Below, piece after piece: positions 1 through 64,000 of a stretch of DNA of 64,000 nucleotides; the first letter of the stretch is position 1; the number at the start of each line of letters is the position of its first letter. This DNA comes from an uncultured Roseicyclus sp. (GTDB taxonomy: Bacteria > Pseudomonadota > Alphaproteobacteria > Rhodobacterales > Rhodobacteraceae). The notes beneath the pieces were generated by a model. That model saw only the letters and a program-made list of their open reading frames with translations, was not told the origin of the DNA and did no database searches. The stretch lies in contig CANLXA010000004.1 in NCBI GenBank assembly GCA_947494975.1, forward strand, positions 777,001-841,000, given 5' to 3'. The translations under genes and the position numbers were made by a program.

Positions 1-1570
1 CGATCAGGATACCGGTTTTGGCGGCAGTTTTCTGGCGGGCCAGCACGGCGGGCGTGGCCGTGATGCGGGAATGATGTTGGAGGCCCCAGCTCAGCAGGGC
101 CGCCTCCATCCGGGCGCGGACGTCCAAATGCTCCTCGGCATTGGACGTCCCGAGGTCGACCAGTTCCCGAGGGTCTGTCTCAAGATCGAACAGGATCGGA
201 TCGAAGCCCTCGCAGCGGATGTATTTCCAACGCCCATCGAAGATCATTTTGGTATGGGCGTCCTCCTGCGCCACGTTGAGGTCCCGCGCCATTTCCGACC
301 ACTGATAATCGTGTTCACTGATGGCATATTTGCGGGCGAACCCCTCGTTGCCGTGCAAGATCGGCGTCAGGTCCCGGCCTTCGACGATATGAGGCTTTGG
401 ATCGCAGCCAAGGGCCGCCATGAACGTGGGCGCAAGGTCGATCATCTCCACCAGCGCGTCCGAGACATCCCCGCGCGTGCCAGCCGCTTCCGGCCGGGGA
501 TCAGCCAGGATCAGCGGCACTTTCACCGCCATTTCGTGGTAGAAATCCTTATCCCCCATCCAGTGATCACCCATGTAGTCGCCGTGATCGGACGTAAAAG
601 CGATGATGGTCTTTTCGCTCAGGCCTTTCTCGTCCATCCACGCAAAGAGCCGACCCAGATTGTCATCGAGTTGCTTGATGAGGCCCATATAGGCGGGGAT
701 GACATGCGTGCGGACGTGATCGTGCGCGAAGCTGCGGCAGACGCGAGAGGCCAGATAGGCGCGCATCAGGGGGTGTGTGGTGTCGCGCTCCGCCTCTGAG
801 CGTACCGGGTCGACGATGTGGCGCTCGTCATACATGTCGTGGTAGGGCGCGGGCACGATGTAAGGCCAATGGGGCTTGATGTAACTGAGGTGGCACATCC
901 ACGGGCGGCCATCCTCCATCGCCTCCTCCATGAATGCCATGGCGCGGTTGGTCATATAGGCGGTTTCGGAATGCTCTTCCGGGACATTGGCGGCCAGGCG
1001 GGAGTTTTTCAGAAGCCAGGCCGAGAGGCGCTCTCCATCTTCGTCGAGCCCGGAATTGGCGAAATCGCCCCAGGGATTGTCGCTGTCATAGCCATGGGAC
1101 ACGAGGTAATCGTCATAGGCCGACCAGCCCTGGCGCGCGCTGTCGGGGTGGAGGCCATCATCTCGCTCGAAGGGCTCAAACCCGCATTCGGACCGGCGGA
1201 CGCCGATCTCGCTGGCCGGATCGATGCCAAGCCAGGCCATGCCTTCCTTGTCGGCGATCATATGGGTCTTGCCGACCAGAACCGCCCGCGCACCGGCATC
1301 CCGCAGATGGTCCCCCAGGGTCGGTTCGCCCACCCGCAGGGGCATCCCGTTCCAGGTGGAGCCATGGCTGCGGACGTAGCGCCCGGTATAGGCCGACATG
1401 CGCGACGGGCCGCAGACCGGCGATTGAACATAGGCGTTCGTGAACCGCACGCCACGCGCCGCCAGCGAATCGATGTGGGGCGTGTGCAGATGCGGGTGGC
1501 CATAGCAGCTCAGGTAATCGAACCGCAATTGATCGGCCATGATCCACAGGACATTGGGGCGGTCGGTCAT
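1..1570 (-). CDS. Sulfatase / alkaline-phosphatase-superfamily hydrolase (C-terminus off the left edge)
   Basis: Reading the minus strand from ATG at 1570 gives an open frame of over 520 residues that runs off the window, so the C-terminus is missing. The start is a sulfatase N-terminus: metal-binding Asp in MADQ near residue 13, then SPVCGPSRMSAYTGR with Cys53 in a CxPSR motif, the site converted to formylglycine in type I sulfatases. FTSDHGDYMGDH further on supplies the second metal-binding Asp-His pair. There is no signal peptide, so it should be cytoplasmic. It overlaps the upstream MarR gene by ATGA and is probably co-regulated with the TRAP importer beyond it. A phosphonate monoester hydrolase of the same superfamily cannot be excluded; the substrate is unknown. 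Confidence 0.9.
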   Translation of the reverse strand, partial: MTDRPNVLWIMADQLRFDYLSCYGHPHLHTPHIDSLAARGVRFTNAYVQSPVCGPSRMSAYTGRYVRSHGSTWNGMPLRVGEPTLGDHLRDAGARAVLVGKTHMIADKEGMAWLGIDPASEIGVRRSECGFEPFERDDGLHPDSARQGWSAYDDYLVSHGYDSDNPWGDFANSGLDEDGERLSAWLLKNSRLAANVPEEHSETAYMTNRAMAFMEEAMEDGRPWMCHLSYIKPHWPYIVPAPYHDMYDERHIVDPVRSEAERDTTHPLMRAYLASRVCRSFAHDHVRTHVIPAYMGLIKQLDDNLGRLFAWMDEKGLSEKTIIAFTSDHGDYMGDHWMGDKDFYHEMAVKVPLILADPRPEAAGTRGDVSDALVEMIDLAPTFMAALGCDPKPHIVEGRDLTPILHGNEGFARKYAISEHDYQWSEMARDLNVAQEDAHTKMIFDGRWKYIRCEGFDPILFDLETDPRELVDLGTSNAEEHLDVRARMEAALLSWGLQHHSRITATPAVLARQKTAAKTGILI

Positions 1571-2076
1571 GCTGTTTCCTCAAGTGACGGCTCAATGTCG
1601 ACCGGGCGCGCCAGAACGTCTTCGAACCGATCCAGAAGGTGCAGGAACGTGTCCAACTCCCGCGGGGTGAATGCCTTGGCGAGATTGTCCCGGCGTCGTT
1701 TCATCGTGGGCGCCGCCGCAGCAAGCGCCCGGGCGCCGGACGGAGTCAATTCCACCAGGAATTGGCGCTTGTCGTCGCAATTGCGGATCGCCGTGACCCA
1801 TCCCTTTTCGCTCATCTTGGGCAAAGTGCGGCTGATCAGCGAATGGTCGGTGCGCTGGATCGTGGCGATGTCCTGAATGCTGAGCGGACCGGCCTCGCTC
1901 AGGTCCCAAAGGACGCGCCATTCGGTGATGGAGAGGCCCGCCGCCGTCTTCAGGAGCCGCTGCGCCTGCCCGCGCGACGCAATGGCGGTTGCGGATAACC
2001 GGCTGAAGAGATTCTTGTCCTGCCTGGCCGTGCGTGCCGCCACCCGCTCGGCCCGATTGTCTGACTTCACGTCCAT
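1567..2076 (-). CDS. MarR-family transcriptional regulator
   Basis: A 169-residue winged-helix regulator. The recognition region is LSIQDIATIQRTDHSLISR, followed by a wing (NCDDKRQFLVELT) and a helical dimerisation tail. The ATG at 2076 is preferred to the ATG at 2097 because GGAGG lies six bases upstream of it. The stop overlaps the sulfatase start (ATGA), so the two are one transcript. A palindrome at 2113-2134 lies between this gene and the divergent TRAP operon, the usual place for a MarR operator. The inferred role is ligand-responsive repression of both the sulfatase unit and the TRAP genes. The effector is unknown. Confidence 0.88.
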   Translation of the reverse strand: MDVKSDNRAERVAARTARQDKNLFSRLSATAIASRGQAQRLLKTAAGLSITEWRVLWDLSEAGPLSIQDIATIQRTDHSLISRTLPKMSEKGWVTAIRNCDDKRQFLVELTPSGARALAAAAPTMKRRRDNLAKAFTPRELDTFLHLLDRFEDVLARPVDIEPSLEETA

Positions 2077-2112
2077 TGGCGCCTCCGATCCGATCATTCA
2101 ACACCACGAAAA

Positions 2113-2134
2113 ATTACGTGACAAGTCATATAAT
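2113..2134. promoter_or_regulatory. Palindromic MarR operator candidate overlapping a -10-like box
   Basis: A 22-bp interrupted palindrome: ATTA (2113-2116), TGAC (2119-2122), two central bases, GTCA (2125-2128), TAAT (2131-2134). Only the CG and TA dinucleotides between the arms do not pair. TATAAT at 2129-2134 is a perfect -10 hexamer for the TRAP side, although no good -35 precedes it. Position and symmetry fit MarR-family sites; binding is inferred. Confidence 0.55.
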
Positions 2135-2207
2135 TTTTGACACCCTCGTTATGTCTTTAAGCAATCAAAGCAAAGCCACCGCGAACCGGCGGCATAGGGA
2201 GGACATC

Positions 2208-3263
2208 ATGTTCAAAGCATCCATTGCGGGCGCGATGCTGGCCGTTTTGCCGGCCGCGTCTTTCGCGCAAGCCACGTTGACGGCTGAAACCACCTCTCCG
2301 GGATCGACTCCCCATTACATCGACACCACGCTGGCGGGCATCCTTGAATCGGCAGGCGTTGCGACGATGCAGATCACCGAAGGGGCGACGCTGACCAATT
2401 CGGTCCAGGCCGTGGCCGAGGGGCAGTTGGACATGGCACCCGCGCCGCTGATCCTGCCATTTCTGCTGGCGCGGGGGATCGGGCCGTATTCCGGCATCGG
2501 CGAGGAGCGGGGGGCGGAGCTTGCCGAGAACCTGCGCGCGCTCTTCTTCACCGCGGCCTCCGCCCAGATCTTCGGCCACTATGACAGCGGCGCGATTTCC
2601 GACATCACCGAATTGGAAGGGATGCGGATCTGGAACGGTCCGCCGCGGGGGGCCGCGCTGACCTCTGGCCGAGCGGCGGTGCAATTGCTGGCCGGTCTGC
2701 AGGACGGCGACGGATACGAGGGGATCCAATCGCCTTGGCCGGATACGGTCTCCACGATCACCGGGGGCGGGGCCGATGGGTGGACGATCCCGGAGGGTCT
2801 GCCGTCGGGGCGCCAGATCGCCATCGCCGCGGCCGGGGCCACGACGATCTACGACATGCCGTCCGACCTTCTGAACAGCGAGCTTGGCCAGCAGATTGTC
2901 AATGCGCCCGGCCATGCACCTTATTCCGTTCCGGTTGAAGAATACCGCGCGGCTTATGCGGGCAATGACATCACCATCGTCACCGATGATGACACCTTTG
3001 ACAGCTTTGCCACGGCATTTGCCCAGATCGTGCCTGCCGGGATGGATGAAGAACTGGCCTATCAGATCACGCGTGCCTTCCTCGAAGGGCAGGAGCGGTT
3101 CGAGACGGGCTCTCCGCGCGGGCCTTACCTGTTCCTGAGTTTCGGGGATATCGATGGGCTGAGCCAGGGTGTTTGTGGAGCCGTGACCATGCTGATGCAT
3201 CCCGGTGCGATCCGCGCCTATGAGGATGCAGGCCACCGCGTCGCCGATTGCGTGCGCCCGTGA
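2208..3263 (+). CDS. TAXI-family TRAP transporter solute-binding protein
   Basis: A 351-residue exported protein with a signal peptide of about 20 residues (MFKASIAGAMLAVLPAASFA). The mature part resembles TAXI receptors: early SPGSTPHYIDTTLAGILESAG, then QLDMAPAPLILPF and ELEGMRIWNGPPRGAALT. It would capture a small, probably anionic, substrate in the periplasm for the fused permease encoded just downstream. The ATG at 2208 follows AGGGAGGAC; the frame is open further upstream but that part is not protein-like. A strong hairpin separates it from the permease gene. The substrate is unknown; the divergent sulfatase might act on the same compound. Confidence 0.88.
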   Translation: MFKASIAGAMLAVLPAASFAQATLTAETTSPGSTPHYIDTTLAGILESAGVATMQITEGATLTNSVQAVAEGQLDMAPAPLILPFLLARGIGPYSGIGEERGAELAENLRALFFTAASAQIFGHYDSGAISDITELEGMRIWNGPPRGAALTSGRAAVQLLAGLQDGDGYEGIQSPWPDTVSTITGGGADGWTIPEGLPSGRQIAIAAAGATTIYDMPSDLLNSELGQQIVNAPGHAPYSVPVEEYRAAYAGNDITIVTDDDTFDSFATAFAQIVPAGMDEELAYQITRAFLEGQERFETGSPRGPYLFLSFGDIDGLSQGVCGAVTMLMHPGAIRAYEDAGHRVADCVRP

Positions 3264-3275
3264 CCTTGCCCGCAA

Positions 3276-3299
3276 CAGGGGGCGGGTCGCCGCCCCCTG
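3276..3299 (+). promoter_or_regulatory. Strong intercistronic stem-loop between TRAP receptor and permease
   Basis: A perfect 10-bp GC-rich stem: CAGGGGGCGG (3276-3285), loop GTCG, CCGCCCCCTG (3290-3299). It sits 12 bases after the receptor stop and 18 before the permease start. There is no T-run, so it is more likely a 3'-end stabiliser or partial terminator that keeps receptor mRNA more abundant than permease mRNA, as seen in many binding-protein operons. Confidence 0.7.
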
Positions 3300-3317
3300 A
3301 ACTCGCCGGGGCATCCC

Positions 3318-5621
3318 TTGGATAGCAGCCGTCCCCGCGGGAGGCGCATCGCCCTCGTGCTGGCCTTGATCCTTGTGGTCATCGGCATGGCCAACACTAT
3401 GCCCGAAATCCCCGGCCTGCAGGATTGGGCGCGGGAGGTGACGGGGCTGCGCTATTTTCGCGTGTCGAGCTTCCCGCCGGAATATCTCTATCCCCCGCTT
3501 TTCATCCTCATGATGGTGATCGTGGCGCTTGATGCGAGCGTCTACCGGGCCTGGCGCAAGGAAAGGCCAACACGGGCGTGGCTAGGCCTACTTATCGATA
3601 TGAGCCTCGTCCTTGCGGCGATCCTAGGGGCGGTGGGGTTCCTCGTCGAGATCGACTCGATCTGCCTGATCGACCAGATCACCGGCGAACGCGCGCGCCT
3701 GATTGCGGGGGCGGCGGAGCGCTCTGCCGGTGTGATCCCCGGCATGACGCTGGAGGCCGAGGTGCCCGCTTGTCAGGCCCGCTTCGGTATTTGGATCATT
3801 CCGCTTCTCTTTTCGATCATCACCCTGTTTTTCCTCTACATCATCCGCGTTTGGGGCACGCCACTCGTAGCCGTGGCAAGCGTTGTGGTCCTTTACACAG
3901 TCGTCACGGCCCTGATCTGGGTATTCGACCTTTCCGACAACAACTTCCTGTTGACCAAGCTGGGGGCCGATGGCGGCGATCCGCTGGCCGCAGCCATCCA
4001 GAAGGCCACCAATGTCTTCATCACGCCCGACGGTTTCATGGGCCGGTTCATGGACATCATCGTGAGTCAGGTCTTTCCCTACGTGATCCTCGGCGCGTTG
4101 TTCGGAACTTCCGCCGGTGGCACCTCGCTGATCAAGCTGGCGGTGCGGTTGACCCGCAACCTGCGCGGCGGCCCGGCCCATGCGGCGATCGTCTCATCAG
4201 CCATGTTCGGCACGATCACGGGTGGGCCGGTGACAAACGTCCTGTCGACCGGGCGACTGACGATCCCGATGATGCGCCGCAACGGGTTTTCACCGCAATT
4301 TGCGGGCGGGGTGGAGGCGGCGGCCTCTTCGGGCGGGCAGATCATGCCGCCGGTGATGGGCGTGGCCGCCTTCGTTCTCGTCGCGCTGACGGCGGTGCCA
4401 TACACCAAGGTGATTACGGCGGCCTTCCTGCCCGCAATGGCCTTCTTCTTCTCGATCTTCCTTGCCGTCCTGTTCCAGGCCCGACGCGAGAAGGTGCAGG
4501 CGATGCGCGACATCCCGGATGACCTGCTGATGACGCGGCAGGATTGGCTGAACCTGGTTATCATCTTCCTGCCGATCCTGACCATTCTGTTCCTGCTTCT
4601 GGGCAACAAGGACGCGTTTGGTGAAAGCGTCCTTGCCGGAATACTTCCCGCGGGCCTCACGCAGACGATCGTGAACGCTACCGGCGACGCCGTCTCGGCG
4701 GGCTGGTGGGCGGTGGTGGTCCTGCTTCCGCTTCTGTTCCTCGATCCCGCAACCCGCGCCAAGCCGTCGAAGGTGTTGGTGTCGCTCGGGGAAGGCGGCG
4801 TGTTGATCTCGCGCCTGTTCCTGCTGCTTTTCGCGGTGTCGATCATCTCCGCCTTCCTCAACGAAAGCGGTCTGACGGGTGAGTTGACGCGGTCGGTCAC
4901 GGCTTGGCTGGAAACGGCGCAGGTTCTGCGAATCTCGGGGTGGGAAATCGAGATCACCGGTGGGGTTTACCTGATGCTGGCGCTGATCTGCGCCATGCTC
5001 TGCGCCATCGTTCTGGGCATGGGGATGCCGACCGTTCCGGCCTATGTAAACGTCGCGCTGCTGCTCGGGCCACTGCTGGCCAATCTGGGCGTCAGTTTCT
5101 TCACTGCAAACATGTTCGTGTTCTACTTCGCCGTGGCTTCCGCCATCACGCCCCCTGTCGCCATCGCCGCCTTCGCCGCCGCGTCGATTACGCAAACGGA
5201 GCCGATGCGCACCAGCATCTCCGCCGTGCGGGTCGGGATCGTGATGTTCACCATCCCCTTTGTTTTCGCGTGGTATCCAGAGCTACTCCTGATCGAAGAG
5301 GCGGTCACGATCACCGATGAGGCAGGGCACAGCGTGCTGATCGACGGATATGACGGGCAAATCCACTGGCCGGGCCTGGCGGCGCTATGTCTGCGGCTGG
5401 TCCTTGCCCTCTATCTCGTAGCTTCAGCGCTTGCGCGGTTCGACCAAGGCCCCATCGGGCGTGCGGAAATGGGGCTCCGCCTGTTGATCGCGACAACGGT
5501 ACTTTGGAAAACACCTGTCGTCATGTGGGTCGGCATCGTGGCGGCGATACTCATGATAGCGGTCCATTGGTTATGGCACTTCCAAAGGGCGCGAACTGAA
5601 GGTGCCCGTTTGTCCCGCTGA
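3318..5621 (+). CDS. TRAP transporter fused permease (small and large membrane subunits)
   Basis: A 767-residue polytopic membrane protein. The N-terminal part (about 1-230) holds the DctQ-like helices (IALVLALILVVIGMA, LFILMMVIVALDASVY) and the remainder is the DctM-like core, including FGTSAGGTSLIKLAVRL, MFGTITGGPVTNVLSTG and GMGMPTVPAYVNVALLL. The length and fused order are typical of TAXI-TRAP permeases driven by an ion gradient. It starts with TTG after a weak GGGG; the next in-frame ATG would remove part of the first helix, so TTG is kept. It forms an operon with the receptor at 2208-3263. Substrate specificity cannot be read from the sequence. Confidence 0.9.
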   Translation: MDSSRPRGRRIALVLALILVVIGMANTMPEIPGLQDWAREVTGLRYFRVSSFPPEYLYPPLFILMMVIVALDASVYRAWRKERPTRAWLGLLIDMSLVLAAILGAVGFLVEIDSICLIDQITGERARLIAGAAERSAGVIPGMTLEAEVPACQARFGIWIIPLLFSIITLFFLYIIRVWGTPLVAVASVVVLYTVVTALIWVFDLSDNNFLLTKLGADGGDPLAAAIQKATNVFITPDGFMGRFMDIIVSQVFPYVILGALFGTSAGGTSLIKLAVRLTRNLRGGPAHAAIVSSAMFGTITGGPVTNVLSTGRLTIPMMRRNGFSPQFAGGVEAAASSGGQIMPPVMGVAAFVLVALTAVPYTKVITAAFLPAMAFFFSIFLAVLFQARREKVQAMRDIPDDLLMTRQDWLNLVIIFLPILTILFLLLGNKDAFGESVLAGILPAGLTQTIVNATGDAVSAGWWAVVVLLPLLFLDPATRAKPSKVLVSLGEGGVLISRLFLLLFAVSIISAFLNESGLTGELTRSVTAWLETAQVLRISGWEIEITGGVYLMLALICAMLCAIVLGMGMPTVPAYVNVALLLGPLLANLGVSFFTANMFVFYFAVASAITPPVAIAAFAAASITQTEPMRTSISAVRVGIVMFTIPFVFAWYPELLLIEEAVTITDEAGHSVLIDGYDGQIHWPGLAALCLRLVLALYLVASALARFDQGPIGRAEMGLRLLIATTVLWKTPVVMWVGIVAAILMIAVHWLWHFQRARTEGARLSR

Positions 5622-5848
5622 TGTCCCGCGAACCCTCCTGAACGCTTTGTTGACGTTGCGTTGGACAGGATGTTCTCGACGCACACCGTCTTGAGACTCA
5701 TGACGAAAAGAATGCTCGCTTCGACGCTCCTGCCCTCGCCGACGAGGCCGACGTTTCGGAGAGCACCGTCTTCGTGCGCATCGAGTTTGACGGCTGAGCG
5801 CAACGCCCTTGATCATACTGCTGCATCCGAGGTCGTCAGGCGGGCTAT

Positions 5849-5875
5849 TGTCGGATTTGCATCTGCTCGCGCGTC
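5849..5875 (+). promoter_or_regulatory. Candidate ECF42-type promoter
   Basis: TGTCGG (5849-5854), a 17-base spacer and CGTC (5872-5875), with the first start codon 33 bases further on. From memory, the published ECF42 consensus is TGTCGA at -35 and CG(A/T)C at -10, so one base differs. It would make the sigma operon autoregulated. No other convincing feature was seen in 5622-5848. Confidence 0.5.
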
Positions 5876-5908
5876 CTTGCACCATCTGATCCAGTTGTGG
5901 AGGGACGA

Positions 5909-6280
5909 ATGATCTATGCAATCACGATTTACGGTGAGGCGGGAGTGTTTGAAGCGCTCCCCAAGGATCGCCAGGATGAAGTCATGTCGGGGCATGGCGC
6001 GCTTCAAACTGCGCTGAAGGAGCGGGGGAAGTTTGTGTCGATGAAACTGATGCCGCCGACCTCGGCGGTTATGGTGGAGCCTGCGACTTCGGAAGGGAAA
6101 CCGCCGCTCATCACCGACGGTCCGTTTGCCGACACCAAAGAGAATTTCCTGGGTTTTTACGCCGCTGACTTCAATGACCTCGACGAGGCGTTGAACTACG
6201 CGAAGCTGATTTCATCCCCGATCGCGCGGTTAGAGGTTCGACCGGTGGCATGGGCTGGGGGTGCGATTTCATCGGAATAG
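5909..6280 (+). CDS. YCII-related (DGPF) protein, ECF42 partner
   Basis: A 123-residue YCII-fold protein with the hallmark DGPF tetrapeptide inside LITDGPFADTKENFLGFY, followed by DLDEALNYAK. Small ferredoxin-like proteins of this family are the characteristic genomic partners of ECF42 sigma factors; their biochemical role is unsettled. The ATG at 5909 is chosen because GGAGGG lies four bases before it; a GTG four codons upstream overlaps that ribosome site. The stop is 3 bases before the sigma-factor gene, so the two are translated together. Confidence 0.88.
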   Translation: MIYAITIYGEAGVFEALPKDRQDEVMSGHGALQTALKERGKFVSMKLMPPTSAVMVEPATSEGKPPLITDGPFADTKENFLGFYAADFNDLDEALNYAKLISSPIARLEVRPVAWAGGAISSE

Positions 6281-6283
6281 GCC

Positions 6284-7519
6284 ATGTCTGACTGGCTGGA
6301 AGCCACTTTTACCCAACAGCGCCCGCGGGCCATCGCCGCCTTGACGCGGGTTTTTCGCGATATCGACACGGCGGAGGATGCCTTTGCCGACGCGTGCCTC
6401 AAGGCGCTGACTGTCTGGAAGCAAGATGGCGCGCCGCGCGATCCATTGGCTTGGTTGCTGGCGACGGCCCGAAATGCCGGGCTTGACAGTTTGCGCAAAT
6501 CACAGCGCCGCGCCGCCATCTTGTCGCGGCACAATGGGGAGTTTCAGCCAATGCTTGCGGAAACGCTCGACCCAGATGAAATGCGTGACGACGTCTTGCG
6601 GCTGCTCTTCATTTGTTGCCACCCGGAGCTGGATCGTCGCGATCAGATTGCCCTCGCGCTTCGCATTGTTGCCGGCCTCAGCGTTGAAGAGATCGCGAGC
6701 GGTTTTCTGGTCAAGCCCAAGGCGATGGAGCAGCGGATCACCCGCGCCAAGAAAAAGATCGCCAGCCATTCGGTGGCCTTTGAGACCCCCAACCCGGAGG
6801 AGCGCGGTGCGCGGCTGGGGGAGGTTTCGCTGATGATTTACCTGATGTTCAACGAGGGATGGTCGACGTCTGCGGGGCCATCGCAAATGAACCTCACACT
6901 TTGTGAGGAGGCCATCCGTCTGGCGAGACTGCTTGTCGCGCTGTTCCCGGCCATGGGCGAGCAAGCGGCGCTTCTGGCACTGCTGTTGTTGCAGCATGCG
7001 CGGAGGGACGCACGGATCGATGAGCAAGGGAAGCTTGTCGCGCTTGATGATCAGGATCGTACCCTATGGAACCGAACTGATATCGCCGAAGCGACAGCAT
7101 TTTTGCAGAAGGCACAGCGTATCAACCATCGCGGCGTCTATATCATTCAAGCGGCCATTGCCGCAGCACATGCGTGCGCACCATCGCCGGAAGACACTGA
7201 TTGGGCCCTCATCGAGTCGCATTATGCAGCCCTCCACGCGCTTCAACCGACTCCCGTGGTCCGGCTCAATCAAATTGCAGCGCAGGCTCGGCTTCATGGC
7301 CCTCAATTCGCGCTAGAGGCAATGGAAAGCCTTTCGGAGGATCTTTCCAACTATCGCTGGTTTCACGCGATGCGTGGCACGCTATTGCAAGAGGTAGGCG
7401 ACCACCAGGCGGCAATTGCAGCATTTGAGGCTGTCATGGCACTAGCGCCCACTGTGCCGGAATGTGTTGCGATCAAAGACAAAATCCTCATTAGCAAAAA
7501 AGAATTGGGTCATCTGTAG
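6284..7519 (+). CDS. ECF sigma factor, ECF42 type with C-terminal helical extension
   Basis: A 411-residue protein, far longer than a normal ECF sigma factor. Region 2 lies near residues 10-75 (ALTRVFRDIDTAEDAFADAC), region 4 near 110-165 (RIVAGLSVEEIASGFLVKP, then EQRITRAKKKI). The remaining 240 residues form the helical TPR-like domain of this group, beginning LMIYLMFNEGWSTSAG. No anti-sigma gene is nearby, which agrees with the ECF42 literature, where the C-terminal extension is thought to regulate activity. The pairing with a DGPF protein is diagnostic. It likely drives its own operon from the promoter at 5849. The inducing signal is unknown. Confidence 0.9.
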   Translation: MSDWLEATFTQQRPRAIAALTRVFRDIDTAEDAFADACLKALTVWKQDGAPRDPLAWLLATARNAGLDSLRKSQRRAAILSRHNGEFQPMLAETLDPDEMRDDVLRLLFICCHPELDRRDQIALALRIVAGLSVEEIASGFLVKPKAMEQRITRAKKKIASHSVAFETPNPEERGARLGEVSLMIYLMFNEGWSTSAGPSQMNLTLCEEAIRLARLLVALFPAMGEQAALLALLLLQHARRDARIDEQGKLVALDDQDRTLWNRTDIAEATAFLQKAQRINHRGVYIIQAAIAAAHACAPSPEDTDWALIESHYAALHALQPTPVVRLNQIAAQARLHGPQFALEAMESLSEDLSNYRWFHAMRGTLLQEVGDHQAAIAAFEAVMALAPTVPECVAIKDKILISKKELGHL

Positions 7520-7531
7520 GGAACCCGATCA

Positions 7532-7568
7532 CTGATCCGTCCTTGGATCAGGCCCGCATGTGGCGGGC
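7532..7568 (+). promoter_or_regulatory. Two adjacent perfect stem-loops between sigma and VOC genes
   Basis: CTGATCC (7532-7538) pairs with GGATCAG (7545-7551) over a 6-base loop. Directly after it GCCCGC (7552-7557) pairs with GCGGGC (7563-7568) over 5 bases. Neither is followed by a T-run. They may cause partial termination or set mRNA stability between the regulatory and effector halves of the operon. Confidence 0.5.
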
Positions 7569-7588
7569 ACTAACCAAGGGAGATGACT

Positions 7589-7975
7589 ATGAGTATTCTT
7601 GAAATGACCGCCGTCGGCAATTCCGGCTGGATTGGCCATTCCGGCCCCGATCAGGGGAAGGCCAAGGCTTTTTATCAAGATGTGTTGGGGTGGACGATCA
7701 ACGACATGCCGATGCAGGACGGATCGAGTTATTCGGCCGCCGTTGTTGGTGAGACGGCCATTGGCGGATTCTCTCCGATGCCTGAAGACAATGGAAGCTG
7801 GACCATCTTTTTCACGGTGGCCAATGTTGATGCGAGCGTCGCCAAGGCAGAAGCCAAAGGTGCCGCGATCATCCAACCGGCCATGGATATGCCCGGTGTC
7901 GGGCGGATGGCCACACTGACCGATCCGCAAGGCGCACGGTTCGCATTGATCACCTACGAAAGCATGGCGTCCTGA
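7589..7975 (+). CDS. VOC (glyoxalase/bleomycin-resistance fold) protein
   Basis: A 128-residue VOC-superfamily protein: GWIGHSGPDQGKAKAFYQDVLGW is the first beta-alpha-beta unit and MATLTDPQGARFALI closes the second half. The expected metal-ligand positions are only partly kept, so dioxygenase, lyase or binding function cannot be assigned. Two in-frame ATGs exist; the second (7589) is preferred because AAGGGAG ends six bases before it, whereas the first (7583) abuts that ribosome site. It lies downstream of the ECF42 sigma gene, and VOC proteins are common in such loci. Confidence 0.82.
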   Translation: MSILEMTAVGNSGWIGHSGPDQGKAKAFYQDVLGWTINDMPMQDGSSYSAAVVGETAIGGFSPMPEDNGSWTIFFTVANVDASVAKAEAKGAAIIQPAMDMPGVGRMATLTDPQGARFALITYESMAS

Positions 7976-8000
7976 GCGGCCATCTGGAAGGAGGCATTTG

Positions 8001-8399
8001 ATGGACGGTATCCCTCAAATCGCGCTTGGCATAACAGCATTGTTTGTCTTGATGAGCATCCCGATGGCGATCGCCGTGGGGGTCAAACGCGCGAAGACCG
8101 GTATTTTGCTTTTGCATGGGGAGGATGAGGATCTGTTGCGACTCATGCGGGCACATGGGAACTTTGTCGAGTATGTGCCGCTTGCCCTGCTGGCTCTCGC
8201 CGGAGCGGAGATTGCGGGTGCCTCATCCTGGTTGGTGGCCTTTTGTGGCGCGGCACTGATCCTAGCGCGGCTTATCCACTACTTCGGCTTGCGGACAGCA
8301 GCGGATAGCAAAGGCCGTGCCATAGGGGCGGGCCTCACAACAATCACGATGCTGGTGCTCTCGCTCACCATATTGTGGCAGCTTGGGATGGCCCCCTGA
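8001..8399 (+). CDS. MAPEG-family membrane protein
   Basis: A 132-residue protein with about four membrane helices. The loop ERAHGNF-type signature appears here as LMRAHGNFVEYVPLALL, and ALILARLIHYFG is the typical later helix. MAPEG proteins include glutathione-dependent enzymes of lipid and xenobiotic metabolism; most bacterial members are uncharacterised. AAGGAGG at 7988-7994 fixes the ATG at 8001 over the adjacent TTG. The stop TGA shares a base with the next start (TGATG), showing translational coupling. Its place in an ECF42 operon suggests a role in a stress or detoxification response. Confidence 0.85.
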   Translation: MDGIPQIALGITALFVLMSIPMAIAVGVKRAKTGILLLHGEDEDLLRLMRAHGNFVEYVPLALLALAGAEIAGASSWLVAFCGAALILARLIHYFGLRTAADSKGRAIGAGLTTITMLVLSLTILWQLGMAP

Positions 8400-8743
8400 T
8401 GCCCGTCGATGAAGGTCTTAACCAACGCATGCGCGACGTGCTCGCCGCGCATGCGGGCATTTCCGAGAAACATATGATGGGCGGGCTGTGCTTTTTTCTG
8501 AACGGGAACATGCTCTGCGGAGCGCGGCGCCATCACGATGGTGTTGGGCGGTTCATGTTTCGGGTGGGCAAGGTCAACGAAGAATCCGCTCTGAGCGATC
8601 CAGCGGCACAGCAAGTGGTCCATGGGAGCCGCAAACTGGGTGGGTTCATCCGCGTGGATGTCCATGACTGTGACGAAGCTGCCCTCCGGCGCTGGTTGCA
8701 TCTTTGCCTGGACCATGCAGCAGCCCTTCCTGCCAAACCATGA
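8399..8743 (+). CDS. TfoX N-terminal domain protein
   Basis: A 114-residue protein made only of the TfoX/Sxy N-terminal domain: EKHMMGGLCFFLNGNMLCG matches the family's MFGG...FxxNGxMxxG core. In gamma-proteobacteria TfoX is a competence regulator, but stand-alone N-terminal domains in alphaproteobacteria are of unknown function and often travel with ECF sigma factors. It is translationally coupled to the MAPEG gene. It is the last clear gene of the operon. Confidence 0.82.
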   Translation: MPVDEGLNQRMRDVLAAHAGISEKHMMGGLCFFLNGNMLCGARRHHDGVGRFMFRVGKVNEESALSDPAAQQVVHGSRKLGGFIRVDVHDCDEAALRRWLHLCLDHAAALPAKP

Positions 8744-8749
8744 ACGGAG

Positions 8750-8920
8750 ATGCTGACGGATGCCTTTGACACTTTCTCACCGGCCGCGCGCGTGGTCCTG
8801 AAGGGCTTCGAGGCCAATCATGCGGAAGGGCGGGATCACTCTAAACGAAGCGACCCAGGAGTGATCTCTCTTCACGTGAGCTATGCCAAACGTATACTCC
8901 AAATACCTTTGGCAATCTGA
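8750..8920 (+). other. Possible small ORF or truncated gene remnant, followed by an inverted repeat
   Basis: ATG at 8750, seven bases after the TfoX stop, opens 56 codons. The first half (LTDAFDTFSPAARVVLKGF) has coding-like composition and the second half does not, as expected if a gene start was joined to unrelated sequence. An inverted repeat, GATCACTC (8834-8841) and GAGTGATC (8859-8866), falls inside it and could be a weak transcript end. No family is recognised; it may be chance. Confidence 0.22.
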
Positions 8921-8951
8921 TGTGACCGGAGATGTCTGCCAGCGCCTTGTC

Positions 8952-9341
8952 TTACGGTGAAGTGCCCTCGGCGAGCACTGTCTTGGCTACCCGAAAGCAA
9001 TCAAGGGCTTGCGGGACTCCGCAGTAAATCGCGATGACATGAATGATGGCACGGATTTCTTCGGGGGAGACTCCGTTGTTTATGGCGCCGCGGCAGTGCA
9101 GTTCCCACTCGGTCATCTTTCCAAGTGCACCGATCATCGAAAGGTTCATCATTGAACGTGTCTTGGCATCAATAACATCGTCTCCCCAACCGAAGCCCCA
9201 GCACCACGCCGTCATGGCCTCTTGAAAGGGCCGAGTGAAATCGTCAGCGACGGCGAGGTTACTTTCGACATATCCGGCTCCAAGCGTTGCTTTGCGGTGC
9301 TCCAGGCCCTTCAAGAAAAGATCTTCGTCAAAAATACTCAT
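8952..9341 (-). CDS. Carboxymuconolactone decarboxylase (CMD) family protein
   Basis: A 129-residue all-helical CMD-fold protein (WGDDVIDAKTRSMMNLSMIG, ELHCRGAINNGVSPEEIRAII, IAIYCGVPQAL). The general layout resembles 4-carboxymuconolactone decarboxylase rather than the CxxC peroxidase AhpD, because no CxxC pair is present. AGGAAA seven bases before the ATG supports the start. It is the last gene of the minus-strand unit GntR-DUF1330-CMD, divergent from a monooxygenase operon, so a ring-cleavage or lactone step in the same pathway is likely. The exact reaction is unknown. Confidence 0.85.
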   Translation of the reverse strand: MSIFDEDLFLKGLEHRKATLGAGYVESNLAVADDFTRPFQEAMTAWCWGFGWGDDVIDAKTRSMMNLSMIGALGKMTEWELHCRGAINNGVSPEEIRAIIHVIAIYCGVPQALDCFRVAKTVLAEGTSP

Positions 9342-9363
9342 GGTCGGGTTTCCTGTTCATGTC

Positions 9364-9657
9364 TCATTCGGGCAGGCCTTCCACGATCGCAATCGTCGCC
9401 TTGCAGGCGGCATCGCGACTGGCGCGTGCCGTTTGATAGGCGTCGGAATTGTAGCAGGCGAGCGCCTGTTGCTTGCTTTCGAATTCGATGACGACATGCC
9501 GTTCATAGGTGTCGCCCTCGAGTGACGCAGCATCGCCGCCCCGCACCAGGAACCGGGCGTCAAATGCCGCAAACGCGGCAGGAGCAAGCGCTTGATACCC
9601 TGCGTATCTTTCCCGGTCGGTCACCGTCACAAATGCAATCCAGTAGCCCTTAGCCAT
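9364..9657 (-). CDS. DUF1330 family protein
   Basis: A 97-residue ferredoxin-like (dimeric alpha-beta barrel) protein with typical DUF1330 features: GYWIAFVTVTD at the start, then FLVRGGDAASLEG and VVIEFESKQQALACYNSDAYQ. No function has been established for the family. It overlaps the end of the GntR gene by 8 bases and precedes the CMD gene by 22 bases, so all three are co-transcribed. Similar small fold proteins can act as isomerases or monooxygenases in catabolic loci, which is only a possibility here. Confidence 0.85.
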   Translation of the reverse strand: MAKGYWIAFVTVTDRERYAGYQALAPAAFAAFDARFLVRGGDAASLEGDTYERHVVIEFESKQQALACYNSDAYQTARASRDAACKATIAIVEGLPE

Positions 9658-10348
9658 CTTGCACCGTTGTTTGCTTCATCAAGTGGCGTTTCGCGGTTCT
9701 TGCCGCTTCGGCGATATGGTTTTCAACGGCCTGCCGCGCCCGTTGCGGGTTGCAGCCAAGGATGGCGTCATGGATCGCGTTCATATGGGTCATGCCGGAC
9801 TGATCGTGATCGCGCGCTGCGATGGTCAAGGCGCGCAACCGGCTGATGCGCCCGTTCAGTCGTTGAACGATGCCCCATGCGATGTCATGGCCGGCTTCTC
9901 GGAATATCAATTCATAAAAGCGGGTCGTCGCACCGAGCAGGCCGGCCCATTCCGTATCATTCATCGTCGCGGCAACGTCGCGCAAAGCACGTGTGAGTTT
10001 GGCTTTGAATGCAACCGTATGTGACCCGGCGCAGGCTGCGGCAGCCGATCCTTCAAGCTGCTTGCGGATGTCGTAGATTTGCTTGGCCTGTTCCCAGTTG
10101 AGCCTCGCCACGATAGGCCCCGTGTTGGGGATAATCTCAACCAGACCTTCGGCTTCAAGGTAACGAATTGTCTCGCGGATTACCGTGCGGCTGACGCCAA
10201 GTTGCTCGCATAGAGGGCGTTCAATGAGCCGTTCTCCGGGTGCGAAATGCCCGCTCACAATCGCCTCGTGCATCCGCTTCTGCACGATATCCCGCAGTGT
10301 TTGGGGGGCTTTATCAATCTTCAACAGGGCTGTTTTGTCAGAGGCCAT
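9650..10348 (-). CDS. GntR-family regulator, FCD (FadR-type) ligand domain
   Basis: A 232-residue regulator with an N-terminal winged helix (GERLIERPLCEQLGVSRTVIRE, wing VEIIPNTGPIVARL) and an all-helical FCD effector domain from about residue 85 carrying the metal-ligand pattern of this group (DIRKQLEG, HMNAIHDAI, ENHIAEA). It is transcribed divergently from the AA_synth-monooxygenase operon. The 100-base gap between the two start codons carries a perfect TGGTATACCA palindrome, matching FadR-subfamily operators. It is expected to repress both directions until an organic-acid type ligand binds. Confidence 0.9.
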   Translation of the reverse strand: MASDKTALLKIDKAPQTLRDIVQKRMHEAIVSGHFAPGERLIERPLCEQLGVSRTVIRETIRYLEAEGLVEIIPNTGPIVARLNWEQAKQIYDIRKQLEGSAAAACAGSHTVAFKAKLTRALRDVAATMNDTEWAGLLGATTRFYELIFREAGHDIAWGIVQRLNGRISRLRALTIAARDHDQSGMTHMNAIHDAILGCNPQRARQAVENHIAEAARTAKRHLMKQTTVQDG

Positions 10349-10390
10349 GGAGCTGCGGATACCAGTTCGAACGGCGCGTCACAACGCATA

Positions 10391-10409
10391 TTGACATATG
10401 GTATACCAT
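10391..10409 (+). promoter_or_regulatory. TTGACA -35 box and perfect GntR operator palindrome
   Basis: TTGACA at 10391-10396 is a consensus -35 hexamer. The perfect 12-bp palindrome ATGGTATACCAT (10398-10409) follows at once and would lie inside the spacer, where bound repressor blocks polymerase. TGGT-N2-ACCA is the usual core for FCD-type GntR proteins. A -10 is weak (CAAGAT at 10415). Confidence 0.68.
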
Positions 10410-10448
10410 CATACCAAGATCAATGTGGATACTGGTGGAGGATGGCAA

Positions 10449-11051
10449 ATGCCGGCCGAGATTCGCAAAACCCTGCTGCATGTCGAGACCACGTTGATCG
10501 AAGGCGGCAAAGCGGCCAAGACGCCGCTGAAGATGATTGCGGCCATGGCTGTTATCCGAAATCCATGGGCGAAACTGGGGTTCGTGGATGATCTTGGCCC
10601 CGTCATCCGTGACTGTGCGCCCGGCCTTGGCGCCCTGCTGACCGGGATGATCTTGGATGCGACCGGCGGCGGGGACAAAGTCGAAGCCTATGGCAAGTCG
10701 GCGATTGCCGGGCTTGACGGTGAGGTCGAGCATGCCTCTGCCCTGATTCATACGCTGCAATTTGGCAATCACTACCGAAACGCCGTTGGCGCGAAATCCT
10801 ACCTGTCCTTCTGCAACACCCGGGGGCCTGCCAATGCGCCGCTGATGATCCCCTTGATGGACAAGAATGATGGGGGACGACGCTCCCACTACCTGACCAT
10901 TCAGACATCCGTCGCGGATGCGCCAGCGGCCGATGAAATTCTGATCGCCCTGGGGGCATCCATCGGCGGGCGTCCGCATCATCGCATCGGTGATCGCTAT
11001 CAGGACCTCAAGGACCTTGGCCATGACGTCGACAACCCTGCTGCGGTCTAG
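10449..11051 (+). CDS. AA_synth / DUF1185 family protein
   Basis: A 200-residue protein matching PF06684 (amino acid synthesis family, formerly DUF1185): IRKTLLHVETTLIEGGKA at the start, AAMAVIRNPWAK, and DKNDGGRRSHYLTIQTSVADAP near the end. Structural work on this family reported a chorismate-mutase-like fold, but the activity is unproven and the name is probably misleading. GGAGG seven bases before ATG 10449 decides the start over an upstream in-frame GTG. It is the first gene of a five-gene operon with flavin-dependent oxygenase components, so a role in a degradation pathway is more likely than in amino-acid synthesis. Confidence 0.85.
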   Translation: MPAEIRKTLLHVETTLIEGGKAAKTPLKMIAAMAVIRNPWAKLGFVDDLGPVIRDCAPGLGALLTGMILDATGGGDKVEAYGKSAIAGLDGEVEHASALIHTLQFGNHYRNAVGAKSYLSFCNTRGPANAPLMIPLMDKNDGGRRSHYLTIQTSVADAPAADEILIALGASIGGRPHHRIGDRYQDLKDLGHDVDNPAAV

Positions 11052-11835
11052 GCGGGGCCATTCAGTTGGTCTGTGCGCTGCGGGGGTGGGCGAACCGGTT
11101 ATCCTGATCCATGGGGTCGGGTTGCAATCGGTCGCCTGGGGGCCGCAGATAGATGCTCTGGCCCACGCCCACAGGGTGATTGCGTTGGATCTGCCGGGCC
11201 ATGGACAGAGTGCGCCGCTGCCGCCCGGGGCCGAACTTCCTGACTTCGTGGCATGGCTTTTCGACGTGCTGGCGACTCTTGATTGCGGCCCTGTCAACAT
11301 CGTCGGTCATTCGATGGGGGCTTTGATCGCGGGCGGATTTGCCGTCGCACATTCCGAAATGACGCGCCGGGTGGCGCTTGTGAACGGTGTTTTTTGCCGC
11401 GACCCGCTGGCGCGCCGTGCAGTGGAAGCCCGCGCCGCGGAGATAAGGGCAGGCAACATTGATCTTGAGGCGCCGCTCACCCGCTGGTTCAGCGACAGCG
11501 AGGGACAGAGCGAGGCGCGTGCGCAGGTTGCTGAATGGCTGCGTACCGTTGATCCGTCAGGCTATGCGACCACCTATGCGGCCTTTGCAAAGGGTGATGC
11601 GACCTACGCAGACAGGTTCGCTACCATTGGCTGCCCCTTCCTCGCGCTGACGGCCGACGGAGACCTGAATTCAACACCAGCCATGTCTCAGGCGATGGCG
11701 GGGATGGTGCGGGACGGGCAAGCCGTCACGATCGACGGCCACCGCCATATGGTGAACCTGACCGCACCCGATCTCGTGTCATCGCATTTGTTAACCTGGC
11801 TGGGCCGGGCCCCGGCGCGAAAAGAGCTGTCATGA
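11023..11835 (+). CDS. Alpha/beta hydrolase
   Basis: A 270-residue alpha/beta-hydrolase. The oxyanion region is ILIHGVGLQSVAWG, the nucleophile Ser sits in VGHSMGALIAGG, and the catalytic His is in DGHRHMVN near the end. It overlaps the AA_synth gene by 29 bases, with AAGGA before ATG 11023. Members of this group hydrolyse enol-lactones, esters or carbon-carbon bonds in ring-cleavage products. In this operon it probably follows the luciferase-like monooxygenase, as RutD does in the Rut pathway. The substrate is unknown. Confidence 0.87.
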   Translation: MTSTTLLRSRRGHSVGLCAAGVGEPVILIHGVGLQSVAWGPQIDALAHAHRVIALDLPGHGQSAPLPPGAELPDFVAWLFDVLATLDCGPVNIVGHSMGALIAGGFAVAHSEMTRRVALVNGVFCRDPLARRAVEARAAEIRAGNIDLEAPLTRWFSDSEGQSEARAQVAEWLRTVDPSGYATTYAAFAKGDATYADRFATIGCPFLALTADGDLNSTPAMSQAMAGMVRDGQAVTIDGHRHMVNLTAPDLVSSHLLTWLGRAPARKELS

Positions 11836-12743
11836 CGTCCCTTGATCCCCGCGCCCTGCGGACCGCTTTTGGAACGTTCATGACCGGCGTCACGGTTGTC
11901 ACCGCGCAAGACAAGACCGGTGCCCCACTTGGATTTACGGCGAATTCGTTCACGTCGGTTTCACTCGATCCGCCACTGGTGTTGGTCTGTCTGGCGAAGG
12001 CGTCGCAGAACCATGATGCGCTGGTCCGGGCAGAGGGCTTTGCCGTGAATATCCTTGCCGAGACGCAAGTTGATATCTCCAACACCTTTGCCAGGCCGTC
12101 GGATGATCGTTTCCGGGGCGTGGCCTGGCGTAGAGGTCCGCAGGGATCCCCCGTGATAGAAGGGGTTTCGGCTTGGTTCGATTGTGCAATGCATGACACC
12201 GTGGAGGCCGGAGATCATGTGATCTTGATTGGCGAAGTCAAAGCCTTCGATAGCTCGCCAAGCCCCGGCCTGGGATATGCGCGGGGCGCCTATGTGGCGC
12301 CCTCGACCTCAACGGACGCCCTGAAGACCAGCGCAAACCTTGTCGTCTCGGCCCTGATCGTGCGCGACGATGCCGTGTTTTTGGTGGACGATGGGATCGG
12401 TGGCCTCACCTTGCCGCAAACCGTCGTCGACACGGCAGAACTGCCGTCTTCCGCCTTGAATCGATTGATCGCATCAACAGGACTGACGGCCGAACCGGGC
12501 TTCATCTATTCGGTCTTTGAGGACACAGGGCTTGAACGCCAGCACATCGCGGTCCTGTGCCAATCCGCGGGCGGAACACCGCAAGCCTCAGGCTTCGTTC
12601 CAATCGGCAAACATGCCTATGACGATGTGTCGGACCCGGCCATCTTGACGATGTTGGAGCGTTATGCGGCAGAGGCGCGCATCGGCGCTTTCGGTATCTA
12701 TTACGGCAATCAACGAGGCGGCGAAGTCCGCACGATCATCTGA
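11832..12743 (+). CDS. Flavin reductase with C-terminal Nudix-like domain
   Basis: Residues 1-165 are a flavin reductase domain of the HpaC/RutF type (LRTAFGTFMTGVTVVTAQ, GFTANSFTSVSLDPPLVLV, FAVNILAE). It would supply reduced FMN to the luciferase-like monooxygenase encoded next. Residues 175-303 look like a Nudix fold (LVVSALIVRDDAVFLVDDG, LNRLIASTGLTAEPG) but the catalytic REXXEEXG segment is replaced, so no hydrolase activity is expected. Stand-alone HpaC-type reductases are about 165-190 residues, so this is a fusion. The start overlaps the hydrolase stop by four bases. Confidence 0.85.
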   Translation: MTSLDPRALRTAFGTFMTGVTVVTAQDKTGAPLGFTANSFTSVSLDPPLVLVCLAKASQNHDALVRAEGFAVNILAETQVDISNTFARPSDDRFRGVAWRRGPQGSPVIEGVSAWFDCAMHDTVEAGDHVILIGEVKAFDSSPSPGLGYARGAYVAPSTSTDALKTSANLVVSALIVRDDAVFLVDDGIGGLTLPQTVVDTAELPSSALNRLIASTGLTAEPGFIYSVFEDTGLERQHIAVLCQSAGGTPQASGFVPIGKHAYDDVSDPAILTMLERYAAEARIGAFGIYYGNQRGGEVRTII

Positions 12744-12760
12744 AACCGGAGGCCGACCAC

Positions 12761-13798
12761 ATGCGCTTTTCGCTTTTCGTCCATATGGAACGCACGTCGC
12801 CAGATCAGGATCAGAAGGAGCTGTACGACAACTTTGTCGCGCTGGCCAAAATTGCAGATGAGGGCGGAATGCATGCCGTCTGGACGGGCGAACATCACGG
12901 GATGGATTTCACCATCGCGCCCAATCCCTTCCTGAACCTGGTCGATCTGGCACGGCATACGAAGAACGTCCGTTTGGGCACGGGCACCATCATAGCACCC
13001 TTTTGGCATCCCATCCGGCTGGCCGGCGAGGCCGCGATGGCCGATATGATCGTTGACGGGCGTCTTGATCTGGGGATCGCGCGGGGCGCGTACAGCTACG
13101 AATATGAACGTATGGTCCCCGGGATGGAGGCGTGGGATGCCGGGCAGCGCATGCGCGAATTGATCCCCGCCCTGCAGGGGCTTTGGAAAGGCGATTATGC
13201 CCAAGAAGGGACCTATCATTCCTTCCCGGCAACGACCTCCTCGCCCAAACCGCTGCAACACGGGGGGCCGCCGATCTGGGTCGCGGCCCGCGACCCCAAC
13301 AGCCATGATTTTGCGGTTTCAAACGGATGCCAAGTTCAGGTGACCCCGCTCTGGCAGGGCGACGCGGAAATTACCAAGCTGATGGACACATTCAACGCGG
13401 CCTGCGCAAAGTTTCCAGATGTGTCGCGCCCGGAAATCATGTTGTTGAACCACACCTATATTGCCGAGGACGAGGCGGACATTCGGCAAGCGGCCGAAGA
13501 GATCAACAGGTTCTACTGCTACTTTGGCGCTTGGTTCAAAAACGAACGCCCAGTGTCACAGGGTCTGATAAAGGCGCTGACTGAGGAAGAGATTGCCGCA
13601 CATCCCTTTTACACCCCTGACAGCATGATCCGGGACAACGTGATCGCGACTGCGGATAAGGCCATCGACCGTATCAAAACGTACGAAGCGCTTGGCTACG
13701 ACGAATATGCCTTCTGGATCGACAGCGGCATGAGCTTCGAGCGCAAGAAGGCTTCGCTTGAACGTTTCATCAAAGACGTGATGCCGGCCTTTGTCTGA
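12761..13798 (+). CDS. Luciferase-like (LLM class) flavin-dependent monooxygenase
   Basis: A 345-residue TIM-barrel enzyme of the bacterial luciferase superfamily: GMHAVWTGEHHGMDF, RLGTGTIIAPFWHPIRLAGE, DLGIARGAYSYEYE. It uses reduced FMN from the partner reductase to hydroxylate, or oxygenolytically cleave, an organic substrate in the cytoplasm. It is 17 bases after the reductase gene and overlaps the open frame of the aldehyde dehydrogenase. The set LLM oxygenase, reductase, hydrolase and aldehyde dehydrogenase implies oxygenation, ring opening and aldehyde oxidation. The true substrate cannot be told from sequence. Confidence 0.9.
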   Translation: MRFSLFVHMERTSPDQDQKELYDNFVALAKIADEGGMHAVWTGEHHGMDFTIAPNPFLNLVDLARHTKNVRLGTGTIIAPFWHPIRLAGEAAMADMIVDGRLDLGIARGAYSYEYERMVPGMEAWDAGQRMRELIPALQGLWKGDYAQEGTYHSFPATTSSPKPLQHGGPPIWVAARDPNSHDFAVSNGCQVQVTPLWQGDAEITKLMDTFNAACAKFPDVSRPEIMLLNHTYIAEDEADIRQAAEEINRFYCYFGAWFKNERPVSQGLIKALTEEEIAAHPFYTPDSMIRDNVIATADKAIDRIKTYEALGYDEYAFWIDSGMSFERKKASLERFIKDVMPAFV

Positions 13799-13805
13799 GG
13801 GGAAG

Positions 13806-15275
13806 ATGATGCAGACGTTTCAGAACTATATCGGCGGGCAGTTTCTCGACGGAGCCGCTTGGTTCGACAGCATCGACCCCGCGACGAACACGGTCTGGGC
13901 AAGAATGCCGGAGGCGCGGCGTGACGATGTGAACGCGGCGGTGGCTGCTGCCAAAGCGGCGTTCTGGTCCGAGGATTGGGCGGGTATGACCGCCTCTGGT
14001 CGTGGCAAGCTGCTGCTGAAACTGGCGGACCTGATTTCCGAGAACGCCTTGAGACTGGCCGAGTTGGAAACCCGCGATACCGGCAAGATCATTCGCGAAA
14101 CTTCTGCCCAGATATCCTATGTGGCCGAATATTATCGCTACTACGCGGGGCTTGCTGACAAGATCGAGGGCGCTCATCTGCCCATCGACAAACCCGATAT
14201 GGAGGTTTGGCTTCGTCGAGAACCGGTTGGCGTCGTAGCCGCCGTAGTGCCGTGGAATTCGCAGCTTTTCCTGTCGGCTGTTAAGATTGGCCCCGCGCTG
14301 GCGGCCGGCTGTACGGTTGTCGTCAAAGCCTCCGAGGACGGCCCCGCTCCCATGCTTGAATTTGCGCGCATCTTTGATCAGGCGGGTTTTCCAGCAGGCG
14401 TTCTGAATGTCATCACGGGTTTTGGGCCCGAATGCGGTGCGGTCCTGACCAGCCACGCGGACGTCGACCATGTCGCCTTTACAGGAGGGCCGGAAACCGC
14501 ACGGCACATCGTGCGCAACTCTGCTGAAAATCTGGCATCGACGTCGCTTGAACTTGGGGGCAAGTCGCCGTTCATCGTTTTCGAGGATGCCGACATAGAG
14601 AGCGCTGTCAACGCGCAGGTCTCGGGCATCTTCGCAGCAACTGGGCAGAGCTGTGTCGCCGGATCGCGTCTGATCATATCGAACCAGATCAAGGACGCTT
14701 TCCTGGACCGCCTGAAGGAAAAGGCCGAAGCCGTCGTCATCGGCGCACCCGACGACATGAAAACCGAAATGGGCCCTTTATGTACCGTGGCGCAGGTCCG
14801 CACTGCGTCGGATCTGATCGCCGCCTCAACAGCCGCGGGCGCGAAGGTTATCACCGGTGGCTTGCCGATGGAACGCGAGGGGAATTACTTCCCGCCGACG
14901 ATCATTGATTGTTCCCACGCCCCCGGCGCGCCGTGCCTGACCAACGAATTCTTTGGCCCCGTCCTTTCGGTCCGCGGCTTCGATACCGAGGCAGAGGCCC
15001 TTGAGATCGCAAACAATACCGCTTTTGGGTTGGCGTCCGGGGTGTTCACCAAAGACCTCACGCGCGCGCACCGCATGATCCGGGGCATTCATGCTGGTAT
15101 CGTCTGGGTAAACACCTACCGTGCCGTCAGCCCGATTGCGCCCTTCGGTGGACATGGGCTGTCGGGGCACGGGCGTGAGGGCGGTATCCAGGCAGCACTC
15201 GACTACACCAAGGTCAAGGCGGTTTGGTTGCGCACCAGCGATGATCCCCTTCCCGACCCCTTCATCATGCGTTGA
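13806..15275 (+). CDS. Aldehyde dehydrogenase (NAD(P)-dependent, ALDH superfamily)
   Basis: A 489-residue full-length ALDH. The catalytic Cys lies in GQSCVAGSRL (about residue 282) and the general base Glu in LELGGKSP; FTGGPETARHI is the cofactor-binding turn and PWNSQLF the early substrate motif. GAGGGG just upstream favours ATG 13806 or 13809. It is the last gene of the GntR-controlled operon and would oxidise an aldehyde released by the monooxygenase and hydrolase steps. Substrate class is not predictable beyond that. Confidence 0.9.
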   Translation: MMQTFQNYIGGQFLDGAAWFDSIDPATNTVWARMPEARRDDVNAAVAAAKAAFWSEDWAGMTASGRGKLLLKLADLISENALRLAELETRDTGKIIRETSAQISYVAEYYRYYAGLADKIEGAHLPIDKPDMEVWLRREPVGVVAAVVPWNSQLFLSAVKIGPALAAGCTVVVKASEDGPAPMLEFARIFDQAGFPAGVLNVITGFGPECGAVLTSHADVDHVAFTGGPETARHIVRNSAENLASTSLELGGKSPFIVFEDADIESAVNAQVSGIFAATGQSCVAGSRLIISNQIKDAFLDRLKEKAEAVVIGAPDDMKTEMGPLCTVAQVRTASDLIAASTAAGAKVITGGLPMEREGNYFPPTIIDCSHAPGAPCLTNEFFGPVLSVRGFDTEAEALEIANNTAFGLASGVFTKDLTRAHRMIRGIHAGIVWVNTYRAVSPIAPFGGHGLSGHGREGGIQAALDYTKVKAVWLRTSDDPLPDPFIMR

Positions 15276-15597
15276 TCGAGTAGACCGTTGAACCTCGTTG
15301 CGCTAACGCGCTCTGACCGCCCGATTTCGGAAATGGCTATTGGTCGACCCTGTAGCGGAACTGCCTGATCCGGCGACAGGTTTCCATGACGCTTTGCAGC
15401 ATGCTCTGGGCAACATCGAAGGTTGCATTCAGACATGCAGCGTCCGTTTGTTCCGGGGCGGACCTGCACCTAACGCTCTCTCATGGCCAGTGCAGTTTGC
15501 CAGTATTCCACCCGACCTTTGATGGAAAAGCCTTAAAATCGCCCGGAAAGTCATTATAGTTGCCGGACAATAAAGAAGCATATCGAAGGGACGTTTG
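15276..15597. other. Intergenic stretch, no gene seen
   Basis: About 320 bases between two same-strand operons. Short open frames here have no protein-like composition. No strong terminator hairpin with a T-run was found. The promoter of the AAA-ATPase operon should lie near its end; AAGGGA at 15586-15591 is the ribosome site of the next gene. Confidence 0.6.
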
Positions 15598-16674
15598 ATG
15601 GCCGATCTGGATGCGCAGGTAAAGGAATCGCAGGCTCAAGTAAGCGAGGCGCAAGCCAAGATCGCTGAGCTGACCGGCAAGATCGAGGCCGCGCGCAGCA
15701 AGATCAAAGGGGGCGAGGATGCCACTTTGGACATCGAGAACGCCTCGCTGGAAGATGTCCACGCCCACACCAAGGTCATGGATGCAAATATCGCCGAATT
15801 GATCATGGGGCTGGACGATATCACCTCTGCCTTCTCCAAAGACTTCGACGAAATGCGCTCCAAAACCGGTTGGGAGAGTTTTGTCGGCATTTTCAGCAGG
15901 GCCAAGGCCGACAATATGCGCCAGGAACGCGTGCGTACCGCTAGCATTGATGACAAGTTGCAGGACCTGATCAGCAAGTCCGACGTGATCGTTCAGCTGC
16001 TCGAAAGCCAGTTGGCCACGCTGGAAGAGCACAAAACCAAAGTCGGCGACAATCTGACAGAAACACTCGATGAGCGGGAGTTCACGGTCGGTGAGTTGGA
16101 AACCGTGCGCGCCCAGATACAGGCGATGGATCCCACTATCATCTCCATGGAAAACAAGATCGCCAATGAAACCGACGCCGCTGCGCGCACCAAGCTGGAA
16201 ACGGAGTTGGCCGATCTGAACTCGAAATATAACGAGTTGGTCCAACAAGAACAGGTGAAGCTGGCAAAGTCGCAGACGTTGGAGCGCTATATCGACAAAG
16301 GCAAAACCTGGATCGACTCGCTGCAGAACCAGGCGGCGACGCAGATGGTGCTGATCAACAAGCTGCAAACAGACACCAAGCAGCGCGTCGTGCTCTATGA
16401 TGCGCTGACCAAGTCGCTCAAGACCGCGCAGCAGCAGGACGTCGCCCACCGCATCAATGAGATCGGGGTCCAGACGGACCAAGAGGCGCAATCTGCAATG
16501 GCGGGGATCGGCGCGGCCACGAACCAGAAAATGGCCGACATGTTGGAATCCCACGAAGATCACATGGTCTTTGCACGTGATGTGTTGGAGGCCAAGGCCA
16601 AGGCAGACGAACGTTTTGCCCGCCGCTTCGCCCAGATTGTCGAGAAGCACGACAAGAACCTTTATGGGGGGTGA
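15598..16674 (+). CDS. Long coiled-coil protein, distantly TelA-like, first gene of AAA operon
   Basis: A 358-residue soluble protein, almost wholly helical. The first 45 residues are heptad-rich (ESQAQVSEAQAKIAEL), a conserved-looking break GWESFVGIFSRAK follows near residue 90, and long coiled coils run to residue 350. The arrangement recalls the toxic-anion-resistance TelA family, but the match is weak and I do not assign it. There is no signal peptide or membrane segment. AAGGGA six bases before ATG 15598 supports the start over the preceding TTG. It heads a six-gene operon with a classic AAA ATPase and could be the filament or substrate that the ATPase remodels. Confidence 0.8.
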   Translation: MADLDAQVKESQAQVSEAQAKIAELTGKIEAARSKIKGGEDATLDIENASLEDVHAHTKVMDANIAELIMGLDDITSAFSKDFDEMRSKTGWESFVGIFSRAKADNMRQERVRTASIDDKLQDLISKSDVIVQLLESQLATLEEHKTKVGDNLTETLDEREFTVGELETVRAQIQAMDPTIISMENKIANETDAAARTKLETELADLNSKYNELVQQEQVKLAKSQTLERYIDKGKTWIDSLQNQAATQMVLINKLQTDTKQRVVLYDALTKSLKTAQQQDVAHRINEIGVQTDQEAQSAMAGIGAATNQKMADMLESHEDHMVFARDVLEAKAKADERFARRFAQIVEKHDKNLYGG

Positions 16675-16750
16675 GCCGCACCCATTGCCCACCTTGTCGG
16701 CGCGGTCGGTTCGCAGGTGTCGACCAGCCCATTTAGTAAGGAGTTAGAAT

Positions 16751-17872
16751 TTGGCCGTTGATCCGTCGCGTACACATGTCGGCTTGTCCGATCTGTTCGC
16801 GTCCCGACGGTACTTTGCCAAGTTCGAGAAGATCATCGCGTATCTTCCGCGCGTCGCTGCGACGATGAAGTCGGATGGTGCGCTGAACGATGGCGAGTTG
16901 GATATCCTATCCTCCTATGTTCAGGGCATCGCTTATTCTTTTCACGCGCTGTCGATGAAATATCTGCTCGTGGGTCGCGACACAGGGCAATTTCTCGGCG
17001 CACTGGAAATGGACACGGTCGAAAGCGGCTTTCCGGTATTCAATGAGTTGCTGATCATGGCCAGTGACGCGCAGCAGGCGAGCCGGCGATTGGCGAATAT
17101 GCCAAGCGTCCACCGCCTGAAGTCGCAGATGATCGAACATATCGTAGGGGAACGTCAGATCCCGACCAAGCTGCAATTCGCCCTGTCGCAACGGCTCTAT
17201 TACGAAGAATTGCAGAACGGCCATTTGTTCTGGGCACAGAATGATCCCGTCGCAATATGGCAGGGCACGGCTGACGGACGCGGTCGATATCTGCTGCATT
17301 GGGCGGTCTATGACAGCCAGGTGAATCTGCCGACCATCTATTTGATGGAGCTCGATGATACGGGACGTACGGCCCTTCCTCGTGATGAGCGCCGCTGGCC
17401 CGAGGTTCAGGCCCATCTCATGGCGCAGGCCTTGGGCGGGTTGAAGCTTTTGACGATTGCCAAGGGATTTGACGAGGCGTTCGATGACGTGCACCCCAAG
17501 CGCCTGCGCCGGTTGCATTTGGGGCCAATGTATAGCCACACGTTCACCAAGCAATCTGGCCCCATCCGTGATGTGCTCGCTGACGCCAAGTCCCCGGCGG
17601 GGCAGGACTGGACCTTGGCCTGGACTGATGAAGTTCTGGAAAGCGAGCGTGTTGTGACCGAAAAGTCCGGCTGGTTCGGCCGGGTAGAGCGCGAGATATT
17701 CGCGCTTGATCCTTTCTCGGGCCGCGGCGCGGACACCGGCGCCACACGAATGGAGCGCAGCATTATTCTGCCGGAAAGGCCGTTTCAGGTGCTGGCCGAG
17801 AAAAACCCTGCAGGCTTCGCCAGTGTGACAAAATATGTCGTCAGCCCCGATGGCCGGGTGTTTAAGAACTGA
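16751..17872 (+). CDS. Uncharacterised soluble protein of the AAA operon
   Basis: A 373-residue protein with no family I can name. It begins with TTG at 16751, supported by AAGGAG seven bases upstream. The N-terminal 130 residues are helical (LNDGELDILSSYVQGIAYSFHAL, 'DAQQASRRLANMPSVHRL'), the middle is mixed with aromatic-rich segments (YYEELQNGHLFWAQNDPVAIW), and the C-terminus is beta-rich (ERPFQVLAEKNPAGFASVTKYV). No membrane helices or signal peptide. It lies between the coiled-coil and ATPase genes with gaps of 76 and 39 bases. Function unknown; it may be an adaptor. Confidence 0.8.
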   Translation: MAVDPSRTHVGLSDLFASRRYFAKFEKIIAYLPRVAATMKSDGALNDGELDILSSYVQGIAYSFHALSMKYLLVGRDTGQFLGALEMDTVESGFPVFNELLIMASDAQQASRRLANMPSVHRLKSQMIEHIVGERQIPTKLQFALSQRLYYEELQNGHLFWAQNDPVAIWQGTADGRGRYLLHWAVYDSQVNLPTIYLMELDDTGRTALPRDERRWPEVQAHLMAQALGGLKLLTIAKGFDEAFDDVHPKRLRRLHLGPMYSHTFTKQSGPIRDVLADAKSPAGQDWTLAWTDEVLESERVVTEKSGWFGRVEREIFALDPFSGRGADTGATRMERSIILPERPFQVLAEKNPAGFASVTKYVVSPDGRVFKN

Positions 17873-17911
17873 AGGATACGGGGCTTCCGAGCCCATCGAA
17901 CAGGAGGACGC

Positions 17912-19849
17912 ATGAGCTTGACTGCCGATACCATGGAGCTGACCGAGGACGACATCGTCAAGCACTACGATGCAGCGGTCGCGATGCTGGAAGGCTTCGA
18001 CCATACTCCGCGCATCGGCAAGGCGCGTGCTCGCACCACTGCGCCCGAACGATCTACCGGCGTAGCGACACGCCGCAGGTTCCGCTCGACCACTCCCGGC
18101 CTCGTCACACGCTCGACCGCGCGACCGGAGGGGGTGCAGTTAATCGAAAGCATTCGCGCCGCCGTCAGTGACGATCCGTTGGTCAGCCCCCTGCAGGCGA
18201 CGCTTCTGCACCTCTTGCGTCGGGCGCTGGCAATATCGCTGGCCGTCGGCGAGACCTACGCCAACTCCACTGGTCTTGCCGATCTGCGCCGTGCAAATCT
18301 CGCAGGGTCCCTGCCCGCGGACCGAAAGACCGAATTTACCGAGCTTTTGGCTGCCGAAGCGTTGGCCGTTACCCATGTCTTTGCAAATGCGACCGCCTTC
18401 CTCCTCGGGCCACATGCCAGCGAGACGACAGTCGAAGTGGGTGAGGTGGAAGAAATCTTGACCGACAACTCACAACTCGCGCTCCATGGCTGCCTGTGGG
18501 AGCTGGATCAGGATATCGCTGTCCACGCGGGTGACGACGCTCAGTTGGTCGCAACCGTCATGGCCTTCGCCGAGCAGGTCATGGAAAAGGTCGCGCTTCG
18601 CGCCCAGAATGCAGGCCGCTTGGCACCATTCACCGGTGCCAGTTGGCGGATCGAGGCCGACAAGCTGACCATCCGCGGGTTTGAACCGGCCAGTAATGCC
18701 AGATCCTCCACACTGACGATGACCTTCAAGAAGCCGCATGAAGTGGTCGGAAACCACATCGCGAAGTACCAGGCTCTGAAGCTTTCGAAGATGCTGATGG
18801 CGTATGATTTTGATCGACGCCTGAACCCGTTCGCGGAACTTGGTGGGTTCATCTTCACCTTCATGGGGGATGGCAAACCCGGGACAGGGAAAACCACGCT
18901 GATCCAGATGATGGCGGGTCTGATCCACGGCTATTGCGAAACGGCGGGTTACCCGTTTCGCTATCAGAACCTCAGCACTGACAACATCGACAGCTACCAA
19001 GGCAAGTCTGGCCAGAACGCGAAGGCGTTCATCAACAACATCATCGACCCATCCGTTATCGGCTTTGGAACGATTGATGACATCGACCAACTTGCAGGAA
19101 AACGCGGCGACAGGCAGTCATCGGCCGGGCAGTTGGAAATCACCGCCGTGCTGATGGAGAGCTTTGCGGGTGCCAATACGGTTGTACGAGGCAATTGTAC
19201 GTTCGGGATGTTCTCGAACTACCCCGAAAACGTTGACGATGCGCTACGTCAGCGGGCAGGGGCCCGGTTCCTGGTGGACGGGCCGATCACGCGCGAAGAC
19301 TATATCGATATCCTCAGCCTTCTGATGGGCAAGAACCACGACATCCCCTTGGGTGACCATGAGGTTTTCGCAGCGCAAGAGATCAAGAGGGCCGTGGCCG
19401 CCTCGTTTGAGAGCCATTCGCGCCCTCATGAAGCGGGCCTCATGAAGGTCTTCGACAAGGTCGATCAGACCGTGGGCAGGCTGGATACGATAGCCAAGCT
19501 CGGCACATATCTGAAAGCCATCCAAGAGGCCGACGAACGTTTCACGGGCCGCGCGATCAAGAACATCACCGACGCCGTGAAGGTCCGCGCAATGGACTTC
19601 GAGTTGCCCGATGAATGGATGGAGGAACCGGACCTGTTCCTCTTCAAGGACTACGATACCAAGCTCGGGATGATCGAAGAGCTGCGGCAGCCGATAACCG
19701 TCGACATGGTGATCCAGGAGATCAACCGTTACGCCGACAGCGAATTCCGCTATGCCGACAAATCCGACGAAGTTGCGATTGCCGATGCCGTGCGCGATAT
19801 GCAGCGGATGGAAGAGGCCAAACGCCGCTATCTGGAGCAGCAGGGATGA
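17912..19849 (+). CDS. AAA ATPase with second-region-of-homology motif
   Basis: A 645-residue cytoplasmic ATPase. Residues 1-290 are a basic, helical, otherwise unrecognised N-terminal region. The AAA core has Walker A GKPGTGKTTL (about 322-331), Walker B GFGTIDDIDQLAG (about 383-395), sensor-1 Asn in MFSNYPENVD (about 434), and DDALRQRAGARF (about 443-454), which resembles the arginine-finger second region of homology of classic AAA proteins such as katanin, Vps4 and FtsH. A helical lid and C-terminal tail follow. These enzymes act as hexamers that unfold or disassemble protein assemblies. The partner is probably the operon's coiled-coil protein. Confidence 0.88.
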   Translation: MSLTADTMELTEDDIVKHYDAAVAMLEGFDHTPRIGKARARTTAPERSTGVATRRRFRSTTPGLVTRSTARPEGVQLIESIRAAVSDDPLVSPLQATLLHLLRRALAISLAVGETYANSTGLADLRRANLAGSLPADRKTEFTELLAAEALAVTHVFANATAFLLGPHASETTVEVGEVEEILTDNSQLALHGCLWELDQDIAVHAGDDAQLVATVMAFAEQVMEKVALRAQNAGRLAPFTGASWRIEADKLTIRGFEPASNARSSTLTMTFKKPHEVVGNHIAKYQALKLSKMLMAYDFDRRLNPFAELGGFIFTFMGDGKPGTGKTTLIQMMAGLIHGYCETAGYPFRYQNLSTDNIDSYQGKSGQNAKAFINNIIDPSVIGFGTIDDIDQLAGKRGDRQSSAGQLEITAVLMESFAGANTVVRGNCTFGMFSNYPENVDDALRQRAGARFLVDGPITREDYIDILSLLMGKNHDIPLGDHEVFAAQEIKRAVAASFESHSRPHEAGLMKVFDKVDQTVGRLDTIAKLGTYLKAIQEADERFTGRAIKNITDAVKVRAMDFELPDEWMEEPDLFLFKDYDTKLGMIEELRQPITVDMVIQEINRYADSEFRYADKSDEVAIADAVRDMQRMEEAKRRYLEQQG

Positions 19850-19889
19850 TCAGGCGCATGCCCCAGCATGTCATAGGGACATCGGCGCG

Positions 19890-21197
19890 ATGAACCGCCT
19901 GATCTCGTCCGGCCTGATGTTCGGCAACCTGTTCCATGTCGCGTCGCCACCATTGGTCGAACGTTACAACCGAGCCTTGGTTCACCTGACAGGTAAGCAG
20001 ACTGCGCTGCCGGATTTCTACATCGACATTTCAGGGTATTCGCCGGAAATCGGATTCGAATTAGGAGATCCCCTCTACCTCAACCATGATGGAGTGAATC
20101 GCCAGTTCATTCTGTTGTCCACCTCCCAGAAATATGCGCCGTTGCTTGAGGCAAAATTCTCCACCTGTCGCGGTATCCTGCGTCAGTTCATTTCGCAGAA
20201 TGAGGCGGCTTTGTTCGCTCTGACCGCCCGGGATGCGGTGGCGGGCGAGTTGGTCAATTCTGTCTTCAATCTGTCGGACCCAGCCCGGCTTCTTGATATC
20301 CGGCGCATTACGATTGAGGCCGACACTACCGGCGGCGCGATACGTCAGGCGGCCAAACTCGACGCCAAGGTTGACCGCTTCCTGAACGAGGAAGACGCCT
20401 GGTTCGATGACGTGTTGATCGCTGAGATGATTGAACTGGCCGGTGAGACGGGCGACATCGTGCGTAACCCGGTACACCTCAAAGGCATGAGTTTCGAGCA
20501 GGGCAATTTCTGGACCGCACATTACGGCGGCGCGTATCTTTTCCAGGACGTGAAACACCCGGCAATCCTGGCATCCGGCGACAAGGCTCCATTCGACGCG
20601 GTCGATGTCGAGCATGTTTTCGATATGACGCAACGCAGCCACATCGCACGGTTTCTGGACCTCAATGGCCTTGTGGAGCCCATCGTCAAAGCCCGCGGTG
20701 TCGATGCCAGTGCCGTGCTGCGCCAGAAGATGGACTTCATCCTGGTCGACGCCTTGGCTGATGCGGATGTTGTCCTGAAGGGCCGTTCGCGCGGCGAAAT
20801 GCGCAGGCTCGCACGCGATCATATCGGTCAACTGCCCCAGGAGTTTCACGCCCTCGCAGCGCTCTTGAATTGGGCAGAAGGTGGTGGGGCCTGGCCGAGC
20901 ATCACTTCGAACAACCCGGTCTACTTCTACACATTGCGTGCGTCCGACCATAAAGACGCGGAGCTTGTGAATATGTTGCTCGCCGAATTGACGATCCGGG
21001 ATTTTCGGCAGCTCTTCATTTGCCACAAGCCCCTGTTTTACGAGAAGTTCGCTGATTTCTCGGACGCAAAGAAGGATTACGTGGTCGAATTTCTGCGGAA
21101 TGAATACCAAACAGATAAGGCGGGTGCGCGCACTGCGCTGTTTGGTCATGAACCGTCAATGGAAGAAGAGGTGAGGCGTGTTGGACCGTGGGGCTGA
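19890..21197 (+). CDS. Uncharacterised 435-residue protein of the AAA operon
   Basis: No family recognised with confidence. The start ATG 19890 has AGGGA ten bases upstream; the frame is open further back but overlaps the ATPase gene. The protein is soluble, acidic and mixed alpha-beta, with tracts such as LMFGNLFHVASPPLVERYN at the start, FEQGNFWTAHYGGAYLFQDVKHP in the middle, and a C-terminal helical part (RDHIGQLPQEFHALAALLNWA). It lies 40 bases after the ATPase gene and 15 before a small membrane-protein gene. Conserved linkage should be tested before any role is proposed. Confidence 0.8.
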   Translation: MNRLISSGLMFGNLFHVASPPLVERYNRALVHLTGKQTALPDFYIDISGYSPEIGFELGDPLYLNHDGVNRQFILLSTSQKYAPLLEAKFSTCRGILRQFISQNEAALFALTARDAVAGELVNSVFNLSDPARLLDIRRITIEADTTGGAIRQAAKLDAKVDRFLNEEDAWFDDVLIAEMIELAGETGDIVRNPVHLKGMSFEQGNFWTAHYGGAYLFQDVKHPAILASGDKAPFDAVDVEHVFDMTQRSHIARFLDLNGLVEPIVKARGVDASAVLRQKMDFILVDALADADVVLKGRSRGEMRRLARDHIGQLPQEFHALAALLNWAEGGGAWPSITSNNPVYFYTLRASDHKDAELVNMLLAELTIRDFRQLFICHKPLFYEKFADFSDAKKDYVVEFLRNEYQTDKAGARTALFGHEPSMEEEVRRVGPWG

Positions 21198-21212
21198 AAA
21201 GGGGAGGCCGTC

Positions 21213-21479
21213 ATGTTCGCACTGATGCGTCTGGCTTTGGTCGGCTTTGTCGTGCTGACGGTGATCTATATCGCATTGTCGATATACTCGCGATCTGTCC
21301 GTCGCAAACGTTTGATCCGCGAGTGGGAAGAGGAGCATCCGACCGCAGATCGCGACAGTTTCGTGGATGAAGGGTTGGACGACTATGATAGCTCGCTCAG
21401 ACGCAAGCTGATTCTTGGCGTCTATGTCGTACCGGTTTGCGTGGTGGCCTTCATCGTCTACGTCACGAATTTTCAGTAA
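21213..21479 (+). CDS. Small membrane protein, two predicted helices
   Basis: An 88-residue protein with one hydrophobic helix near residues 5-25 (ALVGFVVLTVIYIALSIY), a charged linker of about 40 residues rich in Arg, Glu and Asp, and a second helix near 66-86 (LILGVYVVPVCVVAFIVYV). The positive cluster RSVRRKRL after helix 1 suggests a cytoplasmic loop between the helices. AGGGGAGG lies upstream of the ATG. It belongs to the AAA operon and, with the next gene, would link the soluble components to the inner membrane. Confidence 0.82.
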   Translation: MFALMRLALVGFVVLTVIYIALSIYSRSVRRKRLIREWEEEHPTADRDSFVDEGLDDYDSSLRRKLILGVYVVPVCVVAFIVYVTNFQ

Positions 21480-21490
21480 GGGTCGGCGAG

Positions 21491-22138
21491 ATGAAATACG
21501 TCAAATGGTTTTTCGCAGCGCTGTTCTGGCTCGTCGTCGCCGCCACCTTTCACTATACATTGCCCCAGAACGACATCGTGCGCGTGACCGGGACCGAGAT
21601 CATTCGCAAGGATTTTTCAGGCCTTTCCCGGTTTTTCTATGCGCAGGCGGATAGCGGCGACAATGAGTTGGGGAACCGAGACTTGCGGTTGATCAACACG
21701 ACCCGAGCCAATGGCCGTGTCATGGTCTACCGCAATGAGGACACGGGTTGGAACTGGCCACCATATTTCAAGTTTGACAGCTCCAACCTGCAAGCCGAGG
21801 CAAGCGAGTACGTCTCTACCATCGATAACCCTCGGTGGGTTGCCGTACGCCACTATGGCTGGCGGAACCCGTTCCTGTCGATTTACCCGAACGCCATCGG
21901 TATCCGGCCTGTCGACGGCCCGGATGCAAATCTTGGGCTGCCGTGGCTGAACATTGCGATCTTGACAACGTTCGCTGTCATTGCGCTGGGCATCCGTGCG
22001 TTGTGGCGGCGGTTCAGGACATCGCGTATCGACCCGCTGGTGGACAATGTTCAGGACGGGGTCAGCGCGACGGGCGACGCCATTTCAAAACGGAGATCCG
22101 GGATACGGCGGTGGCTCGACACCTGGAAAGCGAAGTAG
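21491..22138 (+). CDS. DUF1523 family membrane protein
   Basis: A 215-residue protein that I recognise as DUF1523: MKYVKWFFAALFWLVVAATFHY, then DIVRVTGTEI, the signature YRNEDTGWNWPPYFKFD, VAVRHYGWRN, and a second hydrophobic helix near 150-170. The part between the helices is probably periplasmic and has an OB-like beta-rich composition. The function of the family is unknown. The ATG at 21491 lies 11 bases after the previous stop with GGCGAG as a weak ribosome site. It closes the AAA operon; a hairpin begins at its stop codon. Confidence 0.88.
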   Translation: MKYVKWFFAALFWLVVAATFHYTLPQNDIVRVTGTEIIRKDFSGLSRFFYAQADSGDNELGNRDLRLINTTRANGRVMVYRNEDTGWNWPPYFKFDSSNLQAEASEYVSTIDNPRWVAVRHYGWRNPFLSIYPNAIGIRPVDGPDANLGLPWLNIAILTTFAVIALGIRALWRRFRTSRIDPLVDNVQDGVSATGDAISKRRSGIRRWLDTWKAK

Positions 22139-22154
22139 GGCATAGCCATGCCCT
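22137..22154 (+). terminator. Stem-loop at the end of the AAA operon
   Basis: AGGGCAT (22137-22143) pairs perfectly with ATGCCCT (22148-22154) over a 4-base loop, starting inside the stop codon of the DUF1523 gene. No T-run follows, so intrinsic termination would be weak; it may instead protect the transcript's 3' end. Confidence 0.4.
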
Positions 22155-22470
22155 CGCAATGACATCAGCAGTTTCGAAGAGGTGCGTGCGATCGAGGTCG
22201 ATTGCACTACACCTATGCGGGCCGGGTAATTGGTCTTTCAACCACTATTTCTGGGAGCACCACCCGGTCGTCATTCTGCAAACAACGTGATGTGCAATTT
22301 ATCTGGGCCTTAAGGCTTTCCTGGGACCTGAGTAGTCGCCCCTTGAGCCAGGCATCACCGCTACTCGGATGCATGTTCTTCTTGAGCGTAGCGACCCTAG
22401 CAATCAACCGCCTAGTACATCGAGCGGCGTGTCATCGAACGTGGCATGGGGGACGCCCTTTTGGAACCGC
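22155..22470. other. Intergenic stretch between convergent operons, no gene seen
   Basis: About 315 bases between the AAA operon and the convergent hydrolase gene. Open frames are short and of non-coding composition. I see no RNA gene or repeat. Confidence 0.6.
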
Positions 22471-23283
22471 CTATTTCTCCTCCAAAATGAGGGCTTGAGT
22501 GATCGCGGCATCCTCTGACGTCAGGCCCTCGATCACCGAGAAGTGGTGATGGTCGCCGTCGATGGTGCACGTCGACGCGACACCTAGGCCTGACCACATC
22601 ATATCAAGAAGCTGCGCTTGTCTGATGAATTCAGGGCGTTCTCCGCCACCGGTCCAGGCATGAAATCGCACGCCGTCAACACATCGATGCAAAACGGCGC
22701 TTTCACGTGTTGCCTCTTCCATGTTGAGACAAAGCGTTTCGTTCATCGTTGTATTCAGTAGAGGTCGCAGATCGTGGAGACCGCTGATGGACAAACACAT
22801 TTCCATCCGATCAATTGTGCCTTGCGACAGGGGTGTGTCGTCACAGATCATCCGGCTGACAAGATGGCCCCCGGCAGAATGGCCCGCGATGCGGACTGGG
22901 CCGGCAACGCGCGCCGCTGCCGCCTCGATCGCGGTTGCGATCTGTTTGGTCATGTGGCTGATGTGTACCTCGGGAGCCAAGGTATAGCTGGGTAAACAGA
23001 CTGCCCAACCCTTGGCGCGCGCGCCTTCGGAAAGATGAGTCCAATAGGATTTATCAAGCCGCATCCAGTATCCGCCGTGGACGAATACGACCAATCCCTT
23101 GGGCGGCCCTTCTGGCAAAACCAGATCGAATTTTTCCCGCGGATGTCCGCCGTAAGGGATATCTGTTTCAATACCCGCAGTCGTAGAGCGATAGGCCTGC
23201 GCGCGCTCGGCCCAGATCGCAGGGAGTTCAGCGGACCCCGCCACATGCCCCATATTGTCAAAGGCGGTGTCCCAATCCGTCAT
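22471..23283 (-). CDS. Alpha/beta hydrolase, arylformamidase (KynB/HSL)-like
   Basis: A 270-residue hydrolase with HGGYW as oxyanion-hole motif, nucleophile Ser in GHSAGG, and a C-terminal His in the DGDHHHFSVIEG segment. The HGGYW plus GHSAGG pattern and length match bacterial kynurenine formamidase-like esterases of the hormone-sensitive-lipase group. It is the last gene of a minus-strand cluster with two cupins and a flavin monooxygenase, so it may hydrolyse an ester produced by Baeyer-Villiger oxidation. No other tryptophan-degradation gene is in the window, so true formamidase activity is doubtful. Confidence 0.85.
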   Translation of the reverse strand: MTDWDTAFDNMGHVAGSAELPAIWAERAQAYRSTTAGIETDIPYGGHPREKFDLVLPEGPPKGLVVFVHGGYWMRLDKSYWTHLSEGARAKGWAVCLPSYTLAPEVHISHMTKQIATAIEAAAARVAGPVRIAGHSAGGHLVSRMICDDTPLSQGTIDRMEMCLSISGLHDLRPLLNTTMNETLCLNMEEATRESAVLHRCVDGVRFHAWTGGGERPEFIRQAQLLDMMWSGLGVASTCTIDGDHHHFSVIEGLTSEDAAITQALILEEK

Positions 23284-23289
23284 CCGGCG

Positions 23290-23730
23290 CTACTCGTTTG
23301 CTTCAGGCGGCAGAAAATCGACGTCGTGCTCCGCAGAAATGCGCACGACTTCTTCCACGTCGGTCATGTCGTGAAGCTCTTCAAACAGCTCCTTCAACTT
23401 GCCCGCAGGCGACACCCAAAACAGCGCACGCGCCGGTTTGTCGGACTTGTTGAAGTACCCATGCGGCACACCCCTGGGCATCCGCACCAGATCCCCTGCC
23501 TTGGCCTTTGACCACACGCCGTCCAATTTCAGGTCCAACTCACCATCCTGAACCAAGATGAATTCATCTTGGGTGGGGTGGATATGGACGGGTACAAATT
23601 CGCCCGGCTTGGAATTGGTCTCAAAAGCAAACGTGCTCTCGCACCAGGCCTTGATGTAATAGGTTTGGCCCAGAATGTTCAGCTTGGTGCCTTCGCCGTC
23701 GCGGGTGATACCGCCATCGAGATCTTTCAT
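23290..23730 (-). CDS. Cupin-domain protein
   Basis: A 146-residue single-cupin protein. Metal-ligand motif 1 is VHIHPTQDEFILVQDGELD and motif 2 MPRGVPHGYFN; the expected His and Glu ligands are present. The ATG at 23730 is preferred because GGGAGAG precedes it by four bases. It is paralogous to the cupin at 25411-25869: both end with a VRISAEHDVDFLPP-type tail. Such cupins serve as dioxygenases, isomerases or binding proteins. The function here is tied to the flavin monooxygenase between them. Confidence 0.85.
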   Translation of the reverse strand: MKDLDGGITRDGEGTKLNILGQTYYIKAWCESTFAFETNSKPGEFVPVHIHPTQDEFILVQDGELDLKLDGVWSKAKAGDLVRMPRGVPHGYFNKSDKPARALFWVSPAGKLKELFEELHDMTDVEEVVRISAEHDVDFLPPEANE

Positions 23731-23910
23731 GGTTCTCTCCCTCATGTGCGCAATTCGCGCGTGTTGTCGCCCGCAGGTGCGCTGCGGTCATCCTTCCAGC
23801 CAATCGCGGCCTCGTTTCATCATTTGACCTCGGCATCAGGTATGGGAGTGTGCGCGGCCGCCCCTGATTTAACATGCATCATTATCTTTCCCCTTAGCAA
23901 TTTGTCCTGT

Positions 23911-25398
23911 TCAGCCTGCTTGATACTGCGGACAGGAGGCGAGAAATTCGCCGTATGCCCTGTGGTTGGGATAGCTGAATTGCTCAGCCAACGGGTTGGA
24001 CCGCTTGCGTTTCCTTGCTCCCATATCCGCCAGAAGTTCATCAAAATGCTTGAAGTGGAACGGGGCAGAACACAGGCCGCCATAGATCTGGGCGGCGGGG
24101 CGTTCATTGCGCCGCCAGTTCAGCATCATCTCGATGCTTTGGGTCATCTCATCCGCTGTGGGCTGGTGTTGCAGCTGACCGTCAGCATATCGAACCAGCC
24201 AGTTGGCGATCATCTCTGCCGAGAGGACCGTGCAGAAGCTGGAGTTGAAGCCGACAAAGCCCATGTCCGGCAAATCCGGGTTCACGGCAAGGCGATAGAC
24301 GCGGTACTGCCCGTCGTCTTCGATCAGTTTTTCCTGGGCGGATTGCGGCAGATACGGCACGCCCAACTTCCACCCCACCGCCAGGATCGAAGTATCGGCC
24401 TCGATCTTATCACCGTTGGTCAAGACAATCGTCTTGCCGTCATACCGATCGTAGGTGCCTTGAACGTTCATGATAGTGCCCGCCTTGAGCGCCTCGAACA
24501 GGCCTGGCGTGACAATGGGAACCGAACACGAGACTTCTTTTTCAATCGGTGTCTTTGGTACGATCCCGTACTTCTTGAGACCAAGTTGAGTTTTCAGCAA
24601 CGTCTCCAGCCCTCGGAAGTTCGCCCAGACCAGCGGTTTAAACAGCATCGCAACGGCACGTTGCAGGCCGGTCTTGCCCCAGGCGTTGAACTGCTGTTCC
24701 TGCGCGCGCATGTAGAGCAGCCGCTTGAAATTGATCCCGCCCACGAAATACGGCACGCGCCACACAGGCTCTAGATAGACCCAATGCACGGATCTTGCAC
24801 CATTGTTGGCGGCGTTGACGGCGATATCGGTGGCGGATTTCGAGCCGCCCAGAACCACCACCCTCTTGTCCTTGATCATCGCGGGGTCCGTGTATTCGGA
24901 CGAATGCATGACGTCACCACCGGCGGCCACGAACGCGTCCTGCCCGGGGTGGGTGATGATATTCTTGTCCGAGAACTGGCCTGTACAGACCGAGACGAAA
25001 TCAAAATCCTCTTCCCAGATATGGCTGCCGGCCTCCAACACCAGCGTCCAGCCGGGTTGCCCGTCGGCGCGCCGGCCCATGGATTTGACGCAGGTGTTCA
25101 ACCGGAAAAGCCGTGCCAGATCATGCTTTTGAGCGTAGGAGTGCAGATAGGCGTGGACCTGCGGGCCCTTGGGCCATTCCGGGTAATCCTCCGGCATCGG
25201 ATGATCGGTGTAGCAATACAGATCTTTCGGCGATTGGGTCTGCACATCGGGGTAGGACCGGCTGAGTTCCCACACGCCGCCAAAATCATGGCTACGTTCA
25301 AAGCCCAACACCCGGTGGCCGCGCTCGTCAAAAGCCTTGGCCGCGGCAAGGCCCGAGACGCCGCCACCGATCACGGCAACTCTCTTGCGTTTAATCAT
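23911..25398 (-). CDS. Flavin-containing monooxygenase (FMO / Baeyer-Villiger type)
   Basis: A 495-residue flavoprotein. The FAD Rossmann motif VIGGGVSGLAAAKAF is at residues 9-23, the NADPH motif VVLGGSKSATDIAV near 185, and ILAVGWKLGVPYLP is the late FMO hallmark. No full BVMO FxGxxxHxxxWP fingerprint is seen (VMHSSEYTDP stands in its place), so it sits with the FMO-like group that can do N-, S- or Baeyer-Villiger oxidation. It lies between two related cupin genes and upstream of an esterase-like hydrolase. Substrate unknown. Confidence 0.88.
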   Translation of the reverse strand: MIKRKRVAVIGGGVSGLAAAKAFDERGHRVLGFERSHDFGGVWELSRSYPDVQTQSPKDLYCYTDHPMPEDYPEWPKGPQVHAYLHSYAQKHDLARLFRLNTCVKSMGRRADGQPGWTLVLEAGSHIWEEDFDFVSVCTGQFSDKNIITHPGQDAFVAAGGDVMHSSEYTDPAMIKDKRVVVLGGSKSATDIAVNAANNGARSVHWVYLEPVWRVPYFVGGINFKRLLYMRAQEQQFNAWGKTGLQRAVAMLFKPLVWANFRGLETLLKTQLGLKKYGIVPKTPIEKEVSCSVPIVTPGLFEALKAGTIMNVQGTYDRYDGKTIVLTNGDKIEADTSILAVGWKLGVPYLPQSAQEKLIEDDGQYRVYRLAVNPDLPDMGFVGFNSSFCTVLSAEMIANWLVRYADGQLQHQPTADEMTQSIEMMLNWRRNERPAAQIYGGLCSAPFHFKHFDELLADMGARKRKRSNPLAEQFSYPNHRAYGEFLASCPQYQAG

Positions 25399-25410
25399 TG
25401 TCTTGGCCCC

Positions 25411-25869
25411 TCATTGCGCGTCGGGGGGTGGCGGCAGGAAGTCGACTTCGTGCATCGCGGACAGGCGCACAAGTTCCGCCGGGTCCGTCACGCCGTCGAG
25501 CACCTTGAACAGATCGAATAGCTTGCGCGCGGGGGCGACGCCGAAGACGCAGGTGGCCTCCGCGCCGGAGCGGTTGAAGATGCCGTGCGCCTTGCCCATC
25601 GGCATGCAGACCAAATCGCCCGCGCTTGCCTTGTGGGCCGTCACGTTGCCCTCATCGTGGCCGAACTCGATCTCCAACTCGCCGGTCAGGATGTTGATCC
25701 ATTCGTCCTGCGTCGGATGGATATGGGGCGGCACGAAGGTGTCGGCGGGCACGGTCGCATGCCAGACGAACGCGTTCGCGCTGTGCAGTTTGGGCACGTA
25801 GGTTTGCCCTACGACGTTCCATGCGATGTTTTCGATGCCACCGCTTGCTGGTGTTATGCCTCGGTCCAT
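25411..25869 (-). CDS. Cupin-domain protein (paralogue)
   Basis: A 152-residue single-domain cupin: PPHIHPTQDEWINILTGELE for motif 1 and MPMGKAHGIFNRSG for motif 2. The start ATG 25869 has GGGGAG upstream; an in-frame upstream extension is not protein-like. It shares the order of motifs and the C-terminal VRLSAMHEVDFLPP tail with the second cupin of the cluster, indicating an old duplication. It is the first gene of the FMO operon, 12 bases before the monooxygenase, and faces the divergent AraC regulator. Confidence 0.85.
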   Translation of the reverse strand: MDRGITPASGGIENIAWNVVGQTYVPKLHSANAFVWHATVPADTFVPPHIHPTQDEWINILTGELEIEFGHDEGNVTAHKASAGDLVCMPMGKAHGIFNRSGAEATCVFGVAPARKLFDLFKVLDGVTDPAELVRLSAMHEVDFLPPPPDAQ

Positions 25870-26009
25870 TTGGTACTCCCCTGTTTTGTTGACTGCCCGA
25901 CACATTGGCCAGGGTCGCCGGATTGCCTTATCCAGAAAACGAAAGAATTTGCTTTAAGCTTGAAATTCTCGGCCAAACCTCGGAGGCTTTTGGCCGGGGA
26001 GGGGTCATT

Positions 26010-26987
26010 TTGCCGGACGCACACGAATTCCTTGGCGCGCACCGCCTGTTTCAGACGAAATCGGTCGAGGAAGCGCGTCAGGCCGTGGCTCGGAAATTCT
26101 GTGACCACAGGCTTGAGCTCAGCAAGGGCGAGGGTGGTGTAGCGGTGCGCCATAACCATGTGGCAGGCCAAGCGACCTCGCTCAATTTCATGACCTACGG
26201 CAGCGACGTGATGATCGATCCCGGCGCACTGCAATCCTTCTATCTGGTTCAGGTGCCGCTGACGGGGCGGGCGCACATCCACCATCGCAGGGTGGAAGTG
26301 GTGGCCGATGCGGCCACAGCAACCGTGCTGAATCCTGATCGTGAGACTCGGATGCACTGGAGCCATGATTGCACAAAGCTTCTGTTGCAAATCGATAAGA
26401 CCCATCTCGAATGCGTGGCCGAAAGCCTGATCGGGCGCGAGCTGCCCGGACCGGTCCGGTTTCACCCGGCAATGAACCTCGAAAATCACGGAGGACGAGT
26501 CATTCGCCGCCTCATCGTCGCCTGCGCCCGTGCGGTGGATGAGGGCGAGATTTTCCAGGGCGAGGACCGTAACCGCACCTGTCACATCGAAAATGACCTT
26601 GCCTTGGCGCTGCTCATCCACCAACGAAACAACATCTCGCACATTATCGAAGGGGCGAGCGATGAAATCATGCCCCGCGCCATGCGGCGCGCGCTGGATT
26701 ACATCCACGCGAACTTGGTGAATCCCATCGATCTGACGCAGATCGCGCGCGCCGCAGAGGTCAACGTGCGGACCTTGCAGATGGGGTTTCGCGCCAAGTT
26801 TGGGTTGAGCCCGATGCGATATCTCAAGAACGCGCGGCTTGATCTGGCGCATTACCTTTTGGCGGCCAACGATGATCCTGTCAGTGTCACCGAAGCGGCG
26901 TTCTCAAGCGGGTTTTCCCATTTGGGCAGGTTTTCGCGCGACTACAAACACCGCTTTGGCTGTGTGCCTAGCCGGATCCACCGCTAG
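26010..26987 (+). CDS. AraC-family regulator with AraC_binding_2 ligand domain
   Basis: A 325-residue regulator. The N-terminal domain (HRLFQTKSVEEARQAVARKFC, then FYLVQVPLTGRAHIHHR) is the cupin-like AraC_binding_2 type; the C-terminal two-HTH domain spans about 225-325 (IDLTQIARAAEVNVRTLQMGF, FSSGFSHLGRFSRDYKHRFG). The frame is open from 25905, but TTG 26010 is favoured because GGGGAGGGG lies five bases before it and the domain begins there. It is divergent from the cupin-FMO operon and probably activates it in response to the pathway substrate. Confidence 0.87.
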   Translation: MPDAHEFLGAHRLFQTKSVEEARQAVARKFCDHRLELSKGEGGVAVRHNHVAGQATSLNFMTYGSDVMIDPGALQSFYLVQVPLTGRAHIHHRRVEVVADAATATVLNPDRETRMHWSHDCTKLLLQIDKTHLECVAESLIGRELPGPVRFHPAMNLENHGGRVIRRLIVACARAVDEGEIFQGEDRNRTCHIENDLALALLIHQRNNISHIIEGASDEIMPRAMRRALDYIHANLVNPIDLTQIARAAEVNVRTLQMGFRAKFGLSPMRYLKNARLDLAHYLLAANDDPVSVTEAAFSSGFSHLGRFSRDYKHRFGCVPSRIHR

Positions 26988-27486
26988 CGTGCGTCCGTCA
27001 ACATAGGCCCCCACACCGGCGTGGAAAGCCGTAGCCTTTCCCTATCACATCATCGATGCCCTCCACACTCTAGTGTCACCTTCCATCAAGATGGCGCTGC
27101 CCACTTGCTCAACTGCATCCAGTATGCGGGCCATGATACCTTCATTTCCCGGAGTCTGGTGCGCGATACCGGTATCCAACAAGTATGCCAGCAAACCGGT
27201 AACGGAGAAGCGCCACCGCCAATCCGCCGCAGGTGTGAGAAGACTGTCCATCTTCGGCTGTGACATTGCTCAGGTCTGTCCTGAACCAGTTTTCTTTTTG
27301 GTTGAATAGGTGTCTGTCGGGCGCGGAATGTTACTTCAATATTAGGGTGCTGCCGTATCCATACAAAGCAGATTGCCGAAAATGGTGGGTGTAGAAGCCA
27401 TTCTGGACCAGATCACTGGCAGGTACGTCGAGGTGCATCTGCTGAAATCCCTGCTGCGAATTCTGAGAAATCATGTGGTTTTTGCG
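26988..27486. other. Gene-free stretch, no clear features
   Basis: About 500 bases between the convergent AraC and SDR genes. A 73-codon minus-strand frame at 27045-27266 has no recognisable motif. Composition is less GC-rich than the neighbours. It may be decayed coding sequence, but nothing could be identified. Confidence 0.5.
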
Positions 27487-28209
27487 TCATCTGTTCAATT
27501 GGGAAAAAGCGACGCGCGGTGCAATACGTGCCATCCATTTTGCCACTGAGCTGAGGCCGGGGGCAATTTCCAGCCGTTCCTTTCTAAGTCCGACCATCAA
27601 TGCCTCTACCACCTTGGCTGGCGATATCTTTGGAATATCATCGACATGCGCCGCCATTGGAGTGTCTGTCAGTGGCGGGATCAGCTCAAACACCTTGATG
27701 TTTGTATCTTTCAGCTGATGTCTCAATGCAACCGTTAGAGCATGTTGTGCAGCCTTTGTTGCACTGTAAATTGGTGATTTAGCCTCAACAATGAAAGCGG
27801 TTGCGGAGGTTACGTTCACGACGGCGGCTTCATTATGTTTATGCATTGCGGGCAAGAACGCATATAGAATGCGCAGCATTCCATTGAGGTTGATTTCAAC
27901 TTCCCTGAGCTGCGCATCGAGATCAGGATCAGTGCAAAACGACAAATCCTGTAGAATGCCTGCGTTGTTGATGAGCAGATTGACCTCTGCGCCGATTTCG
28001 TCCCTGAGCGCCTCGATCTGATCCAAATCTTGAATGTCACAGGCTCTTGTTTTGATTTCTGGAGAGCAAGCCTGCAGTTCTTGCAGCTTCTCTTCGTTCC
28101 GACCGCAGACAATAACGCTATTGCCAGAGTCAGAAAATCGCTTTGCAAGAGTTGCGCCGATACCAGAACTCCCCCCGGTTATGAGTACCGTGTTCCCACT
28201 TGTTTTCAT
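27487..28209 (-). CDS. Short-chain dehydrogenase/reductase (SDR)
   Basis: A 240-residue classical SDR: cofactor motif TGGSSGIGA near residues 10-18, NNAG near 85, catalytic Ser in VTSATAF and YSATKAA as YxxxK. The ATG at 28209 follows GGGGGA closely; the longer frame upstream lacks homology-like sequence. It oxidises or reduces a hydroxyl/keto group with NAD(P)H; a DltE-like subgroup is suggested by ELIPPLTDTPM after the active site. It is the last of a same-strand run after the dehalogenase-like hydrolase (166-base gap), so co-transcription is uncertain. Confidence 0.87.
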   Translation of the reverse strand: MKTSGNTVLITGGSSGIGATLAKRFSDSGNSVIVCGRNEEKLQELQACSPEIKTRACDIQDLDQIEALRDEIGAEVNLLINNAGILQDLSFCTDPDLDAQLREVEINLNGMLRILYAFLPAMHKHNEAAVVNVTSATAFIVEAKSPIYSATKAAQHALTVALRHQLKDTNIKVFELIPPLTDTPMAAHVDDIPKISPAKVVEALMVGLRKERLEIAPGLSSVAKWMARIAPRVAFSQLNR

Positions 28210-28375
28210 TGTTCCCCCAAGTACTGATGTTGCTGAACGGCCGTCTAGGCGCAGGATTGATGGGTCAGGATCCTCGCAGGCCAAACTCCGTATTCCAACC
28301 AATCAGGAAGCTCCTGAATTCACCCTCCCACCCGGCCAATGAGCAGTGGTGGTCGCCGGTCATGCCTTTGAAAAT

Positions 28376-29188
28376 TCAGAGAAAGTTCAACAATTCGATG
28401 TTTGTGGCACTGACGTCTTCTAGCTGTGGCATATGCCCGGCTCCGTGGAGCGTCATGAATTCGGTTTTCCGAATGGCATCTCGCAACGCCTTGCCGCGCG
28501 CGATCGGAATCCAAGGATCCTTGTCGCCCCAGATGATTTTCGTCTCGCACCGAATATCTCCGAAGTATGGCTCGATCTCTTCAGTGTATTTCTCGTCCGC
28601 CTGCGCAAACTGGCGATAAAAACTGGTCGCACCATCCTCAGTAAGCCAAGGCGCAACGAGACGCTCGAGGTCGCGCGGGTCAATGTCGTTGGCGAAGGCA
28701 CCCCTGATGTAGGCTTGCACGATGGCACGATGAATGTGCGATGGAAGTCCTTCGAATGCCTCGACATTTTTTGCAACATGATCGAAAAATGCCGATCCCC
28801 AGGGCCGCATCGCGACGACGTTCATCAAAACATACCGATCAAAATCACAACCATGCAGCAGATGCGCGCGCAGGGTTGTCGCCCCTCCAAAATCATGCGC
28901 CACGACGCGCGGGTTTTGCAGCCCCCAATGGCCGAGCAACTCAACGAAAACCTCGGCCTGGACGTTCAGCGAACTTCGCTGACCATCGAATTTTTCCGAC
29001 TGGCCATACCCTGGCATGTCATACCAATGCACACGGAAATGACGGGCAAGTTCGGGGATCACGCGATGCCACGAATAGGACGACCAGGGCCATCCATGCG
29101 CCAACACAAGATCCGGTCCGTCACCGCCTCGGCCTGCTGCGACTTTACCCGCGGATGTCTCGTATGATTCGTCCAGCATCCACTGCAT
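28376..29188 (-). CDS. Alpha/beta hydrolase with Asp nucleophile (haloacetate dehalogenase/epoxide hydrolase-like)
   Basis: A 270-residue alpha/beta-hydrolase. LAHGWPWSSYSWHRVIP is the oxyanion region; the nucleophile elbow VVAHDFGGATTLRAHL carries Asp rather than Ser, as in haloacetate dehalogenases and epoxide hydrolases. The acid Asp is likely in WGDKDPW and the base His in GAGHMPQLE. It would act in the cytoplasm on a small halogenated or epoxide substrate. It is 24 bases downstream of the LysE gene and probably belongs to the LysR-RidA-LysE unit. Confidence 0.85.
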   Translation of the reverse strand: MQWMLDESYETSAGKVAAGRGGDGPDLVLAHGWPWSSYSWHRVIPELARHFRVHWYDMPGYGQSEKFDGQRSSLNVQAEVFVELLGHWGLQNPRVVAHDFGGATTLRAHLLHGCDFDRYVLMNVVAMRPWGSAFFDHVAKNVEAFEGLPSHIHRAIVQAYIRGAFANDIDPRDLERLVAPWLTEDGATSFYRQFAQADEKYTEEIEPYFGDIRCETKIIWGDKDPWIPIARGKALRDAIRKTEFMTLHGAGHMPQLEDVSATNIELLNFL

Positions 29189-29212
29189 ATGATCGTCCTT
29201 CGGCTCGGGAGG

Positions 29213-29848
29213 TCAGACCCGGTTCAGACTGGCCAGCTTTGCGCCAAACCCGATAAAAACGGCACCAACCGTGTACTTCAACAGCTTCTGCGCGCGCGGG
29301 CTCCGGGTCCATCCGGTGAACTTGCCAAGAAGCAGCACCATCCCACCGAACCATATCGCGTTGAGCAGTGAATGGATGGCGACAAGCACAAATGACGACA
29401 GGGCGGATACCTCACCCGCAGAGAAAAACTGGGGAAAAGCCGCAAGATAGAACATCGAAACCTTCGGATTGAGTGCATTTGTCAGGAAGCCTTCGATGAA
29501 GGCGGCAAACAAGGATCGGCGTTGCCGGGCAGCGGGCATCTGGGTTTGTGATGAGCTGCCGCGTGAGGCAGAAATCAACGCCTTGATCCCGATCCAGACC
29601 AAATATGCCGCGCCGACATATTTCGCGACCGCAAAAGCTGTGGCAGATTGAGTAATCAGAATCGAGATACCAAGAACCGAGAGCGCTCCGTGAACGTAGA
29701 ACGCGGTCACGAAGCCCGCGACATTTGCGAACCCAGCACGTCGCCCGGACGTTGGGACAGTTTTCGCAATCAGCACACCGTTTGGTCCCGGAGACATGAC
29801 AAGCAGTGAAGCGACAAGTGTAAATGCCAGGATTTCGGTAACGTTCAT
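29213..29848 (-). CDS. LysE/RhtB-family amino-acid exporter
   Basis: A 211-residue inner-membrane protein with about six helices. The N-terminal PGPNGVLIAKTVPTSGRRAG is the family signature and FLTNALNPKVSMFYLAAFPQF the mid-protein motif. RhtB-type proteins export homoserine, threonine, leucine or related compounds. The start overlaps the RidA stop by four bases, so the two are co-expressed. Pairing with RidA, which removes reactive enamines from amino-acid metabolism, and with a GcvA-like LysR regulator suggests relief of amino-acid stress. Confidence 0.9.
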   Translation of the reverse strand: MNVTEILAFTLVASLLVMSPGPNGVLIAKTVPTSGRRAGFANVAGFVTAFYVHGALSVLGISILITQSATAFAVAKYVGAAYLVWIGIKALISASRGSSSQTQMPAARQRRSLFAAFIEGFLTNALNPKVSMFYLAAFPQFFSAGEVSALSSFVLVAIHSLLNAIWFGGMVLLLGKFTGWTRSPRAQKLLKYTVGAVFIGFGAKLASLNRV

Positions 29849-30273
29849 ACTAATTGACCAGCGCTTGCTGACATCACTCGGGACGCGGTTACTTCGATCT
29901 CAACCAAAAGGTTGGGTGCGGCGAGCGCTGCAACAACCAGTGTCGTAACGGCCGGCGCCGCATCGGAACTCCATCGTTCCTGTCTGAGGTCGCTGAGTGT
30001 CTTCAAGTTGCCGGCATCTGTGACGTAATAGACAACCCGCAAGATATCATCTCGGGTCATATCCGCGGCGTGCAGAAGTGACTCAACGTTGTCCATCGCC
30101 TGCCGCGTTTGCGCTTCAAAGCCCGATTTGGTCCGTCCGTTTGGGTCCACACCGATCTGGCCAGATAGAAACAGAAAGCGCGCAGGCCCGGTGATTTCGG
30201 AACCGTGAGAGAAGATGCCAGCGTACCTGGTGGGTACTTTGGACACGGTTGCGGGTGCATGACGGATCAACAC
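29845..30273 (-). CDS. RidA/YjgF-family protein (enamine/imine deaminase)
   Basis: A RidA-fold protein. FLFLSGQIGVDPNGRTKSG and QTRQAMDNVESLLHAADM are typical. The usual active-site Arg position near the C-terminus reads VEIEVTASR, so it may be a non-archetypal member. The frame is open to an ATG at 30351, giving 168 residues, but the first 26 have no counterpart in the family; GTG 30273 gives 142 residues and a normal N-terminus, with AAAGG about ten bases upstream. Either start is possible. It lies just after the LysR gene. Confidence 0.82.
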   Translation of the reverse strand: MLIRHAPATVSKVPTRYAGIFSHGSEITGPARFLFLSGQIGVDPNGRTKSGFEAQTRQAMDNVESLLHAADMTRDDILRVVYYVTDAGNLKTLSDLRQERWSSDAAPAVTTLVVAALAAPNLLVEIEVTASRVMSASAGQLV

Positions 30274-30374
30274 GGTGAGAGTGCCTTTTGTAGAACGACG
30301 TCCCTTCGCTATGGCATCGGCGCAGCCCCGCGTCCAACAAAACGAGACCATGAGTCATTAAACTGATTAATGTA

Positions 30375-31274
30375 TCAGGTCCTGCGGTATGCGCGCGTTT
30401 CCTGTTCGATCCACAACCGGAACCTGCGTATCTTCACCGCGTTTCGTCGACTTTCCGGGTAGACCAGCCAATATCCACTACCGTCATCGCCGATCGTCTC
30501 AAAAGGTTGCACGAGTTGCCCGCGTTCCAGTTCGTTTCGGAAGAACGCTGGCGTCAGCATGGCCACGCCGTGCCCGGAGATCGCGGCGCCCGCTTCTACG
30601 ACTTGCGGGCCGAAAGAGCGCGAGATGTCCGTTTCCGACGGACCATCATCAACACCAGCCGCCGCAAGCCAAATGCGCCACCATGGATCATCTTTTGACA
30701 GGATCGGGAGTTTCAACAGGTCTTCGGGTTTGTTCACGCCGCCAAAACGGTCCATCAGTGCAGGCGAAAGCATCGGAGTGAAAGTCGTAGGTATGAGCAA
30801 ATGGCTGACCAATCCGTGCCATTGCCCTTGCCCACCGCGTATCGCGACATCGACGTTGTCCTGAGTGAAGTCGGTGAGTGTCTCGCTTATCTCCATACGG
30901 ACGGCGATGTCCGCCTGCTTCAGTTGGAATGCCCCAAGATTTTGAGCCAGAAAGTTGGTCGCAAATGTCGGGATGACGCTAATCGAGAGCGTGCCGGCGG
31001 TTGAGCCTTTTGCATCGCCAAAGGCGTCGGACAGAATGTCAAAGGCCGCAGCGGCGCGTTGGTGGAATCGCCGCCCGATGGCCGTCAATCCGACACCACG
31101 CGCATGCCGTTCAAACAACGGTGCCCCAACACGCTCCTCCAGGATCTTGATCTGATAGCTCACGGCGGACTGGGTCATGCCTAGTTCGTCGGCTGCGGAC
31201 GTAAAGGTTCCGTGTCGCGCGGCGGCATCAAACGCCCGGACAGCAGAAAGTGGAGGAAGGTCACGAGCGCTCAT
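30375..31274 (-). CDS. LysR-family regulator, GcvA-like (copy 1)
   Basis: A 299-residue LysR regulator beginning LPPLSAVRAFDAAARHGTFTSAADEL with the HTH completed by GMTQSAVSYQIKILEERVG, the GcvA/AmpR-like subgroup. The effector domain covers about 90-295. It is transcribed toward RidA and LysE and divergent from a 64-residue DUF1127-like ORF; TCCCAT-TG-ATGGGA lies eight bases before its start. It likely controls both directions. A second GcvA-like gene with the same kind of divergent partner is at 33561. Confidence 0.9.
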   Translation of the reverse strand: MSARDLPPLSAVRAFDAAARHGTFTSAADELGMTQSAVSYQIKILEERVGAPLFERHARGVGLTAIGRRFHQRAAAAFDILSDAFGDAKGSTAGTLSISVIPTFATNFLAQNLGAFQLKQADIAVRMEISETLTDFTQDNVDVAIRGGQGQWHGLVSHLLIPTTFTPMLSPALMDRFGGVNKPEDLLKLPILSKDDPWWRIWLAAAGVDDGPSETDISRSFGPQVVEAGAAISGHGVAMLTPAFFRNELERGQLVQPFETIGDDGSGYWLVYPESRRNAVKIRRFRLWIEQETRAYRRT

Positions 31275-31281
31275 CTATTAA

Positions 31282-31295
31282 TCCCATTGATGGGA
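31282..31295. promoter_or_regulatory. Palindrome upstream of LysR copy 1
   Basis: TCCCAT (31282-31287), two bases, ATGGGA (31290-31295): a perfect 6-bp-arm palindrome between the LysR start and the divergent small ORF. This is the position of an autoregulatory LysR recognition site; binding is inferred. Confidence 0.42.
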
Positions 31296-31395
31296 GAGAG
31301 GGTCATTGAATTGGTTTTCTGCCGCCACGCGAGCGATGTCAATAGCAGTGATAGCCCTCTTGGCTGTCGTCAGTAACTTGGACCGGAGACAGCTC

Positions 31396-31590
31396 ATGTT
31401 CCAACTTTTCGACATCATTACGTGCCGCGCTCGCGCCCTTGGCAAGCGCACCAAGGAAGCCCGGCATTCAGATCCTTACATCGAAAGCCTGTCGCAACAT
31501 ATGAAGAAGGACATTGGCTGGACCGGTGGCATCTCGTTGGATGCCGCGCATCGTTCGATGCCGCTGATCGTCCGACAACTCTGTGTGTGA
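31396..31590 (+). CDS. Small DUF1127-like protein (copy 1)
   Basis: A 64-residue protein starting MFQLFDIITCRARALGKRT. The segment YIESLSQHMKKDIGWTGG resembles the DUF1127 core, where a short helix ends in DIG followed by basic or polar residues. GGAGA six bases before ATG 31396 is a good ribosome site; a TTG at 31306 would give a longer form. In other alphaproteobacteria some short DUF1127 proteins affect RNA turnover and phosphate or carbon metabolism. It is divergent from a LysR gene. The family assignment is tentative. Confidence 0.5.
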   Translation: MFQLFDIITCRARALGKRTKEARHSDPYIESLSQHMKKDIGWTGGISLDAAHRSMPLIVRQLCV

Positions 31591-31641
31591 TGTTGACCGG
31601 TGACCCAGTGAACAAGGCTCTGCAATGAAGGTCTCACCCTC

Positions 31642-32469
31642 TTGATCCGCCGCGCGACGCATCTGTCCAAACGTCGTCTGCAAGTGGCTATGAACATGGC
31701 CTTTTCCGACTATGCAGTTCCGATGTATCTCAGCCCAAGGGCTTTCGAACTGATGATACGATCGCGCGCTCTAGTGAAAAATCTTAGCCATGTGGCCTTC
31801 ATTGATGGAGAAATAGCGGCGTTCTGGCTGATCGGCGCACGCGAACAGCGAGCATATCTTATCTCCAGCGGGACTTTGCCACAATTTCGAAGGCGCGGAC
31901 TATTCATGTTGCTTGGGCAGTCGGTGGTCGACGACCTGAACTCGAGAGGTTTTGCTTGGCTACAAGCCGAGGTGCTTGAAGAAAATGCGTCAGCACGTAA
32001 CCTCGATCAAAAGTTGGGCTTCACCGAGGCGCGTAGGCTGCATTGCTATTCACTTTGGCGCGCAACGAAGCGAGAGCCAGCATACAGCGTGCCGATATGT
32101 GACATCAGTTTGGTGTCATTCTCGGTCCGGCAGCTTTGGGATATTGACCCCAGCTGGCAAAACGACATCCCGTCGTTGATTGCTGCCGCTGGCCAGACAA
32201 CGTGTTTCGCCATTCATGACCAATCGGGCCTTGCGGGCTATGCAGCTTTTGTACCGGCCCTGTCTAGCCTGGCCCAGATTGCAGTTCGACATGACAGGCG
32301 GCGAGAAGGACTGGCATCTTGTTTGCTCGCACACGGTCAGGACCGCCTCGGCATTGATGGCTTGCGGATCCTCAACGTTGATGGCGGCGATGGTGGGCTG
32401 GCTGCATTTTTACGCGCAAGAGGCGCATCGCTCAGTACGTCGCAGAAAGAATTGCGCCTGCGGCTTTGA
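31642..32469 (+). CDS. GNAT acetyltransferase, two tandem GNAT folds
   Basis: A 275-residue protein. The N-terminal GNAT domain (1-145) has the acetyl-CoA loop in LISSGTLPQFRRRGLFMLL, with VLEENASARNLDQKLGF as motif B. The second half (150-275) repeats the fold: LAQIAVRHDRRREGLASCLL is its CoA-binding loop. Only tandem GNATs have this shape. It starts at TTG 31642 with GAAGG eleven bases upstream. The acceptor, an amine or amino-acid-like compound, is unknown. The gene points the same way as the downstream DMT exporter. Confidence 0.82.
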   Translation: MIRRATHLSKRRLQVAMNMAFSDYAVPMYLSPRAFELMIRSRALVKNLSHVAFIDGEIAAFWLIGAREQRAYLISSGTLPQFRRRGLFMLLGQSVVDDLNSRGFAWLQAEVLEENASARNLDQKLGFTEARRLHCYSLWRATKREPAYSVPICDISLVSFSVRQLWDIDPSWQNDIPSLIAAAGQTTCFAIHDQSGLAGYAAFVPALSSLAQIAVRHDRRREGLASCLLAHGQDRLGIDGLRILNVDGGDGGLAAFLRARGASLSTSQKELRLRL

Positions 32470-32617
32470 GTTGCTCCCATAAAGCAGAATGATGGCTCAG
32501 CGGTAGAGCTAATTGGCTTTGCCAGCCAGATTCTGCGAGCGTTTTCGCCATTGCGGAGTGCCATCTGGGCTGATGCAGCTTTCTCATGTCCGGGGTTGTT
32601 CGGAACCGAAAGGGGTG

Positions 32618-33514
32618 ATGCTATTGAATTCGTTTGGTGCGCGCGATCTGGCGCTGGCGCTGGCCATCACGATGGTTTGGGGCCTGAATTTTGTTGTCAT
32701 TCGCGTTGGCGTCGACGTAATGCCGCCGCTGATGTTGTCTGCCGCGCGTTTTGTGTTCGCTGCGTTTCCGCTCGTCTTCTTCGTGCCACGTCCGAAAATA
32801 CCCCTTGGAGCCTTCCTGGGGATTGCGTGCATGCTCGGGATATTCAGCTTTGCCGGCCTGTTCCTCGGCATTGATGCGGGACTGAGCCCAGGAATCGCAT
32901 CCATCGTCTTGCAGTCACAGGTCTTTTTCACCGCAGTATTTGCCGTCGGCCTCTTTGGCGAGACCCTCTCAAAACAGCAGATTCTAGGGATCTTTGTTGC
33001 GATCCTTGGCATTGCGGCCCTTGCCATCGAGGCCGATGGTGACGGAACCCTGACAGGGTTCCTGCTGGTGCTAGGGGCGGCCGTTTCATGGGCCGCGTCC
33101 AACCTTTTCATGAAGCGAGCGAGCCAGGTCGACATGTTGTCCCTCATGGTGTGGGTCAGTCTGGTCCCGCCGCTGCCACTTGTCGCTTTGTCCCTGACCT
33201 TTGAGGGTGTGGGAGCAAACGTGCAGGCGTTTGAGCAACTCGACGCCGCGCGCATCGGAGTGATTGTCTATCTTGCCTACATCGCCACCATTTTTGGTTT
33301 TGGAGGATGGGCTATGCTGATCGCGCGACACGGTGCTGCCCGCGTCGCGCCTTTTTCGCTTCTTGTTCCAATTTTTGGGATGCTGTCTTCGATGGCGGTA
33401 CTGGGCGAGTCCTTTGGTGCTTTGCAGATCGCGTCAGCAGGTTTGGTCATCTGCGGTTTGGCACTGACGGTATGGCAGCGCAACGCGCGGTGGGTGAAAC
33501 AGTGCCATACCTGA
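32618..33514 (+). CDS. EamA/DMT-superfamily transporter
   Basis: A transporter of about 298 residues with ten predicted helices in two EamA repeats: LALAITMVWGLNFVVIRVG begins the first and LVLGAAVSWAASNLFMKRA the second. RhaT/YdcZ-like DMT members export amino acids or metabolites. The exact start is uncertain: AAAGGGG at 32609-32615 lies too near ATG 32618 and suits TTG 32624 better, while upstream in-frame codons look non-coding. It is convergent with LysR copy 2. It may export the acetylated product of the upstream GNAT, which is inference. Confidence 0.88.
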   Translation: MLLNSFGARDLALALAITMVWGLNFVVIRVGVDVMPPLMLSAARFVFAAFPLVFFVPRPKIPLGAFLGIACMLGIFSFAGLFLGIDAGLSPGIASIVLQSQVFFTAVFAVGLFGETLSKQQILGIFVAILGIAALAIEADGDGTLTGFLLVLGAAVSWAASNLFMKRASQVDMLSLMVWVSLVPPLPLVALSLTFEGVGANVQAFEQLDAARIGVIVYLAYIATIFGFGGWAMLIARHGAARVAPFSLLVPIFGMLSSMAVLGESFGALQIASAGLVICGLALTVWQRNARWVKQCHT

Positions 33515-33560
33515 GGCAAGGTTTGGGATCGTTCGCCATTCCGCCAATACTACATGTTTG

Positions 33561-34493
33561 TTAGGGTTGTTCGCTGCGCCCCGTCTGGAGCGAACTGTCT
33601 CTGTCCCATTCCAGGATCGACAGCTCGAGTTCTTTCTTCAGCCATTTTTGAAACTTGCGCGTCTTGGGGCTTTTGGCTGTCCGTGGGTTTGCAACGAACC
33701 AGTAGCTTTGACCGGTTCCGACCCGCCCTGGAAGCGGTGCAGCAAGCTGGCCAGCCTTGATGGAGTCGCAGGCGAGCGTCTCCCAAGCCATGAAGACGCC
33801 TTGGCCGGTCATCGCCGCATCAAGGCACAATGACGCGTCGACATATGTCGGGCCGGCTGGGAACGCCCTCGCTTTGTGGCCGAAATGGGCGAGCCATTCC
33901 GCCCATCCGAAAAAATTGCTATTTTCGCGAATGATCGGAACGTCAAACACGTCGTCGATTGTCTGGATGCTACGCGCAATTTCCGGTGAACAGACCGGAA
34001 AAACCCGTTGATCCAACAGCTTTGAGCCATCCAGATCGGGGCCCGGTGACGTACCGACGCGTATACCTACGTCGACTTCGGAACCTTTGAAGCTGACCAT
34101 TTCCGCGCGAGGCTCGACCCGCACGTTGATTGTGGGCTCTTGATCATGAAAGCGATGAATGCGCCATATCAACCACCGGCTGGCAAAGATCGGTGCGACC
34201 GAAACCGTCAAATTGGTTTCCCTATCATCGAGATATGACAGCGCGTCGGACAAGTGTTTCATCCCGGTGGTAAGGTCTGGCAGGATGCGAATGCAAACTT
34301 CAGTCGGCTGCAGCCCGGTGGCACGCCGCACGAACAACTGATGACCAAGGTTTGCCTCGGCTTTCGCAAGTCTTTGGCTCACTGCTCCAGGCGTGACGCC
34401 AAGCTCCTCCGCCGCGCGGGTAAGTGTGCCGAGCCGCGCAATTGCCTCGACGGCCCTCAACGTAGAGAGCGGTGTATTGTTCAGCCTATACAT
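33561..34493 (-). CDS. LysR-family regulator, GcvA-like (copy 2)
   Basis: A 310-residue LysR protein with the subgroup's start LSTLRAVEAIARLGTLTRAAEELGVTPG (shown in part), HTH completed by AVSQRLAKAEANLG, and an effector domain from about residue 92. It is divergent from a 60-residue ORF across a TATAGT-N4-ACTATA palindrome and convergent with the DMT gene. The arrangement mirrors LysR copy 1. Target genes are probably its divergent neighbour and perhaps the exporter. Confidence 0.9.
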   Translation of the reverse strand: MYRLNNTPLSTLRAVEAIARLGTLTRAAEELGVTPGAVSQRLAKAEANLGHQLFVRRATGLQPTEVCIRILPDLTTGMKHLSDALSYLDDRETNLTVSVAPIFASRWLIWRIHRFHDQEPTINVRVEPRAEMVSFKGSEVDVGIRVGTSPGPDLDGSKLLDQRVFPVCSPEIARSIQTIDDVFDVPIIRENSNFFGWAEWLAHFGHKARAFPAGPTYVDASLCLDAAMTGQGVFMAWETLACDSIKAGQLAAPLPGRVGTGQSYWFVANPRTAKSPKTRKFQKWLKKELELSILEWDRDSSLQTGRSEQP

Positions 34494-34519
34494 ATAGATT
34501 TTCTAAACATTCTACATTG

Positions 34520-34535
34520 TATAGTCGATACTATA
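34520..34535. promoter_or_regulatory. Palindrome upstream of LysR copy 2
   Basis: TATAGT (34520-34525), four bases, ACTATA (34530-34535): perfect 6-bp arms midway between the LysR start (34493) and the divergent small ORF (34564). It is a good LysR operator candidate in an AT-rich intergenic region. Confidence 0.48.
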
Positions 34536-34563
34536 GCTACGGCAGAACTATTATTCTCCTAAT

Positions 34564-34746
34564 ATGCGGATAATTCGTGAAATATGGCGATCGATGCAGA
34601 AATTTGACAATAAAAATAAAGAAAGTGCATCTTTCGAGTGCGTCCAATGGTACAGAAATCCTTTGTCGCATCCTGATATCGCACGGATGAACAAGCGTGA
34701 AATCGCAGATCTCCCCTTCGATCCAAAGAGAATTTTCGGCGATTAG
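34564..34746 (+). CDS. Small DUF1127/YjiS-like protein (copy 2)
   Basis: A 60-residue protein: basic N-terminus, then NPLSHPDIARMNKREIADLPFDP. The HPxIxRMxxREIADLP pattern is one I associate with very short Rhodobacterales proteins related to DUF1127. No good ribosome site precedes ATG 34564 and a second in-frame ATG lies at 34594. AT-rich codons set it apart from its neighbours. It is divergent from LysR copy 2. Function unknown; assignment tentative. Confidence 0.5.
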   Translation: MRIIREIWRSMQKFDNKNKESASFECVQWYRNPLSHPDIARMNKREIADLPFDPKRIFGD

Positions 34747-35123
34747 CTATAATATGAAGTCGTCCAAAGGCTGGAAGTATTTGGACGCGTATCGATTCGC
34801 ACTGGTCTGGGCCTAACAGTCTGCAAGCAACGATCGTAAAATCGGTACGAATTGCGATCTGAGGCAGGCAATGGTTGGAACAATCGCCAGATCAACAGGC
34901 ATAGCAGCAAAATCAAACGCGTCTGATCCTGCCACTAGAAGGTCCGTGAAAGAGTTTTTGGCTTGTAGACGCGGGCGCGACGCCCCGAAGGTCGACCCGT
35001 CCATGTCATGGGGCCTCGTGTGATTGGGGCGTGCGCTGCGGTCTCGGGGTGAGGTGTGGCGTTGCTCATTCCAGCCTGTCGACATTCTTGACCAAAGCGG
35101 AAGTGGCTAACGCCTGGTCAAAC
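34747..35123. other. Gene-free stretch
   Basis: About 380 bases with no supportable gene. A 90-codon minus-strand frame (34813-35085) has no motif. It leads into the decayed RTX fragment and probably belongs to the same eroded segment. Confidence 0.5.
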
Positions 35124-35600
35124 CTAAATTCCATCGAGAATTTCTACAGTGGGTCGGGGGATGGCAGGATCACCGGTAGCCACAGAGCCAACTACCTCGA
35201 CGGTGGAACCAGAGCCGACACGATCGACGGCGGCAAGGGCGATGACACCGTTCTGGGCGGTGGCGGAGAAAACTGTGTTCGACGTAGTTTCGGCCACTAC
35301 ACGCTCTACGGCGACGAGTGCGCGGACGAATTGATCGGCGGCAACGGGAACCACGTTATCCATGGCGACCACCGCGACGACATGATCAATGCCGGTGGGG
35401 ATGATTTCACCGACTGCCGTGCCCGCAACGATACGATCCATACCGGTGGCGGTATCGATGCGCTCCATTGTTCGAAGGATGATGTTGGCATCGACACCGT
35501 GTTCGACTCCAATGCTTGGGGAAACACTTTCGCCTTCGAGGAGGGGACATTCAATCACGCCGATGACCTCAGCGATGCGCGTATTGCCACGCAGGCCGGG
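35124..35600 (+). pseudogene. Degenerate RTX (calcium-binding repeat) protein fragment
   Basis: The frame shows a run of glycine-aspartate nonapeptides of the RTX type: NLNSIENFYSGSGDGRI, YLDGGTRADTIDGGKGDDTVLGGGG, later ELIGGNGNHVIHGDHRDDMINAGGDD. Several repeats have lost key residues, no plausible start or secretion domain flanks them, and an intact RTX protein is several hundred residues or more. It is therefore a fragment of a secreted type I substrate, probably inactive. Confidence 0.6.
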
Positions 35601-35657
35601 CAAGACCCCTCCTTTTCAAGGAGAATCCTGACGACAGCTGGGAGGCGTTCGTGTTGC

Positions 35658-35950
35658 TCAAGAATGTGAGTGCAGCGCAGGACAACCGGTGCATCGCGAC
35701 AGAAGACATCTTACATATCCCAGCGCAAAGAGTGTATCGGTACGTCCAATCGTGTGGTCGGGTGCGCCTAGAACACCCTTCGGATCGGTATAGTCATCGG
35801 CAACGGCATTGCCCACAGCGAAATCATCGCCCACATCCGCGAAAGATATATCTCCGTCCGGAAATGTAATCCCGCTGTTGACCGTCGATGCATGTGCCGG
35901 ACCGGCGATACTGAGTACGAGAACAGTCCCTACGCATATTTCTCGTAACT
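35658..35950 (-). pseudogene. N-terminal fragment of a secreted protein, perhaps VPLPA-CTERM type
   Basis: On the minus strand a signal-peptide-like segment (GTVLVLSIAGPAHASTV) is followed by ITFPDGDISFADVGDDF, then DDYTDPKGVLGAPDHTIGRT and DTLFALG, a pattern I associate with N-termini of roseobacter VPLPA-CTERM proteins. The protein-like sequence stops after FALG and a stop follows 21 codons later. No start codon is in frame; the only ATG is shifted by one base. It appears truncated and frameshifted. Confidence 0.42.
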
Positions 35951-36289
35951 TCCCCTGGCCAACAATCTAGGAAAAGTCGATGTGACAAAGCCTGAACTTG
36001 GACAAATCTGATAAGCCAACTACCACTTTATATCCCCCTTAATGTTTACAAGGCGTAAGGATGTGCGGTTACCTCGTGAACACAACGCGAGCGGTTATGT
36101 TGGTCCTGTTCAAGTGTTTCCTTCGATGGTTTTCGTTTTGAAAAGGTCGTGAATTGGAGTTTTCTGCTCAGTTGATCGTATGACAATTGCGACGGTTTCT
36201 TCCAAATTGCTCAGTAATAGAAGGCAAGCAGCTCTGTCGTCGTTTGCCGCTGTGATGCCAGGCATGAACAAATAATTTCTTATTGAAAA
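35951..36289. other. AT-rich gene-free stretch
   Basis: About 340 bases with no supportable gene, RNA or repeat, lower in GC than the window average. It separates the decayed fragments from the TetR gene. Confidence 0.5.
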
Positions 36290-36928
36290 TCAAGCATCAC
36301 GCGACCATGGGGCATCAATCGAACGTCCTTCGGACGAATCGTTGATGTAGGACTTGATGAGTCGGTCCATCGCACGGCGCGTCAGACGACCGTGATCGCG
36401 TGAATAGCCAAGGCTCGCGACAAAACTCCAATGCGCGTGCATCATTGCGACGAAAAGATACGCCAACTCTTCACATGAGTGGCCGTCAAGCTCGGGATGC
36501 GCAATGGCAAGTTCGTGAACAATGACCTGGCCAAGCGTTTTGTACTGATCGCATAACCGCTCCCTTAAATCCTCAGAGCCTACAGCATACGCCAAAAGGG
36601 AATCATAAACTTCGATATTGTTAGGCATCGGATGCTGGTCCGCCAGGTCAAAAAAGAAATCCAGAAAGAATTTGAGCCGCTCGACCTGGCCTACATCCAA
36701 AACGCCTGCAACCAGGATATCGCGATAGCCGTTTGCCAGGTACGTACAGAGTTCGAGGATCAAGGCATCAAGGTCAGTGAAGTAATAACGCACCAGTTGG
36801 CGTGACAGCCCGGACTCATTGGCGACCGCCTCAAACGATAGCGCCTGCAGGCCTCGTTTCTTGATCAGGGCAGTGGCGGCACGCATGATTTCGATCTTCT
36901 TTTCCTGAGTCTGATTGCCTTTGACCAT
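36290..36928 (-). CDS. TetR-family regulator
   Basis: A TetR regulator of 212 residues. The HTH spans about 10-55 (IMRAATALIKKRGLQALSFEA, then ESGLSRQLVRYYFTDLDALI). The C-terminal domain is BetI-like in layout. ATG 36928 or GTG 36934 could be used; GAAGGA lies ten and four bases upstream respectively. No obvious target operon is adjacent: both flanks are long gene-free stretches, so its regulon is elsewhere or has been lost with the eroded neighbours. Confidence 0.87.
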   Translation of the reverse strand: MVKGNQTQEKKIEIMRAATALIKKRGLQALSFEAVANESGLSRQLVRYYFTDLDALILELCTYLANGYRDILVAGVLDVGQVERLKFFLDFFFDLADQHPMPNNIEVYDSLLAYAVGSEDLRERLCDQYKTLGQVIVHELAIAHPELDGHSCEELAYLFVAMMHAHWSFVASLGYSRDHGRLTRRAMDRLIKSYINDSSEGRSIDAPWSRDA

Positions 36929-37827
36929 CGCCACTTAATCCTTCAGACGATTCAATTATCCGGATTAGATACCAGCACCTAAGCTCAGCTGCACGCGGGA
37001 TTGCTACTTGTATTGCGTACAAGTGAAACCCCGGTGCCGGGCCGCCTGTTTTGTGGGATTGTCCGACGCTGCAAGCAGCGCATCATGAATGAAGACCCTT
37101 AGCAATGAGAAGGTGCGGTGTAGTTCTTGGCGTGAACCGGCATCCTCTCTTGTGAAGTAGCCGAATTGTCTTGATCAAACCAAAGCCTGAGAGATGCGGA
37201 TTGAACCGCGAAGGTTGGAGCTAAGACAAGCCCATGGAAGGTGCGTTCCGACCGCGTCACGACACGGCGCCGTTGACGCTTTCGAAGTTTGACAAATCAT
37301 CGCGTCCTATGATGCTGTTCCGACTGAGACAGCGAACACCAAACCCGCCAAAGCTGCCATCCGGACCGCTGGGGGCAACGGCCGCTTCATCACGCTTCCG
37401 GTTAAGACCGTTAGAGCTATTCGCGGTGGCTGTGCGGCCTCGTGGAGAGCATCGCACCGAAAACGGCAAGTGCCGTTTCCCGTTCGCTTGCGCAAATTGG
37501 ATCTCATTTGGCAAACACGGCAAACCGCCAGGTAGGCAGCAGTCGAATTCGCTGACTTTTACCAGTGGCCGGTTTCGAGGTCGCCGTCAGCAAGTGAGCA
37601 CAACGCGCTCCGGTCTCCAGATCGAGCGCGAGGAAGCTCGATTGTTTTTGACCGACTTAGCAAGAGAACCTGTCGGGTTCCAAAGTTACTTCGCAATCAA
37701 CCTGCCCGTGCGTATCCCCAAGAGACACGTAGTGACGCTCTTCGTACGACGTAATTCACAGCGACACTGCTTGGTATCTTGAGTTACCCTTATTGCGGAT
37801 ATGCTAATTTGGGATGCCTTCTGCGGA
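36929..37827. other. Nine hundred bases without a supportable gene
   Basis: Open frames exist on both strands (for example 37234-37782 plus and 37257-37523 minus) but they are Arg/Pro-rich, overlap each other and carry no known motif. No tRNA, hairpin array or repeat was identified. The segment may hold decayed sequence; its middle (about 37330-37520) is GC-rich. Confidence 0.5.
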
Positions 37828-38385
37828 CTATTCGGTGCCGCCTCGGGAATGGCCCGATGGCTCTGCCCGGGATCGCGAGTGACCCGCGTTAGAGAGAACA
37901 GCGTCTGCTGCATCTTGGCGGTGGTGCTCTAGCAAAAGCCCGCTTGCGGAGAATGTTTCATTGCCGATCAGCTGACCTTCGCGCCGTTCAACGACCTGAA
38001 ATCCTTCGGAAACGTAGAGCGCCTGCGCCGGTAAGTTGCCTTCCAACAGATCAATCCGTATTTCACCATGACCCATACCCATGGCATGCCGCAGCAAGGC
38101 ACGGCCGACACCGCGCCGGTAGTGGGTCGGATCGACATAGAGCCAGGTCAGTTCTGCCTCATCGAAGGCAACGAATCCGGCGACAACACCATTCAGCTCC
38201 GCGACTACAAGATGGTCGTCGAACAAACCCTCGCTTTGATAGGTGTCTTCCAGCGAGCGGAACGCCGCCACCCCCACACAAAGCTTTAATTCGTCCCATC
38301 TTGCCGCGTCGTGGATAGCGCAAAGGCGTGGCCAATCGGCCTCCACGAATGGTCTGATGGAGATGCCGTTTGCGATTTCTGTCAT
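37828..38385 (-). CDS. GNAT-family acetyltransferase
   Basis: A 185-residue GNAT. The fold runs through SIRPFVEADWPRLCAIHD, AELTWLYVDPTHYRRGVGRAL (acetyl-CoA loop RRGVGRAL) and LPAQALYVSEGFQVVERREG. A 25-residue charged C-terminal tail extends past the domain. The ATG shares one base with the stop of the upstream AraC-type gene (TAATG), so it is translated with it. The acceptor is unknown. Confidence 0.87.
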   Translation of the reverse strand: MTEIANGISIRPFVEADWPRLCAIHDAARWDELKLCVGVAAFRSLEDTYQSEGLFDDHLVVAELNGVVAGFVAFDEAELTWLYVDPTHYRRGVGRALLRHAMGMGHGEIRIDLLEGNLPAQALYVSEGFQVVERREGQLIGNETFSASGLLLEHHRQDAADAVLSNAGHSRSRAEPSGHSRGGTE

Positions 38386-39602
38386 TAGTGCCCTCCGGCA
38401 ATCGGTTCTGCTGCACCGGGCCGCGTGAGGCCACGAGCTTCCGCCTTGTAGGCGGTCGGCGTCATACCGGTGCTGCGCTTGAACGCAGAATAGAATGATG
38501 AGCGGGAGTTGAAGCCGACCTCGTAGGCGATTGCCAAGACCGTTGTCTCGCCCGCCTCCACAAGGGGGATAGCTTCCTTGACCCGCCAGTTGTTCACAAA
38601 CTCAAAGAAGGTTTGCCCAAGGCTTTCGTTCAACGTTTGTGAAACATAGTTCAGTGACACCCCCACATGCGCCGACAAATTGTTAAGTGTCAGATTCGGA
38701 TCCCGGTACAGCCGGTCCTCTTGCATCGCATGCACGAGTTTCCGCGCGATCCGTTGCGATTGGTTAACGCCAAGGGCGCTCTTTTCATACTTCTTTCCAC
38801 GGTGCTCCTTGGTGTCGCTCAGGGCCTGGGTGACATGGTCCAATTCCGGAGACGGACGTAGCCCCCATAGGGCCAGTGCCGCGACAACGATCAAGACCAG
38901 AAAGCTGTCAAGAAGTGGTCCCACGGGGTCCGGCCCACCCATAAGGATCAGGATCTCCCCAAGCATGGTTTGCGCTATGTAGGATCCCATCGCGACAGCC
39001 AAAACCGCCACCCAACGTAACTCCAGTCCTTCTGTGCTTGCAAAATGCTGCTTGAGATGTGCGATATGCTGGGCTTGGGTTCGCACAATCCAGATGACGT
39101 AGACCGCCCATTGCAGGACAAGTGCGATCGTCAGAAGCGTAAATCCGTAGTGTAAGAAGCCTAGCCCGGGCAAAGGGATGTCACTGGCGGCGCCGGAGTA
39201 CCAAATCTCACGTGTGACCTCGGGCAGGGCCATCACCACGGCAGAAAAACCCGCAACCGCGCCAGGCAACACAAAATGCCGAGCGATTGTTGCGCCGTCA
39301 CCGAAGTGCCCCGGTAAATCCGTGAGATCACGAACGTAGAACAAGAACAGGGGCATAAGGCAGAAGTTGGCAATGAAGCTCACCAGTTCGGCGGTATCAC
39401 GTGCGACTTGAGGCATTTCTAGGGTCAGTGCGACCGAAACACTGTCGAGTTCACTCAGAGCAAAGGCTGCGAAAAACATCGCCAATGTCGCGCGCGACGG
39501 GACACTCCATCTTTGCGACCAACTCACCATTGCAGCAAGAACGGCAAAAGCAAAGGTGACCGCGACAGTGGTAATTTGAAGGTTCTCTGCGTCAAAGGTC
39601 AT
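38385..39602 (-). CDS. Membrane-bound AraC-type regulator (multi-helix N-terminus)
   Basis: A 405-residue protein with about seven membrane helices in residues 10-240 (TTVAVTFAFAVLAAMVSW, LVSFIANFCLMPLFLFYV, FLVLIVVAALALWGL) and a cytoplasmic AraC HTH domain at about 300-400 (LTLNNLSAHVGVSLNYVSQTL, AYEVGFNSRSSFYSAF). It would sense a signal in or across the membrane and control transcription directly. ATG 39602 is preferred by domain position; a TTG at 39662 is possible. It is coupled to the GNAT gene. Its targets are unknown. Confidence 0.87.
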   Translation of the reverse strand: MTFDAENLQITTVAVTFAFAVLAAMVSWSQRWSVPSRATLAMFFAAFALSELDSVSVALTLEMPQVARDTAELVSFIANFCLMPLFLFYVRDLTDLPGHFGDGATIARHFVLPGAVAGFSAVVMALPEVTREIWYSGAASDIPLPGLGFLHYGFTLLTIALVLQWAVYVIWIVRTQAQHIAHLKQHFASTEGLELRWVAVLAVAMGSYIAQTMLGEILILMGGPDPVGPLLDSFLVLIVVAALALWGLRPSPELDHVTQALSDTKEHRGKKYEKSALGVNQSQRIARKLVHAMQEDRLYRDPNLTLNNLSAHVGVSLNYVSQTLNESLGQTFFEFVNNWRVKEAIPLVEAGETTVLAIAYEVGFNSRSSFYSAFKRSTGMTPTAYKAEARGLTRPGAAEPIAGGH

Positions 39603-39817
39603 CGTGTTGTCCAGCCTACGTCGTCGGAGCAAACCTGCTGGAATACCTACCGTGAAGTCCAAGCTACCTCAACAAACGCGCAGGGTAGTCGTGTCCGCGC
39701 CGTCCGGGCCGGACATTGACCACTGATATTCAGACGACAGTTCCACTGACAGATGTCACTTATGAGTCGCAGGGTCAGCGACCCTGTAATTGAACTGCGC
39801 GGAAGGGCTTTCACATC

Positions 39818-40585
39818 GTGCCATCCATCATCTTGCCCGCTAGTGACGTACAAAATCTTGCGAGTGATCGTGTTTCAGCGCTGGCTAGACACAAGACATT
39901 TTGGCTTCACGGCGCGGGCCTCGCGGGCGACACGTGGGAGCCATTAACGGCCGGGCTTCCGCACGCATTGACGCCTGATCTGCCCGGACACGGCATTGCA
40001 GCGATGATCAAGCCGCCGCGTGTGGAAACGTACGCTGATGCGCTGTCCGATCTGGTGCCGCAAGGATCGGTGGTAATTGGGCATTCTCTCGGCGGTATGG
40101 TCGCACTGGAATTGTCCGCTCGGCTGCAGGATCGGATCAAGGCCCTTATACTGATTGAGACGGTTCCGACGGTTCGGGACCGCCTTACCGGGAGGATTTC
40201 AGCAAACGTTGCTGCAGGCCTGTTTCAATCCATCCCAACGGCATGGCTGGCCTGGCTTTCTGGCATAGGCCAGAGTCCCGCGACCCGTGCCGAGCTTCGG
40301 CGGCAAATGGCGCGTACAGATCGCGCCCGCGTCTCCGCCGCCCTGGAAGCATCCGCACGCTATGACGGACGTTGGCGCTTGCCTCAGATCAACGTCCCGA
40401 CACTTTTGATTGTCGGAAAACAAAACACGGCGACCCATCATGGCACACGTGTCATGGCCAACCATATCCGCGGGGCTCAACTGTTGAAACTACCAGGGGG
40501 GCATATGCTGCACACGGACAATCCCGTGCAGTTGAGACGCAGCATTGATGGTTTCGTCAGCCAATCTGTTTCGCAACTATCCTGA
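39818..40585 (+). CDS. Alpha/beta hydrolase
   Basis: A 255-residue alpha/beta-hydrolase: WLHGAGLAGDTWEPLTAGL, DLPGHG, nucleophile Ser in IGHSLGGMVAL, and His in PGGHMLHTDN. It begins at GTG 39818 with GGAAGG about twelve bases upstream, or at a nearby TTG. The fold group includes esterases and lactonases; no specific substrate is indicated. The stop is only three bases from the end of the convergent serine-hydrolase gene. Confidence 0.83.
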   Translation: MPSIILPASDVQNLASDRVSALARHKTFWLHGAGLAGDTWEPLTAGLPHALTPDLPGHGIAAMIKPPRVETYADALSDLVPQGSVVIGHSLGGMVALELSARLQDRIKALILIETVPTVRDRLTGRISANVAAGLFQSIPTAWLAWLSGIGQSPATRAELRRQMARTDRARVSAALEASARYDGRWRLPQINVPTLLIVGKQNTATHHGTRVMANHIRGAQLLKLPGGHMLHTDNPVQLRRSIDGFVSQSVSQLS

Positions 40586-40588
40586 CGC

Positions 40589-42499
40589 TTACCATGTCAG
40601 GGCCGCGGTTGGAATGTTCCACATCCAAGCCACAACCATCGCCCAGATAAAGAATGGAAGAGCAGCCAGTACAAGATACCGCTGTCTCTGGATCACCGCC
40701 CCCGAAACAGCGGGCCTCACGAGCCAAATGACGACCCACATCACGCTCAAAAGGGCTACGCAGAATAGGCCAGTCGTGATCCAAAGGCTGGGGGCCGCTG
40801 AGGCTTGCGAAGACATGTCCCGCCCGAACAACATTGGGGCCAAACTCGCCGTAATGCCTGCAACCGACGCAATCCACACGAGACCCAGCCAAACGGGCGT
40901 CACCATCACCGCGCGACGATCACGCCACGCCAAGGCAGGGCCAGCCAAACACACCAAAGATCCGGTCAGCGCGGCAACAAGGCCAGAATGCAGCGAAATC
41001 GCCCGCTGCCAAAATCTCAATCGGTCGAAGCTGTGAATGCCGCCATTCAGGTACGCGCCGACAACAACACCGTCGCTACCGCGGCGAAACCCGAGGCTTA
41101 AGTCACCCTCTGGCGTCATGAAATGGTTATCTCCCGTTGCTTGAAACAGTCTGGAATACCCAAGCCCCGAGACGAGCAGCATCCCGTTCTCCTCAGGTCG
41201 AACTTCGACGACATGGGTATTTCGGACCCGTAGTCGGTCCGCGCCGGTCTCATTTCGCCGCGTCGTGATGAAGCTGCCCGCGTAAGTTGCGAGGCAATCC
41301 CGGCTGCATTTGGCGGGTGCTGTGTATGTTGCTTCCTGTGGCGCCACAACTTCGCGCAGTACTCGTCGCGGCAGCCCCATGATGGCAGCCCCGCTGGGGC
41401 CATTGGCTGCGACAAAGAAGGCAAGATCCAGTGCAGGGATCAGCACCATATTGGTGTGAAATCCGAAATGCGTGCCGCCATGGTAATAGACCGTGTGACC
41501 TGCCCAGGTCTCGGTCCAGTATCCGAGCGTCCGTCCAGAAAACTCGTCACGACGCGGCGAGATCGGCCGCTCCATATCCATTATTGCAGTGCCGAAGGGA
41601 TCGTCTGCACCGGTTCCCTCATCCCGCCTCAACAACACTTGCATGAAACGGCCCATATCCGAGGCGGTCAGCGCTATGCCCCCCGAAGGCGAGTGGATCT
41701 CTGGAAATGGCTGTGGATCGAGGGCCACGTAGCGACCCGCGTCCCAGACATGGAACGGAACAGGCCGATTGGTCTGAGAGCGATCATGCATGAAGTGGGG
41801 ACCATTAATTCCCACGGAAGCCAGAATCGTGTCGGCCAGGTAGGTGTCATAGGGTTGACCCGTGACTTGAGCGACAATTTCACCGAGCAATACGTAGCTG
41901 GCATTCGAATAGGCAATTGCCTCCTCTGGTGGCCGGATTTGTCGTGGCAAGACTGCCGAAATCCGGTTCATGCGCGATGCCCCACCACGTTCGGCAAGAT
42001 AGCCGGAGTATCGCTCTTCCAGCCCAGCCGTATGGCTCAGCAGATGAAGGATCGTGATTTCGCCAAAGGACTGCTGAAGATCCAAACCCGGAAGATATTG
42101 TGCAATTGGATCGCCAAGCGCGATCCGTCCGTCTTCAACAAGCTCAAGAATGGCCAAAGCCGTGAAGATCTTCGAGACGGACGCCAATGGAACAATGTCC
42201 TCTTCCGGGGAGAAAGGGCGCCCAGTTCTCGCGTCGGACATACGATAGCCGCGCGACAAGAGCACTTCGTCAGATGTGGTAACGATCACGACAGCCCCGG
42301 CCACAGCATCCTGGTCGAGACCAGTCGTGACCAACCCATCCACAAAACCTCCAAGCTCGGTCCGCCAGGTCCGGTCGGTTTGGGCCGTTGCGACGCTCAT
42401 AGAAGCGATCCACACAACCGCCGCCCATAGGAAGAAACGCGCAACCGTCCCGCGGTTCTGCCGTGCCGGACTGGACACTGCGGCACAATAGTAGCTCAT
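40589..42499 (-). CDS. Exported serine hydrolase (class C beta-lactamase/PBP fold) with C-terminal membrane helices
   Basis: A 636-residue protein. A signal peptide near residues 20-40 (VARFFLWAAVVWIASMSVATAQ) precedes a beta-lactamase/DD-peptidase domain with SVSK as the SxxK nucleophile, YSN as the second motif and HGG as the third. After about 470 residues, three or four helices follow (VAALTGSLVCLAGPALAW, LWITTGLFCVALLSVMWVVIW). The enzyme therefore sits in the periplasm, anchored at its C-terminus. GGAG six bases before ATG 42499 decides the start. It might be an esterase or peptidase; beta-lactam resistance is not implied. Confidence 0.87.
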   Translation of the reverse strand: MSYYCAAVSSPARQNRGTVARFFLWAAVVWIASMSVATAQTDRTWRTELGGFVDGLVTTGLDQDAVAGAVVIVTTSDEVLLSRGYRMSDARTGRPFSPEEDIVPLASVSKIFTALAILELVEDGRIALGDPIAQYLPGLDLQQSFGEITILHLLSHTAGLEERYSGYLAERGGASRMNRISAVLPRQIRPPEEAIAYSNASYVLLGEIVAQVTGQPYDTYLADTILASVGINGPHFMHDRSQTNRPVPFHVWDAGRYVALDPQPFPEIHSPSGGIALTASDMGRFMQVLLRRDEGTGADDPFGTAIMDMERPISPRRDEFSGRTLGYWTETWAGHTVYYHGGTHFGFHTNMVLIPALDLAFFVAANGPSGAAIMGLPRRVLREVVAPQEATYTAPAKCSRDCLATYAGSFITTRRNETGADRLRVRNTHVVEVRPEENGMLLVSGLGYSRLFQATGDNHFMTPEGDLSLGFRRGSDGVVVGAYLNGGIHSFDRLRFWQRAISLHSGLVAALTGSLVCLAGPALAWRDRRAVMVTPVWLGLVWIASVAGITASLAPMLFGRDMSSQASAAPSLWITTGLFCVALLSVMWVVIWLVRPAVSGAVIQRQRYLVLAALPFFIWAMVVAWMWNIPTAALTW

Positions 42500-42732
42500 G
42501 GATGGCTCCGTCGGATGCTGTTCGAACAAGGCCCGGTCAAAACGGCCTCGTTCCACCTAGACAGTGGGGTAACCGACGTCGTCGCTCTGTATCGGCCCGG
42601 ACATGTGCGCGAAGCCTCAGGAGGCGAGGCAACCGTCCGCCCAAACTTGGTGCTCTCTGCCCATAGGGTTGGACGACGGGCCGAACGCCAAGTGCCAAAA
42701 GTGGTGTGTCAAATCTCTCGCAAAGGCACCTG

Positions 42733-43629
42733 ATGTCTCTTCCAGAACATTCCTACATTCGGCCCGGCCTTGGCATGGCTATGCTCATCGTGCTCATGAT
42801 TCTTGGCGGCTGCTCTACGTCTACGCATCACGCGTATGACCCCACCCAAGAAATCGAGTATCGCTACAGCAACACGGGCCCTTATCCTGTGACACCGATC
42901 GCGATCCCAGCCAACTATGGTGAACTCGGCGGCACTGCATATCTTCCTGACGATCACGATGGTCCGGCTCCGCTCGTCATCTGGCAAAACGGAACCGGAG
43001 AGACCATCGCCACATACGATGCCATCGCCCGGCACCTCGCGTCCTGGGGCATGGTGGTCATCGGAAGCAACCACCGACAGATGGGCTCCGGTGAGACGGC
43101 TGTCAGCCTCGTGGAAAACGCAGAACTCTGGTCCGCGACACCAGGTCACCCCCTCTTCGGACGCATCATGGCGAGCGCGTTCGCTTTGGTGGGATCGTCG
43201 CAGGGAGCCGTGGGTACGATCAACGCCCATACCGAGTTCGCGACGGGCCGCAGCGCGACCGCTTTGGCGATCCACGGGACCCCGACCCGCGAAGCAATCG
43301 ACTTCTTCGGGCTCGACCTTCGCTACGATGCAAGTTCCATCACCGCGCCGATCCTGATTTTGACCGGAACCGAAGATGATTTCATTTCGCCGGTTCGGTT
43401 GAACAGGACGATTTTCGACAGTCTGACCGGTCCTGCCCTGCGGGTCTTGGCGGTCGCAGAGGGGGCGGATCACATTGAATTGGCGAACGACGCCGGTCGG
43501 TTCAGAGGCTATCTGACCGCATGGCTCGCGTTCCAGCTTCTGCGTGATCGCTACGCGCCGGAAGCATTCATCGGACGGTCAGAGATTGCATCTAACCCCG
43601 GATGGAGCCTGACAGATGTCTCAAGATAG
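42733..43629 (+). CDS. Lipoprotein alpha/beta hydrolase (dienelactone-hydrolase/cutinase-like)
   Basis: A 298-residue lipoprotein: the signal peptide ends in LIVLMILGGCSTS, a lipobox with Cys as the first mature residue. The hydrolase domain has LVIWQNGTGETIATYDAI as oxyanion region, nucleophile Ser in VGSSQGAVGTI, acid Asp in TGTEDDFISP and His in EGADHIELA. The layout resembles polyester- or chlorophyllase-like hydrolases. CAAAGG six bases upstream favours ATG 42733. It overlaps the small membrane-protein gene by 14 bases and heads an exported-protein operon. Confidence 0.86.
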   Translation: MSLPEHSYIRPGLGMAMLIVLMILGGCSTSTHHAYDPTQEIEYRYSNTGPYPVTPIAIPANYGELGGTAYLPDDHDGPAPLVIWQNGTGETIATYDAIARHLASWGMVVIGSNHRQMGSGETAVSLVENAELWSATPGHPLFGRIMASAFALVGSSQGAVGTINAHTEFATGRSATALAIHGTPTREAIDFFGLDLRYDASSITAPILILTGTEDDFISPVRLNRTIFDSLTGPALRVLAVAEGADHIELANDAGRFRGYLTAWLAFQLLRDRYAPEAFIGRSEIASNPGWSLTDVSR

Positions 43630-43837
43630 GTTGCCGGGCCTTCATAATCGAAAGCTACGCAACGGGGTTCCGACGCGGGCCTGTACCATTCTTTTCATCG
43701 GCATCTGCTTGATCTTGTTCGGCCGATCAATGTGGACAGCACGTCAAGCCACTTCCCCCGACGCACCGAATGTCGGGAGAGGTGCGTATTCGGAAAACTG
43801 GTCCGACACCGAGGGAACTCCCTTCTATGACGAATGA
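43616..43837 (+). CDS. Small single-pass membrane protein
   Basis: A 73-residue protein with one hydrophobic helix near 23-38 (CTILFIGICLILFG), a basic N-terminus and a polar acidic C-terminus. It overlaps the end of the lipoprotein gene by 14 bases, which with GGAG upstream suggests translational coupling. No family is recognised. It could anchor or assist the neighbouring exported hydrolases. Confidence 0.6.
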   Translation: MSQDRLPGLHNRKLRNGVPTRACTILFIGICLILFGRSMWTARQATSPDAPNVGRGAYSENWSDTEGTPFYDE

Positions 43838-43908
43838 CCGCGGACGAGCGCAGGTAACCGGGCGACCCAAGAGGTCACGGCAAACATGATAAAGTATTGG
43901 AGATAGAG

Positions 43909-45276
43909 ATGAGGTTCCTCCTTCTGACAACCTGCCTCTGTTTGGGCTCAAGCCAGGGACTAACTCAGGGAACGCCGGTCGTAGACGGTGTTTGGCAATC
44001 TGATGGCTATGGCTTCGTTCTGGACGTTCAAGGAAGCACCGTTCGCCTGTTCAGCACCGGACGGGGCTATTGTGGTCCGGAGACAGGCGCGTTCATCCCG
44101 ATCGAAGAGCTTCTCCCGGGGGCCGAATTCGTCTTGGCGGGCGATGGCCAAAGGCTAAGTATCGGTTTGCCCATGGAGCCCCATCGCATAAGCGCCCGCC
44201 GTTTGCCGACGCTTCCACCGGCCTGCATGACGGAAACGTCTACCGACGCGGTTGCGGTTTTCGAAGCGTTTGTTGGGCTGTTCGATAGCAATTATCCCTT
44301 TTTCGCACTTCACGGTGTTGACTGGCCAGCCCGCGTCGCGGAAGCGCGGCAGCGCGTGCATGTCAACATGAACGACCAGAGCCTTTTCGACGAACTTACC
44401 TGGCTGATGACCCCAATTCAGGACGGCCATGTAGCCCTGATCGCAAACATCGACGGCACTCGACAGATCTCTGCGCCGGGGCGCGCCCGAATTTTCCATG
44501 CCCTGAGCCAAGCCGCGCGGGCGACAGGAGACGGCCCTGCCGCCGCCATACGCTCATTCCGGGATGCGCTTTGGTATGGAAGCATTCATGCGGACCTTCT
44601 CGAAGGTGACGGGGAGATGGTCGGTAACGATCATATTCAGTATGGCATGCTCAATGAAGAAATCGGCTACCTCGCTTTTGGAAGACTGGACGGCTTTGGG
44701 CCGGTTGGAGAGCGGCCGGAGGACGCGCTTAGGACGACACAAGCCCTGCTTGATGTCATCATGGAGGATTTTGCGACGTATGGTGCACGTTCAATAATTC
44801 TCGATCTGAGTCTGAACTTTGGAGGCAGCGACTTCATTGCGCGAGAGGTGGCTAGCCGCTTCATCCCACGAACGGTCTTTGCGTATACCAAGTTCGCCGG
44901 GGACGCCGACACGCCAATCGAGACGCGGGTCTCGATTGAACCAAGCACGGGTGCTCAATTTGGCGGTGATGTCGTATTGTTAACAAGCAATGTGACTGTT
45001 AGCGCCGCTGAGGTTTTGACGATTGCCCTCAGAACCCAACCCCATGTCATCCACGTCGGGGAGGCGACACGCGGAGCCTTCTCAGACACGCTGTCGCGAA
45101 CTCTTCCAAATGGGTGGCAGCTCAATCTATCGAATGAAATCTACCTCGACGCCGATGGACGTCATTGGGAGGCTTTGGGCATTCCTCCAGATCTTGAGAT
45201 GCCCGTATTTCTAGAGACTGACCCAATCCAGAGCCACAGACAGGCAATCCGGCGGCTGTTGGGTGGCGCGTCATGA
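43909..45276 (+). CDS. S41-family peptidase (tricorn/CtpA-like), exported
   Basis: A 455-residue protein with a signal peptide (MRFLLLTTCLCLGSSQGLTQ). The S41 core occupies about 240-440: IGYLAFGRLDGFG, SIILDLSLNFGGSDFIAREV, and VVLLTSNVTVSAAEVL, where the Ser before AAE is the expected nucleophile; GEATRGAFSDTL follows. No PDZ domain is obvious, so it belongs to the tricorn-core-like S41 group. GGAG six bases before ATG 43909 fixes the start. It lies 71 bases after the small membrane-protein gene in a set of exported enzymes. Confidence 0.87.
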   Translation: MRFLLLTTCLCLGSSQGLTQGTPVVDGVWQSDGYGFVLDVQGSTVRLFSTGRGYCGPETGAFIPIEELLPGAEFVLAGDGQRLSIGLPMEPHRISARRLPTLPPACMTETSTDAVAVFEAFVGLFDSNYPFFALHGVDWPARVAEARQRVHVNMNDQSLFDELTWLMTPIQDGHVALIANIDGTRQISAPGRARIFHALSQAARATGDGPAAAIRSFRDALWYGSIHADLLEGDGEMVGNDHIQYGMLNEEIGYLAFGRLDGFGPVGERPEDALRTTQALLDVIMEDFATYGARSIILDLSLNFGGSDFIAREVASRFIPRTVFAYTKFAGDADTPIETRVSIEPSTGAQFGGDVVLLTSNVTVSAAEVLTIALRTQPHVIHVGEATRGAFSDTLSRTLPNGWQLNLSNEIYLDADGRHWEALGIPPDLEMPVFLETDPIQSHRQAIRRLLGGAS

Positions 45277-45330
45277 ACGCTCCTGCGCGCAGCTACCCGC
45301 CCTTCCAACAACAAACGGGCCGTCGTTAAG

Positions 45331-46452
45331 ATGCGGGTGAGAAAACCTAGTCGACGTGCAGTGGGACTTTGGGTTGCCGGCTTGAGCGGGATCATGCTTT
45401 TGTGGGCGTCGTCCGATCCGGCGAGTGTTGTTCCTGTGTCCTCGGTCGACTGGGGCGCAGGCCATGCGGGCGACGAGCTCTTTGAATCCCGGGTCTTTTG
45501 GCCCTCAGAATCTGACCAAATCGACGTTGCAGTCTCCGCGGTTGCCGTCGGACCGGACGGCAGCATCTACATCTTGCACCGTGCGGGTCGTGCTTTCGGC
45601 AGCGATACCAGCCTCATCGAAGACCCAGTGATCATTCGGTTAGATGCCGAGACCGGCGAGGTCATGGATCGGTTTGGCGCACATTTGTTCGCCAGCCCCC
45701 ATGGAATGTCTGTCTCGCGTGAAGGAACGATTTGGGTGGCCGATACGGCTCTCAACACGATCACGCACCTCGATCAAAGTGGCCAACCGATCCGACGCTA
45801 TGGCGATCCATATCCCTTTTACCTCGAACCATTGTTGCGTTTGCGCAATATCTTGCCGCAATTGCCTGTCCCGATGAGTGACGGAACCTTTGCAAGGCCG
45901 ACAGATGTTGTCCCGCTGCCCGGCGGCTCTTTCGCCGTTACAGATGGATACCGAAATTCCAGGTTGGCGGTCTTTGACCGAGACGGGGATCTCGTCTGGC
46001 AAATCAACCGACGTGGTTCAGATCGGGGTGAGTTTCACCTGCCTCACGGGATCGGTTCCGATCACCATGGCAATCTCTACATCGCCGATCGTCGCAATGC
46101 GCGCATCCAGGTTTTTTCTAGTCATGGCATCCTAATGAACGTCATCGAAGCGGACGTGTCTGGGCGCCCTTTCGGCATCGAGATAGGCCCGCGGGGGTGC
46201 ATCTATGTGGCAGACGGCGGAGACGGGTTGGACACTGAAGGACCGCAGGAACACAACGATATGCGTCGAGGTTTCGCCGTTCTCGATCAAGACGGTGGTA
46301 CGCTCTACCGAACCAGCGGAACTGGGGTTGAAGTAGGACAGTACTTGCTACCGCATGACGTCGCAGTTGGGATGGATGGGAGCGTGTATGTCGCGGATCT
46401 TCACGCACACCGTGTACTCGTGGCCGATCTCCCTCACTTTTGCGAGGACTAG
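45331..46452 (+). CDS. NHL-repeat beta-propeller protein, exported or membrane-anchored
   Basis: A 373-residue protein with an N-terminal hydrophobic segment (VGLWVAGLSGIMLLWA) and then a six-bladed NHL-type propeller: repeats of the kind AVAVGPDGSIYILHRAG, HGMSVSREGTIWVADTA, HGIGSDHHGNLYIADRRNA and HDVAVGMDGSVYVADL. It resembles the lyase module of peptidyl-alpha-hydroxyglycine lyases but enzymatic residues were not verified. The start has only a weak ribosome site. It ends the exported-protein run 54 bases after the S41 gene and is convergent with the MFS gene. Confidence 0.86.
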   Translation: MRVRKPSRRAVGLWVAGLSGIMLLWASSDPASVVPVSSVDWGAGHAGDELFESRVFWPSESDQIDVAVSAVAVGPDGSIYILHRAGRAFGSDTSLIEDPVIIRLDAETGEVMDRFGAHLFASPHGMSVSREGTIWVADTALNTITHLDQSGQPIRRYGDPYPFYLEPLLRLRNILPQLPVPMSDGTFARPTDVVPLPGGSFAVTDGYRNSRLAVFDRDGDLVWQINRRGSDRGEFHLPHGIGSDHHGNLYIADRRNARIQVFSSHGILMNVIEADVSGRPFGIEIGPRGCIYVADGGDGLDTEGPQEHNDMRRGFAVLDQDGGTLYRTSGTGVEVGQYLLPHDVAVGMDGSVYVADLHAHRVLVADLPHFCED

Positions 46453-46515
46453 CGCCCAATTGAGGTGCTTTGCGCGATCGACGCCCAGTAAGATGCGATG
46501 ACGGACGCGGAACAG

Positions 46516-47664
46516 CTACGAAAGGTGCCGCAACCGAAGGGCCAACACTGTCGCGGCCAGAGCGGTGAAGACTGTGGCGCCAAGCGCGAGATAAACGGCG
46601 GGATCGAAGTTTCCCGTTGCGTCGAAAATCGCTCCCGTAATCCAGGGCGCGAAAAAGCCTGCGACACCCCAAGCCGAGAAGATCAGCGCAAACCGGCGCT
46701 GGAACGTCGCCGCTCCGTAGATGGCGCGGGTGAGCGACGGGATGGCGGATGCGAGAATGCCATAGCCCGCCGCGATTAGACACATCCCCGCCGCAAGGGC
46801 TGCGCTTGATGCATCAAGAAGTGTCAGGATAATGCCGACACCTCCGATGGAGAGCGCGATAAACACGCTGGTGATCGGACGCATGATTTTTGTGAAGCCC
46901 GCGACGGAGATCCGGCCCAACGTGTTTCCCAAGGCGATCCCCGCCAAGGTGACGCTGGACAGTGCGACGGAGGCGTGGGCGGTCTCCAACATCTTCGCGG
47001 CGAGTCCTAGAACCATCAAGCCTGCGAAAGATCCGAATGCGAAGATCAGCCAAATCAGGGAGAGCGTCTTGTTTTGGACTGACCGGACGGGCCCGGCGGT
47101 GATTGCCATCGATTGTGCGGACGTCGTGCGACCGTTGGACATGCGCCATGCCAGAAATGCGCACAGAGCCAAGGCGATCGCCAATGGCCAAAGCATCGTG
47201 AGGCCGAGATCCGTCTCTTCCAGCAATCGCCAAATGGGGCCGAAGACGGCACCCCCAATGCCAAATGCCGCAACCATCAGGGGCGTAGACTTCAGGGGGC
47301 TTGAGGATTGTGCGGCCAGCCCGAGGGAGGAGATGTAAATGGCCCCGCTGAAAGTGCCGAACCCGGCACTGAAAAACACCACGAAGGACAGGTAGGTCGG
47401 CGCCATGCTCGCCAGCAGAAGGCTTACAGCCCCGCCGGATGCGAAGATGGCCAAGCGGCGCAGTGGTGCCGTCTGCTGGAGCAAGTGGGGACCGGTTGTG
47501 ACGGACAGCGTAAAGCAAACAATGGCAACGGAAAACACAAGGCCGGTCTGCGCTGTGGAGACGTCGAAAGCGGCCTGCAAAGGCCCGATCAGGGCACTCC
47601 ACCCGTAAAGGCCGCCCGCGCAAAAGCAAATCAGACCCGTGGCGAACAGCTTTATGCGATCCAC
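46516..47664 (-). CDS. MFS transporter (OFA/monocarboxylate-like)
   Basis: A 382-residue, 12-helix major facilitator protein. It begins LFATGLICFCAGGLYGWSALIGPLQ (in part), which resembles oxalate/formate-antiporter and monocarboxylate groups; MLVLGLA-type helices continue through the C-terminal half. It is divergent from the thiolase operon across a 133-base gap with a HutC-type palindrome, so it probably imports the carboxylic acid that the acyl-CoA synthetase activates. Substrate identity is inferred only as an organic acid. Confidence 0.87.
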   Translation of the reverse strand: MDRIKLFATGLICFCAGGLYGWSALIGPLQAAFDVSTAQTGLVFSVAIVCFTLSVTTGPHLLQQTAPLRRLAIFASGGAVSLLLASMAPTYLSFVVFFSAGFGTFSGAIYISSLGLAAQSSSPLKSTPLMVAAFGIGGAVFGPIWRLLEETDLGLTMLWPLAIALALCAFLAWRMSNGRTTSAQSMAITAGPVRSVQNKTLSLIWLIFAFGSFAGLMVLGLAAKMLETAHASVALSSVTLAGIALGNTLGRISVAGFTKIMRPITSVFIALSIGGVGIILTLLDASSAALAAGMCLIAAGYGILASAIPSLTRAIYGAATFQRRFALIFSAWGVAGFFAPWITGAIFDATGNFDPAVYLALGATVFTALAATVLALRLRHLS

Positions 47665-47727
47665 GAAAGCATCCCGAAGGCATCTGATGTGATCATTCGA
47701 CGGACTCTCACGCAGCGGAATTCAAAC

Positions 47728-47739
47728 TTGTATCTACAA
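47728..47739. promoter_or_regulatory. HutC-type GntR operator candidate
   Basis: TTGTA-TC-TACAA, perfect 5-bp arms, in the gap between the divergent MFS and thiolase genes. The inner GTATCTAC differs by one base from the GTnTAnAC core of HutC-subfamily sites. The regulator would be the GntR-UTRA protein encoded at 52490 at the end of the same operon. Confidence 0.5.
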
Positions 47740-47797
47740 ATATGTTAAGTCAATGTGTGGGCTATGATTGAACCTGGGCCAAGGCACACCTCCCCTG

Positions 47798-48976
47798 ATG
47801 CCTCATCATAGCGTTGCAGTCACTGGCGCGTCCCTGACGCCGTTCAACCGCCGCCGCGACGGGACCAGTTGGCGGGATTGGGTGTTTGACGCCTACAGCA
47901 CGGCGCTTGCGATGTCGGATCTGGAACCCGTGGACATCGAAGAGATATTCCTCGCGTCCGAGAGTGATTTCTTCTCTCTTCAGTTGAACCCTGCTTCGAT
48001 TCTCGCAACGGAGCTGGGTCTGGGCGGCGTTGCCGTGACCCGTTGCGAGGCTGGCGGTGCGTCGGGCCAGGTTGCGGTGCATGCGGGCGTCCGGGCGATC
48101 CGTGCGGGCGGTGCACGGCATGTTCTGGTTCTGGGCGTAGATCCGTCCGCGTCCAGTCTCTCCGGCGATGCAATGCGGGCGTTGTATGGGTTTTCCTTTG
48201 ATGCCTGGACCGACGGCATGGCTGGGGTCACGTCAACGGCGCTGTACGCCTTGTCCTATCAGGCCTTCGCGGCGCACCACGGCACGACGGAGGCCGACCT
48301 GGCGTCTGTCACCCGGCAAAATCGGGCGAACGCGATGCGCAATCCTGGGGCCCATTTGCCGCGCGGAGACACGGCGGAACAGATCAATGAAAGCCCCATG
48401 ATCGCGAGCCCGTACCGGAGGCTGCATTGCTCTCCGCTTAGCGACGGAGCGGCCGCTTTGATCCTGTCACGCCGTGATGCTGTGCCCTCAACGCGGCGGT
48501 CCGCGCCTGGGATTGCGGGTATCGGTGCGTCCACGGATCACATGCATCTCGGCGCGCGGTCTGATCCCGGTGCCTTCGCTGCCAAGACGCGCGCCATGGA
48601 GCGCGCCTGTGCGGAGGCGGATGTGATGCCAAAGCAAATCGAACTGGCGGAAATCTACGACGCCTATGCCGGGGCGCAATTGCAGGGTGTCATGGCCTTG
48701 GGCCTCAGTGATGCGCCGGGGCGTGATCACCAGGACGGGGATTTTGCGCCGGATGGCAGATGCCCGGTGAATCTGTCGGGTGGATTGATGGGGCAAGGCG
48801 CGCCCGTCGGGGCCACCGGCGTGGGCCAGACCGCCACCTGCGCGCTTGTTCTGGAAGGTCGCTACCATGCAGGCCTTCAGCCCCAAACGCTGCCAAACTA
48901 CGCCTTGGCCGATACCCATGGTGGCGTCTGCACAACGGCGGCCGTGACCATCCTGCAAAGGGAGGCGGCCGTATGA
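47798..48976 (+). CDS. Thiolase-fold protein (SCP2/DUF35-associated type) lacking the GHP histidine
   Basis: A 392-residue thiolase-fold protein. The active-site Cys region is TRCEAGGASGQVAVHAG and EIYDAYAGAQLQGV the mid-domain motif. The last motif, normally GHPxGATG, reads GAPVGATG, so the catalytic His is replaced by Ala. Together with the DUF35 partner this recalls thiolase-like retro-aldolases such as Ltp2, as well as SCP2-type thiolases. ATG 47798 is chosen by homology; a TTG at 47768 is also in frame. It overlaps the DUF35 gene (ATGA). Confidence 0.85.
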   Translation: MPHHSVAVTGASLTPFNRRRDGTSWRDWVFDAYSTALAMSDLEPVDIEEIFLASESDFFSLQLNPASILATELGLGGVAVTRCEAGGASGQVAVHAGVRAIRAGGARHVLVLGVDPSASSLSGDAMRALYGFSFDAWTDGMAGVTSTALYALSYQAFAAHHGTTEADLASVTRQNRANAMRNPGAHLPRGDTAEQINESPMIASPYRRLHCSPLSDGAAALILSRRDAVPSTRRSAPGIAGIGASTDHMHLGARSDPGAFAAKTRAMERACAEADVMPKQIELAEIYDAYAGAQLQGVMALGLSDAPGRDHQDGDFAPDGRCPVNLSGGLMGQGAPVGATGVGQTATCALVLEGRYHAGLQPQTLPNYALADTHGGVCTTAAVTILQREAAV

Positions 48977-49350
48977 TCCGTCGCACTCTATTGCTGGAAT
49001 ATGGCCTGGAGCCCGGCTGGATGGCCCCCTTTGTTGAGGGGCTGCTGAAGGGCGACGCGATGGCGCGTCGTTGTGGGGATTGCGGGATCAAGAGTTTTCC
49101 GCCGCACCGAACCTGCGCCTGCGGCGGGTCTGGAGCCGTTTGGGTGTGCCTGCCGGGAACGGCCACGATTCAGTTTCGCACCACGGGATCTGATGGAGAT
49201 TTCGCGCTCGTGCAATTCGACGGGGCGGACACATCCAGCGTGGTGAGCCTGCAAGGTATCGCAGAGGGTCAGACGAACGGGCGGATCAGCGCCCCGGACG
49301 ACGCGGTGCCGAAACTGGTCCTTGGCCCGATCGAGGAAAACAATCGATGA
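48973..49350 (+). CDS. DUF35 OB-fold/zinc-ribbon acyl-CoA-associated protein
   Basis: A 125-residue DUF35 protein. A rubredoxin-like zinc ribbon (CGDCGIKSFPPHRTCACGG) carries the Cys ligands near residues 35-52, followed by an OB-fold part (TATIQFRTTGSDGDFALVQFD). DUF35 proteins bind acyl-CoA and form complexes with thiolase-fold partners. GGAGG twelve bases upstream supports ATG 48973. It is coupled by ATGA to both the thiolase and the synthetase genes. Confidence 0.88.
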   Translation: MIRRTLLLEYGLEPGWMAPFVEGLLKGDAMARRCGDCGIKSFPPHRTCACGGSGAVWVCLPGTATIQFRTTGSDGDFALVQFDGADTSSVVSLQGIAEGQTNGRISAPDDAVPKLVLGPIEENNR

Positions 49351-51008
49351 CAGACCCGATCGCCATCCCGGCGGCGAGCCTCGCCGCGTTGAACCTTGTT
49401 CCTTCTGGCGATGGCTATGCCATCACGTGGCCTTCGGACACCAACATCTTCCATATGACGCTTGGCAAACACCTCGGCCCCGACACACGCGATCGTCCGG
49501 CGATGATCTATCAGGCACCGGACGGAGCGGTCCACACACAAAGCTTCGCGGATATCGACCGAGAGGCAACGAACCTGGCCGCCTATCTAAGGTCGCTCGG
49601 ATATGGGCGCGGAAGCCTGATCGGCATTCATACCGGCCAGCATCCCGATACGGCGATGGCTCATATGGCGGTATGCAAGTTGGGCGGTGTGGCTGTCACG
49701 CTTTCTCAACTCTATGGGCCAGACACGCTCCGTCATGCGCTGGAGGATTGCAAGCTGCCGGTGATTTTGACCGCTGCAGACGCATGGTCGGCGATGCGAT
49801 CCATTGAGCTGCCGTACTTGACCCACGTTCTGTCGCGCGACCCTATAGGCGACGATATCGACTTGGGGACCGCGCTGGAAACCGACGCGCCGGGTTTTGT
49901 ACCGAGCTACACCGGTGCCGACGATCCGGCATTGCTCATGTATACGTCAGGTTCAACCGGAAAGCCCAAGGGCATCCTGCACGGCCACCGGATTCTTGCG
50001 GCCTACACCCCCTCGATCAACCTGTTCTTCAATCTGAGCATGGAGGAGGAAGACGCTGTCTTCTACTCCCCGTCTGATTGGGCGTGGGTTGGCGGATTGC
50101 TGGACATGCTGTTTCCGGCCTGGATGGCGGGACGGCCCATCGCGACCTCGCTGGACCGGTTCACCGCCGACACGGCTTATGAATTCATGGCCCGCCACAA
50201 GGTGACACACACCTTTTTCGCACCTACAGCCATCAAGCGCCTGGCCCAAACCGCAGACCCGAATGCGCAATACGACCTGTCCCTGCGGGTGATCTGCACG
50301 GGCGGGGAAGCGTTGGCGGCGGAAACACTTAATTGGGCGGAACAGGATCTGAGGGTCGTCTGTAATGAGTTCTACGGTATGACCGAGGTGAACCACCTGA
50401 TCGGCAATTGCGCCGCACTTTTCCCACGCAAGCCGGGGTCCATGGGCCGCGCCTATCCCGGCCACACGGTGCTTCTGGTCGATGCGGATGGGGAGGAGGT
50501 CGCGCCCGGTGAGCCGGGGGAAGTCGTGACGCTGCAAACCTCACCCACCCGGTATCTGGGCTACCTCAATAATCCAGAGAAGGAGGCGGACATGTTGCAC
50601 GGTCCGTTCATGCGCACCCATGATTTGGCCGTGCGCGATACGGACGGGTACTTTTGGTACAAGGGGCGCTCGGACGATCTGATAAAATCGTCGGGCTTTC
50701 GGATTGGCCCGGCTGAGATCGAGGAATGCTTGCTGGCCCATCCCGCCGTGGCCGAGGTTGCCGTGGTCGGCAAGCCCGATGTGGATCGCGGTTCGATTGT
50801 GAAGGCGTTCGTGAAACTGCGCGCAGGTGTGGTTGAGACGGACGACCTGAAAACCGAACTGCGCGACCACGTCAAGACGCGGCTCGCGGGTTACAAGGCG
50901 CCGCGCGAAGTGGCGTTTGTGGCGCGGTTTGAGATGACGTCCTCAGGCAAGATCAACCGTCGCGCTCTGCGCGATGCAGAACGTCTGGCCGCGGAGGGCA
51001 CGCCATGA
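49347..51008 (+). CDS. Acyl-CoA synthetase (AMP-forming)
   Basis: A 553-residue ANL-superfamily enzyme. The phosphate-binding loop is LLMYTSGSTGKPKGILHGH, the adenine motif EFYGMTE, the hinge GRSDDLIKSSGFRIGPAEIE, and the C-terminal catalytic Lys lies in TSSGKINRRALRD. It activates a carboxylic acid with ATP and CoA in the cytoplasm, closest to medium-chain or acetyl-CoA-synthetase-like members. It overlaps DUF35 upstream and the aldehyde dehydrogenase downstream by ATGA. Substrate length is unknown. Confidence 0.92.
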   Translation: MTDPIAIPAASLAALNLVPSGDGYAITWPSDTNIFHMTLGKHLGPDTRDRPAMIYQAPDGAVHTQSFADIDREATNLAAYLRSLGYGRGSLIGIHTGQHPDTAMAHMAVCKLGGVAVTLSQLYGPDTLRHALEDCKLPVILTAADAWSAMRSIELPYLTHVLSRDPIGDDIDLGTALETDAPGFVPSYTGADDPALLMYTSGSTGKPKGILHGHRILAAYTPSINLFFNLSMEEEDAVFYSPSDWAWVGGLLDMLFPAWMAGRPIATSLDRFTADTAYEFMARHKVTHTFFAPTAIKRLAQTADPNAQYDLSLRVICTGGEALAAETLNWAEQDLRVVCNEFYGMTEVNHLIGNCAALFPRKPGSMGRAYPGHTVLLVDADGEEVAPGEPGEVVTLQTSPTRYLGYLNNPEKEADMLHGPFMRTHDLAVRDTDGYFWYKGRSDDLIKSSGFRIGPAEIEECLLAHPAVAEVAVVGKPDVDRGSIVKAFVKLRAGVVETDDLKTELRDHVKTRLAGYKAPREVAFVARFEMTSSGKINRRALRDAERLAAEGTP

Positions 51009-52477
51009 GCACCATCGCCCTGCTGCCGGAGGTTTCGCAATTCATTGGCCGCACCCAGGGCCTTCGGATCAATGGGCGAGAGGTGATGGCAGAGGAGGCG
51101 TTTGCCGTCCTCAATCCCTCGACCGGAGGGCTTCTCGCGCAGATCGCCAAGGCCGGTGCGCGCGAGGTTGATCTGGCGGTGACTTCAGCGTCCCAAGCCT
51201 TTCATCATGGTCCTTGGACCACTATGGGCCCGGACGCCCGCAGCCGTATCATATGGCGCTTGGCCGATCTGATGGAGGAGCGTGCGGCGATTTTCGGGCA
51301 GCTGGATGCGCTCGATAACGGCAAACCATTTGCCGTTGCCCGCGATGTCGATGCGATGTGGTCGGCCCGGCATTTTCGCTATTTTGCGGGCTGGCCCGAC
51401 AAGATTGAAGGCGCAACCATCCCGGTCAATATCCCCGACCGTCTGAACTACACATTGATCAAACCGGTCGGCGTTTGCGGGCTGATCACGCCGTGGAACT
51501 ACCCGCTTCTGATGGCGTCGTGGAAGCTGGCACCCGCCCTGGCGGCGGGAAACACGGTTGTGCTGAAACCGTCGGAAGAGACCCCTTTGTCGGTGCTCTA
51601 CCTCGCCGATCTGGCGCTTGAGGCTGGCCTGCCTCCGGGCGTTTTGAACGTGATCCCCGGATTGGGCCAGGAGGCGGGGGCCGCATTGGCGGCCCATCCC
51701 GGGATCGCCAAAGTGGGCTTTACTGGCAGTACCCGTACCGGCCGCGCGATTGTCGAAGCGTCGGTGGGAAACCTCAAACGGGTCTCTCTGGAACTCGGTG
51801 GGAAGGCGGCCAACATCCTCTTCGCCGATGCGGATTTGAGCCGTGCCATTCCCGGGGCCTTCTGGGCCAATTTCGGCAACAATGGCCAAAGCTGCACCGC
51901 GGGTTCGCGCTTGTTTGTTCACGCCGATATCCATGATCAGGTGGTCGCAGGCCTGTCTGAGATCGCGGCAGGCCTCCGCGTGGGGCCGGGTATGGACGAC
52001 CCCGCCCATGACCTTGGCCCCGTGATCAGTGAAAAACAGATGCGGATGATCCTTGGCCATGTCGACAAGGCCCAGATGCAAGGCGCGACTTGCCTAACAG
52101 GCGGCGCGCGGGCCGGTGATAGCGGCTGGTTCATCCCGCTTACGATCATAGGCGGTGTCACGGATGAGATGACGATTGCGCGTGAGGAGGTTTTCGGCCC
52201 CGTCCTGTCCGTCCTGAGATTCACCGACGATGCCGAGGTCTTGGTCCGCGCCAACAGTTCTGACTACGGTCTTGCCGCGGGCCTTTGGAGCCAGGACGTC
52301 ACGCGCGTGCGACGTATGGCAGATGCGCTTCAGGCCGGCACTGTCTGGGTGAATTGCTGGGGTGAAACCGACGCCGCATCGCCATTTGGAGGCGTCAAGC
52401 AATCGGGTTATGGCCGCGAGATGGGACGCGATGCCATTGCACTTTATAGCGAGACGAAAAGCGTCTGGATCGCCTGA
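51005..52477 (+). CDS. Aldehyde dehydrogenase (ALDH superfamily)
   Basis: A 490-residue ALDH. The catalytic Cys is in GQSCTAGSRLF (about residue 297), the general base Glu in LELGGKAANI and PWNYPLLMASWKL is the conserved early segment. GGVKQSGYGREMG near the end is typical of betaine- and aromatic-aldehyde-type enzymes. It would generate the carboxylic acid that the coupled acyl-CoA synthetase activates. ATGA overlap with the synthetase, then 12 bases to the GntR gene. Confidence 0.92.
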   Translation: MSTIALLPEVSQFIGRTQGLRINGREVMAEEAFAVLNPSTGGLLAQIAKAGAREVDLAVTSASQAFHHGPWTTMGPDARSRIIWRLADLMEERAAIFGQLDALDNGKPFAVARDVDAMWSARHFRYFAGWPDKIEGATIPVNIPDRLNYTLIKPVGVCGLITPWNYPLLMASWKLAPALAAGNTVVLKPSEETPLSVLYLADLALEAGLPPGVLNVIPGLGQEAGAALAAHPGIAKVGFTGSTRTGRAIVEASVGNLKRVSLELGGKAANILFADADLSRAIPGAFWANFGNNGQSCTAGSRLFVHADIHDQVVAGLSEIAAGLRVGPGMDDPAHDLGPVISEKQMRMILGHVDKAQMQGATCLTGGARAGDSGWFIPLTIIGGVTDEMTIAREEVFGPVLSVLRFTDDAEVLVRANSSDYGLAAGLWSQDVTRVRRMADALQAGTVWVNCWGETDAASPFGGVKQSGYGREMGRDAIALYSETKSVWIA

Positions 52478-52489
52478 GGAACGGAAAAC

Positions 52490-53236
52490 ATGCAACCTGA
52501 AGCAACGCCAAAATACGAGCAGGCCTACCGGGTCATCCTGCAACGGCTGAAGGCCGGGCGCTATCCTATCGGCGGCCGCATGCCAACGGAAAGTGAACTG
52601 GCCGCGCATTTCGAGGTGAGCCGCGTCACCATCCGCCGCGCGCTCGATATGCTGGTGCAGGACGGCTATGTCGAAAGCAAGCAAGGCAGCGGCTATACGG
52701 TGCTGACGCTGTCGCCGGCCTCGGATACCTGCCTTACCTCTTTCACCGATGCGATGCTGCGCGCAGGCCATGAGCCGACATCGCGGTTCCTGTCGCTGGA
52801 CCATTTCGCGCCGGGTGCGCCCGAAATCGCGGATTTACCCCCGGAATTGGCCGATACCCCGATCACACGATTGATCCGGTTACGTCTGGTCGACGGCGCG
52901 CCGCGCATGTTGGTGATGACCTATGCGCCAAGCCATCTATTGAAGGACGCAACGGAGGCAGACTTTCCCGAAACGGGCCCCGAGCAGTCGATCCTGCGCA
53001 TCCTGAGCAATCGGTTTCAACTTGATTGGTCCGCCGCCTGCGAAGATATCAGCCCGGTTCTGGCCGATGCCGAGATGGCGCGGATATTTGAGATGGCGCC
53101 CGGTTTGCCGCTTCTGAAGCAGGCTTGCTCGGCCTTCGACGATGCCGGCCGGATGGTCTTCCATGAGGATGTGTTCCGCAATGGGCGCGTCAGTTTCAAC
53201 CTGTCGCAACGCTCGCGAACGCCGCGCCATCATTGA
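52490..53236 (+). CDS. GntR-family regulator with UTRA domain (HutC type)
   Basis: A 248-residue regulator: winged helix at 10-80 (MPTESELAAHFEVSRVTIRRAL, then VESKQGSGYTVL) and a UTRA ligand domain at 95-245 (TRLIRLRLVDGAPRMLVMTY, VFRNGRVSFNL). It closes the thiolase operon 12 bases after the aldehyde dehydrogenase and 13 before the nucleoside hydrolase, so both may share its transcript. Its operator candidate is the TTGTATCTACAA site at 47728. It should respond to a small carboxylate or sugar-like effector. Confidence 0.9.
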   Translation: MQPEATPKYEQAYRVILQRLKAGRYPIGGRMPTESELAAHFEVSRVTIRRALDMLVQDGYVESKQGSGYTVLTLSPASDTCLTSFTDAMLRAGHEPTSRFLSLDHFAPGAPEIADLPPELADTPITRLIRLRLVDGAPRMLVMTYAPSHLLKDATEADFPETGPEQSILRILSNRFQLDWSAACEDISPVLADAEMARIFEMAPGLPLLKQACSAFDDAGRMVFHEDVFRNGRVSFNLSQRSRTPRHH

Positions 53237-53249
53237 AAGGGGAACAACC

Positions 53250-54332
53250 GTGCCAGACTTCATGAAACTCTCACCGGAACTGATGAACGAGCGCCTTGCC
53301 TTGCCGCAGGGCGGACCTGTTCGGTTGCTGATAGACACCGACACCGCCAATGAGATCGACGATCAATACGCGTTGGCATGGGCGCTGCTGTCGCCCGAGA
53401 AGATGACGGTCGAGGCGATCACGGCCGAGCCTTTTTCCTTTGCGCATCACCAGCCGGAGCTTCTGAAGGCCGAGCGTGCGATTGAAGACGGATCCGAGCA
53501 CAAGGAACATCTGGTGGGCGGCTTTCAGGGCTGGATCGACCGATTGCATGCCCAAGGACGCCGGGCCGCGGATCTGACCTTCGTAGGACCCGCAGAGGGG
53601 ATGGAGCTGAGTTATCGTGAGATTCTGACGATCTACGACAAGCTGGGCCTGCCGTCCGAGGGGAAGGTTTTCCGCGGCGCAACCCGCTATATGCGCGATG
53701 CGGACGATATCGTGGAGTCGGACGCGGTGGATACAATCATTGACCTCGCGAAATCCGGCGATGCGCCGCTTTACATCGCGGCCATGGGCTGCGTCACCAA
53801 CATCGCAGGGGCACTACTGAAAGCGCCCGAGATCATTGAGCGGATTGTGGTGATCTGGACCTCGGCCTACCCGTCGTCGGCGCCGCATTGCAATCGCCCT
53901 TCTCTAAATCTTGTACAAGATATTCACGCCTCGCGCCTGATCTTCGACAGCGGCGTGCCACATATCTATCTGCCGGGGTATCATGTGGGCGCACAGCTCA
54001 AGATTTCTCGGTCGGAGATGGAGGCGCATGTGAAAGGGAAGGGAGCCATTGGCGATTATCTGCACCACCTCTACACCCACAATCCGCTCCACAACATGTT
54101 CGCGATCACCGATCGGGAACGACGCACCTGGGTGATCTGGGATATCATAAATATCGCTTGGTTGATCAACCCTGACTGGGTGCCGACGCATCTGACGACG
54201 TCACCGATCTTGGACGATGATCTCTATTGGCGGCATGACGCCACACGGCACCAGATGCGTGAGGCACATGATGTTCAGCGAGATGAGATTTTCCTCGATT
54301 TCTACGACAAGCTCGAGGACGCAGCTAAGTGA
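53250..54332 (+). CDS. Inosine-uridine-type nucleoside hydrolase
   Basis: A 360-residue nucleoside hydrolase-fold protein. The calcium-binding signature at the N-terminus reads LLIDTDTANEIDDQYAL (the DxDxxNExDD variant), and AAMGCVTNIAGAL and PHIYLPGYHVG are later conserved segments. It hydrolyses an N-glycosidic bond in ribonucleosides or related compounds. GTG 53250 is preferred because AAAGGGGA ends six bases before it. It overlaps the end of the convergent fucose-isomerase-like gene by 8 bases. It may feed a sugar to that operon. Confidence 0.88.
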   Translation: MPDFMKLSPELMNERLALPQGGPVRLLIDTDTANEIDDQYALAWALLSPEKMTVEAITAEPFSFAHHQPELLKAERAIEDGSEHKEHLVGGFQGWIDRLHAQGRRAADLTFVGPAEGMELSYREILTIYDKLGLPSEGKVFRGATRYMRDADDIVESDAVDTIIDLAKSGDAPLYIAAMGCVTNIAGALLKAPEIIERIVVIWTSAYPSSAPHCNRPSLNLVQDIHASRLIFDSGVPHIYLPGYHVGAQLKISRSEMEAHVKGKGAIGDYLHHLYTHNPLHNMFAITDRERRTWVIWDIINIAWLINPDWVPTHLTTSPILDDDLYWRHDATRHQMREAHDVQRDEIFLDFYDKLEDAAK

Positions 54333-55746
54333 AATCCCGCGCGTCCAGATGTCCGCGCATCGGGCGTTTGCCCAAGGCCTCCATCCCCGTCCATGCACCA
54401 AACTCCGCGAGCGCAGCGAGGTGGTCGCCGGGGATCAGTACAAAATGATGCTCCAGGCCGTGCGCCATGATTGTGGCCACGACGTCTTCGAGTGACGCCG
54501 CTTCTCCGTCGACAGAGAATTGCTCCAGCCATCCGCGGCAACCCGCAAAACCGCTCGGGTCTCGGCCCGAAACCTCCGCACCCATGGTGAACAAAGCGCT
54601 GGCATTGCGTGCTATGCGGAAGACGCTGACCGGGCCGTCACGGAACACGAGATCACTGATCGCACCATAGATCGGGCCTTCTTCCGTGCCACGTCCGATC
54701 ATCGGGTGGTTGACCCATTTGGCCCTGTTCCCGTCCGCCAGATAGAGCGGTCCGCCACCGCCGTGCCACATCAGGAGTTGTCCCGCGTCCAGATCAGGCT
54801 CTGTCATGTCCAGAAGATAGCCGACGCGACCGGTGAGGGATTTCGCCACAAGTTGCGTAATCGCGCCCAAAACGTCGCCTTCGGAGGCCACCGGCAATCC
54901 GTGCGCCTCCTCCAGCCATGAGAAGGCCGCGCCGGGATGCATGCCGGGATCCGCTTGCAAGGCGGGCCAGTCACTGGCCGCCAGCGCGTCATAGCCGCCA
55001 TCTTTCGCCATCGCGCGCAGGGCAAGGGATGCCCGCCCGGTCAGCGCCATTTGCGCGTCGGATACGCCGTCAATCTGCGCGGCATTTGCCATCAGCGCGA
55101 CCTCCGCCGCCACCGTGTCATCGTCCAGCGCCGCCATCCGGCCAGTCAGTTCATGCAGGTCGTGATGTGCCACCTCCACGCCCAACCGTGTGCGTAGCTC
55201 GGAGGTTGAGACTTCCATATTGTAGAATGTCATCGCCAAACCACCGATAACGCCGATCCGCGCGCCATCCATCGCGCGGGCGGCCTTGATCGCTCGGAAT
55301 GTGTTGCGCATGCGGTTGAGCAGGGCCGGGCTGTGCGGGGCGCCGTGATACCATTGTACCGGCCGCGCCGTGAGGTCGCGCACCTGCCGCGCGATGGACA
55401 TGGACATGTTGAGGGAGACGAAATTGTTGAGTTGAACATCGCCCGTCCGGACAGGCTCGGGCACCGACCAGAAGCCGCAGCGGAACTCGGATGCAGCGAC
55501 GGTGCGGGCCACGTCGCCCATGGAAAAGCCGCCGTGGAGGAGAAGCACGAAATCGACGCCCTCTACCCTGCATGCCTCCAGCGCGTGCAAGGTATCGCGC
55601 GCATCCATCGGGATCTCCGGCACGACAAATAGCTGCGCCTTCTCCGCATCACACAATGCGCCGAGCCCTTCGCGAGCCGCTTCCCAGACCCCGTGCTTGT
55701 TCGGGAAGTAACTGGGCAAGGACGCCCGGATCAGACCGATTTTCAT
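54325..55746 (-). CDS. L-fucose/L-arabinose isomerase-fold protein
   Basis: A 473-residue protein of the fucose/arabinose isomerase family: IGLIRASLPSYFPNKHG at the start, FVLLLHGGFSMGDVARTVAAS, PVQWYHGAPHSPALLNRMR, and LLMWHGGGGPLYLADG and LIPGDHLAALAEF late, where His residues probably bind Mn2+. Such enzymes interconvert aldoses and ketoses. ATG 55746 is taken because the SDR stop overlaps it (ATGA). As the last gene of the sugar operon it may act at the entry of the pathway. Specific sugar unknown. Confidence 0.83.
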   Translation of the reverse strand: MKIGLIRASLPSYFPNKHGVWEAAREGLGALCDAEKAQLFVVPEIPMDARDTLHALEACRVEGVDFVLLLHGGFSMGDVARTVAASEFRCGFWSVPEPVRTGDVQLNNFVSLNMSMSIARQVRDLTARPVQWYHGAPHSPALLNRMRNTFRAIKAARAMDGARIGVIGGLAMTFYNMEVSTSELRTRLGVEVAHHDLHELTGRMAALDDDTVAAEVALMANAAQIDGVSDAQMALTGRASLALRAMAKDGGYDALAASDWPALQADPGMHPGAAFSWLEEAHGLPVASEGDVLGAITQLVAKSLTGRVGYLLDMTEPDLDAGQLLMWHGGGGPLYLADGNRAKWVNHPMIGRGTEEGPIYGAISDLVFRDGPVSVFRIARNASALFTMGAEVSGRDPSGFAGCRGWLEQFSVDGEAASLEDVVATIMAHGLEHHFVLIPGDHLAALAEFGAWTGMEALGKRPMRGHLDARDFT

Positions 55747-56507
55747 ATCCGCAAATATCCCCCATCGACGATCAGAGACGTCCCCATGACATATTTCGCG
55801 AGGTCCGAGGCGAGGTAGATGCAGGCATCTGCGACTTCCGATGGCTCCCCCCAACGGCGCGCCGGGATCATGTCGAGATAGCCCTCGCCGGTCTCCGTCC
55901 CGATCACCGGATCATCCTCGACATTCATGTGGGTGCGCATGATGCCGGGGTTCACATTGTTCACGCGGATGCCCATCGGCCCAAGCTCATCCGCCAGCGA
56001 ATAGGTCAGCAGCCGGACGGCGCCCTTGGACATGTTATAGTGGCAGAACCCGCCCGTGCCGCGCATGCCCGCGATAGAGCACAGGTTGATGATGACCCCG
56101 CTTTTGCGCTTCGCCATCGCCCGCGCCGCCATCTGGGACCCGAAGAAGACGCTTTTGACATTCACGTCCTGCATCCTTTGATATGTCGCTTCGGTCGCGT
56201 CCAAAAACGGCTCTTTCTGCAAGATGCCCGCATTGTTGACCATGATGTCGAGCCCGCCCCAAGCCTCGGCGACCTGCACCAATGCTTCAAGTTCATCGAT
56301 CTGGCTGACATCGCACTTCACAAACCGCGCCATGCCTGGCGATCCTGCGTTGATTGCATCCGCAGTAGGTCTGCCGCCCTCGCGCCCCTCCGCTGACAGG
56401 TCTGCCACGACAACCTTGGCGCCCTGTTTTACGAAACCTTCCGCAATCGCTCGGCCATTGCCGCTGGATCCACCGGTGACGATAGCGATCTTGCCCTCTA
56501 GCAACAT
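55743..56507 (-). CDS. SDR-family sugar or polyol dehydrogenase
   Basis: A 254-residue classical SDR: TGGSSGNGRAIAEGF is the cofactor motif, MVNNAG the NNAG, and CHYNMSKGAV the YxxxK catalytic pair; NPGIMRTHM follows. The C-terminal YVMGTSLIVDGGYLRI is typical of polyol and gluconate-type dehydrogenases. It overlaps the isomerase gene (ATGA) and lies 9 bases after the aldolase gene. It would oxidise a polyol or sugar with NAD(P)+ in the same pathway. Confidence 0.9.
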   Translation of the reverse strand: MLLEGKIAIVTGGSSGNGRAIAEGFVKQGAKVVVADLSAEGREGGRPTADAINAGSPGMARFVKCDVSQIDELEALVQVAEAWGGLDIMVNNAGILQKEPFLDATEATYQRMQDVNVKSVFFGSQMAARAMAKRKSGVIINLCSIAGMRGTGGFCHYNMSKGAVRLLTYSLADELGPMGIRVNNVNPGIMRTHMNVEDDPVIGTETGEGYLDMIPARRWGEPSEVADACIYLASDLAKYVMGTSLIVDGGYLRI

Positions 56508-56516
56508 GTCTTCCTC

Positions 56517-57413
56517 CTATCCCACCGCTTCGACCAGTTTCTCTAAGCGTTGCGTTCCGGTGTCGCGTAGCCAGCTGCGTAAGGCCTGCTCCCCGCCCGA
56601 GCCAAAGACGCCGACAGCATCCGACCAGATGGCGCGGCCACACATGAATCCGTTGAAGGGGACACCGGCCTCCACGGCCATTTTCAAGGACGCTTCGAAC
56701 CGCTCGAACGTCACGCCCGCGCTGAGATAGACGAGATCGATTCCCTCCGCCGCGTCGCCCGCGGCGCGAAACGCGTCCAAAGCGTCGGCGTGAGAAAAAA
56801 CGGGCGTGCCGAAACCGTCCACGAAGTCGAGATCCACCGGGATCTCCACTTTCAGGACATCGGCCTGAAACCTCGGATCCGCGAATGTTGCTGTTGCGCG
56901 GCGCACCAGGTCGGGTTTGACGCGGGCGTAACCTTCCGTCCCCGGTTCAAGCGTCGGATGATAGACCAGCGGCTCCATCAGGAATTGCACACCTGCGCCC
57001 CGACAGCGTTGACCGATATCTGCCACCAGATCCTGTTTACGCACGTTTAGGGAAGGCTCATCATCGGGGGCATAGTAGATGAAGAATTTCAGCAACCCGA
57101 CATCCATCGCCGCATAGTCGGAAACCTGCAGGTTCTCCGGCAGAACCGTGATCCTGTCCGCGTCCGAAATGTGGTAAACGTCGGCCTCGAACGCGACCAT
57201 GCGCGCGCAGCCGGCAGGGTAGCTTTCCAGCAGGTCGGGGCCACACGTCGCGTCGACAAGAACGGTGCTCGCATCTGGCCCCAGCTCCTCGAGCACCGCG
57301 CGCTTGAAGGTCAGTAGATCGTCGTCCCGCGCCGCTGCACCCCGCGCCTCCGCCAGCGCGGCGGCAAGGCCACTGCCCGCATCGACCGCCACTCCGTGAA
57401 ACGCGCGCTGCAT
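56517..57413 (-). CDS. LacD/YihT-type class I aldolase
   Basis: A 298-residue class I aldolase of the tagatose-bisphosphate/sulfofructose-phosphate aldolase family. The likely Schiff-base Lys is in ADVLKVEIPVDL; VDATCGPDLL, LLKFFIYYAPDD and FLMEPLVYHP mark the barrel strands. It cleaves a phosphorylated ketose to dihydroxyacetone phosphate (or an analogue) and an aldehyde. The gene is 2 bases from DhaK. Its precise phosphosugar cannot be told. Confidence 0.85.
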   Translation of the reverse strand: MQRAFHGVAVDAGSGLAAALAEARGAAARDDDLLTFKRAVLEELGPDASTVLVDATCGPDLLESYPAGCARMVAFEADVYHISDADRITVLPENLQVSDYAAMDVGLLKFFIYYAPDDEPSLNVRKQDLVADIGQRCRGAGVQFLMEPLVYHPTLEPGTEGYARVKPDLVRRATATFADPRFQADVLKVEIPVDLDFVDGFGTPVFSHADALDAFRAAGDAAEGIDLVYLSAGVTFERFEASLKMAVEAGVPFNGFMCGRAIWSDAVGVFGSGGEQALRSWLRDTGTQRLEKLVEAVG

Positions 57414-57415
57414 GG

Positions 57416-58432
57416 CTATCCTCCCTGCCGGTCGATGTGGGGAAATTGCGGCGCTGCGTGCGGTGCCAGCCAGAACTCGGCCATCTGGGCCGTTGGTGTG
57501 AAGAGCGAGATCGAGAACCCGCCCATCTCCTGGGTTGTGGAATAGCTTCCGATCATCGGCGCGGTGGGCGTGATCCCGTGGGTTGCAAGATGGGCCGTGA
57601 CCTCACGGTAGATCGTCAGCAGCTCCATCATCGTTGTTCCCCCGCTGCCGTTGATGAGCGCGATAGTGGGTGTGCCGGAGGCGATGGGGCGATCCTCCAG
57701 GAGCTCATCGACCATGAAGCGCACGAGATCGTTCACAGGGCCAACCTTGCGGCGGCCCACACCTGGCTCTCCATGGACGCCCATACCGATGAAGACCTCA
57801 TCGTCGGGCAGGGTAAACATCACCTCTCCACTGAGTGGGGACACGCCGGGGGAAACGGCAACGCCCAGGGTCCGCGTGGCGGCGCGCACCTCTTCGCCGA
57901 GTGTCATGAGGTCGTCGAGGCCCAGTCCGGCCTCTGCCGCGGCGCCCAGAATCTTGTAGATGAACATCGTACCCGCGGCGCCGCGCCGCTCGTCCTCCTG
58001 ACCCTTGGGGGCAGAGGAGATATCATCATACATCAGCAGAGGCCGGACGTTCAGCCCGTCCTCCTGCGCCATCATGGCTGCGGCATTGCCGTTGATAACG
58101 TCACCCTCATGGCGAGAGATCAGAAGGATCGCGCCTGCATCGCCGGTCACTTCCTCGATCCCCTCAAGGATCATGTCGGGGGACGGCGCGGCGAAGACAT
58201 CGCCCACGACATTGGCATCCAGCAGGCCTTCGCCCACGAAACCCATGGCAATCGGCTCATGCCCGCAGCCATTACCGATCAGCAGGGCAACCTTGCCGTC
58301 TTTCGTGCGCAGCGTCTTGCGGCGCACCACGCGCGGGTTGTCGCCGCGCGCCACGATGCCGGGATAGGCCGCAACGAACCCATCAATCATGTCGTCTGGC
58401 ATACGATCTTTGGAGTTGAACAGCTTCTTCAC
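57416..58432 (-). CDS. dhaK: Dihydroxyacetone kinase family, DhaK substrate-binding subunit
   Basis: A 338-residue DhaK homologue. LLIGNGCGHEPIAMGFVGEG is the phosphate-side loop, and GMGVHGEPGV contains the His that forms a covalent hemiaminal with the ketone substrate. The order of domains and length match DhaK. It would bind dihydroxyacetone or a longer ketose such as erythrulose. It overlaps DhaL by four bases. No DhaM (phosphotransferase component) is present, so phosphorylation is probably ATP-dependent through DhaL, as in non-PTS kinases. Confidence 0.9.
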   Translation of the reverse strand: MKKLFNSKDRMPDDMIDGFVAAYPGIVARGDNPRVVRRKTLRTKDGKVALLIGNGCGHEPIAMGFVGEGLLDANVVGDVFAAPSPDMILEGIEEVTGDAGAILLISRHEGDVINGNAAAMMAQEDGLNVRPLLMYDDISSAPKGQEDERRGAAGTMFIYKILGAAAEAGLGLDDLMTLGEEVRAATRTLGVAVSPGVSPLSGEVMFTLPDDEVFIGMGVHGEPGVGRRKVGPVNDLVRFMVDELLEDRPIASGTPTIALINGSGGTTMMELLTIYREVTAHLATHGITPTAPMIGSYSTTQEMGGFSISLFTPTAQMAEFWLAPHAAPQFPHIDRQGG

Positions 58433-58938
58433 GTCGACCGCTCCTGAAAGGCCGCCAGTATCTCCGCAACGGAGGTTGCACCCGCGTCCACATGGCCCAC
58501 GCCCGCGCCTTCCACATACTTCGCGCGGCCGCGTTTTGCCGCCATGTCGCGTGTGGCATCGCGGCCGTCTGCAGCGGCCTTGGCAGGGTCGTCAGAGACG
58601 GAGGCCGGGATCAGCGCGTCCAGCATCGTCTTGTCGCCCGCTTTCGCCTGCCCAAGCATCGCGACTTTTTCCGCGGCCTCCGCCAATGCCTCACTCAATG
58701 GCGTCCCCGAATCCGCCTTGCCCAAAGCCGCGATCAGCACCGCAAAGAGAGAGCCGCTGGCACCACCCGCCGCCCGGCGAAAGGCCTTTTCGGGCGCCTG
58801 GTCCGCGCCCGCTGCCGCACGCAGGCCTTTCAGCATCGTCGTGCCGTGGTCGCCGTCGCCCGTTGCCGCATCCAGCGCGTTCAGACTGTCCTCCAGCGCC
58901 TCGAATCGGGTCGCCACATCTGCCCAGAACGCGTTCAT
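58429..58938 (-). CDS. dhaL: Dihydroxyacetone kinase family, DhaL nucleotide-binding subunit
   Basis: A 169-residue DhaL. LNALDAATGDGDHGTTMLKG carries the Asp residues that hold ADP and two Mg2+, and GGASGSLFAVLIAALGK is the characteristic lid loop. DVATRFEALEDSL at the start and GAGVGHVDAGATSVAEIL at the end complete the eight-helix barrel. It transfers phosphate to the ketone bound in DhaK. It overlaps both neighbours by ATGA. Confidence 0.9.
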   Translation of the reverse strand: MNAFWADVATRFEALEDSLNALDAATGDGDHGTTMLKGLRAAAGADQAPEKAFRRAAGGASGSLFAVLIAALGKADSGTPLSEALAEAAEKVAMLGQAKAGDKTMLDALIPASVSDDPAKAAADGRDATRDMAAKRGRAKYVEGAGVGHVDAGATSVAEILAAFQERST

Positions 58939-59771
58939 CCGAAGGTCGCCCGCATGAACGCCAGCGCACGACGCGCGGCATCTATCGGCTCGGGCTCAAT
59001 GTTGCGCCAGATATTGAGGTCTGCACTGGCCGGGTTGCCCGCGATCACAAACATCTCTGCGACGATCCATCCGTCGTAGCCTGCGCGGTCGAGCCCGGCC
59101 TTCACCGTATCCCACGGCAGATGCCCGGACCCCGGCACGCCCCGGTCGTTATCCGAGACATGGAAATGCACCAACTTGTCCGCTGAGCCCGCAATGGCGG
59201 CGGTCATGTCTTTCTCTTCCATGTTCAGATGGAAGGTGTCGAGCAGCGCGCCTACCCGATCCGAGCCCGAGGCGCGGGCAATCGCGCAGGCCTCATCGGC
59301 GGTGTTGACAAGATCGGTCTCGAACCGGTTCAGCGCCTCGATACCAAGGGTCACGTCATGGGCCTGCAACGTGTCGTGCAACTCGCCGAGACATTCCGCT
59401 GACCGGGCTGCGCGGGCGGGCTTGTTCAGCGGGTCGAACACGCCCCAGGGTGCGAAGACAACCCCCGCGAGGCCGCGTGAGCCGATGCGTGCCGTCGTCT
59501 CGATCGCCCATTTGAGATATTCGACGCCCGCCGCGCGGATCTCCGGATCCTTCGACGTGATGTCCCTGTCCGGTGCCAATCCGTCAGAGCATGTCACCTC
59601 CAACCCATGGTCGCGCACAGCCTTCCCCAAAGCCGCCGCCTTTTCATCGGTCATGCCGAGCAGCGAGACCTCAACCCCGCCAAAGCCCAAGTCCGCGACG
59701 GTTGCCAGGATCGGCGTGATCTCATCGGTCCAGCGGGCTTGCCAGAGGCCTGCGTGAATGCCGTACTTCAT
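58935..59771 (-). CDS. D-psicose/L-ribulose 3-epimerase-like TIM barrel
   Basis: A 278-residue xylose-isomerase-like TIM barrel. Metal ligands fit ketose 3-epimerases: Glu in LGIEALNRFETDL, Asp-His in LLDTFHLNMEEKD, His in FHVSDNDRGVPGSGHLPW and Glu in WIVAEMF. It epimerises a ketose at C3. ATG 59771 is set by the ATGA overlap with the ABC ATPase; a longer frame starts at 59783. Placement between importer and kinase suggests a step before phosphorylation. Confidence 0.88.
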   Translation of the reverse strand: MKYGIHAGLWQARWTDEITPILATVADLGFGGVEVSLLGMTDEKAAALGKAVRDHGLEVTCSDGLAPDRDITSKDPEIRAAGVEYLKWAIETTARIGSRGLAGVVFAPWGVFDPLNKPARAARSAECLGELHDTLQAHDVTLGIEALNRFETDLVNTADEACAIARASGSDRVGALLDTFHLNMEEKDMTAAIAGSADKLVHFHVSDNDRGVPGSGHLPWDTVKAGLDRAGYDGWIVAEMFVIAGNPASADLNIWRNIEPEPIDAARRALAFMRATFG

Positions 59772-60802
59772 GAGATCACCCATAATGTTTGCGGGGGCAG
59801 GTGGATTGGAACGGTGTCGCCGGGCTTGAACCCTTCGACTTCATTCGGGTTCACCACCGCGTCGATCTCCGTTTCACCGACGCGCAATTTCAGGCGGGTC
59901 TGCGTGCCGAGGTAGATGACGTCGGCAACCTTTGCCGACAGGTTGTTGCCGTCTCCTTGGCCTACCCGTACATTCTCGGGCCGAAAGGTCAGCTTGCCTG
60001 CGCCTTCAACCGCACCATCTGCCAGGCTCAGCCGCCCCAACGGGCCATCGAATATGCCGCCTGCAGACTTGCCGGGGATGAAGTTATGGCCACCGAAAAA
60101 GCGCGCCGTCGCCTCGTCTACGGGCCGTTTGTAGAAGACATCGGCGCGGTCGTATTGCTTCATCTGCCCGTCGAGGATCAGGGCCACGCGGTCAGCCAGC
60201 ACCACCGCCTCTTCCTGGTCGTGGGTCACGAAGATCGTGGTGATCCCCATTTCCTGCTGCAATGATCGGATCAGGTCGCGCATCTCGAAGCGTAGATGGG
60301 CGTCGAGGTTCGATAGCGGCTCGTCCAGCAGCAGGACCTCTGGTTGAACGATCAGCGCGCGGGCCAAGGCGATACGCTGCTGCTGGCCACCGGACAGAGC
60401 GCTTGGTCGGCGGTCGCCCAGATCGGGCAGTTTCACCAGATCCAGCATCTCGCCCACGCGGCGCTTGATCTCGGCCGAGTCCGTCTTGCGCATTTTGAGG
60501 CCGAACCCGACATTGTCGGCCACGGACATGTAGGGGAACAACAGGTAGTTCTGAAATACCATCACCACGCCCCGATGCTCGGGCTTGTCGCGCAGGATGG
60601 AGCGGTCATCGAACCGCACATCGCCAGACGTCGGCTCCAGCAGGCCCGCGATCATCTTCATCGTCGTGGTCTTGCCACAGCCCGACGGGCCAAGGAGGGC
60701 AGTCAACTCGCCCGATGCGATTTCAAGGCTGAGACGGTCCAGCGCTGGCGCATCGGCACCGGGATAGACTTTGGTCAGCTCTTGGATGGAAACATGCGTC
60801 AT
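59768..60802 (-). CDS. ABC transporter ATP-binding protein (MalK/PotA type)
   Basis: A 344-residue ATPase: Walker A GPSGCGKTTTMKMI, Q-loop VFQNYLLFPYMSV, signature LSGGQQQRIALARAL, Walker B VLLLDEPLSNLD and H-loop TIFVTHDQEEA. A C-terminal TOBE domain starts near residue 270. It powers the importer formed by the two permeases and binding protein upstream. ATGA overlaps on both sides. Confidence 0.93.
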   Translation of the reverse strand: MTHVSIQELTKVYPGADAPALDRLSLEIASGELTALLGPSGCGKTTTMKMIAGLLEPTSGDVRFDDRSILRDKPEHRGVVMVFQNYLLFPYMSVADNVGFGLKMRKTDSAEIKRRVGEMLDLVKLPDLGDRRPSALSGGQQQRIALARALIVQPEVLLLDEPLSNLDAHLRFEMRDLIRSLQQEMGITTIFVTHDQEEAVVLADRVALILDGQMKQYDRADVFYKRPVDEATARFFGGHNFIPGKSAGGIFDGPLGRLSLADGAVEGAGKLTFRPENVRVGQGDGNNLSAKVADVIYLGTQTRLKLRVGETEIDAVVNPNEVEGFKPGDTVPIHLPPQTLWVIS

Positions 60803-61623
60803 ATGCGGCCAAAGCCTCCGACAGCGCCGGAGCGGCCCGAAAGCTGTTTGGCGGTGAGTGTCAGGATCAGGATGCCGGGCAGGATGTAGATCATGCCGAT
60901 TGCCCCGGTGATGTCATTGCGCCCGGACGTGGCGAAATTGAACAACAACAAGGGCAGGGTCACGACGCGACCGCCACCCACCAGCAGCGTCAGGATGTAT
61001 TGGCTCCACGAGACGAGAAACGCAAAGAGGCCGCCCACGATGATGCCGGGCATGATCGCGGGCAGTGTGACGTACCAGAAGGTCTTGAGCGGTGACGCCC
61101 CGAGCGAGCGGGCCTGCGCCTCGAATGCCGGGTCGTAATTGGAAAAGATGCCCGCCATCACCAGTGTCATATAGGGCAGTGTCGGGATCAGGTGGACCAA
61201 GATCACACCGTGGACGGTGTTGGTCAGGCCCAGATAGATGAAAACGGTATGGACGCCGAGGACCACAGCGATCCCCGGCACGATGGTGGGGGCAAGGATC
61301 ATCAACTCGATCACTTCCTTCCCCTTGAACTTGTACATGCCCAGAGCGCGGCCAGCGGGCACCCCCACCAGGATCGACAGCACGGTTGCGGCAAGCGATA
61401 TCCCGATGGTCAGCCACAGGGCATCCAGCACGCCCGATGTATCCGACAGAGCATAGCGCCAGGCGTCCAGCGTCCACATGCGCGGCAGCAGGTCGGGAAA
61501 GAACCATCCGCGCGCGACGGACCAGATCCCCAGCGGGATCAAGGGCAGCACCAGCCATGTCACCAGCAACAGGCAGGTGATGTAGCGGAAGGTTTTGGTC
61601 CACAGACCGTCGTGGCCGATCAT
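60799..61623 (-). CDS. ABC transporter permease (PotC-like)
   Basis: A 274-residue, six-helix inner-membrane protein. The cytoplasmic EAA loop reads EAQARSLGASPLKTFWYVTLP, typical of the spermidine/putrescine-type binding-protein-dependent permeases. The N-terminus (YITCLLLVTWLVLPLIPLG) is the first helix. It overlaps the ATPase by ATGA and lies one base after the other permease gene. It pairs with that protein to form the channel. Confidence 0.92.
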   Translation of the reverse strand: MIGHDGLWTKTFRYITCLLLVTWLVLPLIPLGIWSVARGWFFPDLLPRMWTLDAWRYALSDTSGVLDALWLTIGISLAATVLSILVGVPAGRALGMYKFKGKEVIELMILAPTIVPGIAVVLGVHTVFIYLGLTNTVHGVILVHLIPTLPYMTLVMAGIFSNYDPAFEAQARSLGASPLKTFWYVTLPAIMPGIIVGGLFAFLVSWSQYILTLLVGGGRVVTLPLLLFNFATSGRNDITGAIGMIYILPGILILTLTAKQLSGRSGAVGGFGRI

Positions 61624-61624
61624 T

Positions 61625-62482
61625 TCAGCTCCTCACCCGTTTGCGGGAATAGCGAATGTAGATGAAGATCATCACCGCGCTCAGGATCGCGATGATGATC
61701 GCCAGCGCCATCGCCTCGGGGCGCGCCGCAAGATCCACGTCGGTGTAGCTGCGGTATGCCAGAACCGGCAGGGCGGCTGGGTAGTTGGCCCCCAGAAGCG
61801 CCGGGATTTCGTAGGCACCGAAGGTGAAGGCGAACACGATGACCGAGGCCGACAGGATCCCCGGGAAGATCAGCGGCAACAACACGTGGCGAAAGGTCTG
61901 CCACTTGGAAGCGCCAAGCGATCGCGCGACGCTCTCGTAGTTTTCGCCCAGGGCCTGCATGTTGGCCAGCACGATGACCCCGATGAAAGGCACCTCTTTC
62001 CAGACATACTGCAAGATGATGCCGATGGCGAAGGGGTCGAAGACCATGGCCGGGAAATCGGCGGGCCGCTGGATCAGATCGACCTCCGCCGCGAGGCGGG
62101 CGAAGACGCCCGATTGCGAGAAGAGGTAGAGGATGCCGATCGCACCCACGAGGTGTGGGACCGTCAGGTTGAGCTGAAACAGGAAGTTGATCACCGCGCG
62201 CCCGATGAAAGCGCGTCTAAGCAGTAGCGCCGCACCGACGGCGAGAACGCAGGAAATCAGCGTTGATGTGAACGAGATGTGGAAACTGAGCAGGAAGGAC
62301 CAGTAGAATTCCTCGTTCGTGAAGACGTTGACATAGGCCTGCAAGTTCGGCTCGGTCAGGCCGATGACCGGCATGTAATTGAAACTGCGCATCAGCCCGA
62401 TCAGCAGGCCGCCGAAGAACAGCAGCACGATGACTGACATCGCGGGCAGCAGCAACAGGATGATCTTCAGACGGTCGGACAA
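61625..62482 (-). CDS. ABC transporter permease (PotB-like)
   Basis: A 285-residue, six-helix permease with EAA loop ESVARSLGASKWQTFRHVLLP. It starts at TTG 62482 with AGAAGG about nine bases upstream. It is the first permease after the binding-protein gene; a hairpin lies in the 69-base gap before it. It forms a heterodimer with the PotC-like permease for uptake of the pathway substrate. Confidence 0.92.
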   Translation of the reverse strand: MSDRLKIILLLLPAMSVIVLLFFGGLLIGLMRSFNYMPVIGLTEPNLQAYVNVFTNEEFYWSFLLSFHISFTSTLISCVLAVGAALLLRRAFIGRAVINFLFQLNLTVPHLVGAIGILYLFSQSGVFARLAAEVDLIQRPADFPAMVFDPFAIGIILQYVWKEVPFIGVIVLANMQALGENYESVARSLGASKWQTFRHVLLPLIFPGILSASVIVFAFTFGAYEIPALLGANYPAALPVLAYRSYTDVDLAARPEAMALAIIIAILSAVMIFIYIRYSRKRVRS

Positions 62483-62509
62483 GGGGCGGAGCCTTCTGCG
62501 GAGTGGTGT

Positions 62510-62540
62510 TCCCCCGCGACCCGCTGCGAGCCGCGAGGGA
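62510..62540 (-). promoter_or_regulatory. Intercistronic stem-loop between binding protein and permease
   Basis: On the minus-strand transcript TCCCTCGC pairs with GCGGGGGA (one G-U pair), and the stem extends by about three more pairs around a 9-base loop. It sits between the binding-protein stop (62552) and the permease start (62482). There is no T-run; a 3'-stabiliser role is likely, parallel to the TRAP hairpin at 3276. Confidence 0.5.
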
Positions 62541-62551
62541 CGGGAGAGGCT

Positions 62552-63784
62552 TTAGTTGCCGACGTTTTCGATCCAGCCTTGCTCAATCGCGGAAATCCAC
62601 GAGGCTTGCAGCTCGGGGAGCGCCGTCGCCGCCAGATCCTCGGCAGGGACCACATTCGGATGACGTTCGATGGCATCGAAGATCTCGCGGATTTCCCCCT
62701 CGACGCGGGTCATGTCGATACCGGGCTGGGTACCCCAGACATCAGGTTGTGCCTTTTCGACCTGTGCCTCAGCCGACAGAAGCACGTTCTGCAACACCAA
62801 TGCGGCGGCCTTGTTGGGGGAATTGAACGGGATCAGTGTGTAGTTCGTATTGCCGATGGTCCCATCTGTCATCGCATAACCTTGTGTGGTCGGTGGGAAC
62901 GTCCCGTTCTCGATATTGATGCCGACGCCCGCTGGCTCGTAGTTGAAGACGATGCCGACTTCCTGGTTGGCATAAAGCTGCTCCAACGCCGCGATGGTGG
63001 TCGGGTAGGTCTCGCCCTCGCGCCAGAGATAGGGCTCGATATCGTTGAGGATCTGCCACGTTGCCGCCGCCGCCTCGTCATACCGTTCCTGATCGAACTC
63101 ACCCAACAGGTTCTCCACGCCACCGGCGGCGTGGTAGAAGACGTGCCGCACGAAGACGGAGCCGTTGAAATCGGGCGGCGCGGGGTAGGTGAATTGGCCC
63201 GGATTGGCCTCGATCCATTCCAGCAATTCGGGGATGGACGTGGGTGGCGCATCGTAAAGCGCGGTGTTGTAGGCAAAGGCAAATTGCGCCGTGGACCACG
63301 GCACCTCGCACCCGTTGACCGGTACGCCGAAATCGTTGGCAATCGCTGGATTGTCCCAGTCGACTAACACATTGTTCGGCAACACATCGGTGTATCCGCA
63401 ATAGGCCAGATCGGCCTGCTGCATGGTGCGGAAATTTTCACCGTTGATCCAGATCATATCGACGGAGCCTTCGTCCATGACGCCGGCTTCCCGCTCGCCC
63501 AAGACGATGTTCACGACCGAGGCTGTGTCGGAAACACCCACCCGATTGAGCGTGATGTCATATTCCTCCTCAAGGATGCCTCCGATGTATTCCGAGACGT
63601 ATTGGTTGATCGTGTCCGACCCGCCCCACATGAACCAGTTTACTTCGCCGCCGCGCGCAAGCTCGACAATTTCGTTCCACTCCATGTTGTTGAGGGCTTC
63701 ACCGTCAGCAGTGTCGGCCATCGCCGTGAAAGGCAGCATCGCCGCCGTCGCCGCGAGTGCGGCCCATATCGATAAATGTCTCAT
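62552..63784 (-). CDS. ABC transporter substrate-binding protein (PotD/Fbp-like)
   Basis: A 410-residue periplasmic binding protein. The signal peptide is MRHLSIWAALAATAAMLPFTAMA; the mature part begins near TADGEALNNMEWNEIVE and holds VNWFMWGGSDTINQYV and DEGSVDMIWINGENFR, typical of family 1 extracellular binding proteins with PotABCD-like permeases. GGGAGG precedes ATG 63784. The family carries polyamines, iron, sugars or phosphonates, so the ligand is uncertain, but the downstream catabolic genes point to a carbohydrate or polyol. Confidence 0.9.
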   Translation of the reverse strand: MRHLSIWAALAATAAMLPFTAMADTADGEALNNMEWNEIVELARGGEVNWFMWGGSDTINQYVSEYIGGILEEEYDITLNRVGVSDTASVVNIVLGEREAGVMDEGSVDMIWINGENFRTMQQADLAYCGYTDVLPNNVLVDWDNPAIANDFGVPVNGCEVPWSTAQFAFAYNTALYDAPPTSIPELLEWIEANPGQFTYPAPPDFNGSVFVRHVFYHAAGGVENLLGEFDQERYDEAAAATWQILNDIEPYLWREGETYPTTIAALEQLYANQEVGIVFNYEPAGVGINIENGTFPPTTQGYAMTDGTIGNTNYTLIPFNSPNKAAALVLQNVLLSAEAQVEKAQPDVWGTQPGIDMTRVEGEIREIFDAIERHPNVVPAEDLAATALPELQASWISAIEQGWIENVGN

Positions 63785-63811
63785 CTTTCCTCCCAAAGGT
63801 TGATGTCAGGT

Positions 63812-64000
63812 TTATGTCGCGCTCGCCGCCTCCACGACGTGTAGGGCCACATCGAAGACGATCTCGTTGGATCGTTTCAGTCTTGCGGCATCGTCCGGTT
63901 CCAACGGGTCCATGAAGGTCCGCCCGTGGGGCAGGGCATCCCAGACCGACAGCATGGATAGTGTTCTGGCACCGTACTTTTCGCCCGCGGCGACCACCGC
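63812..64000 (-). CDS. C-terminus of an unidentified protein (cut by right edge)
   Basis: The last 62 codons of a minus-strand gene whose start lies beyond the window. The end reads SVWDALPHGRTFMDPLEP, then SNEIVFDVALHVVEAAS and a stop. The helical tail is not enough to name a family. Its stop is 27 bases before the binding-protein start, so it is probably the preceding gene of the sugar operon. Confidence 0.6.
   Translation of the reverse strand, partial: AVVAAGEKYGARTLSMLSVWDALPHGRTFMDPLEPDDAARLKRSNEIVFDVALHVVEAASAT

Follow-up and report, generated by a model that had tools for sequence, protein, structure and literature searches.

We tentatively propose, with a confidence somewhat short of even, that the operon described here encodes an obligate four-protein machine for remodelling, made up of CC, B, AAA and D and docked at the inner membrane, and that it forms a chassis with two slots for exchangeable genes. 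The operon comprises six genes on the + strand of the window (the whole stretch of DNA analysed, 64,000 nucleotides), and its AAA machine would be both membrane-linked and previously undescribed. Strong purifying selection acts on the six genes. The operon is real beyond chance because dN/dS lies at 0.024-0.079 across all six (window against loci L022/L023) and because a genome-neighbourhood check of the ATPase found the gene order conserved in 69/80 related loci, these being the best 80 of at least 505 stretches with a relative of the ATPase, among which close relatives are over-represented.

When re-read within the window, the six ORFs that the initial annotation had described encode proteins of 358, 373, 645, 435, 88 and 215 aa, with gaps of 76, 39, 40, 15 and 11 nt between the genes. 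The first is the all-helical coiled-coil protein CC (15598..16674, + strand), followed by B (16751..17872, +), which starts at TTG and has no known family, by the classic-AAA ATPase (17912..19849, +) and by D (19890..21197, +). The last two genes encode an 88-aa protein with two hydrophobic segments (21213..21479, +) and a DUF1523 protein (21491..22138, +), the length of the latter assuming a start at ATG 21491.

The ATPase strictly co-occurs with D. Among 248 genomes of the family, one per genus, D is found in all 104 that carry the ATPase and alone in 8 more. The ATPase is unlinked from D in three loci, and in each D lies elsewhere in the same genome (3/3); CC is also present in these genomes, elsewhere in one and beside the ATPase in two. 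Among 72,556 plasmid records, the ATPase and D are found on one and the same set of 10, and no relatives of the ATPase were found in phage records or viral contigs. The core four genes are also present in Sinorhizobium, Shinella, Vibrio and Halomonas, with DUF2333 as a membrane-protein gene in the rhizobial loci. Our searches found no known system, in agreement with the initial impression that none with this gene order has been characterised.

In most relatives extra genes lie at two fixed places, between CC and B (slot 1) and between AAA and D (slot 2), which in the window are empty gaps of 76 nt (16675..16750) and 40 nt (19850..19889). The gap reaches at least 150 nt in 50/75 related loci at slot 1 and in 66/73 at slot 2, but in 1/72 at D-TM and 0/72 at TM-DUF1523. 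Both slots are empty (<150 nt) in the window and in 6/70 loci measured; the cargo is therefore not required. Most slot genes encode small membrane proteins that belong to no family; a few are Mrr-, AbiJ- or endonuclease-like. Membrane segments, called by a hydropathy threshold and not by a trained predictor on ORFs whose starts are mechanical and sometimes too long, occur in 52/62 CC-B ORFs and 72/111 AAA-D ORFs, against 4/147 antisense ORFs. The slots differ in topology: 39/62 slot 1 ORFs are predicted to have two TM segments, and two-TM and three-TM ORFs stand at 39:1 in CC-B and 22:36 in AAA-D, although here as in the other per-locus counts, ORFs from within a clade cannot be treated as independent. 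In kind, slot 1 cargo has two TM segments for the most part, and slot 2 cargo has three or two or else is soluble and defence-like. No slot family found across genera occupies both slots (0/23; permutation mean 12.6, genus labels being taken from record titles, genomes without one being counted singly and two genomes from metagenomes being assigned to Ruegeria), a confinement that could stem from recombination alone. The slot genes turn over fast. Across 16 Ruegeria-group loci whose ATPases are 93.9-97.2% alike, they are nearly all different, with a mean Jaccard index of 0.032 and none shared in 105/120 pairs. When three slot proteins were compared with plasmid records, one gave a short match (Agrobacterium) and two gave none.

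The ATPase carries the AAA domain (PF00004, E 1.3e-11, 45.5 bits vs a cut-off of 21.2) and has classic-AAA relatives among solved structures, which upholds its original assignment as a classic AAA protein. Walker A (GDGKPGTGKT), Walker B and sensor 1, together with the arginine-finger region (446-452) and the DDALRQRAGAR segment, are likewise as first described, and across 18 aligned members their key residues vary little or not at all, with the caveat that Walker B has DD (D389-D390) instead of the usual DE. Since the Walker B Glu is replaced by Asp in 18/18 members, ATP hydrolysis may be slow. A pore-loop-like YQG (362-364), invariant in the same 18 members, aligns to the W-V-G of a fidgetin-like protein, as does the arginine-finger region to such a protein; the lid is FTGR544-547, and the N-terminal region of ~290 aa has no convincing family match. 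The best solved relatives are all weak and are spread over i-AAA (FtsH-like), 26S Rpt4, VCP, fidgetin-like, Vps4 and katanin proteins; grouping this ATPase specifically with Vps4 or katanin, as was first suggested, is not supported. Among solved structures the AAA core comes closest to an i-AAA ATPase domain (E 1.4e-5); unlike FtsH/i-AAA proteins, however, the window ATPase has no Pfam match to an M41 zinc peptidase domain and no hydrophobic segment above the hydropathy threshold. Its only PADLOC match is the TRIP13 profile (E 2.9e-5), which matches 17/18 members at E 0.01, and its lid has an arginine (R547), as does that of TRIP13. This weak likeness to the TRIP13/Pch2-HORMA module of type III CBASS covers only residues 320-468, however, and neither HORMA nor a nucleotidyltransferase (CD-NTase) was detected in the six proteins by Pfam or PADLOC.

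D, initially labelled as unknown, belongs to DUF6638 (PF20343, E 2.2e-207). Its fold has no convincing match among solved structures (best PDB E 0.53), and its profile reaches at best E 0.18 against the PDB. B has no Pfam family over cut-off and a best profile E of 0.8. The identification of the sixth protein as DUF1523 is secure (PF07509, E 1.1e-64), while the 88-aa protein has no Pfam family over cut-off. The membrane partners initially envisaged for the ATPase find a basis in these two proteins, each of which has two hydrophobic segments by the hydropathy threshold. Those of the 88-aa protein are separated by a charged loop, which we take to be cytosolic by the positive-inside rule; those of DUF1523 lie near residues 6-24 and 150-171, and the part between them is predicted to be periplasmic.

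CC is all helix in its predicted model (pLDDT 65.7, moderately confident), has no Pfam family over cut-off and shows no detectable kinship to any polymer-forming family. Pfam gave no PspA or Snf7 match for it, and neither family is among the best 25 of the 37 Pfam families matched at E 1 by 24 CC members. The best 50 of 1005 Foldseek rows for the model (best E 4.6e-3, TM to query 0.16-0.41) contain no Snf7 or PspA fold and read as coiled-coil noise; a pore-forming or ESCRT fold was rejected. Against PDB sequences the CC profile found nothing better than designed coiled coils (E 0.13), and the PADLOC profile LmuB matches a coiled-coil stretch of CC weakly (E 6.8e-5). CC also looked by eye like TelA (PF05816), another long helical coiled-coil protein, but this candidate was rejected: CC has no Pfam match to TelA, TelA is absent from the same best 25 of 37 families of the 24 members, and profile comparison with hhalign gave a probability of 0.1%, a weak negative given that both alignments are shallow (Neff 2.2). 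A true TelA is encoded elsewhere in the host genome.

Taken as a working model, the ATP-driven CC-B-AAA-D core would dock at the inner membrane through small membrane proteins, namely the 88-aa protein and DUF1523 in the window and DUF2333 in rhizobial loci. The ATPase would form a ring, with B, its tight gene neighbour, as a partner subunit, and D may link the ring to the membrane module. The ring could then use its invariant YQG loop to draw a client through the pore; CC in polymer form, or membrane proteins gathered by CC, would be the most likely client. On this reading the ATPase would be anchored at the inner membrane and act by threading, remodelling CC or membrane clients during envelope stress or conflict, its role perhaps being to guard or repair the inner membrane under envelope attack. 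In most of the relatives examined the operon would act as the chassis, offering two fixed slots to exchangeable membrane or defence-like genes; homologous recombination within the conserved core genes on either side is the probable means of exchange. If true, hundreds of bacteria hold an uncharacterised membrane-linked AAA machine (at least 505 stretches carry an ATPase relative) with three conserved partners of uncharacterised function, including a DUF6638 protein without a convincing match to a solved structure. The cargo slots would then provide both a list of orphan membrane proteins and a natural experiment on exchange, and DUF6638, DUF1523 and DUF2333 would become testable parts of one system. 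A bolder and rather doubtful version of the chassis model holds that the conserved AAA core at the inner membrane works together with the rapidly exchanged proteins specific to each slot, and that swapping these cassettes within the operon would redirect one ATP-driven engine against changing invaders.

The operon might instead be an anti-phage or conflict system, in which sensing or remodelling falls to the core and the membrane proteins of the slots serve as exchangeable effectors, as in CBASS-like systems, whose membrane effectors vary; we consider this unlikely but worth weighing. It would fit the extreme slot turnover in the Ruegeria group, the patchy presence of the ATPase (104/248 genomes) and the ATPase tree, where Halomonas copies nest within the Roseobacter clade. 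Defence-like genes also occur in the slots: Mrr and AbiJ_NTD4 exceed their Pfam cut-offs, HNH matches below its cut-off, and in 5/9 rhizobial loci this same AAA-D slot holds a gene related to one annotated with an endonuclease domain. A weak further pointer is the effector-associated domain EAD9, matched by 7/24 CC members (best E 3.8e-4), the window's CC not among them. Against this, cores without cargo exist, the window included, and 15/16 Ruegeria-group loci share one site, beside genes judged by eye to look flagellar. Apart from the AAA likeness, PADLOC 2023 system profiles matched the core genes only weakly, those other than LmuB at E above 1e-3. A numerical excess of defence genes in the slots was also rejected, and what is claimed for the slots concerns the kinds of gene observed, not their number. 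Among 83 slot representatives (the families, of 118, whose longest member has at least 85 aa), at most 13 match Pfam at E 1e-3, with a single member for each of 13 families, and at least 5 match PADLOC at E 1e-3, to 17 families, whereas the 72 nearest-flank genes match 18 PADLOC families, mostly of regulator type. NTPase-thresholded conflict systems (PMC7159879) likewise have a conserved NTPase core whose partner modules vary, but the MoxR-vWA, GTPase and proteolytic-cascade parts that they use are unmatched in the six proteins.

A housekeeping machine for envelope or secretion-related assembly, whose slots are merely a tolerant landing site that traps small genes by co-transcription, seems rather improbable to us. 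Strong purifying selection and the mostly clustered genera in the ATPase tree are in its favour, as is the fact that the first slot ORF overlaps the gene before it by 4 nt in 16/49 CC-B and 36/66 AAA-D loci. However, 144/248 family genomes have no match to the ATPase, which is therefore not essential across the family, and a neutral trap would not predict the slot-specific topology described above, with the same non-independence of clade ORFs.

It is very unlikely that the operon represents a divergent ESCRT-III/Vps4 system or one of the PspA type, with CC as the polymer and AAA as its Vps4. The operon resembles Vps4/ESCRT-III and PspA-associated AAA ATPases (PMC11237479) in placing a classic-AAA gene beside helical coiled-coil and membrane-protein genes, and the all-helical CC model, the fidgetin-like arginine-finger region, the Vps4 chains among the matches and TetR-like/PspA neighbours in two lineages agree with it, but the ATPase has no MIT or Vps4_C among its Pfam matches at E 1, CC is not Snf7 or PspA in the family and fold searches above, and the conserved B and D are additional.

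PspA has no match in the host genome, and pspA is absent in and beside the window operon. In favour of the working model, a TetR-like/PspA pair adjoins the operon in 3/96 loci, which belong to the two lineages; L169 has such a pair as well, a locus picked on account of PspA adjoining the ATPase there. Mutual exclusion of PspA and the ATPase, hinted at by 61 relatives and by its absence from the host, was rejected with the 248 genomes: the two are neither exclusive nor clearly linked, occurring together in 25 genomes vs 19.3 expected (two-sided p 0.07; PspA counted in 46 genomes over cut-off, 3 weaker ones dropped). The window has no Rfam matches or tRNAs; promoter-like sites in the region show no excess (3 vs 3.2 expected from shuffles), and terminators number 10 vs 6.8 expected from shuffles.

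The coiled-coil protein (CC, 358 aa, P0001), the 373-aa protein B, the 645-aa ATPase (AAA, P0003) and the 435-aa DUF6638 protein (D) form the core of the operon at 15598-22138 on the plus strand, and this core is a unit. The gene lengths and spacing that the initial annotation gave for the six genes, which end with an 88-aa protein and DUF1523, are borne out on the sequence, with DUF1523 most likely starting at the ATG at 21491. Pfam recognises AAA (E 1.3e-11), DUF6638 (2.2e-207) and DUF1523 (1.1e-64), and returns no family above the cut-off for CC, B or the 88-aa protein. By a hydropathy threshold, the 88-aa protein and DUF1523 each have two hydrophobic segments and the four core proteins have none.

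The neighbourhood check proposed in the initial annotation revealed a conserved order: in a genome-contig scan (best 80 of at least 505 relatives), 69 of the 80 loci have all six genes in order and in one orientation. Seven of the 11 exceptions are short or cut stretches of 4.5-13.8 kb (L026, L029, L047, L060, L073, L084, L096), L027 has no match to the 88-aa protein, and in L024, L076 and L079 D does not lie beside AAA. L076 also has no CC or B there. All three of these genomes encode D elsewhere, and CC is away from AAA in L076's genome and adjoins it in L024 and L079. At one Roseovarius locus the DUF1523 match is in two pieces (L025:14359-14996).

Across 248 genomes of the family Rhodobacteraceae (one per genus), AAA is found in 104 and D in 112, and every AAA genome (104/104) has D. 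Of the eight genomes with D alone, five fall below 80% completeness, and G806 has a fragment only. Among 72,556 plasmid records, 10 carry AAA, and those same 10 carry D. The genes after the core vary. DUF2333 replaces the 88-aa protein and DUF1523 in nine loci (Sinorhizobium, Shinella and seven of family f33, which groups with these two), while L128, from another alphaproteobacterial family, has DUF1523 and no match to the 88-aa protein. On two Vibrio replicons the four core genes are adjacent, with neither DUF2333 nor the other pair; mfd (transcription-repair coupling factor, 12277-15738) directly follows the core on these 0.9-Mb replicons (L019 and L020). A quick AAA tree nests three Halomonas-type rows within the Roseobacter group (SH-aLRT 98 and 100); the operon must therefore have moved on one or more occasions. 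Of 13 genomes from the host genus, 3 carry AAA; the window and L022 have common operon flanks, and those of L023 differ.

Additional genes are carried in two gaps, CC-B (slot 1) and AAA-D (slot 2). Across the 80 loci, gaps of at least 150 nt occur at CC-B in 50/75, AAA-D in 66/73, B-AAA in 12/79, D to 88-aa protein in 1/72 and 88-aa protein to DUF1523 in 0/72. On the sense strand these gaps contain 185 ORFs, which fall into 118 families, 86 of them singletons. Of these ORFs, 52/62 at CC-B, 72/111 at AAA-D and 5/11 at B-AAA have predicted membrane segments; among antisense ORFs of these gaps, used as a control, the figure is 4/147. In 16/49 CC-B and 36/66 AAA-D loci, the leading slot ORF begins inside the preceding gene, with a 4-nt overlap at its stop. 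Median slot dN/dS is 0.39, with 48 of 51 usable estimates (from 149 related pairs) below 1; the core gives 0.02-0.12 (window versus up to four loci), with values up to 0.27 in DUF1523 and the 88-aa protein, and two estimates were saturated. Some slot ORFs are thus genuine genes under loose constraint. The B-AAA gap of L029, L043, L051, L032, L073 and L089 holds two small-protein families, lipoprotein-like by eye.

Slot content turns over quickly yet keeps to its own slot. Among 16 Ruegeria-group loci whose AAA are 93.9-97.2% alike (median 95.5%), slot families have a mean Jaccard index of 0.032, and 105 of 120 pairs have none in common. Four downstream genes, flagellar-looking by eye, are common to 15 of these 16 loci, which therefore occupy a single chromosomal site. 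None of the 32 slot families present in at least two loci occurs in two slots, nor does any of the 23 spanning genera (mean 12.6, minimum 5, in 10,000 label shuffles). Two-TM and three-TM ORFs number 39:1 in slot 1 and 22:36 in slot 2 (Fisher p 1.8e-10, ORFs within a clade being non-independent); with one ORF per locus, 34/46 are two-TM in slot 1, whereas in slot 2 two-TM and three-TM ORFs are equal at 19 each, with 11 one-TM (n=49).

No more than 13 of 83 slot representatives reach E 1e-3 against a Pfam family, and most match nothing. Those named include an Mrr restriction enzyme (E 1.7e-32), AbiJ_NTD4 (E 8.4e-9), DUF433, PIN_10, a thioredoxin-like protein, BrkB, an HNH match under the cut-off, a PADLOC (defence-profile) match to PDC-S31, and a DrmA-like match whose HATPase domain falls short of the threshold. 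In five of nine rhizobial loci (L018, L129, L130, L133, L139) the AAA-D slot holds a relative of an S. meliloti gene annotated as an endonuclease domain-containing protein; an IS4-like element is also present in this slot on S. meliloti pSymB. At one rhizobial locus, a gene between B and AAA (L132:5168-5998) is Fic-like, judging by its motif. PADLOC families number 17 in slots versus 18, mostly of regulator type, among the 72 nearest flank genes, and we therefore claim no numerical defence enrichment. The cargo suggests an exchange driven by conflict. Its simplest route would be recombination between conserved core genes, which alone would hold cargo in its own slot.

The initial annotation rightly described a classic AAA protein, while its placement with Vps4 and katanin specifically is not supported: the closest solved structures (i-AAA ATPase domain, fidgetin-like 1, Vps4, katanin, Rpt4, VCP) are all weak matches, with no clear sister clade. 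The PADLOC TRIP13 profile matches 17 of 18 AAA members at E 0.01. These 18 come from Roseobacters, other alphaproteobacteria, rhizobia, Halomonas and Vibrio, and all of them keep the Walker A lysine, the Walker B DD, the YQG of a pore-loop-like segment, N436, R446, R448, R452 and, in the lid, R547. The YQG aligns onto W-V-G of a fidgetin-like protein. The Walker B aspartate replacing the usual glutamate is a distinctive feature. Residues 1-290 gave no convincing family match in Pfam and profile searches. AAA dS between the window (17912-19849) and L022:10001-11938 is 0.66, above the 0.14-0.32 of the remaining five genes, which suggests that close relatives have recombined within this gene. In a Ruegeria locus the AAA-D slot contains another, short AAA match (L050:12284-12430).

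The CC model (mean pLDDT 65.7) consists of helices alone, the two long ones spanning residues 103-190 and 194-315; Foldseek matches (best 50 of 1005) were read as coiled-coil noise and taken as no sign of kinship. Among the matches listed, the top weak Pfam match in the CC family is to the effector-associated domain EAD9 (7/24 members, best E 3.8e-4), which CC of the window does not match; this likeness is taken as a lead only. The D model is alpha/beta (mean pLDDT 78.8, pTM 0.77) and finds nothing convincing in the PDB (best E 0.53), and the B profile reaches only E 0.8 against the PDB. The host's TelA gene proper lies elsewhere in its genome (L140, G000:C3:920482).

Our results support one machine, with an AAA ring and B, CC as coiled-coil partner, and D next to the membrane proteins. 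The ring would be of the threading type and would act, at the inner membrane, on CC polymers or on membrane clients collected by CC. That these are the clients, in envelope defence or stress, we infer tentatively, at a little under even chances.

A literature search combining terms for the operon found no paper with at least five of six of them, and DUF6638 is mentioned in none of the papers searched. In the text covered, DUF2333 appears in one paper, on a type VI secretion strain, and DUF1523 twice in one paper among the matches listed. AAA ATPases that accompany PspA or Snf7 are described in a PSP survey (PMC11237479), where the portion covered contains no gene set like this operon's, and a search of PMC11188069 for five terms gave no match.

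PspA has no match in the host genome, and across the 248 genomes PspA and AAA show neither exclusion nor clear association. A TetR-like/PspA pair lies beside the operon in 3 of 96 loci, in two lineages and on opposite sides: in L064 and L097 it sits immediately upstream in divergent orientation, and in L128 a distant pair lies downstream (2532-3242, minus strand; 26% identity to a PspA match, E 6e-7). The upstream form also occurs in L169 (G893), a locus selected for having it and counted outside the 3/96.
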